Positions 1 through 32,244 of a stretch of 32,244 nucleotides of DNA are shown here, piece after piece. A model generated the notes under the pieces. That model worked only from the letters and a program-made list of their open reading frames with translations, was not told the DNA's origin and searched no databases. This DNA is from a virus. How positions within the stretch are numbered: position 1 is the first letter of the stretch; each line of letters begins with the position of its first letter. Both the position numbers and the translations under genes were made by a program. Location: positions 1-32,244 of the IMG/VR virus record IMGVR_UViG_3300013126_000135; one strand, 5' to 3'.

Positions 1-217
1 GGGCGAGGCCCCGGGCGTTGGCCCTCCCCGGGTCTTGGAAATGGGGGTGGGGCCCCCCGGCGGCAGCGCGCCGGGCCGGAGCCGGCCTCGGCCGCGGCAG
101 GTTCGCCCACCGCTTGCCCACGCCGGCAAGCCCGGCCTGCAGATCCTGGGCACGGGCCCAGCCGATCAGGATCGCGTCGTTCACTCGTGGCCACTTGGTC
201 CATGGGATTCGCTGCAT
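1..217 (-). CDS. Partial gene of unknown function running off the left edge
   Basis: The open frame starts at an ATG at 217 behind a strong ribosome site (AAGGGGGTGACC then ATG) and stays open for 72 codons to the window edge. The N-terminus reads MQRIPWTKWPRVNDAILIGW and is tryptophan-rich and plausibly helical. After about residue 42 it becomes Pro/Arg/Ala-rich, which may mean a low-complexity linker, a non-coding end of the molecule or a sequencing error in the G/C runs near 50-60. The first 9 bases of the window recur at 32235-32243. If the ends join there, this frame continues in phase into the frame that ends at 32098, giving about 117 aa. I do not recognise a family. It follows the zinc-ribbon-like gene by 2 bp and is likely cotranscribed with it. 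Confidence 0.55.
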   Translation of the reverse strand, partial: MQRIPWTKWPRVNDAILIGWARAQDLQAGLAGVGKRWANLPRPRPAPARRAAAGGPHPHFQDPGRANARGLA

Positions 218-219
218 GG

Positions 220-483
220 TCACCCCCTTGGCGCCAGAGTAGCACGCCCCGCGCCCACCGTGACCATGGCTTCAACTGCCAGCCCGGCACGCCGGTGGCG
301 CTGGTAGCACGGCCTGCACTCGCCCAGCACCTCGGCCTGGCGCTCGCCGCAGCTCGTGCAGGGGCCGTGGTAGCGCGACGCATCGAGCACGCCGGCCACG
401 CGGGTCAGCAGCTCCACCAGCTCAGGATCGCAGCACGCTGCTGCCTCGGCGCGACACCGCGCCGCCATCTCCGTCAACGTCAT
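220..483 (-). CDS. Small zinc-ribbon-like protein
   Basis: This 87-aa protein starts with ATG at 483, overlapping the methyltransferase stop as ATGA. The C-terminal half carries two paired cysteines, C42-x2-C45 and C56-x2-C59, with HGPCTSCG and ECRPC around them. That is the spacing of a small structural zinc ribbon. The N-terminal half is a short amphipathic helix region with three extra cysteines (C10, C17, C18). Such treble-clef or ribbon proteins are common in phage early regions as DNA- or RNA-binding adaptors, but nothing here identifies the partner. It sits at the end of the replication/modification gene block. Function is unknown; the zinc-binding call is an inference from cysteine spacing. 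Confidence 0.7.
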   Translation of the reverse strand: MTLTEMAARCRAEAAACCDPELVELLTRVAGVLDASRYHGPCTSCGERQAEVLGECRPCYQRHRRAGLAVEAMVTVGAGRATLAPRG

Positions 484-1091
484 GGCTTCACCCCCTTGTG
501 CTGCCCGAGTCCGTCCAGCGCCCACACCTCGACGCGGGCACGCTTGGCCCGCTCCTGCAGCTCGCCCAGCACCTGCTGCGCCAGCTCTTGGGGGCCCCAG
601 CACACCAGCGCACTGGCGAAGCTCCCCGCTGTCTTGGCCCGTCCGTTCACCGTGTCGAACGCGATCCGGCCCTTGATCAGCACCACCCATGCCGCCCGGC
701 CCCACACCATGCGGAACCAGTACGCCTCGCCGCACTTGGCAGGAACAAACGCCACCACCGGGATCGGCAGCCGCTCGCCCTCGTCCGCGCACTTGGCCAG
801 CCACGCCGCGCAGTCGCTGTAGGGCGGATTGACCCAGACGATCCGGCCTGCCAGATCGAGGCCCTGCAGGTGGTCGCCCCATCGCTCGGCCAGCCCATCT
901 TGCCCACGGCGCAGGTCGAGGCTGGCCATCGGCTGCACGCTGCTGGCCTCGCACCAACACGGATCCAGAGCAGCCGGCGGGCACAGGTCGAGCACCCACC
1001 GGGGCGTGTACCACTCATCGCTGGCGCCGTCCGGGTCGGCCTGGTCGAGTGCCACCATGCGGGCCAGCTCGGGAAAAAGCAGATTTTGCAT
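480..1091 (-). CDS. Phage N6-adenine DNA methyltransferase (Dam-like)
   Basis: This 203-aa protein has the arrangement of phage-type DNA N-6-adenine methyltransferases: DEWYTP at residues 25-30, DPC at 43-45 (SAM-binding region) and the catalytic NPPY at 88-91. A further conserved stretch follows, with VAFVPAKCGEAYWF and KGRIAFD. It should transfer a methyl group from SAM to adenine N6 in phage DNA, and could protect it from host restriction or mark it for replication or packaging. The start is ATG at 1091, behind GGAGGGCTGACC. The longer upstream frame has no such site. No partner restriction enzyme is adjacent, so it looks like an orphan methyltransferase. The recognition sequence cannot be predicted from the protein. 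Confidence 0.88.
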   Translation of the reverse strand: MQNLLFPELARMVALDQADPDGASDEWYTPRWVLDLCPPAALDPCWCEASSVQPMASLDLRRGQDGLAERWGDHLQGLDLAGRIVWVNPPYSDCAAWLAKCADEGERLPIPVVAFVPAKCGEAYWFRMVWGRAAWVVLIKGRIAFDTVNGRAKTAGSFASALVCWGPQELAQQVLGELQERAKRARVEVWALDGLGQHKGVKP

Positions 1092-1093
1092 GG

Positions 1094-1990
1094 TCAGCCC
1101 TCCACCGCACGCAGGTGGCCCTCGGCTGCCAGCAGTGCCTGGAGCACCAGCTGCTCGGCCTCGTCGTAGACCGCTCGCCACTTGGGCTGCTCGCCCACGC
1201 GCTGCTTGAGCTCGGCCAGCACCCACAGCTGGGCCACGTCGAGCCACACGCCGCGCCGCTCGCGCAACGGGCACCACACTGCCGCCTGCTGCACCGCCCA
1301 CGGCACGCACCTGGTGCTGCCGCTCTCGCCCAGGTGCTCGAGCGCCAGACGCCCGTGGGCCAGCTCGACGCGGATCCGCTCGGCTGGCTGCTCGCCCCAC
1401 CCCTTGGTATCGTAGAAGTCACGTGGCGCCTTGCGCACCATGCGCACCTGCTGGGTGCTGGCGAACCCTTGGCGCCTGGCCTCGTGCAGCTCGTCCTTGG
1501 CCAGCCGCAGCCGGTGCTCGAGCTCGGCCACCTTGCCCAGTCCACTCTCCAGCTTGAGCCGGCGCACCTCGCGCTCGGCCTCGTCGGCTCGACGCTCGGC
1601 AGCCCGCAGCTCGCCGTCGCGCTCCACCAGCTTGAGGTACAGCGCCTGAGCATCATCGGTGCCCTGCAGCCCCAGATAGTCCGCGATCGTGTCGGCCCAG
1701 GTGTGGGCGCCGTTGTCCCCAAAGTTGGGTTGCAAGGTCAGCAGCCCCAACCAGTCGCTGCAGCGCAACTCGTGCAGCTCGGCGCGCAAGTCGTCGATCT
1801 CCGCGTACAAGTCGCGCTCGGTGCAGTGCTTGGCGTGCCCAGCTTGGCACACCGGGCAGCTCGCCTCGTGCGCCTGGGTCGCGGTCGTCTCGCGCTCGAA
1901 CACAGCTTGATCCGTGCTCTGCAAGTCGTTGTGATCGTTACACGTCGGATCGCGGTTTTCGGGGTCGTTTTTGGTGTTCTCGGTGGTCAT
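1094..1990 (-). CDS. Coiled-coil protein with a possible CCHC zinc knuckle, unknown function
   Basis: This 298-aa protein is not one I recognise. Residues 1-40 are polar and Asn/Asp/Thr-rich. Residues 45-56 (CPVCQAGHAKHC) give C-x2-C-x3-H-x3-C, similar to a zinc knuckle. A long charged heptad-like stretch from about residue 115 to 180 (with ERDGELRAAERRADEAEREV) predicts a coiled coil. The C-terminus is helical and Trp-containing. The start is ATG at 1990 behind GAGGGAGACACCACC, a leader shared with two other early genes here. An upstream GTG at 2032 in frame has no ribosome site. It is the first gene after the iteron block and lies upstream of the methyltransferase by 2 bp. Zinc plus coiled coil next to an origin suggests a nucleic-acid-binding role; this is inference only. 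Confidence 0.72.
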   Translation of the reverse strand: MTTENTKNDPENRDPTCNDHNDLQSTDQAVFERETTATQAHEASCPVCQAGHAKHCTERDLYAEIDDLRAELHELRCSDWLGLLTLQPNFGDNGAHTWADTIADYLGLQGTDDAQALYLKLVERDGELRAAERRADEAEREVRRLKLESGLGKVAELEHRLRLAKDELHEARRQGFASTQQVRMVRKAPRDFYDTKGWGEQPAERIRVELAHGRLALEHLGESGSTRCVPWAVQQAAVWCPLRERRGVWLDVAQLWVLAELKQRVGEQPKWRAVYDEAEQLVLQALLAAEGHLRAVEG

Positions 1991-2032
1991 GGTGGTGTCT
2001 CCCTCGGTGGTGTTTCCTTTGTAGTTCTGCAC

Positions 2033-2359
2033 TTATGGGTGACGGCGCAGCGGTCTCCGCCGTCACCCCTAACCCTTTGTTATTCTTGAATAGGTGACGA
2101 CGTGACGGCGTGACGGCGCATTGTGCATGCATGCGCACATGCACTTGAAGTCTCGGCGCACTGCTGTTTCGGTGTCACGCCGTCACCTATTGAATGATTC
2201 CACGCCTTTATGGGTGACGGCGGAAAAATCCGCACCTGAGATTCCTTTATCATCTTGCGCCTTTATGGGTGACGGCGCCGCCGTCACCCCTAAGTCATTG
2301 AATGCACGTTCTGCCCTAGTGTTCTCGCGTGGTTGCCGGTGACGGCGCCGCCGTCACCG
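2033..2359. repeat. Cluster of 11 GTGACGGCG iterons, candidate replication origin
   Basis: The 375 bp between 1991 and 2365 hold no supported gene but contain 11 copies of a 9-mer GTGACGGCG (one variant). Forward copies start at 2039, 2094 (variant), 2102, 2110, 2214, 2269 and 2339. Inverted copies lie at 2058-2066, 2178-2186, 2279-2287 and 2349-2357. Three forward copies overlap head-to-tail with an 8-bp period (2094-2118). Two pairs form near-perfect palindromes with 11-bp arms around one base, at 2267-2289 and 2337-2359. A longer unit CGCCTTTATGGGTGACGGCG occurs exactly at 2203-2222 and 2258-2277. An A/T-rich stretch (2070-2093) lies inside. The cluster directly follows the primase/helicase gene. 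Iterons beside a replication initiator are a classical origin design; operator sites for an early regulator are the alternative. Confidence 0.7.
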
Positions 2360-2365
2360 TGTCGC

Positions 2366-4753
2366 TCAGTACCGATCCCAGCCCCTGCTCGAACTCGGCG
2401 CAGGGTCCTGCTGCTGGCTTTGCGCTGTCCTCTCTGCGTAGTAGACCCGGCCGAGCTTGCCCTTGTGGCCCTGCACCCCAACGTCGCGCAGGGCCTGCAC
2501 GATCCGGTGGGTCTCGGTCGGGCTCGGCGTCTTGGTCGCAAAGCTCGGAAGTGCGCGGCAGATCTCCGCCAGGCTCACGCCACGCGGTGGCCTGGTCACG
2601 TCGAAAGGGGCGCAGGCCTGCCAGTGGTCGCGCACCTCGGCTGCCAGTGCGTCGTCCGGCTCGTGGTCGCTGTTCACCGCGCTGAGCCGCGCCAGCTCGT
2701 CGTCGTCCAGCCACCACCGGGCAGACGGTTGGCGGGCCTCGACCGCCATCTGGGCCCAGAGCTGCTGCACGTCGATCCCGTGCTCGGGGTGGCAGCGCTC
2801 GATCGGCACGGTCCACCAGCGTCGGTTGCCGGTCTTGTCCACCAGGTAGTGCTCGGGATTGACGCTGGCGAAGAACGCCGTGCGCCGGATCACCCGTTCC
2901 TCTCGTCGGGCGTAGGCGCTACGATAGGTATCGCTCTCTTGCGTGACAAAGGCCTTCAGCGCCGCGATGTCGCTGCGCTTGAACGTGGCGTCTACCTCGC
3001 CCAGCTCGCAGAGCCAGACGCTCGTGGCGGCTTGCACGCTGTCGCGGTCTCTGGGGTCGAGCATGCGCCCGGTCAGCACCCACGCGCTGCCGGGTGGTGC
3101 CAAGCTGCGCAGCCAGCGGGTCTTGGCCCTCCCCTGCTCGCCCTGGAACACTAGAACGCCCTGAGCCGCAAAGCGCCCGTCGAAGTCGGGCAGGATTGCT
3201 GCCGCCGCGCCCACCAGCCAGCGGTAGATCAGCAGGCCGCACAGCTCCCGATCCTGCACGCATGCCTGTAGCTCGACGCTGGCCAGCAGTTCGGGCAGCC
3301 GGTCCACGCCATCCCACGGCTTGCTCTGCACCCACTGCAGCACCGGGTGGTACTCGCGGGCCAGCTCGTTCAAGTGCTTGAGGATCGGCGCCCGGGCCAG
3401 TCCATGCTCCGCCGCCCTGTTCTCCACCCAGTCGAGCGCCACGTTGGCGCTGCGCTCCTGGTGTACCTTGAAAGTTGGGATCTGCACTTCCAGCTGGTGC
3501 GTCATGAGGTTGTAGCGCACCTCGGCCCCAAAGTGCTGCAGCAGAGCCGCGGTGTTCCTCGCATGGTCCTTGACCGGCTTGCCCCGCTCGCGCACCGGAA
3601 AGGTCAGCCGCCCGGGCTTGTTTGTTTGTGCGTCGAGCTTGTTTGTTTGTGCGTCGAGCTTGTTTGTTTGTGCGTCGAGCTTGTTTGTTTGTGCCGGCGC
3701 CTCGCGCTTGCGCGTGGGTGCTGATCCTCGCGCCGTAGGCGCAGCCGGCGGATCGTCGCCGTCGTCGAAGAACGGCCGGTCCTGCAATCCGATCCCGGTC
3801 TGTTCTGCTTCAGCTCGCCACTGAGCTGCGCCCTCCTGCAGCTCGGCCGTGTAGCCCCCGCCACCTTCCATCGGCCGCTCGGCTTTTGGGCCGCCCTTGC
3901 CCGAGCGCTTGGCGCTCTGCAGCTTCTGGCGCAGCTCGGCCTCGCCCCACGGGGGCGCGCAACGGGCATTCCACTGCCACAACAGTGCCCAGGCCTCCGC
4001 GTCGTGCAGCTCGAAGTCGTGCACCAGCGTGCATGCGGTGACGAACGTGTGATCGTCTCCGCGGGCGCCCTGCACGGCGCCGTCGCGCTTGGCAATCCAG
4101 GCCTCGGCACGCACAAGCCGCCGATCCTCGCTCCTGCCTCGCTTCAACCTCGCTTCACCCTCGCTTTGTGCTGGCTGCATCAGCTCGGGTTGTTGCGCCT
4201 GCTGGCTCGGCAGCCATGCCAGATCAAACACCGGGATCGACTCGACCGGCGGCAGCGGTCCATCGAACGCCCAGCGGTACAAGCCGCCAGACGGGTGCAC
4301 GCTGCCCGGCAGCACGATCTGGCTGCCGTCTCCGTACAGGTCGCCGCCTTGGTGCACCACGCTGCGGTCCTTGCGGCTGTCCGGCAGGTGCGGCACCTCG
4401 AGCTTGCGCTTGGGAACTGGCACGCCCACCGGCCAGCGGTAGATCAGGTGACCGCCATGCCCGCTGCCGCTCACCGTGCGCAGGGGCGTGGGTGGAAAGT
4501 GATCGAGCGCCCAGGCCAGCCACGCGTCGCCGTCCAGGTCGAGCGCCACCCAGCCAGTCGCACCGCAAATCAATCCCACGTTGGCGTCGGGGTGCTGGCC
4601 CCAGTACGCCCGCACGTCCACCTCTGTCATGCGCAGTTGCTGCCAGCCCTGCACGGCCGGCGCCTTGTCGCGTGGTCGCAGTGGGTGGATCGTCAGTCCG
4701 TAGCTCAGCAGTTCCAGAGCGGTCTGCTGCATTGTTGGTTTTTTATCAATCAT
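2366..4753 (-). CDS. Primase-polymerase fused to VirE-type helicase (replication initiator)
   Basis: This 795-aa replication protein has two parts. The N-terminal part (about residues 10-190) resembles the bifunctional primase-polymerase (AEP) fold, with PLRPRDKAP near 25-32, the metal-binding DLDGD at 72-76 and GGDLYGDGSQIVLPGS. The C-terminal part (about 395-720) is a virulence-associated-E/D5-like ATPase with DWVENRAAEHG upstream, a P-loop GEQGRAKT at 538-545, and the family signature DKTGNRRWW. The P-loop has Ala where most relatives have Gly just before the Lys. A low-complexity linker with repeated LDAQTNK lies between (about 354-379). The start is ATG at 4753; the in-frame TTG before it is less likely. 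It likely primes and unwinds phage DNA at the iteron block that follows it. Confidence 0.88.
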   Translation of the reverse strand: MIDKKPTMQQTALELLSYGLTIHPLRPRDKAPAVQGWQQLRMTEVDVRAYWGQHPDANVGLICGATGWVALDLDGDAWLAWALDHFPPTPLRTVSGSGHGGHLIYRWPVGVPVPKRKLEVPHLPDSRKDRSVVHQGGDLYGDGSQIVLPGSVHPSGGLYRWAFDGPLPPVESIPVFDLAWLPSQQAQQPELMQPAQSEGEARLKRGRSEDRRLVRAEAWIAKRDGAVQGARGDDHTFVTACTLVHDFELHDAEAWALLWQWNARCAPPWGEAELRQKLQSAKRSGKGGPKAERPMEGGGGYTAELQEGAAQWRAEAEQTGIGLQDRPFFDDGDDPPAAPTARGSAPTRKREAPAQTNKLDAQTNKLDAQTNKLDAQTNKPGRLTFPVRERGKPVKDHARNTAALLQHFGAEVRYNLMTHQLEVQIPTFKVHQERSANVALDWVENRAAEHGLARAPILKHLNELAREYHPVLQWVQSKPWDGVDRLPELLASVELQACVQDRELCGLLIYRWLVGAAAAILPDFDGRFAAQGVLVFQGEQGRAKTRWLRSLAPPGSAWVLTGRMLDPRDRDSVQAATSVWLCELGEVDATFKRSDIAALKAFVTQESDTYRSAYARREERVIRRTAFFASVNPEHYLVDKTGNRRWWTVPIERCHPEHGIDVQQLWAQMAVEARQPSARWWLDDDELARLSAVNSDHEPDDALAAEVRDHWQACAPFDVTRPPRGVSLAEICRALPSFATKTPSPTETHRIVQALRDVGVQGHKGKLGRVYYAERTAQSQQQDPAPSSSRGWDRY
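3617..3694 (-). repeat. 3.7 copies of an exact 21-bp tandem repeat inside the primase gene
   Basis: Exact 21-bp units run at 3617-3637, 3638-3658 and 3659-3679, followed by a 15-base partial copy to 3694. They encode the heptad LDAQTNK, repeated in the linker between the primase-like and helicase-like domains. The repeat is in frame, so copy-number change would alter only linker length. The Asn/Thr/Gln-rich composition differs from the surrounding Ala/Arg/Pro-rich protein. Confidence 0.95.
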
Positions 4754-4769
4754 CAAGCAACCTTGGTGG

Positions 4770-5036
4770 TTAGATTGCGCCGAAAGCCGTGCGGTTGATC
4801 ACGCCCACGGCATCGCGCCGCGCTGTAGCCGGTGGGCGTGGTTGTGTCGCCCGATCCCAGCCATCTGCTCGTTCAATGGCTCGCAGCGCGTCGGCCCACG
4901 TTGCTGCCCGGCCTGCACCCAGCTCGCGGCGGGTGCGCACGTTGTCGGGCTCGTCGTAGTAGTAGCACTGCCAAGCAAACGGCGCCTCTTGCTTCGCGGT
5001 GGTGCGCGGTGCCGGTGCCCTAGACATCAACGCCAT
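4770..5036 (-). CDS. Small protein of unknown function
   Basis: This is an 88-aa frame between the VRR-NUC nuclease and the primase. It begins with ATG at 5036 and overlaps the nuclease stop by 17 bp; a second in-frame ATG lies at 5027. The central stretch FAWQCYYYDEPDNV and ADALRAIERADGW looks like ordinary globular protein, and the Pro/Arg/Thr-rich N- and C-termini look disordered. The ribosome site is weak (GGAAGG about 11 bases upstream), so translation may be coupled to the nuclease gene. No family is recognised. Support comes from the tight packing and lack of a competing frame. Confidence 0.55.
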   Translation of the reverse strand: MALMSRAPAPRTTAKQEAPFAWQCYYYDEPDNVRTRRELGAGRAATWADALRAIERADGWDRATQPRPPATARRDAVGVINRTAFGAI

Positions 5037-5346
5037 GGCGCTTCAGTCCTTCCACGGCCTCGTCCACGCTGGTCACCACCAGGTAGATCCCGCCGTGCCG
5101 CTCGACCATGGCCTGCCAGGCACGTTGCAGCTCGGTCTGGCGCCCGCCACGGCGCTTGACCTCCAGAGCTACCAAGCGCCCGGCCGGGCTGGCCACACCC
5201 AGCAGATCGGCGCTGCCGGGCTGCCCGTAGCGCACAAGCTGGCCGCGCTGGTCTACCAGTGCGCCCGAGTTGTTGCGCCAGACGGTCAGCCCGGGCAGCG
5301 CGCCCAGGCGGGCCAGTATCTGCTGCTGGATCGCCTGCTCCCGCAT
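5020..5346 (-). CDS. VRR-NUC family nuclease
   Basis: This 108-aa protein matches the compact VRR-NUC (PD-(D/E)xK-related) phage nuclease. It has RNNSGA near residues 24-29, GxPGSADLLG with D47, then LVALEVKR with E62 and K64, and a downstream helix (RAWQAMVERHGG). D47, E62 and K64 are the expected metal-binding and catalytic residues. Members of this family cut structured DNA such as Holliday junctions and flaps, and are common in phage replication modules. The start is ATG at 5346, overlapping the preceding stop as TGATG. Placement between unknown replication genes and the primase supports a role in processing replication or recombination intermediates. Confidence 0.9.
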   Translation of the reverse strand: MREQAIQQQILARLGALPGLTVWRNNSGALVDQRGQLVRYGQPGSADLLGVASPAGRLVALEVKRRGGRQTELQRAWQAMVERHGGIYLVVTSVDEAVEGLKRHGVDV

Positions 5347-5816
5347 CAGTGCACCTTGAGCTCGCCGCTCGCCACCATGCGCCGCAGCTTGTGCAGAGCC
5401 AAGTTGCCCTTGCACTGCAGATTGAGCTCGAGATGCACCGGCAAGATCTCGAGATCGCCGCTCAAGTCGTGCAGCACCAACTTGGTCAGCAGGTCAAGGT
5501 CGCGCCGCTCACGCGGATCGACGGCAAAGCGCACCGTCACCTCGTAGTTGAGCACCACGCTGTCGTCCAGGTTCTTGTGCTCGACCTTCCACTTGCGCCC
5601 GACCACGTGGGCCCGCGCCACCTCGACCACGCCCAGCAGGGACACCAATTCCACGCGGTCGTCCTTGAGCCGCTGCACCACCTCGTCGCCCACCTGGCGC
5701 AACGCCTGCATGGGCGTGTCCTCTGGCGCCTTGCGGCTGCCAAACTTCAGCTCGACGATCCCGGCCTCGGGCAGCTTGCCCCCGGCCATCCACACCTCTC
5801 CACTCCAATCAGCCAT
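5346..5816 (-). CDS. Unknown protein of the replication module
   Basis: This 156-aa protein begins with ATG at 5816 (TGATG overlap with the previous stop), behind GAGAGGAAG; a GTG one codon earlier is possible. The sequence alternates predicted beta strands (VELVSLLGVVEVARAHVV, VVLNYEVTVRFAV) with a helix and contains no motif I can name. The N-terminal WSGEVWMAGGKLPEAGIVELKFG reads as a strand-rich start. It overlaps its neighbours on both sides by one base, so it is translated with the winged-helix protein and the VRR-NUC nuclease and probably works with them. No function is assigned. Confidence 0.72.
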   Translation of the reverse strand: MADWSGEVWMAGGKLPEAGIVELKFGSRKAPEDTPMQALRQVGDEVVQRLKDDRVELVSLLGVVEVARAHVVGRKWKVEHKNLDDSVVLNYEVTVRFAVDPRERRDLDLLTKLVLHDLSGDLEILPVHLELNLQCKGNLALHKLRRMVASGELKVH

Positions 5817-6367
5817 CACTTCCTCTCTGGCAGGGCGTACACCCCGCGGTCAATGCGGCGGATCTCGCCGCGGTTGCACATCTGCTTGAGCAGGGTTTGC
5901 ACGCTGTCGCGTGTCGTCCTGCGCTTGGCCACCAGCGCCTCGATCAGCTCGGCAGCCGTCGCCTGCTTCTTGTCCTGCAGCAGCACCAGCACGGCGCTCG
6001 CGTGTCTTGGCTGCTCGGTCCAGTCCGATCCCTCGTCCACCGCCGAACGGCGCCGGCCCTTGTTGGCCTCGCGCTGCTGCTCTTTGTCCAGCTCGACACG
6101 CTGATCGATCGGCTGCCGAGCTGCCGGCCATGGTGCGCGCTCGTCGGCCTCGAGCTCGGCCAGCTCGGCCTCATGATCCTCGCGGTCCAACTGTTGCAGA
6201 TTCTGCAACACCTCGGGCGGCAGCGCAGGTGCCTGCTCTGGCAGCAGCCACTGGCGCAGCTCGGCCTCAAGCTCCTGCCGCCGCAGTCGCACCCTGCTCA
6301 GGTCAGTGGTCAGTTGCCTGTCGCTCTCGATCAGCTCCGCCAGCTCTCGAAGTTGTTGCGGTGTCAT
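5816..6367 (-). CDS. Coiled-coil protein with C-terminal winged-helix-like domain
   Basis: This 183-aa protein starts with ATG at 6367, overlapping the previous stop (TAATG). Residues 1-90 are strongly charged and helical (ELAELIESDRQLTTDLSRVR and a Glu-rich run), which suggests a coiled coil. A charged linker follows (about 90-120). The last 60 residues (ASAVLVLLQDKKQATAAELI to RIDRGVYALPERK) have the helix-helix-helix-wing pattern typical of winged-helix DNA-binding modules that end in a GVY-type strand. It may be a DNA-binding accessory or regulator of replication. Its position beside the helicase and nuclease genes supports a DNA role; the fold call is by eye. Confidence 0.72.
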   Translation of the reverse strand: MTPQQLRELAELIESDRQLTTDLSRVRLRRQELEAELRQWLLPEQAPALPPEVLQNLQQLDREDHEAELAELEADERAPWPAARQPIDQRVELDKEQQREANKGRRRSAVDEGSDWTEQPRHASAVLVLLQDKKQATAAELIEALVAKRRTTRDSVQTLLKQMCNRGEIRRIDRGVYALPERK

Positions 6368-6783
6368 TAGTTGGCCTCCTGCTCGATCGTCGTCTTGGCC
6401 GTCTCGACCGCGTGGCGCAACAGCTCGTACTGGCGCTTGGCATCGCGCTCGACCGTCGGCCAGAACTGGTTGGCCTGCACCCAGCGCTCGAGCACCGCTG
6501 CCGTCAACGGGGCCGGTGGCACCTGCTGCACCATCAGCATGGCCAGAGCCAGCCGCAGGTGCGCGATCACCGGGGTGGTGGGCATCAAGTCGGCCTGCCG
6601 CAGAGCCACCAGGGCGCCGGCCACCAGCTGCACGTTGAGCTCGCGGGCCGGCTTGCCCTGCACCGCCATCGTGCCCAAGCCACCGATCAGGCCGCCCAGC
6701 ACCGCGATCACGCGGGCACGCACCTGCTGCTCGCCGCGCAACCGGATCTCGTCTCGGTACACCGGGATCATGCTCGCTTCCAT
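6367..6783 (-). CDS. Helical protein of unknown function, replication module
   Basis: This 138-aa protein starts with ATG at 6783, chosen for the strong site GGAGGCAAAGGA just upstream; an in-frame ATG at 6771 has a poorer site. The gene overlaps the helicase end by 16 bp. The N-terminal part holds a Gly-rich hydrophobic stretch (VIAVLGGLIGGLGTMAV, about residues 25-41), which could be a buried helix or a short membrane segment. The remainder is helical with VERWVQANQFWPTVERDAKR-like character. I do not recognise it. Possibilities include a helicase loader or a structural adaptor, but nothing in the sequence decides this. Confidence 0.7.
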   Translation of the reverse strand: MEASMIPVYRDEIRLRGEQQVRARVIAVLGGLIGGLGTMAVQGKPARELNVQLVAGALVALRQADLMPTTPVIAHLRLALAMLMVQQVPPAPLTAAVLERWVQANQFWPTVERDAKRQYELLRHAVETAKTTIEQEAN

Positions 6784-8117
6784 TCCTTTGCCTCCAATCT
6801 CAGGGCGTACTGCGCCCAGGTCCACCCGGGCTTGTAGCCCCTCTGCTGCCGCTCGGTGTCGATCTGGCGCCACAAGTGCCAGTCGATCCTGCGCTGGGCC
6901 GTCCGGTCTGGCCGGCCTTCCATCTGCTTCAGCTCGCCCGCCTGCACGGCTGGCGCTGCCTTGGTTCCTCTCGAGACCACCGCGTAGCACCGCGGGCACG
7001 TCAACGGACGTGGGTGCGCCGGGAGCACGGCGAAGCACTCTTTGCACGTCAGCAGGGCCAGTGCGTCGCTGGCCTTGCCCCGCGGCTGGCCGCTGCCCGG
7101 GTCGTACTCCAGCGGCTCGTCCACCGGCCCGAGCCGGGCCCAGTTGCCGCCGTGGTCGAGCACCACGCAGTCGGCCTTGCCACCGTGCAGCCGCAGGCCT
7201 CGACCCACCGCCTGGCGCCACACGATCACGCTCTGCGTCGCCCGCGCCACCACCACCGCCGACACCGCCGGATTGTCCCAGCCCTCGATCAGCAGATCGG
7301 CGCTGCACAGCACTTGCAGGTCGCCCACCTCGTGCCGCTCGAGCAGCCGGGCCCGCTCTTGCTTGGGTGTGCCCGCGCTCACCACGGCAGCAGCCACACC
7401 GCGGGCGCGCAGGGCCTCGGCCACGTGCTGGGCGTGCTGCACACCGCTGGCGAACACCACGCCGCGCCGATCGCCGGCCCAGCGCTCGAACGTCGCCGCC
7501 ACGTCGCCCACCAGCTGGGGCCGGTCGAAAGCTTGCGCCAAGTCACCCGGGGCGAAGTCGCCGCGGGCCGTCCGCACGCTCGACAAGTCGGCGCCCGGCA
7601 CGCTCCAGTAGACCGCCGGCACCAGCCAGCCCGCCGTCGTCAGCTCGCCCACGGTCGGGCCCTTGATCGTGGTCGAAGCCACCGCGTCGAACCGGGCGCC
7701 GTCGCTGCGCCACGCGGTGCCAGTCAGCAGCACACGGAACGCATGGGGCCACAGCTCGAATACCTTGCGGTAGCTCGCCGCCATGGCCCGGTGGCCCTCG
7801 TCCACCACGATCACCGCGGGCGCGTCGGCCCTCTCGGGCATCCGGCTCTGCACCGTCCGCAGCACCAGGTGGTCGCTGTCCAGAGCCCAGTCCGGGCCCA
7901 CGGCGCCCAGCGTGTTGCGGGCCTGCTGCAGCAGCTCGCGACGATGCGCCACCCATAGCACCCAGCCGCCCATGCGCAGAGCGCCGGCCACCACGCTGCA
8001 TGCGGTCACCGTCTTGCCGGCACCCGTGCCGAGCTCGAGAATCGCGCCCTCGTGCCCGTCGCAGTACGCCTGGCGCAGCTCGTCTACGGCTCGCTGCTGG
8101 TAGTCTCGCAGTTCCAC
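6768..8117 (-). CDS. SF2 DEAD/DEAH-type helicase
   Basis: This 449-aa helicase starts with GTG at 8117, behind AAGGTGGCGGC. Motifs run in order: RDYQQRAV at 4-11 (Q-like), Walker A GTGAGKT at 30-36, DEGH at 106-109, TGTAW at 132-136, a second RecA-like domain with LLIEGWDNP, and motif VI QAVGRGLR. Two cysteine pairs near the C-terminus (CKEC and CPRC) form a likely zinc finger. This arrangement is seen in phage relatives of RadD/UvsW-like helicases, which remodel forks, R-loops and recombination intermediates. The start lies inside the upstream XRE-like gene (34-bp overlap), so the two are probably translationally coupled. Confidence 0.93.
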   Translation of the reverse strand: MELRDYQQRAVDELRQAYCDGHEGAILELGTGAGKTVTACSVVAGALRMGGWVLWVAHRRELLQQARNTLGAVGPDWALDSDHLVLRTVQSRMPERADAPAVIVVDEGHRAMAASYRKVFELWPHAFRVLLTGTAWRSDGARFDAVASTTIKGPTVGELTTAGWLVPAVYWSVPGADLSSVRTARGDFAPGDLAQAFDRPQLVGDVAATFERWAGDRRGVVFASGVQHAQHVAEALRARGVAAAVVSAGTPKQERARLLERHEVGDLQVLCSADLLIEGWDNPAVSAVVVARATQSVIVWRQAVGRGLRLHGGKADCVVLDHGGNWARLGPVDEPLEYDPGSGQPRGKASDALALLTCKECFAVLPAHPRPLTCPRCYAVVSRGTKAAPAVQAGELKQMEGRPDRTAQRRIDWHLWRQIDTERQQRGYKPGWTWAQYALRLEAKEWKRA

Positions 8118-8302
8118 GCCGCCACCTTCACTTGGCCCGCACTCATGGCCTCAATCCGGCGGGCTTGCTCGACCGGGATCGGGCGCCGGCCGGCCAGCCA
8201 ATGGCTGAGCAGACTAGGGTGAACCCCCAGCCGCTCGGCCAGCCAGCCGGCCCGGCGCCCCTCGGCCTGCAGCCACGCCTTGCACTCGTGCTGCTGGTCC
8301 AC
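8084..8302 (-). CDS. Small XRE/Cro-like helix-turn-helix regulator
   Basis: This 72-aa protein starts with GTG at 8302 behind AGGAG (8-base spacing). Residues about 16-42 (WLAERLGVHPSLLSHWLAGR then RPIPVEQARRIE) form a classic XRE helix-turn-helix, close in style to YdaS/Cro-type proteins. It should bind an operator as a dimer. It lies inside the early unit and overlaps the helicase start by 34 bp, and no divergent repressor gene accompanies it. It could autoregulate the early promoter at 11.2 kb, whose -35 box sits in a palindrome, or act on the iteron block; both are inferences. An adaptor role in replication initiation is the alternative. Confidence 0.85.
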   Translation of the reverse strand: MDQQHECKAWLQAEGRRAGWLAERLGVHPSLLSHWLAGRRPIPVEQARRIEAMSAGQVKVAAWNCETTSSEP

Positions 8303-8306
8303 GGTC

Positions 8307-9581
8307 TCAGCTCCTGCGGCGGTTGCTCACCACCACTTCCTCGACGATCGCCACGCCCGGGATCTCGCGGGCGCCCTGGTCCACCGCGTGCTGCACCAGC
8401 GCCAGGTCGGGCCGCCAGTACACATCGGGCACACGGCTGGGATCGGTGATCGTCGCTGTCCACTTGGTCTTGTAGCCCCCGGTGCTCGTGCCGGCCTTGA
8501 CCGGGCCCGGGCCCTGCTCGGCCGCCTCGGCCGCCTCGACCACCGCCTCGTGCACGCGGGCCTCTTGCTGCTCGAGCTGCTGGGCCGCCTGGGCGCTGCC
8601 GGCTTGCGCTGCCGCCGCCAGCTCGGCCGCCTTCTTGCGCTCGGCCTCGAGCTTGCGCTGGGCCTCGGCCTCGGCCTCGCGCTTCTTGCGCAGTTTCTCG
8701 CTGGCATACCGCGCCAGGTGTTGCTCGACGCGGGCCTTTGCCTCGTCGCACGGCTTGGCCACCTTCTCGCGGAACAGCGCGTCCACCTTGCCCGTCACCT
8801 GCTTGATCGGCTCGACCACCGCCTTGCGCTGCGCGTCGGCGTCGGCCTGCAACTTCTTGAGCCGCCCCAAGCCCTCGTGGCCCAGGTTCTCGTCGTCGTC
8901 GTCGGCGCACGTGTAGCCCGCCGCCCACTCGCTGGCAGCTGCCACCCGCGGCAGCAGCGCCTCGGCCTTCTGGCCAGCCATCACCAGCAGCTCGTCGGCA
9001 CTGGCCGGGGCCGGCACCGGCGCCGGGGCCTGCTGCTTGGCGAGTGCGCCCTTGTGGCTGCGGTACGCATAGCGGTGCACGATCGGCTCGACGCAACGGG
9101 CCAGCGTGTCCACGTCGGTGGTCGCCAGGTGCTCGGGCCCACGGATGTCAACCTGCAGCCGCTCGGCCACCGCGCCCAGCGTGTTCGTCGCACCGGGCCA
9201 CAGCTCGCGGGCCATCTTGAGCGTGCAGCTCCACGGCAGAGCTGCCAGTGCCTGCACATCGGCACCCACCCGGCCCGCCTCGGCCAGCACCAGCGTCAAG
9301 TCGAAGTCGAGGTTGTGCACGTACACCGGGCCGTCACAGTCCAGCAGCTCGAGCAGCTGCTGCACGTGGTCGGCGCCGAAACGCGGCATGCGCTCCACCT
9401 TGTCGTCGGTCCACCCGTGCACCTTGGCCGCGCCTTCCGGGATCGGCCGGCCCGGGTTGAACACGAAGTGCAGAGTCTTGGCGAAGGTGCCTCCGTCCCA
9501 AACTCCCGCGAAAAGCTCCACGATCTTGTCGGTTTCCGGCCTCGTGCCGGTGGTTTCGGTGTCCAGAACTGCGAACTTCAT
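8307..9581 (-). CDS. DnaQ-type DEDDh exonuclease fused to a phage coiled-coil domain
   Basis: This 424-aa protein has two parts. Residues 1-190 are a DEDDh 3'-5' exonuclease: Exo I DTETTG with D7 and E9, Exo II HNLDFDLTLV, and Exo III HLATTD with the expected His and Asp. Residues about 200-424 resemble a separate phage protein family of unknown function: a long charged coiled coil (about 255-370), then TKWTATITDPSRVPDVYWRP and REIPGVAIVEE at the end. That second family normally occurs as a free-standing gene near phage recombination proteins. The start is ATG at 9581, behind CACCAAGGAGACACCACC. The exonuclease may proofread or process ends for the phage replication or recombination system. 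Confidence 0.88.
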   Translation of the reverse strand: MKFAVLDTETTGTRPETDKIVELFAGVWDGGTFAKTLHFVFNPGRPIPEGAAKVHGWTDDKVERMPRFGADHVQQLLELLDCDGPVYVHNLDFDLTLVLAEAGRVGADVQALAALPWSCTLKMARELWPGATNTLGAVAERLQVDIRGPEHLATTDVDTLARCVEPIVHRYAYRSHKGALAKQQAPAPVPAPASADELLVMAGQKAEALLPRVAAASEWAAGYTCADDDDENLGHEGLGRLKKLQADADAQRKAVVEPIKQVTGKVDALFREKVAKPCDEAKARVEQHLARYASEKLRKKREAEAEAQRKLEAERKKAAELAAAAQAGSAQAAQQLEQQEARVHEAVVEAAEAAEQGPGPVKAGTSTGGYKTKWTATITDPSRVPDVYWRPDLALVQHAVDQGAREIPGVAIVEEVVVSNRRRS

Positions 9582-9601
9582 GGTGGTGTCTCCTTGGTGA
9601 T

Positions 9602-9615
9602 CACGCTCTCGCGTG
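9602..9615 (-). promoter_or_regulatory. Small hairpin with a GAGA tetraloop ahead of the exonuclease ribosome site
   Basis: In the minus-strand RNA this reads CACGC-GAGA-GCGTG, a 5-bp stem closed by a GNRA-type loop. It lies about 20 bases upstream of the exonuclease start and directly after the tRNA-like element. It could affect translation or RNA stability. Only the fold potential is visible. Confidence 0.4.
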
Positions 9616-9617
9616 GC

Positions 9618-9686
9618 CGGTGGGCGCCGGAATCGAACCGGCCTGGCGGCTGCAACGCCTTTGACCACTGCCCCCGGTGGTGCACC
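9618..9686 (-). other. tRNA-like element, possibly a decayed tRNA-Cys or attachment-site remnant
   Basis: The minus strand holds a perfect T-arm (stem GCCGG, loop TTCGATT, stem CCGGC at 9642-9626) followed by an acceptor-like strand GCCCACC (9625-9619). The 5' side has GGTGCAC (9686-9680), which pairs at 5 of 7 positions, and AGTGGTCAAA like a D-loop. A 4-bp stem with loop TTGCAGC would display anticodon GCA (Cys). The D stem does not pair, the variable region is too short, and total length is about 4 bases under normal. It is not a convincing working tRNA. It could be decayed, a tRNA mimic, or a copy of a host tRNA 3' end as used in attP sites, although no integrase is visible. Confidence 0.4.
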
Positions 9687-9742
9687 CCGTATCGCTCGGT
9701 GCCGCGCTGCCGCCCGTCGCATGGGTCGCGGCAGCCCTCACC

Positions 9743-9892
9743 TCAGCCGGAGCCGTCGCCGTCGCCGGAGCCGTCGCCGTAGCCGTCGCCGGAGCCGGAG
9801 CCGTAGCCGGAGCCGGAGCCGGAGCCGTCGCCGTAGCCGGAGCCGTCGCCGTAGCCGGAGCCGGAGCCGATCGCCTTTTTCACCGCGCCCAT
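9743..9892 (-). CDS. Gly-X repeat ORF overlapping the end of the preceding gene
   Basis: This is a 49-aa frame starting with ATG at 9892, just after GGAGGCGGCGGT, a good ribosome site. It begins MGAVKKAIGSGSGYGDG and continues with Gly at every second position alternating with Ser, Tyr and Asp to the stop. It overlaps the end of the 93-aa gene upstream by 13 bp in the -1 frame. Some relatives of that gene carry such a Gly/Ser/Tyr/Asp tail fused to their C-terminus (from memory), so this may be a detached tail with its own start. It may instead be reached by frameshifting just before the TGA at 9882. The DNA repeat drifts between GGCTCC, GGCTAC and GGCGAC units. Confidence 0.6.
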   Translation of the reverse strand: MGAVKKAIGSGSGYGDGSGYGDGSGSGSGYGSGSGDGYGDGSGDGDGSG

Positions 9893-10161
9893 ACCGCCGC
9901 CTCCACAGACTTGGCGCCCGCCTCGTCGCAGTTGATGATCTCGATCGCCTCGGTCAGCACGATCTGCGACACGGGCGCAGCGATGCGGCTCTTCTTGGGA
10001 TCCAGGCCGGTGGTGGCGATCTCGTTCAGCGTCCACGCGCCCTGCCACTGCCAGATCCGTCGGCTGCGCTCCAGCGTCACTTCCTTGCCGATGCGCTCCA
10101 CCAGGTAGCCGAAGTGCACTCCAGCGCTGTAGGTGCGCACGATCACGGGTTGCTTGTTCAT
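9880..10161 (-). CDS. Small conserved phage protein of unknown function (RTYSAGVHFG family)
   Basis: This 93-aa protein begins MNKQPVIVRTYSAGVHFGYL. With RRIWQWQGAWTLNEI and IVLTEAIEII it has the pattern of a small phage/prophage family that I recall being catalogued as DUF6948. It has no known enzymatic role. The core is beta-rich with a conserved Trp-containing segment. The start is ATG at 10161, overlapping the previous small ORF stop as ATGA. The gene stop at 9882-9880 lies inside the start region of the Gly-X ORF. It sits in the early unit between the ssDNA-binding-like protein and the exonuclease fusion. Confidence 0.8.
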   Translation of the reverse strand: MNKQPVIVRTYSAGVHFGYLVERIGKEVTLERSRRIWQWQGAWTLNEIATTGLDPKKSRIAAPVSQIVLTEAIEIINCDEAGAKSVEAAVWAR

Positions 10162-10256
10162 CTGTCGATACTCCCTTGGTTATGCCCGGTCGTCCGGGCG
10201 GTCAGTTCTGCCATTGCCTCGGCGCGTGCTGCCTGCAGCCACTCGAACGGATCCAA
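10158..10256 (-). CDS. Candidate 32-aa ORF with TTG start
   Basis: A short frame fills the gap between the ssDNA-binding-like gene and the 93-aa gene. It reads (TTG)DPFEWLQAARAEAMAELT, then a short polar tail, and its TGA overlaps the next ATG as ATGA. The amphipathic helix and exact stop/start coupling argue for translation. The TTG start and weak ribosome site argue against. Without it about 100 bp would be empty in an otherwise packed region. Confidence 0.42.
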   Translation of the reverse strand: MDPFEWLQAARAEAMAELTARTTGHNQGSIDR

Positions 10257-10265
10257 TCGCCATCT

Positions 10266-10937
10266 TCAGAACGCCGGGGCCCGCTTCTTGGGCGCGTCCG
10301 CCGGCTTGTCGAGCTTGGCCAGCAGCTCCTGGTAGCGCGCCTGGAGCTGATCTTGCACCGCGTCGTTGCCGTCCGCGTCGTGCCAAGCCCGCTCAAACTC
10401 CGCCCGCAGCTCGTCCTTGTTCATGGCCAGAACCATGCCGCCCTCGAGCTCGGCAGCCGTCACCTGCTTGGCCTGCTGGGACGCCGGCCGGCTCTGCGTC
10501 GGGGCCTGGCGGCTGCTCGAGCTGCTGGTGGCCTGCCGCGCCGGGGCCACACCGGCGGCTTCCATCGCCTCGAGCGTGTCACCGCTGATCGGCCCGTCGC
10601 CGGCCCAGGTGTACGTCGTTTGCGTGTCGCCCTTGCTCCCGGTACGCACCACGATCAGCTCTTGGCTGTACAGCTTCTGCAGGCCAATCGCCCGCTTGAA
10701 GCCAAGCAGGCTCTTGAACTGGCTGCTTCCCATGTCCCACGTCTGGCGCTTTCCGCCCTCGACGTTCCACAGATCGATCGTCCAGACAGTGAACGGCCCG
10801 TTGTTGCCCTCCTTCTCCTGCTCGTCGGGCTCGGTCAGCAGCACGATCCGGCCGGTGTCGCCATCGTCTGCCAGCTTGAAGTAGCGCCCGGTGTTGGCCT
10901 TGTTCTTGTAGCTCTGCTCGCTGTCATCCCATGCCAT
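10266..10937 (-). CDS. Putative single-stranded DNA-binding protein
   Basis: This 223-aa protein starts with ATG at 10937 behind AGAGAGGACACCACC. Residues 1-125 look like a single beta-rich globular domain (ANTGRYFKLADDGDTGRIVLL, FTVWTIDLWNVEGGKRQTWD, then a strand-rich end). A Ser/Gln/Ala-rich linker follows (about 130-165), then a helical C-terminus with DELRAEFERAWHDADGND and a basic end. Domain order, aromatic content and early-unit position fit the OB-fold ssDNA-binding proteins of phages. There is no acidic C-terminal tail of the bacterial SSB type. The call rests on composition and context rather than a diagnostic motif. Confidence 0.55.
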   Translation of the reverse strand: MAWDDSEQSYKNKANTGRYFKLADDGDTGRIVLLTEPDEQEKEGNNGPFTVWTIDLWNVEGGKRQTWDMGSSQFKSLLGFKRAIGLQKLYSQELIVVRTGSKGDTQTTYTWAGDGPISGDTLEAMEAAGVAPARQATSSSSSRQAPTQSRPASQQAKQVTAAELEGGMVLAMNKDELRAEFERAWHDADGNDAVQDQLQARYQELLAKLDKPADAPKKRAPAF

Positions 10938-10978
10938 GGTGGTGTCCTCTCTTGGTGTTGTGCGGCTTGCTGCCGCTG

Positions 10979-11161
10979 TTACATCGGGAAGCCAAGTGCA
11001 TTGAGCACCCAGCACGCTGCCCAGACGCACGCCGCGGCTGTCAGCACTACTGCCCACCCCGCCGGGTCGATCAGCTCTTGCAGATCGTCCTTGACGGTGG
11101 CGAGAAAATCCCCAGCCCAGTCCGGGCCGGGATCGATCGGGTCAGGTTGTTCGGGTTGCAC
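10979..11161 (-). CDS. Small single-pass membrane protein, first gene of the early unit
   Basis: This 60-aa protein starts with GTG at 11161, behind AGAGGAAACCACC. Residues 1-33 are acidic and Pro-rich (PEQPDPIDPGPDW); residues 36-57 (WAVVLTAAACVWAACWVLNA) form one hydrophobic helix, followed by a very short tail. It is the first gene downstream of the promoter at 11.2 kb, about 53 bp from the expected transcription start. Early small membrane proteins in phages often act in superinfection exclusion or host takeover, but nothing specific shows here. TM prediction is by eye. Confidence 0.65.
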   Translation of the reverse strand: MQPEQPDPIDPGPDWAGDFLATVKDDLQELIDPAGWAVVLTAAACVWAACWVLNALGFPM

Positions 11162-11221
11162 GGTGGTTTCCTCTCTGCGGTGGTGGTGCGTCCGGGGCGC
11201 TTGGTGTCGCCCGCACGGCCC

Positions 11222-11250
11222 AAGCTACGCGGCTCAGTCTTGGCTGTCAA
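11222..11250 (-). promoter_or_regulatory. Leftward sigma70-type promoter for the early/replication unit
   Basis: Read on the minus strand there is a perfect -35 TTGACA (11250-11245), a 17-bp spacer, and TAGCTT (11227-11222), which matches the -10 consensus at 3 of 6 positions including TA and final T. Transcription would start near 11215 and run into the small membrane gene at 11161. It lies immediately downstream of the late-unit terminator, which makes a stop-then-restart junction. Confidence 0.68.
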
Positions 11251-11262
11251 GAAATCTTGACA
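11245..11262. promoter_or_regulatory. Palindromic operator candidate over the -35 box
   Basis: TGTCAAGA-AA-TCTTGACA is a perfect 8-bp inverted repeat with a 2-bp centre. The left arm supplies the -35 box of the leftward promoter. A dimeric regulator bound here would block RNA polymerase. The XRE-like protein at 8084-8302 is the obvious candidate binder, by inference. Confidence 0.6.
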
Positions 11263-11275
11263 AGCTCAGGCTGCC

Positions 11276-11316
11276 GCAAAAACGCCAAGGCCCCGGGCTC
11301 GCGCCACAGGGCCTTG
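11276..11316 (-). terminator. Rho-independent terminator of the late (structural and lysis) unit
   Basis: On the minus strand CAAGGCCC (11316-11309) pairs perfectly with GGGCCTTG (11293-11286) around a 15-base loop. This is followed by GCG and TTTTT (11280-11276). It ends the unit that carries packaging, head, tail and lysis genes, 128 bp after the last small ORF. The rest of 11317-11443 holds no gene that I can support. Confidence 0.75.
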
Positions 11317-11443
11317 ACCACCAAGGGGTTGCCGCACCACCGGCAGGTCCACCGCTGCAGATCTTACAGGAACGGCCCCGGCTAGGCTAGCCGTGCAAGC
11401 CGTTGAACCGCCACGGGTAAGGATGCAGGGCCGGCCATCGCAG

Positions 11444-11626
11444 TCATCCGCGCCGGTCCACGATCTCGATCTCGGCAGCCACCAGCTGCAGGCCGCGCTC
11501 GCGGGCATACAGGTCCACCAGCTCGGGCAACACCTGCACGATCGCCAGCACCAGCTCGGCCCGCGTGTCGCCCGCCGGCACACCAGCATTGGCCAGCATC
11601 AGCTCGATCAGCTGTTCAGGGGTCAT
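11444..11626 (-). CDS. Small helical protein at the end of the lysis cassette
   Basis: This 60-aa protein starts with ATG at 11626, overlapping the preceding stop by 11 bp. It reads MTPEQLIELMLANAGVPAGD, then a helix ending EIEIVDRRG. It is acidic, helical and without membrane segments. It is the last gene before the late terminator. Its role is unknown; it is placed with lysis genes only by position. Confidence 0.65.
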   Translation of the reverse strand: MTPEQLIELMLANAGVPAGDTRAELVLAIVQVLPELVDLYARERGLQLVAAEIEIVDRRG

Positions 11627-12221
11627 GGGGCGCCCCCGCGGTGTCGAAGTGCCCGCCCTCGACCTCGACCGGCAGCAGCTTGCCGTCGCAGCTGGTGCGC
11701 ACCACGCCGCTGGGTGCTGGCTTGGTCGGGTGTCGATCGACGGCAAATCGCACCTTCTGGCAGCGGCAGGTGATCGCGCTCAGGCTGGTTTGGCACTGAG
11801 CCGGCCACGTGGTGCCGCAGCCAGTCAGCAGCACCGCTGCCGCCGCCATCATCGCCAGCCCTGCCAGTAGCCCCATGGTGGCAAAGCCGAACGGCGAGCG
11901 CAGCGGCTTGTCGCGCTCGGCCAGCATGGCTTGCGCCAGCCGCTCGGCCTGGCGCTTGTCCTCGACCTTGAGCACGATCCCCGCGCCGGCCAGCACGGGC
12001 ACCAGCACCGCCAGCACCTCGTCGCTGAGCATCTGCGCCACCAGCTGCGCCAGCTCGGGCGGCAGGTAGTGGCCCAGCCAGCGGGTCAACGCCACCGTGG
12101 CGATCGTCACCAGCAGCCACACCAGGCGGCTCTGCACCACCGGCTTGGTGGCTCGCGGCTGCTGCCTTGTTTTGTTGGCCAGCCCGGCCTCTCGAGCCGC
12201 CAGCCCATTCAAGTCTCCCAT
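11616..12221 (-). CDS. Membrane protein with internal lipobox, lysis-cassette candidate (holin/spanin-like)
   Basis: This 201-aa protein starts with ATG at 12221 behind GAGGGGGTGACC, 2 bp after the endolysin stop. It has hydrophobic segments at about 32-50, 68-84 and 112-132. The third ends in LLTGC (131-135), a good lipobox, and is followed by a periplasmic-type tail with four more cysteines (C143, C152, C154, C178). A hydrophilic charged helix (85-107) precedes the third segment. The first two segments resemble a class II holin. The last part resembles a signal-anchored lipoprotein such as an outer-membrane spanin. It may be a fusion, or an internal start (for example Met100 at 11924) may also make a short lipoprotein. 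No clear ribosome site supports the internal start. Confidence 0.72.
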   Translation of the reverse strand: MGDLNGLAAREAGLANKTRQQPRATKPVVQSRLVWLLVTIATVALTRWLGHYLPPELAQLVAQMLSDEVLAVLVPVLAGAGIVLKVEDKRQAERLAQAMLAERDKPLRSPFGFATMGLLAGLAMMAAAAVLLTGCGTTWPAQCQTSLSAITCRCQKVRFAVDRHPTKPAPSGVVRTSCDGKLLPVEVEGGHFDTAGAPHDP

Positions 12222-12223
12222 GG

Positions 12224-13015
12224 TCACCCCCTCGTCGGGATCCAGTTCAGATCCACGCTGCGCGCCACGCCCGGCACCTTGCCGTCGCAGCTCCACTGCC
12301 ACACCCACCAGGTCGGCCACTCGCCCAGGTTGCCCGGGTCGGCCAGACGCCGGCCGGGATAGCGCGCCAGCCACAGATCCCACCCGGCCAGTGGCTTGCC
12401 GCCGTCGAGCTGGTAACGCACGAATCCGGCGCCGGTGTAAAGCGCTGGCCGCTGTCCAGTCAGGTGCTCGGCCTCGAGCAGACACGCCTGGGCCCACTCG
12501 CACAGCTCGGCCGGCTTGCGGTCGCCCGTGCTCTCCAGATCCAGCACCAGACGGGCGCCCCTGCAGTGCCTGGCCGCGTGTTGCGCCTCTGCCGCCGGAT
12601 TGTTGCGCGGTCTGGCGAAGTGGTACGCCAGCACCTGCCGCCCGGGCTGCAATCTGGCGCCGTCGAGGTTCTCCTGGGCTCGCGGGTCAACGTAGGTCGT
12701 TCCCTCGGTCGTCTTGACCGCCACCCACGCCATGGCAGCCGGCACCTCGCCCCAGTTGATCCGCTCCTGGTGGTGGCTCACGTCCATGCCGAGCTGCACC
12801 GAGATCCCCAGCGCGCCCAGCGTGCGCGGGCCGGCCTTGCCGTCCACCGTCAAGCCCTTGTCGGCCTGGAACTGGCGCACCTTGCCCTCGGTCAACTGGC
12901 CGAATCTGCCGTCCGGCTTCAACCCGAGCTTGGCCTGCAGCTGGCGCACCACCTGCCCTACATCGCCGTACTGCAGAACGTACACCGGCAGCGCGGGCTT
13001 GCTTGCGATAGTCAT
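12224..13015 (-). CDS. Endolysin: peptidoglycan-binding domain plus GH25 muramidase
   Basis: This 263-aa protein starts with ATG at 13015 behind AAAGGGACGATCC. Residues about 12-70 are a PG_binding_1 domain (GDVGQVVRQLQAKLGLKPDG, then GKVRQFQADKGLTVDG). From residue 76 it is a GH25 (Chalaropsis-type) lysozyme: GMDVSHHQ with D78, VAVKTTEGTTYVD, LVLDLE with the catalytic Asp/Glu pair, and WLARYPG and WQWSCDGKVPG near the end. It cleaves the MurNAc-GlcNAc bond. It has no signal peptide, so release depends on a holin; holin-like genes lie on both sides. The order binding domain then catalytic domain differs from many GH25 endolysins, which bind with the C-terminus. Confidence 0.93.
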   Translation of the reverse strand: MTIASKPALPVYVLQYGDVGQVVRQLQAKLGLKPDGRFGQLTEGKVRQFQADKGLTVDGKAGPRTLGALGISVQLGMDVSHHQERINWGEVPAAMAWVAVKTTEGTTYVDPRAQENLDGARLQPGRQVLAYHFARPRNNPAAEAQHAARHCRGARLVLDLESTGDRKPAELCEWAQACLLEAEHLTGQRPALYTGAGFVRYQLDGGKPLAGWDLWLARYPGRRLADPGNLGEWPTWWVWQWSCDGKVPGVARSVDLNWIPTRG

Positions 13016-13077
13016 GGATCGTCCCTTTGCCGCCCATCGGGCAGCAGCCGCAGCTTGGGCCACCCGCTGGGCAACGG

Positions 13078-13093
13078 GCCGCGCTTGCGCGGC
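13078..13093 (-). promoter_or_regulatory. Hairpin between holin-like gene and endolysin
   Basis: GCCGCGCTTGCGCGGC is a perfect inverted repeat (6-bp stem with a CTTG or CAAG loop) in the 89-bp gap between the holin-like stop and the endolysin start. No T-run follows, so it is more likely an RNA stability or translation element than a terminator. Confidence 0.35.
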
Positions 13094-13104
13094 TTCTCTG
13101 GTGG

Positions 13105-13341
13105 TCAGGCCCGGCGCTGCTCGTGCAGGACCGCTCGCAGATCCGCGTCGCGGGCCACCTCGAGCTTGGTCACCCGCTCGATCACGCCGGCCTGCGTCGT
13201 TTCCTGCTTGGCCAGTCGCTCGCCCAACTTGCCGAACTCGCCTTTGAGCCACACCACCGCGGTGACCACCACGATCATGGTGCTTCCGGCTGCCGTCAAA
13301 ACGGCCAGAAGCGCCCCCCAGCTCACGGTCGTGTCAGGCAT
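13105..13341 (-). CDS. Holin-like single-TM protein with coiled-coil tail
   Basis: This 78-aa protein starts with ATG at 13341 behind AGGAGGATCGCAA, one of the best ribosome sites in the window. A hydrophobic helix spans about residues 9-31 (LLAVLTAAGSTMIVVVTAVV), followed by a charged amphipathic helix (GEFGKLGERLAKQETTQAGV). This architecture matches small phage holins and XhlA-like proteins found next to endolysins. It is directly upstream of the endolysin. It probably forms or assists the membrane lesion that releases the endolysin. Confidence 0.72.
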   Translation of the reverse strand: MPDTTVSWGALLAVLTAAGSTMIVVVTAVVWLKGEFGKLGERLAKQETTQAGVIERVTKLEVARDADLRAVLHEQRRA

Positions 13342-13383
13342 TTGCGATCCTCCTTGCAGGTGCTGGCAATCTTAGCCGCAGCG

Positions 13384-13977
13384 TCACAAGGCCTCAAGAT
13401 CAGCACTGCGCTGCCAGAACTGCACGCACCAGCCGGCCACGCGGGTCAGCTCGTAGACCTCGATGCGTGGCGCCAACTGCTCCACCACTCTGAGCGCCCG
13501 ATCGATCTGCCCAGTCGGCGCGTCGTTCACCTGCTGGCCCGTCCTCGTGATCGCCACGCTCGTCTGCGGCAGGGTGGCGTGGGTCTGGCAGTAGATCTCG
13601 GTGCCGCTGGCGCCGGAAGCCTGGGAGCTCACCGCTGCGCCGGTGTATCCGCCGCCGTTCAGGCTGGCGTGCTGGTGCGGCAGCTGCTTGGTCTGGTTCT
13701 GCAGATCGTCGCTGCCGCACCTCGTCATCCAAAGCGCCGTGTAGCGGCAGGCTGGCGGCACCAGCACGGACACCCTGCGGCTGGTCAAGCCGGTCGTGTT
13801 GGCCTCGACCGCGTGGCCAGGGCAGGCCCACAGGGTGGCGCCCACCTGCACCGGCCAGTCGTCGGCCGTTAGCAATAGGGCCAGCGCCGCCGGTGGCGTC
13901 GGATCGGTGCCCACCAGGCTCGTGCCTGGCGTCAGGGTCGCCGGTGCCTTCCAGCTGCGCTTGGGTGGTGCTCGCAT
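13384..13977 (-). CDS. Tail-tip or fibre-associated protein of unknown function
   Basis: This 197-aa protein starts with ATG at 13977 behind GGAGGAACG. The N-terminus is basic and Pro-rich; residues 25-120 are beta-rich with aromatic and Gly/Ser segments (WPVQVGATLWACPGHAVE, HASLNGGGYTGAAVSS). Five cysteines are present, unusual for its neighbours. It follows the last recognisable tail gene and precedes the holin. That position often carries receptor-binding or fibre-tip proteins in siphoviruses. No family is recognised. Confidence 0.65.
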   Translation of the reverse strand: MRAPPKRSWKAPATLTPGTSLVGTDPTPPAALALLLTADDWPVQVGATLWACPGHAVEANTTGLTSRRVSVLVPPACRYTALWMTRCGSDDLQNQTKQLPHQHASLNGGGYTGAAVSSQASGASGTEIYCQTHATLPQTSVAITRTGQQVNDAPTGQIDRALRVVEQLAPRIEVYELTRVAGWCVQFWQRSADLEAL

Positions 13978-13987
13978 CGTTCCTCCG

Positions 13988-15043
13988 TCAGTCGCCCGGG
14001 CGCCACAGTACCACGGCCGAGCTCACGTTGACCGTCTGGCCCGCGTCGGCCTTCACGTAGAATTCAAGTTCCACGCCCGCGTCTGGCGAGCCGTCCAGCT
14101 CGGCGTAGATCGTGCTGGACTGCATGCTGGCGTCGCACGCCAGCGTGGTCTGGCTGTCCTTGCCGGTCGGGCCGCGGGCCAACACCCGGATCCGATCGGT
14201 CAGCGTGCCGCCGCCGCCGGTCCATCCCTTGGCCATCACCTTGAGCTGCGGGCGCATGTCCACACCACCGATCGGCATGCTGCTCTGGTACGGCAACAGC
14301 GCCTTGCACTTGCCGATCAGCGCCCACTGGCCGGCCGGAACGGTGCCGAACGGCGCCGTGTGCCGCACCCCGCCATACTGCCCATCGTCCTGCACGAAGC
14401 TGCCCACCACCTGCCAGCGGTCGCGCAGCACGGCCACCGAGTTGCGCAGGCACCGATCCAGCAGCTCGGTGTGGATCGGGGCGCCAGCCACGCTCAGCAG
14501 CCCATCGTCGGCCGGCCAGAAGCCGCTGAGCTGCTGGGCGTACGGCGCCACCAGCGGCGGCAGGGTCACGTCGGGGTCCGGGTACACCAACACGTGCGAC
14601 ACCAGAAACACACCGCCCGGCGCCGTGTAGCTGAAGCGCAGTCGATCCTCGGTGTTGGCGATCGTCACCGTGTGGTCGTAGGCAAGCCAGGTGCCAGCCA
14701 CCACGGGGCGAACGGCGGGCCCCCACAGGTTAGTCCACGCGGTCGGATCGCCTCGCCCGCTCTCGGTGGTGAAGGTCAGGTTGCCGGTGTACGCGGGCAG
14801 CACCAGGTGGCACACTCGATAGCGCAGCCCGTCCTGGCTCGGCACGATCCCCACGGTGAACGAACTGTCGCGGCTGATCGCGCTGCCCATCGTCGGGCAG
14901 AAGCTCACCAGCGGCGGCTGCCAACAGCGGAACAGCGCGTTGGCGTTCTGCAGCGCTGTCTTGATCGGCTCGATCGCCATGGTCTGCGGCAGCAGCTTGG
15001 CCGCCTTGGTGATCGTCAGCTGCGCGTTGTAGGTCACTGCCAT
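13988..15043 (-). CDS. Beta-rich tail-tip or receptor-binding protein candidate
   Basis: This 351-aa protein starts with ATG at 15043 behind GGGGGTGATCG, with the previous stop inside that site. It is beta-rich throughout. The middle (about 90-160) has TWLAYDHTVTIANTEDRLRF, a jelly-roll-like pattern. The C-terminal part ends with ELEFYVKADAGQTVNVSSAV, typical of a carbohydrate-binding-like sandwich that closes with a strand. Position after the tail-tip protein supports a role in host recognition. No specific family is identified. Confidence 0.68.
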   Translation of the reverse strand: MAVTYNAQLTITKAAKLLPQTMAIEPIKTALQNANALFRCWQPPLVSFCPTMGSAISRDSSFTVGIVPSQDGLRYRVCHLVLPAYTGNLTFTTESGRGDPTAWTNLWGPAVRPVVAGTWLAYDHTVTIANTEDRLRFSYTAPGGVFLVSHVLVYPDPDVTLPPLVAPYAQQLSGFWPADDGLLSVAGAPIHTELLDRCLRNSVAVLRDRWQVVGSFVQDDGQYGGVRHTAPFGTVPAGQWALIGKCKALLPYQSSMPIGGVDMRPQLKVMAKGWTGGGGTLTDRIRVLARGPTGKDSQTTLACDASMQSSTIYAELDGSPDAGVELEFYVKADAGQTVNVSSAVVLWRPGD

Positions 15044-15046
15044 CGA

Positions 15047-17635
15047 TCACCCCCAGCTGCTGGCATCGCCCACGTGGGCAAAGTTCTTTTGATAGTCGCT
15101 CGCGTTGGCCGTTTCCGGCAACGTCAGCCAACTGGCAGCGCTCAACACCGGGGCGCCGCTCGTCCCGCCCACCGTCAACTCGCAAGCCGCGCCGGTGTCG
15201 GTAGCCGCGGAAATGCGGAACGAACCGCCGCCGGCCTCATTGCCATTGCCGGCCTCGAAGTGGCGCAGCCATGCCACGCCGCCGCCTTGGCTCAGCGTCT
15301 TGGCCACGTGGGGGTAGAACCGCTGCTCCACCACGATTTGGGTGGGCGCACCAGCAGGGCCCACCCAGCTCGTCACGCGCATGGCCGGGCACAGGGACAG
15401 CTTCTGGGTCGTGCCGTCGATCAGGATCGTGCCCGTCACCGCGCCGGCCCTTAGGTCACGCTTGATCCCGAGCACTCGACCGTTGCCCAGGTATCCCGGG
15501 GTGCCAGTGCTCCACTGCCACACGGCGAAGTGAGTGATGTTGAGCCGCACCAGGTCGCCCACGTCGATGTCGAGCCACGGCACCAGCTGCAGCTCGATCG
15601 CCTGCTCGGTCTGCGCCGGAACGAATCGCGCAATCGCCCACTGCGTCACCTGCTCGGCGCTCACCTTGCCGAACAGCGGCAGATCGTAGTCAACAGCCAC
15701 CACGCCCTGCTGCGCCGCGGCGGGCACGTCCTGCACCGCAAACTTGTCTTGGTCGTCGGCGCCCTGCGGCACGGTCACCCGCACGGTGTTGGGCACGTCG
15801 CGCTTGCGCACCGCCACCACCGCGTCGCCGTTGGTCGTCAGCAGGTGATCATCGGTGATCAGCGTGCCCCAGTTGCCGCCGCCCGGCTCGGTGCTCACCA
15901 GCGCCACGCGTTGCCGGCGGGCGCCCAGCAGGTCGTCGCCACGCACCACCACGCCGCGCTGGCTCAGTGCCAGCAGGCCGCCGAAGCACTCCGCCAGCGT
16001 CTTGCCAGCCAGCGCCACCTGCACCGGCAGAGACACCAGCGGGCCCGCCGCCAGCTGCTCGAAGCTGGCGTTGTTGACCGCGCTGGTGGCTGCCGTGCTG
16101 CCGTCGAGCCCGTAGCCTCGGCCATAGTCCAGCGTGTCGTAGGTGCCGCGCTGGCCCGTGCCGCTGCTGCTCAGCAGATTGCGCAGCACGTCCTTGGCGT
16201 CACCGCCAGCCCCCGCGATCAGCTCGACGGTGGCGCCCGGCTTGAGCTTGCTTTTGTCGATCGGCTTCTGCTTGGCGTCGTAGAACCCGCTGAAAAACAC
16301 CAGCGTTCCCGCCTGAACCAGCTTGGTGTAGGTGAACTCGGCCGAGTCAACCCGCAGCTTGCCCCACGTCGGCAGGCCCAGCGCCGGACTGTCGAGCTCG
16401 ACGGCCACGCCACTGGCCGGCGGAGCCGGGGTCAAGCCGGTGCCCTGGAATGCGCCGGCCACCAGGTCGCCCCACGAATACCAGTTCAGCTGGTACTTCT
16501 GGCCGGCCGCCACGCCCCACGGATAGCTCTGGATCTGCGGCGGCATGCTGTCGCTGAAGTTGAAGAAGCACCGATTGCCGAGCACGCCGTTGTTGGGAAC
16601 GGCGCCGGCCTGCATGGCCACCTCGAAAATCCACACCGAATCCGAAAAGCCCGTGATCAGCAGCTCGCCCAGGTAGGTGCCAGCGTCGAACAGACCGGAC
16701 ACCAGGTTCTTGGTCAGTGGCAGCGCCGCAGCCCAAGCCGCCTTGATCTCGTCGGCTTGTTGGGCCGGTGTCAGCAGATCCCCGCTGGCATGGCTGGCGA
16801 ACGGCTCGCAGATCACCTCGAAGTCCCACAGCTTGACCGGCGGGCTTGCCGCGTTCCAGCCCGCGATCCGCACCACAAAGTTGTAGCCCGGCTCGACGCT
16901 GAAGCGTGGTTGCTGGTCCACCACCTTGCCGGTCACCTCCACCGCCAGCGTCTGATCCAGCCGCCGGTCGAGCGCCTGCGCCTGCAGTTCCCACTGGCCG
17001 GCCACGCGATCGGGGCCATGGTCGATCGTGCCGCGCCAGATCTCCTCGGCCTCGTCAAGCAGAGCTGCGCCGGTCATCGTGCCAGACGGAGCCACCGGGC
17101 TGGCGTACAGACGCACCTGGCGCCCGCGCCACCACCTCGGCAGGCTGGTCACCACCGAGCCCACGCTGCCGGTGAAGTGCTTGCCGGCCAAGCTGCCAGC
17201 CGTGCCACGCGTGCACCCGGTGAAGCGTGGGCCGGGACCACCCACCGCCGTGCCGGTGTAGGTCACCCGCTCGAGGCCCAGCCAGAACGTGCCCGCCGCC
17301 GGCCAGCCGGTCACGTCGTCCACGTAGATCACCGCGTCGTTCCAGTTCACGCTCTGCGATAGGCTCGCCTGCAACGGCCACTTCTTGAGCCAGCTGCGCA
17401 CCGCGGTGGTGTCGAGCAGCTGAAACGTCAACGGGTAGCCCACGCCCAGCCCGGTCTCGCGGTCCACCAGCTGGCCCACCTCGCTCGACTTGTCGATCAC
17501 CAGGCTGGCGTCTTGGGTGTAGCCAGTGGGCAGCGTCAGCGCCGTCTGGCGCTCGATCCACACCACCGGGATCCCCTCGACCGTCAGCCAGTAGACCACG
17601 CCCCAGCCGTACTGAACCGGCGCCCAGACACCCAT
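15047..17635 (-). CDS. Large tail-tip/hub protein
   Basis: This 862-aa protein, the largest gene in the window, starts with ATG at 17635 behind GGGGGTGATCG. Near residues 95-155 it has a recognisable beta module: VNWNDAVIYVDDVTGWPAAG, GLERVTYTG, then FTGCTRGTAG and a His. That module recurs in phage tail proteins. The middle contains DVLRNLLSSSGTGQRGTYDT and other hub-like patterns, followed by WLDIDVGDLVRL, a common feature of tail-hub domains that bind the tube end. Its order after tape measure and two distal proteins matches the siphovirus tip (Tal or gpJ position). No peptidase or lysozyme motif was found. Confidence 0.75.
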   Translation of the reverse strand: MGVWAPVQYGWGVVYWLTVEGIPVVWIERQTALTLPTGYTQDASLVIDKSSEVGQLVDRETGLGVGYPLTFQLLDTTAVRSWLKKWPLQASLSQSVNWNDAVIYVDDVTGWPAAGTFWLGLERVTYTGTAVGGPGPRFTGCTRGTAGSLAGKHFTGSVGSVVTSLPRWWRGRQVRLYASPVAPSGTMTGAALLDEAEEIWRGTIDHGPDRVAGQWELQAQALDRRLDQTLAVEVTGKVVDQQPRFSVEPGYNFVVRIAGWNAASPPVKLWDFEVICEPFASHASGDLLTPAQQADEIKAAWAAALPLTKNLVSGLFDAGTYLGELLITGFSDSVWIFEVAMQAGAVPNNGVLGNRCFFNFSDSMPPQIQSYPWGVAAGQKYQLNWYSWGDLVAGAFQGTGLTPAPPASGVAVELDSPALGLPTWGKLRVDSAEFTYTKLVQAGTLVFFSGFYDAKQKPIDKSKLKPGATVELIAGAGGDAKDVLRNLLSSSGTGQRGTYDTLDYGRGYGLDGSTAATSAVNNASFEQLAAGPLVSLPVQVALAGKTLAECFGGLLALSQRGVVVRGDDLLGARRQRVALVSTEPGGGNWGTLITDDHLLTTNGDAVVAVRKRDVPNTVRVTVPQGADDQDKFAVQDVPAAAQQGVVAVDYDLPLFGKVSAEQVTQWAIARFVPAQTEQAIELQLVPWLDIDVGDLVRLNITHFAVWQWSTGTPGYLGNGRVLGIKRDLRAGAVTGTILIDGTTQKLSLCPAMRVTSWVGPAGAPTQIVVEQRFYPHVAKTLSQGGGVAWLRHFEAGNGNEAGGGSFRISAATDTGAACELTVGGTSGAPVLSAASWLTLPETANASDYQKNFAHVGDASSWG

Positions 17636-17638
17636 CGA

Positions 17639-18343
17639 TCACCCCCTCGGCAGTGCCAGCAGCAGCTGCAGCACGGTCTGGCCCTCGTCGTCGCCCAGCA
17701 GCTCAAGGCCGGGCTGGTCCACCACGTAGCCGTCCAGGTAGCCGTCGAGGTTGGCCACGCTGTAGGGGCTTGTGTCCGCAGTCGGGTAGATCCGCACCCG
17801 GCCGGTGGTCAGCCAGTGCCACCGCTCGGGCCGCTCGCCTCGAGCTGCCAACAGCTCGACCTTCTGCAGCAGGTGGTTGCCGAACACCGGCGCCGCCACA
17901 CGCCCCAGCCGGTACTGCTGCACCTCGACCTTGGCCGCGTCCTCCGGCGGCTCGACTGCCACGCCCAGCACGTCCACGCGTCCAAGCGGAACCTTGGTGC
18001 CCACGTGGCTGGTGGCGAACGCGTACGCCGCATCGGGATTGAACCCGAGCCACGCTGCCAGGTCACGGTCTGCAGTCCAGACCGGCCGAAAGTTCACGCC
18101 GTTGGTGCTGGCCAGCGTCACCCGGCGGGTGCTCGAGCTGTAGGTGATCGAGTAGAGCCCGGCCGGTGTCGTAGCGTCGAGTAGCGCTTTCCACTTGGTC
18201 AGCGCAGCGCTGAACACGTACGGCACATCGAGCCGCGCCGTGGTCGTCGCCGGGCTGCTTGGCTGTTCCTCGATCACCAAGCTGTTGACGCACCGATACT
18301 TGCTCGATCCGTCGCTGTACGCGTAGCCCTCGATCCGCGCCAT
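17639..18343 (-). CDS. Minor tail protein, distal tail region
   Basis: This 234-aa protein starts with ATG at 18343 (MARIEGYAYSDGSSKYRCVN). It is a mixed alpha/beta protein. Two segments stand out, LYSITYSSSTRRVTLASTNG and RDLAAWLGFNPDAAYAFATS. The second resembles the LGF(...)-type loop seen in several minor tail proteins with a repeated beta fold. It lies between the 236-aa distal protein and the tail-tip protein and is cotranslated (1-4 bp gaps). No catalytic motif is visible. Assignment is by position and general character. Confidence 0.7.
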   Translation of the reverse strand: MARIEGYAYSDGSSKYRCVNSLVIEEQPSSPATTTARLDVPYVFSAALTKWKALLDATTPAGLYSITYSSSTRRVTLASTNGVNFRPVWTADRDLAAWLGFNPDAAYAFATSHVGTKVPLGRVDVLGVAVEPPEDAAKVEVQQYRLGRVAAPVFGNHLLQKVELLAARGERPERWHWLTTGRVRIYPTADTSPYSVANLDGYLDGYVVDQPGLELLGDDEGQTVLQLLLALPRG

Positions 18344-18344
18344 C

Positions 18345-19055
18345 TCACACCGCCTGCCCCTGCACGTCGAGGCTCACGCTCCACAAGCTCACGCCGGCCG
18401 AGCTGCGTTGCACCGGCCCGAACGCCACCAGTTTCCACCCGCTCGTGTCGCCGGGCGCCACCACGCTCTCGCTCACCCGCGCCACGTTGCTGAGCCGCAG
18501 CCACGCTCGCCGCGGGTGGCTTGCCTTCTGCACCACGTCGGTCAGCCGTGCCAGCTCCAGCGCCTCAACCGTGGTCTGGCAGCGCGCCAACCATGGGGCC
18601 AGCCCCGGCACGCCCGGCCTCACAGCACCCTCCGCGCTGGCCTGGCCACTGTCGCGCAGCCACTCGGTGCCGCCACGCAGCGCCACGTACCCACGCGGGC
18701 CCGGTGACCACGTGCCAGCCGCCGAGCTGGTGCCGGTCACCGTCACCTGCCCAACCATCGCAGCCATACCCAGCAGGGTCTGCGCTTGCGCGTTGGGCGT
18801 GTAGCTCCACACGCCCCCGCTGTTGGTCAGGCTCGCCTTGGCGCCCGCGTCCGCTCCGTTGCGCGCCCAGTTCCATGCGAACAGGGCCAGCCCGCCCCAT
18901 GGCCGCGCCAGAGCATTGGCCCAGCTGCCCAGGCTGTTCAACGCGTCCACCGCGCTGTTCTCGGTGGCGCCACACGTCCACACGTCCGAAAGGCCGCCCA
19001 CGGTGGCCGTCACCTGGGCAGCGCTCCACGTGTCTCTGGTCTGCAGGCTCAGCAC
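18345..19055 (-). CDS. Distal tail protein candidate
   Basis: This 236-aa protein starts with GTG at 19055 behind AAGGGGGTCTGAC, directly after the tape measure stop. It begins with LSLQTRDTWSAAQVTATVGG and contains LGSWANALARPWGGLALFAW, then a beta-rich C-terminus ending WSVSLDVQGQAV. Genes directly after the tape measure encode distal tail proteins in many siphoviruses, and its size and beta content fit. No diagnostic motif is visible. Confidence 0.68.
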   Translation of the reverse strand: MLSLQTRDTWSAAQVTATVGGLSDVWTCGATENSAVDALNSLGSWANALARPWGGLALFAWNWARNGADAGAKASLTNSGGVWSYTPNAQAQTLLGMAAMVGQVTVTGTSSAAGTWSPGPRGYVALRGGTEWLRDSGQASAEGAVRPGVPGLAPWLARCQTTVEALELARLTDVVQKASHPRRAWLRLSNVARVSESVVAPGDTSGWKLVAFGPVQRSSAGVSLWSVSLDVQGQAV

Positions 19056-19056
19056 G

Positions 19057-21486
19057 TCAGACCCCCTTGGCCTTGGCCAGACCGCTGCCGCTCAGGCTGC
19101 CCAGAGCTCCCTGCACCGCCACGCCCACCTGCTGGGGCGTGCCCACGACGAAGCCCTTGCCGAAGTACAAGTTGACCACTTGGCCGCCTTGGCCGCTTCC
19201 AGATCCGCCGCCTATGGCACCATCGCCACCGGCGCCAGCTCCGCCCACGCTCGGCACGCTGGGCGCTCCGCCGCCGCCGCCGATCACGCCGGCCGCCACG
19301 CTGCCGTACAGCACCGCCGCCGCACCGTGCGCAACCATAGCCGGAATGTTGGGATAGCTCGCCACCGCGGCGGCTGCCTCGGTCACTGCCAAGATTGCCG
19401 CCTTCTCTCGCTCGCCGTCCACGAAGGCCGCAGCCACGCCGCCCACCGCGCTGATCGCGTCCGGGGCGCTCTGCTTCATGCCCTTCCAGTTCTGGCTCAC
19501 CTGCTGCACGCCCTGAGCTGCTGCGGTCAGCGCCTTGCCCAGCTTGGCGCCCGGGCCGCCGCTGCTCGTCATGAGCGCAGCCGGCGCCTGAATGGCTTGC
19601 GCGATCTGGGTCACAGACTCGCGCAGCCGAGCGTTGCGATCTGCGTCGGCCCGGTTGAGCCGATCCTGGTATGCCTCGTACGCCTGCGCCTGCTGCTCGA
19701 GCTGCTGCCGCTCGAGGTTGGCGCGGTCGGCCGAGCCCTCCACCGTCTTGTCGAGCTGGCCCTGCAGCTCGTTGTCGATCCGCGTCACCTCGGCCTGGTA
19801 GTCGAGCCACGCCTGCCGCCGCTCCACCAGGTCGGCCCGCTCGAAATCCCCCGCCTGGCGCAGCCGGTCTGCCAGAGCCGCTGCACGCTGGCTCGCTCCC
19901 TTGGTCACCACCTCTGCCGTCTTGGTCGCAATCTCGGCCGAGCGCTGGGCGCCGGCCTGCATGGTCGCCACCAGCTCGTCCTGCACCTTCTGCGCTGCGT
20001 CGATGTCCGCTTGCTCGAGCTGGCGCCGCTTCTCCGCATACTCGAGCCGGATCGCCTCAATCGCCGCTTCCCGCCCCTTGGCGGTGTTGGCGTCGCGGCG
20101 GGCCTTCTCGATCTCGGCCTGTTCCTGCAGCTTGAGCTCGCGCTGCCTCAGCCCGGCAACCTGCCCAATGGTCAACAGGCTTTGTCCCGCCGCGTCGGCC
20201 TCCGCCTTGGTCAGCCGGATCCGCGCCGCCAGCTCGGCATCGTGGGCCTGCTGCGCCTTCTGCCGGCGGGCCTGCAAATCGGCAACCGCCTGCTTGCCCA
20301 GCGCCTGATCCTGCACCGCCAGCCCCAGCACAGCCGCCTGCAGCCCGGCCAGCTCTCTGCGGTAGGTCAGCTCGTCCACCAGGCCTTTGCGGTGCTGATC
20401 GCGCAGCAGGTTGATCTGGCGCTCGATCTCGCTCGACTTGGCCGCCGAAACGTTGAGCCGCTGCTGCAACGCGTCGCGCTTGTCCATCGTCGCGTTGGCG
20501 CGGGCTTCTTCCACGGCCAGCTCGGCCGCGATCACACTGGCCATAGTGGCGCGCTGCTGCTGCGCCGCGGCCGCCTGCTGCTGCTTCTCGACCACCGCTT
20601 GCAGCTCGTTGGCCTCGTCGCGGGTCTTGGCCACCAGCTCGTCCTGGGCGTCCACCTGCCGCTGCAGCTCGCTCATTTGCCGCTGCAGTTCGATCCGTTT
20701 GATCACCGGAGCGCTGGCCGCCTGCTTCTCGATCTCGTCCATGCGCGCAGCCAGTGCCTGCCGCTCGCGGTCGAGCACCACCGTTTGCTGCGCTGCCACC
20801 TTGGCCCGCTCGGCCTCGTTGCCGATCTGCGAAGCGATCCCCAGCGCGTCACGCGACAAGCCCAGCCGATCGGCCACGCTCGGCAGGTCGATCGACCCCG
20901 CCGCCAGCCGGCCAAACTCGCGCTCGAACGCCTTGAGCGCTTCAGGGCCCTTGCCCAGAGCCTCGACGAACTTGGTGGCCGCCTCGGCGCCTTCCTTGCC
21001 CATCGCCTGAGCACGCGCCTGCACGCTCGTCAACAGCGCCTCGCTCGGGCGCAGCGCCAGCGGAATGTCCTCGAGCGCCTGCTGCAGCTTGATCGCCTCG
21101 TCCACGCTCAGGCTCAGCCGATCGGCCAGCCCACGCGTGCCCGCGTTGCCCAAGCTCTGCACCTTGGCCTCGGTCTCGCTCAGGTGCTTGTAGAGCAGAT
21201 ACCCTGCCGCAGCCGCCACGGTCAGGCCGGCGCCGATCATGCCGATCGGGCCCGGAATCACCTGCAGGATCTTCTCGGCGCCGCCGAACACGTCGGCAAT
21301 CTTCTGCACCGGCCCGGGCAGCTGGCCCACCAGGTCACGCACGCCAAGCAGGCCTTTTTCAAGGTCGCCGCTCGACTCGGCCATGCCCTTGAGACCTTCC
21401 CGGGCCTCGTGCACCGCCTCCTTGGCCTTGTTCTCGCCAGAGATGCTGATCTTGGTCTCGACGCGTGACGCCGCAAACGTGCTCAC
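19057..21486 (-). CDS. Tape measure protein
   Basis: This 809-aa protein starts with GTG at 21486 behind GGAGGTGCAAAA, overlapping the chaperone GT stop as GTGA. It is dominated by long Ala/Gln/Glu/Arg-rich helices and coiled coils (about 100-640). A hydrophobic segment lies at about 79-98 (GPIGMIGAGLTVAAAAGYLL) and a Gly/Ser-rich C-terminus is followed by NLYFGKGFVVGTP. That composition and position after the tail chaperones are typical of tape measures, which set tail length (at about 1.5 A per residue this suggests a tail near 120 nm) and enter the host envelope. No lytic transglycosylase or peptidase motif was found. Confidence 0.9.
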   Translation of the reverse strand: MSTFAASRVETKISISGENKAKEAVHEAREGLKGMAESSGDLEKGLLGVRDLVGQLPGPVQKIADVFGGAEKILQVIPGPIGMIGAGLTVAAAAGYLLYKHLSETEAKVQSLGNAGTRGLADRLSLSVDEAIKLQQALEDIPLALRPSEALLTSVQARAQAMGKEGAEAATKFVEALGKGPEALKAFEREFGRLAAGSIDLPSVADRLGLSRDALGIASQIGNEAERAKVAAQQTVVLDRERQALAARMDEIEKQAASAPVIKRIELQRQMSELQRQVDAQDELVAKTRDEANELQAVVEKQQQAAAAQQQRATMASVIAAELAVEEARANATMDKRDALQQRLNVSAAKSSEIERQINLLRDQHRKGLVDELTYRRELAGLQAAVLGLAVQDQALGKQAVADLQARRQKAQQAHDAELAARIRLTKAEADAAGQSLLTIGQVAGLRQRELKLQEQAEIEKARRDANTAKGREAAIEAIRLEYAEKRRQLEQADIDAAQKVQDELVATMQAGAQRSAEIATKTAEVVTKGASQRAAALADRLRQAGDFERADLVERRQAWLDYQAEVTRIDNELQGQLDKTVEGSADRANLERQQLEQQAQAYEAYQDRLNRADADRNARLRESVTQIAQAIQAPAALMTSSGGPGAKLGKALTAAAQGVQQVSQNWKGMKQSAPDAISAVGGVAAAFVDGEREKAAILAVTEAAAAVASYPNIPAMVAHGAAAVLYGSVAAGVIGGGGGAPSVPSVGGAGAGGDGAIGGGSGSGQGGQVVNLYFGKGFVVGTPQQVGVAVQGALGSLSGSGLAKAKGV

Positions 21487-22291
21487 TTTTGCACCTCCAG
21501 ACGCCTGCGCAGCGTCACCAGCCCCCACGCCAGCCAAGCCGGGTAGCTGTCCGGCCACCCTGCAACCGGGCCGATCCTAGCGCATTCGTGCAGGGATAGA
21601 AGCGCCTGGAACTGAGCGCCACGCAGTAGCCCGAACGGGCAAGCCGTCCACTGCCCGCCCGGAAGCTCGGCGCCCTCTGGCACCTCGTGGCACTCGCCCG
21701 CCCTGCAGCGGCATGGCCACACCCGGCGGTACAGCGGCTCTTTTTGCCAGATCGTCAACAGGTGCGGCAGAAGCGTGACCCAGGTGGCCGGCTCGCCGTC
21801 CACCGCCACCCAGGTCAGTTTCCCCAGGTGTGATCCACGATCGCGTAGTACAGGGGCGTGATCAGGTGTGCCGGCGGATTGGCCAGGAACTGCTGCACCG
21901 CCTCGGCCGAGCCGTCCAGGTTCACCAGGCACAGCTCGAGCACGCGCCGGATGTTCTGCTCAGGCGGCAGCCCGGTGACCTCCTGATCCTCGTGCCAGCT
22001 CAGCGAACGGATCGTCGCCACCGTCGCGCCCTGGTGCTTCGCACACTCGTCCAGCCCAACCCAGACGCGTGGCAGCTGAGCCTCGGCCACGTTGGCCTCG
22101 GCCAGCTTCTGCGCTTCTTGCTGCTGCTGCTCGGTGGCTTCCTTGGGCAGTGCAGCCAGCACGGCCCGCACCTGGCGCCGTCGCCAGGTGTCGAGCCGCC
22201 GCTGCAGTGCCTCGGGCCTCAGCTCCACGCTGGGGTCGCCCGTGAAAACCAGTTGCGCCGTGCGCGCCGTGCTCGTCGTGATCAGTGCCAT
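21483..22291 (-). CDS. Tail assembly chaperone GT fusion made by -1 frameshift
   Basis: This is the extended product of the G gene. The ribosome slips back one base on GGGAAAC (21824-21818), immediately before the G stop at 21817. It then reads CTG ACC TGG onward in the -1 frame to the stop at 21483, adding 111 residues to give about 269 aa. The added part begins LTWVAVDGEPATWVTLLPHL, is Cys/Trp/Pro-containing and has no good start of its own. The size and arrangement match the lambda G/GT pair, in which the minor GT product links the tape measure to tail tube subunits during tail assembly. The call is made from the slippery sequence, overlap and gene order. Confidence 0.85.
21815..22291 (-). 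CDS. Tail assembly chaperone G
   Basis: This 158-aa protein is the unshifted product. It starts with ATG at 22291 behind GAGGATTGCAGCACC and is mostly helical (ATEQQQQEAQKLAEANVAEA) with a charged C-terminal half ending YYAIVDHTWGN. It lies between the major tail protein and the tape measure, the usual position for the chaperone that coats the tape measure before tube polymerisation. Sequence conservation in this family is low, so function rests on location, size and the frameshift site at its end. Confidence 0.85.
   Translation of the reverse strand: MALITTSTARTAQLVFTGDPSVELRPEALQRRLDTWRRRQVRAVLAALPKEATEQQQQEAQKLAEANVAEAQLPRVWVGLDECAKHQGATVATIRSLSWHEDQEVTGLPPEQNIRRVLELCLVNLDGSAEAVQQFLANPPAHLITPLYYAIVDHTWGN
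21818..21824 (-). promoter_or_regulatory. Programmed -1 frameshift slippery site GGGAAAC
   Basis: On the minus strand the 0-frame codons are TGG GGA AAC TGA. This gives the canonical X-XXY-YYZ heptamer G GGA AAC, with the stop immediately downstream. Shifting to GGG AAA keeps most pairing and opens the -1 frame to 21483. The stop right after the site would itself promote pausing. No obvious downstream pseudoknot was traced. Confidence 0.88.
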
Positions 22292-22336
22292 GGTGCTGCA
22301 ATCCTCGGCATTGTGTTGCTGTTGTGTTTTAGCCTG

Positions 22337-23716
22337 TTACGCCAGCGCGATACGGAACACGCTGTCCAGCGGGCTGTCGGCGCTGGTCTCGGCCGTATCG
22401 GTGCTGTCGCCGGTGTAGGTGCCGGCCTCGAACTGCACCGTGTACGCCTGCAGACCGTCGCGGTCACCGATCGACGGCACCGCCACCACCCGGCCGGCCG
22501 GCAACAGCATGCCCAGGCACTTGCCCACGCTCGGGCCCACGTAGATCCCCAACGAGTGGGTGGTGCCGAGCTCGAGGCTGGCCTGCCACACGTGGCTGCC
22601 GGTGTTGCCCGCGACGCCGGCCGCGTCGTACACCGTGTCGTCCTTGTCGTGCGGCACGCTGAAGCTGAGCGCCACCCGCGGCTTGATCACCGAGATCGAG
22701 CCAATGCCCTGCGGGGCGTAGTGGCACTTGTTCTCCTTGATCGTCGCCTTCCACTCGATCGCCACGGCCTCGAGGCCGCACTTGATCGACGCGTCGAGCA
22801 TGGCTATGCCGCTCTTGGTGCCCACCAGCTGGGGCGTGCGGGCGTAGCTGTCGGGCACCACCAAGCCGCCCTTGGTCTTGTCCATCTGGTAGTCGTAGAA
22901 CTTGAACGTGAACTCGATCGTGGGCGTGCTGCCCGCGTCGAGCTGCAACTTCCAGCTCTCGCACACCAACCCGGTCAGCACGTAGCAGTACTTGGTGTCC
23001 GGGCCCACCCAGTAGGCGGTAATGTACTTGGGCTGATCGTCGCTCAACCACGCCGTGGCCGTGCCGTAGACGTTGGCCGCGTTGTCGTCGTAGTTGGCCG
23101 CCGGGGCCCGACCGGCCTCGAACAGCGTCATGAGATCGACCACCTTGGTCTTGATGAAACCGAGCAGCGGGGCCACCGTGCCAGACACCGCAGCCGCGAT
23201 CAGCTCGCCCGCCTTGTGCAGCGCGCCCTCGCCGCCGTCGCCCTGCACGTTGGTGCTGTCGGTGCCCGCCGCCGTGACCTTGGCCGCGCCGTAGTCGCTG
23301 CTGCTCAGGAACGTGCCGCGCCAGAAGTTGGTGTTCTTTTCGCTGAGCGTGACGCCGACCAGCGCCTCGACGTTGCAGCCCAGAGCGTTGGCCGCCAGCA
23401 CCAGCCACGGCGGCACCACCTCGGCACCGCTCGCCGGGGCCTCGCCCGGATCCTCGGCCGTGGGGTCGTAACCCGTCTTGAAGCCCTGCAGCGGAACCGC
23501 AAACGTGATCGAGCCCGAACGCCGGCCCACGATCCGCTCGGGCGCCGCTCCCACCTGCCCGGTGGTCAGCTCCATCTCTTGCGTCTCGGTGGCGAACGTC
23601 ACCTTGGGGGTGTCGCACAGCAGCGCCTGGAACTCATTGGCCGCCAGGGTGCTCGGGGTGGTCAGGTCGTCCTGCAGCGCCAGCAGCAGAGAATGATCGG
23701 TCCAGAACTGCGCCAT
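22337..23716 (-). CDS. Major tail (tube) protein
   Basis: This 459-aa protein starts with ATG at 23716 (MAQFWTDHSLLLALQDDLTT), behind a purine-rich site. It is beta-rich with many Gly/Thr/Asp turns, for example GSITFAVPLQGFKTGYDPT and STPTIEFTFKFYDYQMDKTK, and ends with VQFEAGTYTGDSTDTAE, a closing strand region. Position between neck genes and tail chaperones is the tube-protein position in siphoviruses. It is longer than many tube proteins, which suggests an extra domain, probably in the C-terminal half. No immunoglobulin-like domain is obvious. Assignment rests on context, size and beta character. Confidence 0.78.
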   Translation of the reverse strand: MAQFWTDHSLLLALQDDLTTPSTLAANEFQALLCDTPKVTFATETQEMELTTGQVGAAPERIVGRRSGSITFAVPLQGFKTGYDPTAEDPGEAPASGAEVVPPWLVLAANALGCNVEALVGVTLSEKNTNFWRGTFLSSSDYGAAKVTAAGTDSTNVQGDGGEGALHKAGELIAAAVSGTVAPLLGFIKTKVVDLMTLFEAGRAPAANYDDNAANVYGTATAWLSDDQPKYITAYWVGPDTKYCYVLTGLVCESWKLQLDAGSTPTIEFTFKFYDYQMDKTKGGLVVPDSYARTPQLVGTKSGIAMLDASIKCGLEAVAIEWKATIKENKCHYAPQGIGSISVIKPRVALSFSVPHDKDDTVYDAAGVAGNTGSHVWQASLELGTTHSLGIYVGPSVGKCLGMLLPAGRVVAVPSIGDRDGLQAYTVQFEAGTYTGDSTDTAETSADSPLDSVFRIALA

Positions 23717-23728
23717 GGTCTTGCCCTC

Positions 23729-24166
23729 CTACTCCAGTCCTCGATACAGGAACCGGACCGGCCGCGACACTTGCAGCTCGTTCTCGGTGCCCACAATGTT
23801 CGCCAGCTCGAGCTCAACACGCAAGAGCCCCAATGTTTCGCCAGCGTCGCTCGCCAGCCACGTGTACAGGTCGTCCGCGATCTGCTCTGCGTCCTCTGCC
23901 ACTCGCAGGTACGCTCCGCCGCCGGGCGTGTCCACGTACCACACCTCGATCAGTGCCTGGCATTCCCAGTCACTGCAGCTGCGTCCGCCTTGCACACGTC
24001 GGCCCGGGTTGCAGGTCAGCAGCACGGCGCGGCTGCCCATGTAGGTGTGACGCACGCCGATCACCACCTGGTAGCGATCGTCTACGCCGGCCCGTGTCAA
24101 CGGATCCAGCGCCTCGATTCGGCTTTTCCACTCCTGCAGGATCTGCGAACTCGTAATCACTGGCAT
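23729..24166 (-). CDS. Tail terminator or head-tail joining protein candidate
   Basis: This 145-aa protein starts with ATG at 24166, 3 bp after the preceding stop. It is mixed alpha/beta: a helical start (ITSSQILQEWKSRIEALDPL), a strand with YMGSRAVLLTCNPG, a second strand with CQALIEVWYVDTPG, a helix, then LGLLRVELELANIVGTENEL and VRFLYRG at the end. That order resembles small tail-terminator proteins that cap the tube before head attachment. It lies directly before the tube protein, the usual position. The family is not confirmed. Confidence 0.65.
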   Translation of the reverse strand: MPVITSSQILQEWKSRIEALDPLTRAGVDDRYQVVIGVRHTYMGSRAVLLTCNPGRRVQGGRSCSDWECQALIEVWYVDTPGGGAYLRVAEDAEQIADDLYTWLASDAGETLGLLRVELELANIVGTENELQVSRPVRFLYRGLE

Positions 24167-24169
24167 GGG

Positions 24170-25039
24170 TTACCGCCTCGCCTTGATCGTCATAACGTTG
24201 CGGTGCTTGGTCGGATCGCTCGTGCCGTCGTTGTCCTTGTCGTAGCCCTTGAGGCCGCCCAGCACCTTGCCCAGCTCGTCGTTGAACGCGAACCGATACT
24301 CCCGCACCAGCGTGGCCAGGTCGCCCACGAGCCCGATGCCCATATCGGCCAGCACCCACCGGGCGCCAACCTGGGCAACCTCGGCAAATGCGCCCGGGCT
24401 CACGTACAGGTACGGGCGCCGGCCGGTCTGCTCGATCCCGTTGCGGATCTTCTGGCTCACCCGCTCAGCCACGCCGCAGCAGAATTCCTCGCTGCGGGTC
24501 GTCTGGTAGACCGTCGCCACCAGCTCGGCCACGTCGGCCGAGCTCAACGGCGGCTGCCAGAGCCACCGCACCACGGCCACCTCGGCCGTGGCGAAGCCCG
24601 GATTGCCCGAGCTGTCGCTGTAGCGCCACTCGAGCTGCAGGCCCGCGCCCAGCTCAGCCACACCCGGCGCCGTCAACGTGGCCCGCATGGTCAGCGCCTT
24701 GACCGGGCTGCCAGCGTCGGGCACCGCTGGCAGAGCCGCCAACAGGTGCACGGTGGTGCCGTCGATCATGGCTGGCGTGGCCACGTAGGTCTCGCCGTCG
24801 CTCGTCACCGCGATCGGCTCGCCCACGCGAAGGCCTGCAGCGCTCGCCACCACCAGGGCCAGCACCGTGCTGCCGCTCAGCGCGATCGTAGTGCTGGTGG
24901 TCGGCAGCGTGACCACCGGGGTCTGCAGCTCGGCGCCGTCCGCACGGCGCAACACCAGCGTGGCGCTCGTCGGCACCAAGCCCGCGGGGTCCGCGTGCGT
25001 CACCACCTGGTTGCGATCGTACAGCAGCTCGAGATCCAC
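24170..25039 (-). CDS. Head-completion or neck protein candidate
   Basis: This 289-aa protein starts at GTG 25039, chosen because AAAGGGGGAAC lies just upstream; an in-frame TTG at 25057 sits inside that site. The N-terminal half (1-150) is a beta-rich domain of Val/Thr/Ala strands. The C-terminal half has SADVAELVATVYQTTRSEEF, a Cys pair (CC), then KIRNGIEQTGRRPYLYVSPG and a basic end. Position after capsid genes and before the tail terminator suggests head completion, an adaptor or a neck fibre. No family is recognised. Confidence 0.62.
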   Translation of the reverse strand: MDLELLYDRNQVVTHADPAGLVPTSATLVLRRADGAELQTPVVTLPTTSTTIALSGSTVLALVVASAAGLRVGEPIAVTSDGETYVATPAMIDGTTVHLLAALPAVPDAGSPVKALTMRATLTAPGVAELGAGLQLEWRYSDSSGNPGFATAEVAVVRWLWQPPLSSADVAELVATVYQTTRSEEFCCGVAERVSQKIRNGIEQTGRRPYLYVSPGAFAEVAQVGARWVLADMGIGLVGDLATLVREYRFAFNDELGKVLGGLKGYDKDNDGTSDPTKHRNVMTIKARR

Positions 25040-25059
25040 CGTTCCCCCTTTGCGCAAAG

Positions 25060-25095
25060 GCCGACGGCAGGTGCCCTAGAGCTCCCACCGCCGGC
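25060..25095 (-). promoter_or_regulatory. Hairpin downstream of the 44-aa gene, related to the hairpin at 25286
   Basis: GCCGACGG (25060-25067) pairs with CCGCCGGC (25088-25095), with one wobble or mismatch depending on strand. The right arm region shares the 15-mer AGCTCCCACCGCCGG with the hairpin at 25286-25328. No T-run follows, so it is more likely an attenuator or processing element than a strong terminator. Confidence 0.5.
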
Positions 25096-25117
25096 ACGTA
25101 CGCTCCGCGCCCTCGGC

Positions 25118-25252
25118 TTAGGCGATGGTCGCCAGCCGCAGCCAGCCACGCACCGCGCAGTCACCGCCCGCGCCGCCGTTGGTGCCCACGAAGGTCACCG
25201 TCGAGCCGGCCAGCGTGTTGGCGAAAGATTTGTAGTTGCGCGCTCCGTCCAT
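25118..25252 (-). CDS. 44-aa protein downstream of the major capsid gene
   Basis: This small frame starts with ATG at 25252 behind AAGGAG (9-base spacing). It reads MDGARNYKSFANTLAGSTVT, then FVGTNGGAGGDCAVRGWL and ends LATIA. It looks like a short beta protein with Gly-rich turns. It is isolated between two related hairpins, unlike its tightly packed neighbours. Possible roles are capsid decoration or cement, or a small neck component. No homologue is recognised. Confidence 0.6.
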   Translation of the reverse strand: MDGARNYKSFANTLAGSTVTFVGTNGGAGGDCAVRGWLRLATIA

Positions 25253-25285
25253 GTTCTTGTGCTCCTTGCGTCTTGGGGGTCGTTC

Positions 25286-25328
25286 CCGGCACCCGGCGGA
25301 AGGTGCAGCTCCCACCGCCGGGCGCCGG
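25286..25328 (-). terminator. Strong hairpin after the major capsid gene (attenuator or processing site)
   Basis: Two 14-base arms, CCGGCACCCGGCGG (25286-25299) and CCGCCGGGCGCCGG (25315-25328), pair at 13 of 14 positions plus one wobble or mismatch, around a 15-base loop. The hairpin lies 16 bp after the capsid stop. It has no T-run on either side, so it would act as a 3'-end stabiliser or a partial terminator that keeps capsid mRNA high relative to downstream genes. Typing it as a terminator is tentative. Confidence 0.5.
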
Positions 25329-25344
25329 ATCGGTCTGGCTCAGC

Positions 25345-26268
25345 TTACGGCACGTTGGCGCCGACGATGCCGAACTCGTATGCCTTGACGTAGAAGCTGG
25401 CGCTGAACTGGGCCACGAAGTTCACGAACAGGTTGTCCTCGCTCGGCAGCACCTCGATCATGGGCGGCTCGCCCAGCCAGATCCCACACGGGCTCTTGGA
25501 CGTGTCGATCAGGAACCAGTCGTCCGGGTCGCTGGCGAGCGGGAAGATCACCGGATTGGCGAAGCCCTGGTTGATGTTCACCTGCAGGTTGTTGCTGGTG
25601 AACTGGCTGCCGAGCAGCTGGCGGGCCAGCTTCTCGTTGCTCGGCCCGACCACCAGGCACATCTTGTCGGCGCCGCCCTCGCCCATGTTCATGGGCAGGC
25701 CCTGTTGGTTCTTGTAGCCGCGCAGCAGGATCCGGGCCGCGTTCAGGCTGTTTTCGCTCAGCGCGTCCACCAGCAGGTTGTCCTGGGTGCCCGCGCCCGC
25801 CGCGCCCTGCAGGTACGCCAGGCCGGTGTCGAGGAACTTCTTTCCCACGCCCACCTGGCCATTGGCCGCGCCGGCCATCGGGTGCGCCAGCGCGAACAGC
25901 GACTCCAAGCCATCGAAGAACAGCTTGTTGATGTTCTGCGCCGCCGCGTTGGCCAGGCCCGCCGCGATGTCGCTCGCCGTGCTCTCCTGCAGCCACGCGA
26001 GCTGCTGGCGCGGCATGCGGTGCTTGAGCGCCCAGCCGCGCTGCGTCACCACCTTGATGCCGCTGGTCAGGTCGGTCGCGCTCACGCTCGTGGTCGCGCC
26101 AGTGACCTCGGTGGCGAAGCCGCCCGCGTTGGTGGCCATGAGCTGGGCCGAGCCGCCCGCATAGTCGAGCACCTGGCAGCACTCCGCGTACTGCTCGGTG
26201 GCCTCGGCCAGCGACTCGAGGAAGGTCTGTTGGGCAATCTTGATCACGTTGTCGAGGCTGTTCGCCAT
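25345..26268 (-). CDS. Major capsid protein (Mu gpT-like)
   Basis: This 307-aa protein starts with ATG at 26268 behind CAGGGGGACAAC. The sequence (MANSLDNVIKIAQQTFLESL, then LMATNAGGFATEVTGATTSV, and NINKLFFDGLESLFALAHP) resembles Mu gpT-type HK97-fold major head subunits. The length is typical of that group and leaves no room for a cleaved delta domain; a separate scaffold is encoded upstream. The N-terminal helix, the long spine-like helix region and the closing beta strand (FSASFYVKAYEFGIVGANVP) fit the fold. It follows the scaffold and a small head protein, in standard order. Confidence 0.85.
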   Translation of the reverse strand: MANSLDNVIKIAQQTFLESLAEATEQYAECCQVLDYAGGSAQLMATNAGGFATEVTGATTSVSATDLTSGIKVVTQRGWALKHRMPRQQLAWLQESTASDIAAGLANAAAQNINKLFFDGLESLFALAHPMAGAANGQVGVGKKFLDTGLAYLQGAAGAGTQDNLLVDALSENSLNAARILLRGYKNQQGLPMNMGEGGADKMCLVVGPSNEKLARQLLGSQFTSNNLQVNINQGFANPVIFPLASDPDDWFLIDTSKSPCGIWLGEPPMIEVLPSEDNLFVNFVAQFSASFYVKAYEFGIVGANVP

Positions 26269-26324
26269 GTTGTCCCCCTGTCGTTCAGGTCGTCGTTGCG
26301 TTGATCAGCGCTTCTGATCAGCTG

Positions 26325-26723
26325 TCACGCGTTGCCCAGGATCACCTGTCCCGTGCGCGCCATCTCCAGCAGCTGCTCGTCGCGCTCCTTGCGGTCGTCG
26401 AGGAAATCGGCTTTGCGCTTGACCCAGACCTCACAGCCGAGCGGGTAGCCCACCACCTGGTGCTGCCCCTCGAGCTTGATCCAGCCCTTGGCCTCCCACT
26501 TGGCCCGCAGGGTGGCCTTGCGTCCCTCGTCCAGCGCGGGGTCGAGCTTGGCAGCCACCCAGCCATCGGGCAGGCCCAGCACGGTGCCCACCTGCAGCTG
26601 CGCTGCCATGCCCGCCGCTTTCCGCGCAGCTCGGGCCGCCTCCACCTTCTCGGCGCTCGGCATGCGCGGCCCCTGCACGGTGGTCGCGGTCTGCTGCTCG
26701 GGCGCCTCGTTCTTGCTCGCCAT
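26325..26723 (-). CDS. Small head protein of unknown function
   Basis: This 132-aa protein starts with ATG at 26723 behind GGAGGAACC. The N-terminal 40 residues are polar, Gln/Thr/Ala-rich and helical (AEKVEAARAARKAAGMAAQL). The rest has LGLPDGWVAAKLDPALDEGR, a helix KATLRAKWEAKGWIKLEG, and GYPLGCEVWVKRKADFLDD. It lies between scaffold and major capsid, where decoration or minor head proteins are often found. No family is identified. A role in capsid assembly is inferred from position. Confidence 0.65.
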   Translation of the reverse strand: MASKNEAPEQQTATTVQGPRMPSAEKVEAARAARKAAGMAAQLQVGTVLGLPDGWVAAKLDPALDEGRKATLRAKWEAKGWIKLEGQHQVVGYPLGCEVWVKRKADFLDDRKERDEQLLEMARTGQVILGNA

Positions 26724-26794
26724 GGGTTCCTCCGATCGTGCGCAGAGTACGGCCGCGCCGCCTGCGCTGCAAGTGGTTGCTGTTGCTGCCGCCG

Positions 26795-27391
26795 CTACTG
26801 CAGCTTGCTCAGGTTGCGCTCGTTGATCAGCGTGCTGCGCTTCTCGCCGCTCAGTACCTTCTGCAGCGCCGTGCCCGCCTTGGCCTTGAGCTGATCGAGC
26901 GGGCTATGGGTCGTCGAACTCGTCGAGCCGGATCGCACCAGCTCGGGGTTGGCCTTGGCCCACTCCTCGAGCTGCTTGGCGCCCTTGGCGTCACTCGGAT
27001 CCACCTGGGGCGCGAAGCTGCGGAACTTCTCGGCCACGCCCAGCCGGTCGAGTGCCAGGTTTCGCCGCTCGGTCACCAACTGCGACTTGGTGGCGTCGAG
27101 CTCCTGGCGCTGCTTGGCCAGTTCCTCGTCGCGCTTCTGCTCGGCCGTAAGCTTGCTCTGGCGTTCTTCCTCGGCCTTCTTGGCTGCTTCCTCGCTGGCC
27201 TTCTGAGCGTTGGCCTTCTCGGTCTCGCGCTCGGCCTTGAGCGCCGCAAGCTCGGCCTTGAGCGCCGTCAAGTCGTCACCGCCCTGGCCGCCCTTGTCGC
27301 CGCCGGCGCCACCGGCGCCACCAGCTCCGCCGCCACTGCTGCCACCATCCCCACCCTCGGGGGCCATGTAGATCCGCTGCTGCAATCGCAT
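26795..27391 (-). CDS. Scaffold protein
   Basis: This 198-aa protein follows the virion-morphogenesis-like gene. The start is ATG at 27391, because GAGGTGAT is correctly spaced for it; an ATG two codons earlier (27397) overlaps the previous stop and is less likely. Residues about 10-40 are a Gly-rich low-complexity stretch (GGDGGSSGGGAGGAGGAGG). Residues about 42-135 form a Glu/Lys/Ala/Gln-rich coiled coil. The C-terminus is basic (GEKRSTLINERNLSKLQ), a typical capsid-binding tail. This is the standard architecture of a separate phage scaffold placed just before the capsid gene. No protease domain is attached. Confidence 0.85.
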   Translation of the reverse strand: MRLQQRIYMAPEGGDGGSSGGGAGGAGGAGGDKGGQGGDDLTALKAELAALKAERETEKANAQKASEEAAKKAEEERQSKLTAEQKRDEELAKQRQELDATKSQLVTERRNLALDRLGVAEKFRSFAPQVDPSDAKGAKQLEEWAKANPELVRSGSTSSTTHSPLDQLKAKAGTALQKVLSGEKRSTLINERNLSKLQ

Positions 27392-27396
27392 GATCA

Positions 27397-28203
27397 TCAC
27401 CTCGTGCCGTCGTACTGCCGCAAGATCGCTTGCAGCAGCTGTTGATCGCCCGTCGTTCCGAAGCCTTCTGCAGTTGCGCCGAGCGTGCGCACCAGCATGT
27501 TCTGAGACCAACGGCACACCGCCGCAGCCATCGCCTCGTTCTCTGTTTCCTTTGGTTGCACCACGTTCACGCCGCTGAACCGAAAGACCGTGCCGGCCTT
27601 GATCTGGTTGCGCACCCGCACCGGCCTGCTGCGTTGCCGCCCGCCCCTGGTCGTCGAGCTCTGCCGGGCAGCGCCCGTGCTCGATCCCTCAAAGTCGAGC
27701 ACCACACTGCCGGCGCCCACGTTGCGCACCTGCAGGCCCTGCCACATGCCGCCGGTCACCCGGGAGCTGCCCGGCTTGGTGCCGGCCGCCTCGTGGAACG
27801 CAGCCGAGCTGCGGAACTCGGTTTGCTGCAGCCCGAGCAGCTGGGCGTACGCGTCCGAAATCTTGTACGCCTTCACCTTGTCGTTTAACGATTCCTCGGT
27901 GTTCTCGATCTTCTTGAGCTTGGCGCGCAGCTCACGGGCCCGCTTCTCGTGGCGCTGGAACACCGCCGCGCTCAGGGCCCTTTCCGTTCTGTCGTAGCTC
28001 TTGCCAAGCCGCTTCAAACTCTTGCCCAGCGCCACCTCTTGCTGGTAGCGCTCCACCGCCGTGGCCGTGTCGCCGCGCTGGCTCACCCGCTCCTTGATCT
28101 GCCGGGCCAGCGCCATGCCCAGCGCCATCGGCTGGCGCAACTGCTCGAGCAGCGCGGGGTCGGCCTGGGCCGCCTTGGTGTATCGCACCGTCACCGTGAT
28201 CAC
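27397..28203 (-). CDS. Virion-morphogenesis-like head or neck protein
   Basis: This 268-aa protein begins at GTG 28203, overlapping the portal stop as GTGA (VITVTVRYTKAAQADP). The N-terminal third has GMALARQIKERVSQRGDTAT, the middle is a basic coiled coil (HEKRARELRAKLKKIENTEE), and the C-terminal half has VTGGMWQGLQVRNVGAGSVV followed by a beta segment. The GMW/VRN part resembles phage virion-morphogenesis or head-tail connector proteins whose core binds at the portal. It sits between portal and scaffold, where minor head proteins occur. The resemblance is by eye, so the family is tentative. Confidence 0.65.
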   Translation of the reverse strand: MITVTVRYTKAAQADPALLEQLRQPMALGMALARQIKERVSQRGDTATAVERYQQEVALGKSLKRLGKSYDRTERALSAAVFQRHEKRARELRAKLKKIENTEESLNDKVKAYKISDAYAQLLGLQQTEFRSSAAFHEAAGTKPGSSRVTGGMWQGLQVRNVGAGSVVLDFEGSSTGAARQSSTTRGGRQRSRPVRVRNQIKAGTVFRFSGVNVVQPKETENEAMAAAVCRWSQNMLVRTLGATAEGFGTTGDQQLLQAILRQYDGTR

Positions 28204-29600
28204 AGCGCACCACCCATGCCCGCGTCGGCAGCACCCACGGCGGGGGCGCCGGGCGCAGTGGGCATCACGCCCAGGTCGCGGCACTCCTGCAGATTGCGCT
28301 TGATCTTGTCGAGCGCCGCCTGCCGCGTGATCCCGTCGCGGTCGGCCACCAGGTCAACAGGCGAGACCATGCCGAGCGCCACGCCGCTCTGCGTCGCCTG
28401 CGCCTCGTGCAGTGGGTCCACCGGCGGATCGTAGGTCGAGAACCGCAGCTCCACCCCCACGTCCTCCGGGATCTTCAGCGGGTCGGTCAGGTTGAGCACC
28501 ATGGCCACCAGCTGCGCCAGCTCCTGCTCGGCCTCGACAAAGATCGGCTCGAACCGCGCCTTGGCTTCCTCGCGGTCGCGGGCGTCATACGCTCGAGCGC
28601 TCGCGGTCACCGCGGTGTTTACCTTCAGGAACGCGTCCGGGCTCAAATCGAACATGCTGCAGAGCAGCCGCAACCTGGCCTCGTTCCAGCCGGTGATCTG
28701 CGCCAGTGGCGGCTGGCCCTGTACGATGGTCAGCCGCGGGCTCGGCGCCGTGGGATCTGGGTTCACCAGCGCCACCACCTTCTCGGGGCCAACCTGCAAT
28801 TCCTCGACTTGCTGCGCGATCTGCGCGTTCTCCAGAACCTTCTGGCCCCACGCCTGGGTGTGCACCAGCAGCTCGGTGTCGCTCTCACTCACGCACAGCG
28901 CCAGCTGCATGGCCAGCAGCGCCTCGTTGACCGGAGCCGCCCACCGGCCCGGCAACGGATCCTCGCTGCGCAGCACCACCAGCGGAATGCGTCCCCATGG
29001 GTTGCGGGTGCTGTTGCCGTACACCGGCAGCTTCTGGCCGTTGCGTTCCAGATAGATCTCGTCGGGCTTGAACTTCAGATCACCGTAGATCACCGTCTCG
29101 CCCTTGAGCTCGACCGGCACGCGCAAGGACACCTCAGTGGCCCTGCTCAGGTCGTCGGCCCGCAGCGGATCGCTCGTCTTCCACTGCACCTGCCACGGCT
29201 CGAACGCCTGCACGCGCACCTTGCCCACACCATCGGGCAGCACCGCCAGCACCATCGTCTGCTGCACCAGCAGCGCACGGTGCGCCTGGTGCAAGGCCCG
29301 GTCGATCTTGCTCGTCCGGTACACCGCCTGCAGCTTGACGAACGGATCCGCAGTCGGCGCCGCCGGCTGCACGAAGCGCCGCACCACCGGCTTGGCGTAC
29401 AGGCCGCTGAGCTCGTGCGCGAAACGCTGCACCAGCGGCACGTAGCGTTCCTGCAGGCCCTCGGTGTTGGGAAACACCCGGGCCAGCTCGGCCGCGATGC
29501 TGCTGAAGTCTCCGCGCAAGAACTCGCTGAGCTGGCGGCTCTTTTTCTGGAACTGCCGCACCTTCAGGTTTTCGGATTGTGCGATGCTGATCAGCGGCAT
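28200..29600 (-). CDS. Portal protein
   Basis: This 466-aa protein starts with ATG at 29600 behind CGGAGGTTCACCA. It has the typical portal order: an N-terminal helix with KKSRQLSEFLRGDFSSIAAE, a beta region (KVRVQAFEPWQVQWK, LKGETVIYGDLKFKPDEIYL), NPWGRIPLVVLRSEDPLPGR, a long central helix, then SPDAFLKVNTAVTASARAYD and a C-terminal helix with HEAQATQSGVALGMVSPVDL. It resembles the SPP1 gp6-like portal group. It is the twelve-subunit ring that joins capsid to tail and is the DNA entry and exit channel. It follows the large terminase by 29 bp. Confidence 0.9.
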   Translation of the reverse strand: MPLISIAQSENLKVRQFQKKSRQLSEFLRGDFSSIAAELARVFPNTEGLQERYVPLVQRFAHELSGLYAKPVVRRFVQPAAPTADPFVKLQAVYRTSKIDRALHQAHRALLVQQTMVLAVLPDGVGKVRVQAFEPWQVQWKTSDPLRADDLSRATEVSLRVPVELKGETVIYGDLKFKPDEIYLERNGQKLPVYGNSTRNPWGRIPLVVLRSEDPLPGRWAAPVNEALLAMQLALCVSESDTELLVHTQAWGQKVLENAQIAQQVEELQVGPEKVVALVNPDPTAPSPRLTIVQGQPPLAQITGWNEARLRLLCSMFDLSPDAFLKVNTAVTASARAYDARDREEAKARFEPIFVEAEQELAQLVAMVLNLTDPLKIPEDVGVELRFSTYDPPVDPLHEAQATQSGVALGMVSPVDLVADRDGITRQAALDKIKRNLQECRDLGVMPTAPGAPAVGAADAGMGGAL

Positions 29601-29629
29601 TGGTGAACCTCCGGGCGTAGTCTCCGCAA

Positions 29630-31021
29630 TCAGAAGTGCGGGCGCAAGTTGCCATCTTTACCATCGATCGTCACACCATCGGGGCCAATGCCGTGCCGCC
29701 CCGGAAGTCGGCCGCCGTGCAGCTCCTTGAACCTCGACCCAGCCACCACCGCGTAGCGCAGCGCGTCCACCGCGTGATCGTGGGTGTTGTCCTTGGCGGG
29801 CGTGTCTGTCGGGTTGCCGTCGCGGTCCACCTGGTAGCGGTACGCCGCCATGCTCGGCACGATCCCGGCCACATCGCCGGTGAAGGTCCGCGGCAGCCGG
29901 TCGCTGAACACCAGCCGCGGATCGCCCTGCACCGGCGCCAGCATGTCCTGCACCATCGCGATACCTGAGCGCACGTACTGGTCATGCTTGCTCGTCAGGC
30001 TCAGAACCTGGCACCGGCGGGCGCCGTAGATCTGCCGCAGCCACACGTTTTCCTCGGGCACTGCCCGGTCGGCGCTGATCAGGTACGGAACCTGCCCAGG
30101 CATCAGCTGCTCGATCCACTGCTGCAGGTCGGCCCGGAAGTGCCCACGGCTCTCGGGCTTGCGCACCAGCTCGTCAGCCACCACCCACCGGCCGGCGGGC
30201 GTCACCTGCACCGCCACGGCCACCGCACGATTCAAGCCCCAGTCCACACCGATCACCCACTTGGCTTCCGGGTGGTGCTTGTGCGACCACGGCAACAGGT
30301 GCCGCTGCTCGCGGAATTCTCCGTAGACTGCCGACACCGGCCGCAGCGCCAGAGCCAGGATCTCCTGCTCGTAGCGCCTCACGCTCATGGCCGCCTTCCA
30401 GCTCTCGACCACGGCCCGGTCCAGATACGGGTTGTCGTAGCTCGTGGCCCGCGCCACGTAGAAGTCGGGCGCCGCCTCGAGCTGGCGATCCCGGAACAGC
30501 TTGGTGACCCCGCGCAGCCCGTTGGGGCTCGAGGCCACCGCGAAGCTGGGCCGCGGGCAAGGCACGCGAATGCAGCTTACCAGCGTCTCGTACACCGTCA
30601 GCTCGTCGGCCTCGCTCCAGCAAATCTCGTCGGCGTCCACCCACCCCAGGTTCTGGCCGCGCAGCTTGTCCACCCGCTCGTAGCCCTGCCAGTAGATCGT
30701 GCTGCCATTGTGCAGGTAGATCGCTTGGTCGTCGGCCGAGAAGCGCTTGATCCAGTTGAAGCCCGTGGCGTCTTGCAGGGTCTGCAGGTGGTTGCGCAGG
30801 AACGGCAACAGGTTCTTTTTCAGGTCGCGCTCGGTGCGCCCCAGCAGCGCACCAGGCACGCCCGGGTTGGCCAGCGCCTGCAAAAGCGCGTCGAGCGTGA
30901 GTGTCCAGCTTTTGCCCGCGCCACGCCCCCCCAAAAAGAACCGATTGCGCGATTTTGCTGTCAGGAACTCGGCTTGCTTGCGGTACGGCTTGAACACCGC
31001 CGCCAAGTCCAACTGCTGCAT
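29630..31021 (-). CDS. Terminase large subunit
   Basis: This 463-aa protein starts with ATG at 31021, overlapping the small-subunit stop as TGATG. Walker A GRGAGKS is at residues 32-38, Walker B GWVDADE at 126-132, and the coupling motif SSPNG at 164-168. The RNase-H-like nuclease domain has GVDWG with D260, SADRA with D318, and HDHAVDALRY with D416/D419. All catalytic acidic residues are in place. This is the packaging motor ATPase plus nuclease. Domain order and length are standard for siphovirus large terminases of the Terminase_6 type. Confidence 0.96.
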   Translation of the reverse strand: MQQLDLAAVFKPYRKQAEFLTAKSRNRFFLGGRGAGKSWTLTLDALLQALANPGVPGALLGRTERDLKKNLLPFLRNHLQTLQDATGFNWIKRFSADDQAIYLHNGSTIYWQGYERVDKLRGQNLGWVDADEICWSEADELTVYETLVSCIRVPCPRPSFAVASSPNGLRGVTKLFRDRQLEAAPDFYVARATSYDNPYLDRAVVESWKAAMSVRRYEQEILALALRPVSAVYGEFREQRHLLPWSHKHHPEAKWVIGVDWGLNRAVAVAVQVTPAGRWVVADELVRKPESRGHFRADLQQWIEQLMPGQVPYLISADRAVPEENVWLRQIYGARRCQVLSLTSKHDQYVRSGIAMVQDMLAPVQGDPRLVFSDRLPRTFTGDVAGIVPSMAAYRYQVDRDGNPTDTPAKDNTHDHAVDALRYAVVAGSRFKELHGGRLPGRHGIGPDGVTIDGKDGNLRPHF

Positions 31022-31755
31022 CAGCCCACCTCGATCGCGTCGCCGCCGGCCGGGGCGCGTCCACCAGCAGCCACGCCGGCGGGCAACGGCGCCGGCTCTC
31101 GGATCGCCGTGCTGTCCAGCGTCAACGCCAGCTGCACCTGCGGGCGCTCCTGCCCCTGCGGGCCCTTCAGTTGCAGCTCGGCCAGTCGGGCCGCCTGGGC
31201 GCCCAGCCGATCCATGCGCTCCAAGTAGGTCGCGGTGTCCACCTCGCCGCGCTGGTACGCCAGCTCGAGCACGCGCAGCTGGCGTTGCCACAGCACCGCA
31301 GCGTCAGCCACGCCCACGCCCTGAGCTGCCGCCGCCTCGAGCTCGGCCACGTCGGGCTGGTTGTCCCGGCCCCTGCTCAGCGCCAGCTGGCCACGGGGCC
31401 CGAACTGCTCGGGCAACGTCCGCTCGAGCATCCACGCTGCCGCCCGCCACGCGTCGCGGTCGTCGCTGTTGGCCTTGGCCACCAGCCGCCCCAGCCAACC
31501 CACGGCCCGAGCGCTGCGGGCCTGCTCGACCTCGCGTTGTAGCGGCTGGTATTGCGTGGCCTCGCTCTCCAGCCAGTTGTACAGCGTCTGCTTGACCAGT
31601 CCGGCATGCGCCGCTGCCTGCTCGATCGACGCACCCAGCCGGATCGCCTCAACTATTTTGGAGCGGATCTCTGGCGTGCACTTGGTCGGCCTGCCTGTCT
31701 GGCCGTTTCCTGCGCCACGGTTGGGTGGCTTGCGCTTGGGCTTGCTGTCAGCCAT
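31021..31755 (-). CDS. Terminase small subunit
   Basis: This 244-aa protein starts with ATG at 31755, overlapping the previous gene by 8 bp. The basic N-terminus (KPKRKPPNRGAGNGQTGRPTK) is followed by a helix-turn-helix at about 30-60 (IRLGASIEQAAAHAGLVKQT then LYNWLES), a standard terminase DNA-recognition domain. The rest is helical and oligomerisation-like, with LPEQFGPRGQLALSRGRDNQ near the middle. It binds the packaging site and loads the large subunit. Its place directly before the large terminase is conventional. Confidence 0.9.
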   Translation of the reverse strand: MADSKPKRKPPNRGAGNGQTGRPTKCTPEIRSKIVEAIRLGASIEQAAAHAGLVKQTLYNWLESEATQYQPLQREVEQARSARAVGWLGRLVAKANSDDRDAWRAAAWMLERTLPEQFGPRGQLALSRGRDNQPDVAELEAAAAQGVGVADAAVLWQRQLRVLELAYQRGEVDTATYLERMDRLGAQAARLAELQLKGPQGQERPQVQLALTLDSTAIREPAPLPAGVAAGGRAPAGGDAIEVG

Positions 31756-32014
31756 CGGCCCCCCTCGCGTCGGCCAGACGCCGATAGAAGTCAAGCGCCA
31801 CACGCGAGCCCTTGCCCGCATGCTGCTCGTCCGTTGCTTGCTCGACGGCCGGCGGCTTGCCGTAGAGCGTGAACACCTGGGCGCCCGCCTGCTCGGCCAC
31901 CTCGGCCAGTCGCTCGGCCGCTTGCGCCTCGGCTCGATCTCGAGGCTGCCGGGCTCGCGTGCGCACCAGGTTCACCTCGGTGCCGCCGCCCTTGGGTGGT
32001 CTACCTCGGCCCAT
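31748..32014 (-). CDS. Small basic protein with AT-hook-like start, packaging region
   Basis: This 88-aa protein starts with ATG at 32014 (MGRGRPPKGGGTEVN), behind a G-rich site (GGTGGGGGCTTCA). GRGRPPKGG resembles an AT-hook, a short DNA minor-groove binder. Residues 20-50 are a charged helix (RQPRDRAEAQAAERLAEVAE), then VFTLYGKPPAVEQATDEQHA. It overlaps the small terminase start by 8 bp, so it may assist DNA recognition during packaging. The upstream 50 residues in the same frame look like out-of-frame translation. Confidence 0.65.
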   Translation of the reverse strand: MGRGRPPKGGGTEVNLVRTRARQPRDRAEAQAAERLAEVAEQAGAQVFTLYGKPPAVEQATDEQHAGKGSRVALDFYRRLADARGADG

Positions 32015-32108
32015 TGAAGCCCCCACCCAGCGCGATCCCCACCAGCAGCGCCACGCAGCAGATCGCCAGCTCCCGCAACAGCATGATCGCCAGTGGCTCA
32101 CCACACAT
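32001..32108 (-). CDS. 35-aa single-TM protein
   Basis: This short frame starts with ATG at 32108 behind AGGTGGTGGGCG. It encodes MCGEPLAIMLLRELAICCVA, then LLVGIALGGGFNGPR, a single hydrophobic helix with a short tail. It overlaps the gene at 31748-32014 by 14 bp. Hydrophobic pattern, ribosome site and coupling make it a plausible small membrane protein. No family is recognised. Confidence 0.5.
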   Translation of the reverse strand: MCGEPLAIMLLRELAICCVALLVGIALGGGFNGPR

Positions 32109-32244
32109 CGCCCACCACCTTGTCGAGCTGCACCGCTGCCCACCTGGCTGCGCGCCCGGCGCTCACGCGGGCCGCCCATCCCGCTTTGCGTTGCGTAACT
32201 ACGCACGCGGAAAAGAATACGTCCAAATAGTGCGGGGCGAGGCA
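32098..32244 (-). CDS. C-terminal part of an ORF running off the right edge
   Basis: This frame is open from the right edge to a TGA at 32100-32098, 48 codons. It has a protein-like end, PHYLDVFFSACVVTQRKAGW, then AARWAAVQLDKVVGDVW. The stop overlaps the ATG of the 35-aa gene by 11 bp, as is usual here. Its phase matches the frame of the left-edge partial gene across the shared 9-mer, so both probably belong to one gene of about 117 aa when the ends are joined. Confidence 0.5.
   Translation of the reverse strand, partial: CLAPHYLDVFFSACVVTQRKAGWAARVSAGRAARWAAVQLDKVVGDVW
32192..32205. repeat. Short palindrome near the right edge
   Basis: TGCGTA-AC-TACGCA is a perfect 6-bp inverted repeat with a 2-bp centre, about 40 bp from the right edge and about 440 bp upstream of the small terminase gene. 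It could be a terminase- or regulator-binding site. It lies inside the right-edge open frame. Confidence 0.35.
32235..32243. repeat. Terminal 9-bp repeat matching the left edge
   Basis: GGGCGAGGC occurs at 32235-32243 and at 1-9. One further base (A at 32244) does not match C at 10. This may mark cohesive ends filled in by sequencing or a trimmed circular overlap. Chance is unlikely but possible in this GC-rich sequence. Confidence 0.55.

Follow-up and report, generated by a model that had tools for sequence, protein, structure and literature searches.

A convergent iteron block beside a PrimPol-VapE helicase gene is a probable SaPI/PICI-type replication origin in a tailed phage

The origins of PICIs lie directly 3′ of the rep gene, where two iteron sets flank an AT-rich region, an anatomy reported in 2018 to be absent from all other known bacterial replicons (PMC6092414). 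SaPI Rep and Cch2 bind such downstream repeats through their C-terminal domain (PMC7581432). For the plasmid pRN1, an essential stem-loop was described 3′ of a gene that encodes a PrimPol, a helicase, and a winged helix in one protein, and the same was proposed for phage BIP-1 (PMC4234260, 2014). Here, we describe a block of iterons directly 3′ of a PrimPol-VapE primase-helicase gene in a 32,244-bp stretch of DNA (hereafter, the window), which is a whole IMG/VR virus record. We consider this block, with a probability of roughly 0.8, to be a tailed-phage replication origin of the SaPI/PICI type, for which the adjoining PrimPol-VapE protein would act as a self-loading initiator. This reading is built on repeats that greatly exceed chance and occur in one gap only, on the match of the helicase fold to PriRep1, and on the way in which repeat arrays of relatives cluster at the 3′ end of this gene. 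The last two of these lend support to the initial annotation, which had named the block a candidate origin and had regarded the pairing of a primase/VirE gene with iterons as unfamiliar; the pairing is in fact the known SaPI/PICI type.

The iteron, GTGACGGCG, occurs in 10 exact copies (at 2039+, 2058−, 2102+, 2110+, 2178−, 2214+, 2269+, 2279−, 2339+, and 2349−) and in an 11th copy with one mismatch at 2094+, which reads GTGACGACG. All 11 copies fall within 2039-2357, in both orientations, and no exact copy is present elsewhere in the 32-kb record, for which dinucleotide shuffles gave a chance level of 1.4 per whole window. The first iteron lies 8 bp past the stop codon of the primase-helicase gene, and the GC content of the block is 0.58 versus about 0.69 for the whole record. 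Outside the block and a tandem repeat at 9745, no 9-mer in the record exceeds four copies per 330 bp. The tandem repeat (9745-9869) is a degenerate 6/24-bp repeat of AGCCGT units between an exonuclease gene (8307-9722) and a DUF6948 gene (9880-10161).

Within the block, a head-to-tail iteron triplet faces a doublet across 51 bp (Table 1). The doublet contains only one perfect iteron copy, followed at the same 8-bp period by the degenerate GTGACACC, which makes a 12th copy; perfect 13-bp arms (2102-2114 and 2174-2186) enclose a 59-nt loop. The spacer between the two arrays has a GC content of 0.53-0.56, against 0.69 for the record. The weakest DNA directly flanks the arrays: of all 25-bp segments in the record, 2069-2093 is the least stable, and the five weakest segments include another two from the block, at 2187 and 2233. 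The description in the initial annotation, i.e., 11 9-mers in both orientations with an 8-bp head-to-tail triplet, two palindromes with 11-bp arms, and an A/T-rich stretch, all in a noncoding block directly after the primase/helicase gene, was thus accurate on each of these points. Its two exact 20-bp units at 2203 and 2258, which it took as a hint of a longer recognized site, exist as well, but the core probably consists, by analogy with relatives, of the two convergent tandem arrays and not of these units or the palindromes. GC skew, which the initial annotation had suggested as a check, falls steadily across the window with no turning point and is uninformative here because the main reading frames of the record lie on one strand (minus). 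No terminal repeat of at least 12 bp was found at the record ends; GGGCGAGGC is present at both (1-9 and 32235-32243), which may be a short cohesive end or result from overlap in the assembly.

Table 1. Coordinates of the iteron block, its elements, and the adjoining genes in the window, and of displaced arrays in four related loci (positions of the respective locus).
Feature	Position	Strand	Details
Iteron block, proposed origin of replication	2033-2365	none	333 bp, noncoding, GC 0.58
Outer inverted iteron pair	2039-2066	2039-2047 plus, 2058-2066 minus	
A/T-rich segment, candidate melting site beside array 1	2069-2093	none	GC 0.32
Core array 1	2094-2118	+	three head-to-tail iterons, 8-bp period (2094 mismatched, 2102, 2110)
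Spacer between convergent arrays	2119-2169	none	51 bp, GC 0.53-0.56
Core array 2, faces array 1	2170-2186	−	iteron 2178-2186, then degenerate GTGACACC at 8 bp
Second A/T-rich segment, beside array 2	2187-2213	none	GC 0.41
20-bp unit CGCCTTTATGGGTGACGGCG, copy 1	2203-2222	+	contains iteron 2214-2222
20-bp unit CGCCTTTATGGGTGACGGCG, copy 2	2258-2277	+	contains iteron 2269-2277
Palindrome GGGTGACGGCG-C-CGCCGTCACCC	2267-2289	iterons 2269 plus, 2279 minus	perfect 11-bp arms, 1-bp center
Palindrome CGGTGACGGCG-C-CGCCGTCACCG	2337-2359	iterons 2339 plus, 2349 minus	perfect 11-bp arms, 1-bp center
ORF beyond the block, regulation target in a rival reading	1094-2032	−	312 aa, without family match
Primase-helicase gene, proposed initiator	2366-4756	−	796 aa; PrimPol, linker repeat, VapE-like helicase, C-terminal winged helix
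Prim-Pol (archaeo-eukaryotic primase/polymerase) domain	4250-4720	−	PF09250 (Pfam), residues 13-169
VapE-like AAA+ helicase domain	2660-3328	−	PF05272 (Pfam), residues 477-699, E 3e-42
C-terminal winged helix, proposed iteron reader	2435-2650	−	residues about 703-774, predicted structure
Displaced GGTGAC-type array, L007	9069-9316		
Displaced GGTGAC-type array, L009	8356-8652		
Displaced GGTGAC-type array, L016	8337-8599		
Displaced GGTGAC-type array, L023	10589-10763		

The sole PDB sequence match of the primase-helicase was the SaPI5 vapE-like Rep (7pds, E 1.8e-20). An AlphaFold2 model of the helicase half (residues 395-796, pLDDT 89.7) aligned with the structure of SaPI5 PriRep1 with dsDNA (7pds) over 372 residues at Z 25, winged helix included, and the next fold match was the C-terminal region of NrS-1 (6k9c) at Z 14. 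In this model, the winged helix was mostly predicted at pLDDT 85-93 and lay inside the PriRep1 alignment, with a recognition helix at about residues 746-758. Modeled alone, the C-terminal domain gave a mediocre structure (pLDDT 74) that matched mostly winged-helix proteins, at Z < 6. By fold, the C-terminal winged helix is thus predicted to be of the kind that binds dsDNA. Between PrimPol and helicase, the gene carries a perfect 21-bp tandem repeat (3616-3694, 3.8 copies) that encodes the 7-aa linker LDAQTNK. Further replication genes at 4770-11057 encode an exonuclease, a DEAD-type helicase, an SSB-like protein, and a VRR nuclease. The frames scanned gave no match to a replicative DNA polymerase family; synthesis may therefore fall to the PrimPol or to a host enzyme. 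The XRE-like protein mentioned in the initial annotation was not found, the nearest DNA-binding candidate being a weak winged-helix match at 5816-6367.

How does this locus compare with the described systems? With SaPI/PICI replicators, of which SaPI5 PriRep1 (7pds) is the example, it shares a VapE-type AAA+ helicase, a C-terminal winged helix, an AEP primase (fused to the helicase in SaPI5), and origin-like repeats directly 3′ of the gene, and its two iteron sets around a region of lower GC resemble the SaPI/PICI layout in outline. It differs in having its own iteron sequence, a less A/T-rich spacer, and extra perfect palindromes. While a PICI element is defined by a lack of structural genes and by helper use, the window has matches to large and small terminase, portal, head/capsid, and tail genes, and the element is therefore a phage and not a satellite. 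Cch2 of SCCmec offers a further parallel as a self-loading helicase with direct repeats (AAGTG) downstream of its own gene that are bound by the C-terminal domain, but it is unfused, pairs with an A-family polymerase, and has three 5-nt repeats only (PMC7581432). The α protein of phage P4, as described in PMC4234260, is likewise a primase-helicase whose winged helix binds origin repeats, although its primase is of the Toprim type. Compared by fold, the polymerase of phage NrS-1 (6k9c), a phage PrimPol, is the second-best match, much weaker than PriRep1.

The archaeal plasmid pRN1 has, in ORF904, the same PrimPol-helicase-winged helix order in one protein, with an origin 3′ of the gene that contains inverted arms and a loop of about 58 nt, but this origin was described as a stem-loop without iterons (PMC4234260). 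In phage BPP-1, we observed two tandem 9-bp pairs, GTTTGCCTC/GAGGCAAAC, inverted relative to each other on either side of an A/T-rich spacer (L188 2106-2213; about 26605-26712 in NC_005357), 464-572 bp downstream of the PrimPol-D5 primase gene. These pairs are a possible origin, seemingly distinct from the gene-adjacent stem-loop proposed for the related BIP-1. Their layout is of the PICI type with few copies, which leads us to the hypothesis that the stem-loop and the convergent-iteron descriptions may refer to a single kind of origin.

A tblastn search revealed related helicases in 553 phage records, all with a query coverage below 80%. Dereplication at 70% identity of the loci taken from phage records and viral contigs left 34. 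Upon counting repeats along them, we found at least five identical 7-mers per 300 bp in 10 of 34 loci at offset 0, the helicase 3′ end, and in 9 of 34 at offset −150, compared with 0 to 1 of about 30 loci at most other offsets; small secondary peaks appeared about 3.5-4.2 kb upstream and 2-3 kb downstream. Within 500 bp past the stop codon, and allowing one mismatch, 17 of the 34 loci beat all 60 Markov shuffles. Judged in this way, about a third of the relatives had no clear block (e.g., L013, L017, L026, and L184). The initial annotation had raised the prospect of relatives that keep the primase and lack iterons; the trend is the opposite, with arrays at the 3′ end of the gene, even if some loci (L013, L017, and L184) do show none. 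In an outside check, an array followed the helicase gene in seven of eight further isolates, with hosts in Staphylococcus, Streptococcus, Paenibacillus, Corynebacterium, Rhodobacter, and Pseudomonas plus a streptococcal satellite (among them Staphylococcus phage 3A, Streptococcus phage IPP36, Corynebacterium phage SamW, and satellite Javan56); in the eighth, Bacteroides phage SJC11, no array was present after the gene. The array is displaced 2-2.8 kb downstream in Mica, Arya, Persinger, ECO1230-10, and others, and it lies upstream of the helicase gene in SFCi1. In Mica-like and Jilinvirus-like loci, a GGTGAC-type array of the same convergent layout was seen 2-3.4 kb past the helicase gene, within or close to the gap that precedes the lysis genes.

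The motifs differ between lineages, e.g., GTTACGCCT (13 copies in L001), ATGACCAAC (10 in L052), GTGACACCT (10 in L053), and CAGGGACAC (7 in L021). The primase half also varies, being PrimPol or Toprim, while helicase, winged helix, and arrays are kept, which indicates that the arrays are associated with the helicase part. The iteron of the present phage appears private: An exact search of viral contigs with the palindrome gave no matches, and the 15-mer TTATGGGTGACGGCG matched 79 contigs once each with no cluster of three or more 9-mers, as expected from chance. A blastn search with the block returned short low-score matches only. Neither the contig nor the blastn searches yielded a second phage with this iteron or a close relative of this phage, and a scan of genome contigs gave one distant relative only. 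The exact core of this origin hence rests on analogy.

This analogy draws on an anatomy that is common to the loci, namely, head-to-tail sites in two convergent arrays around a spacer of lower GC. Across 26 loci, neighboring sites 7-12 bp apart had the same orientation in 64 cases and were inverted in 8, while sites 60-130 bp apart were inverted in 27 cases and had the same orientation in 4; because the sites were counted as if independent of one another, which is not the case, the corresponding p-values are too small, but the ratios are large nonetheless. The spacer between inverted arrays was below the GC content of its locus in 24 of 24 cases, and the arrays mostly pointed toward each other where the motif has a GTGAC, GGGAC, or GTGCAAC core. 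The core-array spacer of the present phage (GC 0.53) is less A/T-rich than that of most relatives, with its weakest DNA beside the arrays. Among loci, motif similarity tracked protein similarity (r = 0.32-0.39, p ≤ 0.001). For the C-terminal domain, the partial correlation was 0.23 (p = 0.0003) in a larger automatic set and 0.06 (p = 0.26) in a stricter set, and an effect of this domain on the motif also reached significance in one set whose motifs were oriented by hand. These comparisons of sequences are suggestive of the winged helix or C-terminal domain itself setting the motif; given the difference between the larger and the stricter set, we do not claim specificity at the level of the domain.

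In the mechanism that we propose, the C-terminal winged helix would bind the GTGACGGCG iterons, and the triplet at 2094-2118 together with the doublet at 2170-2186 would load two AAA+ rings face to face. The rings would then melt adjacent weak DNA, for which 2069-2093 or 2187-2213 are candidates, and leave as a bidirectional pair, after which the N-terminal PrimPol would make primers, perhaps also some DNA, and a host or phage polymerase would continue synthesis. The outer palindromes and the 20-bp units probably add affinity or control. Some features count against an origin: the single perfect copy in array 2, the less A/T-rich spacer, the displaced Mica-like blocks, and the third or so of relatives without a clear block.

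Could the repeats instead be an operator or regulatory region, at which a phage repressor or activator controls 1094-2032 or the late genes? The block does stand upstream of that ORF, the Mica-like blocks stand before lysis or late-regulator genes, and 5816-6367 might encode a winged-helix regulator. However, the VapE gene is the constant neighbor of the blocks, whereas the gene on the other side varies (nuclease, helicase, or unknown proteins), and the block of SFCi1 lies upstream of the helicase gene. A simple scan of the block region found no sigma-70-like promoter, nor an intrinsic terminator, and 11 sites with two convergent arrays exceed what is usual for an operator. We therefore regard such a regulatory role as unlikely.

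We consider it less likely still that the inverted arrays act, as in pRN1, as a fold on which the PrimPol-helicase assembles and not as sequence-specific sites. The 13-bp arms and 59-nt loop are close to the 21-nt stem and 58-nt loop of pRN1, whose ORF904, with the same domain order, depends on a stem-loop immediately 3′ of the gene and for which specific binding at the stem-loop could not be shown (PMC4234260). Yet, where a pRN1-type origin is a stem-loop of about 100 nt free of iterons, the present block is built of 11 of them, many outside the stem, in both orientations and also as single copies. Tandem arrays whose spacing recurs at 7-12 bp and whose motifs are specific to the lineage are characteristic of binding sites, and the SaPI and Cch2 relatives bind their repeats as duplex (PMC7581432). 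A packaging (pac/cos) site or a partition centromere is very improbable. If the record is circular, the block belongs to the part that precedes the small terminase gene (31021-31821), and ParB-like genes occur in some relatives, but circularity is an assumption for a record whose ends share no repeat of 12 bp or more, no ParB match was found among the window proteins scanned, and neither terminase nor ParB is a conserved neighbor of the block in relatives.

The SaPI/PICI type of origin is itself already known. What is new, as far as our partial search of the literature goes (an earlier report in a subscription journal is possible), is the breadth, with the same layout beside VapE helicases in many tailed phages. 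On balance, we favor the view that a Pri-Rep protein with a convergent-iteron origin at its 3′ end is a common replicator of VapE-helicase tailed phages and not a mark of PICIs, and that private lineage iterons read by the winged helix yield a large set of orthogonal initiator-origin codes across phages and satellites. Because isolated tailed phages from several host phyla have this layout, the argument for an origin anatomy restricted to PICIs is weakened, and phages and satellites may have exchanged replication modules. The layout also offers a simple rule by which origins can be located in uncultured phages with a VapE helicase gene, as well as natural initiator-iteron pairs with which to test how a winged helix reads its site.

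Follow-up and report, generated by a model that had tools for sequence, protein, structure and literature searches.

Genes G and T of an uncultured tailed phage very probably form a tail-assembly chaperone pair that is expressed by programmed -1 ribosomal frameshifting at the heptamer GGGAAAC. As the original prediction had proposed, a slip at this sequence would join G and T in a GT fusion product, and this reading is supported by comparison with relatives: at 13 of 14 distinct G/T junctions, representing 11 lineages, T is found in the -1 frame, and the overlap of the two frames contains a canonical heptamer in register.

The window, i.e., the whole stretch of DNA that was analyzed, is a virus record of 32,244 bases (IMG/VR record IMGVR_UViG_3300013126_000135), and is a metagenomic contig. 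The site described in the original prediction is confirmed, with the addition, which it left unsaid, that all of the genes concerned are on the minus strand:

22337-23716, minus strand: tail tube protein, 459 aa, assigned by PF18906 (Phage_tube_2) and by relatives
21815-22291, minus strand: gene G, predicted tail-assembly chaperone, 158 aa, ATG start and TGA stop at 21817-21815, assigned by the ORF, the fold model and homologues in the same position
21818-21824, minus strand: slippery heptamer GGGAAAC in the register G_GGA_AAC, read from the sequence
21776-21817, minus strand: putative stimulatory hairpin with a 12-bp stem directly after the heptamer, the first pair using the T of TGA
21483-21818, minus strand: T segment of 111 aa and its stop codon, read in the -1 frame; joined to G it would make a fusion of 269 aa
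19057-21486, minus strand: putative tape measure protein, 809 aa, assigned by position, length and composition

G ends in TGG GGA AAC TGA, with GGGAAAC in the X_XXY_YYZ register at 21824-21818 and directly abutting the stop codon, and the -1 frame runs on for 111 codons; the heptamer, its placement and the product sizes of 158 and 269 aa were all predicted correctly. Two overlapping ORFs, the second in the -1 frame, are what the DNA contains between the tube gene and the gene labeled by position as tape measure. The predicted order of tube, G/GT and tape measure stands for the tube and G/T, while the label of the third gene is based on position, size and composition, its best match being a weak PHROG (E 0.077) and no significant tape-measure family match being found. 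The tube match to PF18906 is barely over threshold (27.7 bits against a cut-off of 27). The 809-aa ORF starts with a GTG that overlaps the stop codon of T and is preceded by GGAGG, and the order tube, G/T and long ORF also occurs in relatives. Elsewhere in the window, a 796-aa protein combining Prim-Pol with a VapE-like primase-helicase is encoded at 2366-4756 on the minus strand.

In the proposed mechanism, most ribosomes would terminate at TGA and release G, and a minority, with tRNAs on GGA and AAC, would slip one base back to GGG and AAA and then read CTG, yielding the GT fusion of 269 aa. If the pair works as in lambda, the tape measure protein would be coated by many copies of G and few of GT, with T recruiting tube subunits. 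In the window phage and its closest relatives, the slip rate would probably be raised by a stable hairpin that reaches down to the heptamer.

Relatives were gathered by terminase, capsid, tube and T scans, and consist of IMG/VR contigs and one contig from a Myxococcales MAG (L029). The G/T DNA and the G, T and tube proteins had no match in a collection of 50,697 phage records, single-sequence scans with G or tube had none in the viral contig collection, and a scan of the genome contig collection with the tube protein had none. In an alignment of eight sequences, tube identity to the window falls from 76 to 33%. Contigs with terminase or capsid that fall short of the junction (L003, L006, L008-L011, L025) were excluded from the count, as was L034, which stops at the tube gene. 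The junction of L005 is the same as that of L004, and L036 and L037 equal L035 and L033, respectively, over the 2040 nt compared, and each of these pairs was counted once; L027, L033 and L035 were treated as one lineage. L029 (CAIYWC010000024.1, 44 kb) was binned with the genome of an uncultured member of the Myxococcales, which is either a hint of the host or the result of mis-binning a free phage.

Conservation of the heptamer in relatives, a check that had been proposed with the original prediction, is borne out in register across the 11 lineages. The site is GGGAAAC in seven of them (the window, L002, L004, L007, L029, L030 and the L027/L033/L035 group), GGGTTTT in one (L026) and CCCTTTR in three (CCCTTTG in L020 and L049, CCCTTTA in L048); where the heptamer has been altered, it is replaced by another canonical heptamer, while the proteins diverge. 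In L027 and L030 the tryptophan is replaced by alanine (GCG GGA AAC) with the heptamer retained, and the heptamer therefore outlives the codon that it overlaps. The direct contact of stop and slip site, which had been regarded as a strong arrangement, is present in the window, however, it is kept in only four of the 11 lineages (the window, L002, L007 and L030); in the remaining seven, the stop lies 3 to 12 codons beyond the heptamer. Stop adjacency is not a conserved requirement.

The same comparison bears on whether the frame break could be a sequencing or assembly error, or the mark of a decayed gene, with G and T being in reality one ORF. The window is a metagenomic contig, which would allow for such an error, however, independent contigs that originate from different samples share the break down to the residue, with stop codons and stop positions that differ, and we consider this explanation extremely improbable.

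The word GGGAAAC alone means little, because the window holds two copies of the string against 2.5 expected. Register is more discriminating: sampled structural genes of nine contigs, with 10,105 in-register positions, contain ten canonical X_XXY_YYZ heptamers, of which nine are at the G/T junction and one is in the capsid gene of the window. The latter, GGGAAAG at 25846-25840 on the minus strand (codon 140 of 307), is probably due to chance; it was not found in the other sampled capsid genes, and the -1 frame at this site is open for at least 100 codons. When G of the window was shuffled synonymously, 317 of 2000 shuffles brought a heptamer back into the overlap, and over 13 loci the number ranged from 44 to 544 of 2000, depending on the locus. 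The evidence from the single sequence is therefore modest, and it is the comparison across the family that carries the case. Furthermore, GGA accounts for 1 to 9% of glycine codons in seven contigs, yet each of the seven GGGAAAC lineages uses it at the slip site; no joint probability is given for this usage, because the lineages share ancestry.

If T were a separate gene, whose translation followed termination of G by reinitiation or coupling, it would have to use a weak start of its own. The window offers GTG at 21932, apart from which no ATG, GTG or TTG precedes the slip in the T frame, and a further two GTG codons a short way past the junction. The GTG at 21932 has no Shine-Dalgarno match, in agreement with the earlier claim that T has no good start. 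The relatives are more restrictive: in L007, the T frame lacks ATG, GTG and TTG as far as 90 nt beyond the junction, and in L030, where G and T overlap by 10 nt, only three bases of the open -1 frame precede the heptamer. Judged from their reading frames, T in these two phages can hardly be reached except by shifting. A separate gene would, moreover, have no need of the in-register heptamer seen at 13 of the 14 junctions. The second ORF thus lacks a start of its own in the window, L007 and L030, and may differ in this respect in L028, where an ATG is preceded by GGGAGGGGGTCG and could serve as a T start. Taken together, a separately initiated T is very unlikely, although not to the same degree as an artifact.

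L028 is the most distant member of the family (capsid identity 32%, tube identity 20 to 23%), and its T homologue (L028:8985-9374) is offset from G by +1/-2. Either T is self-initiated in this phage, or the shift differs, being -2 or +1 at the G run; -2 and +1 shifts are described for other tailed phages (PMC5009743). The original prediction had stated that relatives with an independent start for the downstream frame would speak against it, and one remote relative, L028, possibly has such a start, while T is in the -1 frame at the other 13 of the 14 junctions.

The preferred reading, frameshifting into T, is consistent with how the T protein is conserved. Conservation starts near the junction, with V4 and G8 invariant in nine sequences, and each of the ten pairwise comparisons among five sequences has its nucleotide differences in T mostly at third codon positions of the -1 frame. 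T has diverged less than G: relative to the window, L002, L004 and L007 are 68, 66 and 54% identical in T, and 50, 47 and 42% identical in G.

The hairpin downstream of the heptamer had been omitted from the original description of the site and was found here by folding and covariation. In the window, a folding energy of -27.1 kcal/mol was obtained for the 50 nt that follow the heptamer, a value reached by 0 of 500 synonymous shuffles of T. Nine loci were folded (L033, L035, L048, L049 and L028 were left out), and four of them fold well below their shuffles: besides the window, these are L002 (10 of 500 reach the observed energy), L004 (2 of 500) and L026 (0 of 500). L029 is borderline with 27 of 500, and no signal was obtained for L007 (78 of 500), L027 (121), L030 (126) and L020 (368). 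In the outer stem, the first 12 bases after the heptamer pair with bases 31-42. Across the window, L002 and L004, 35 of 36 cells pair and four of the 12 pairs are changed on both sides, and no both-side changes occur in any slid register. With L029 added, 41 of 48 cells pair, and the fold of L029 itself uses a register shifted by one. These compensatory changes support a hairpin in close relatives; it is not family-wide.

What the hairpin does is a matter of weighing this evidence. Since the stem begins immediately at the site, a ribosome positioned on the heptamer must have its lower pairs opened, and it would be the upper stem that acts as a roadblock. Judged on sequence evidence, a stimulatory role appears reasonably probable, and it is not rated higher in view of the small number of sequences, three, and of the fact that the region encodes protein. 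The competing view accepts the frameshift and takes the hairpin for a by-product of the T coding sequence that has no role. It draws on the loci that lack a signal or are borderline, on the window energy, which ranks 13 of 234 in its region, and on a covariation that involves three to four sequences only. The stability relative to synonymous shuffles in the window, L002, L004 and L026, and the four pairs changed on both sides among three sequences in the true register but in no slid one, count against it, and we regard it as conceivable but falling short of probable.

Searches of G and T against Pfam, PHROGs and NCBIfam gave nothing of weight. The model of G (pLDDT 86.8) has HK97 gp13 as its top Foldseek match, a weak one at E 0.87. 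Comparison with 272 chains in VIA-align placed 3FGX first (Z 6.3) and 2OB9 second (Z 6.1), with the next chain at 4.9; the alignments, with Z below 8, cover 80 residues at 14% identity for 3FGX and 83 residues at 11% for 2OB9. The G model contains two extra helices at residues 26-70. As 3FGX and HK97 gp13 are both described as tail assembly chaperones (PMC9603447), the predicted fold of G appears chaperone-like and may point to a chaperone function. The model of T (pLDDT 86.8) retrieved nothing usable from the PDB or BFVD, and a missing match of this kind is not evidence of a new fold. T has cysteines at positions 36, 38, 43, 60 and 79, of which C38 and C60 are invariant in nine sequences, and the cluster C36, C38, C43 and C60 is a possible metal site. 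The points that weigh against frameshifting of a chaperone pair are the T frame and possible ATG of L028, the frequency with which synonymous shuffles of G restore a heptamer, the shared ancestry of the lineages, the modest fold match of G and the lack of a significant tape-measure match for the 809-aa ORF.

Tentatively, and with more doubt than confidence about the picture as a whole, the family may be described as one in which the slip site is swapped among GGGAAAC, GGGTTTT and CCCTTTR, L028 has replaced the -1 shift by a +1/-2 shift or by initiating T separately, one branch carries a covarying hairpin flush with the heptamer, and T has a cysteine cluster that is possibly metal-binding and is without a fold match. 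In an uncultured phage group, two short ORFs that are unmatched in the libraries searched can now be named and joined in annotation. The slip site and the putative stimulator vary naturally in the family, which makes it useful for studying how the ratio of G to GT is upheld in tailed phages.

The lambda heptamer is GGGAAAG, compared with GGGAAAC in the window phage. As described for lambda, a -1 shift near the end of G gives a short and a long product (PMC5009743), and the window phage resembles it in the site between tube and putative tape measure, the predicted shift near the end of G and the two predicted products; it differs in that no sequence relation is detectable in the libraries searched, and in that a covarying hairpin abuts the site. 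Burkholderia phage KL1 is reported to make gp18/gp19 products of 142 and 264 aa with a stem-loop downstream (PMC3483164). Its sequence reads GCG GGA AAC TGA, and also has the heptamer directly before the stop, however, there is an extra gene before the tape measure, and the 50 nt downstream fold at only -6.1 kcal/mol. Against the T and G profiles (hmmsearch --max), the KL1 proteins gave E 0.21 and 0.32, which is no detectable homology between G/T and the gp18/gp19 family. HK97 gp13 (2OB9) and Rbstp2171 (3FGX) are the chains ranked nearest to the G model among the 272 compared, a modest match at 11 and 14% identity, respectively. Chaperone frameshifts at GGGAAAC are reported for Caulobacter phage Colossus (PMC3556154) and the archaeal virus HCTV-1 (PMC5009743), both of which have this heptamer in common with the window, and for tail assembly chaperones PRFect reports 2397 annotated frameshifts among the genomes of SEA-PHAGES (PMC10885494). 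The mechanism is already established and the arrangement is in print for KL1; the sequence family is new to the libraries searched.
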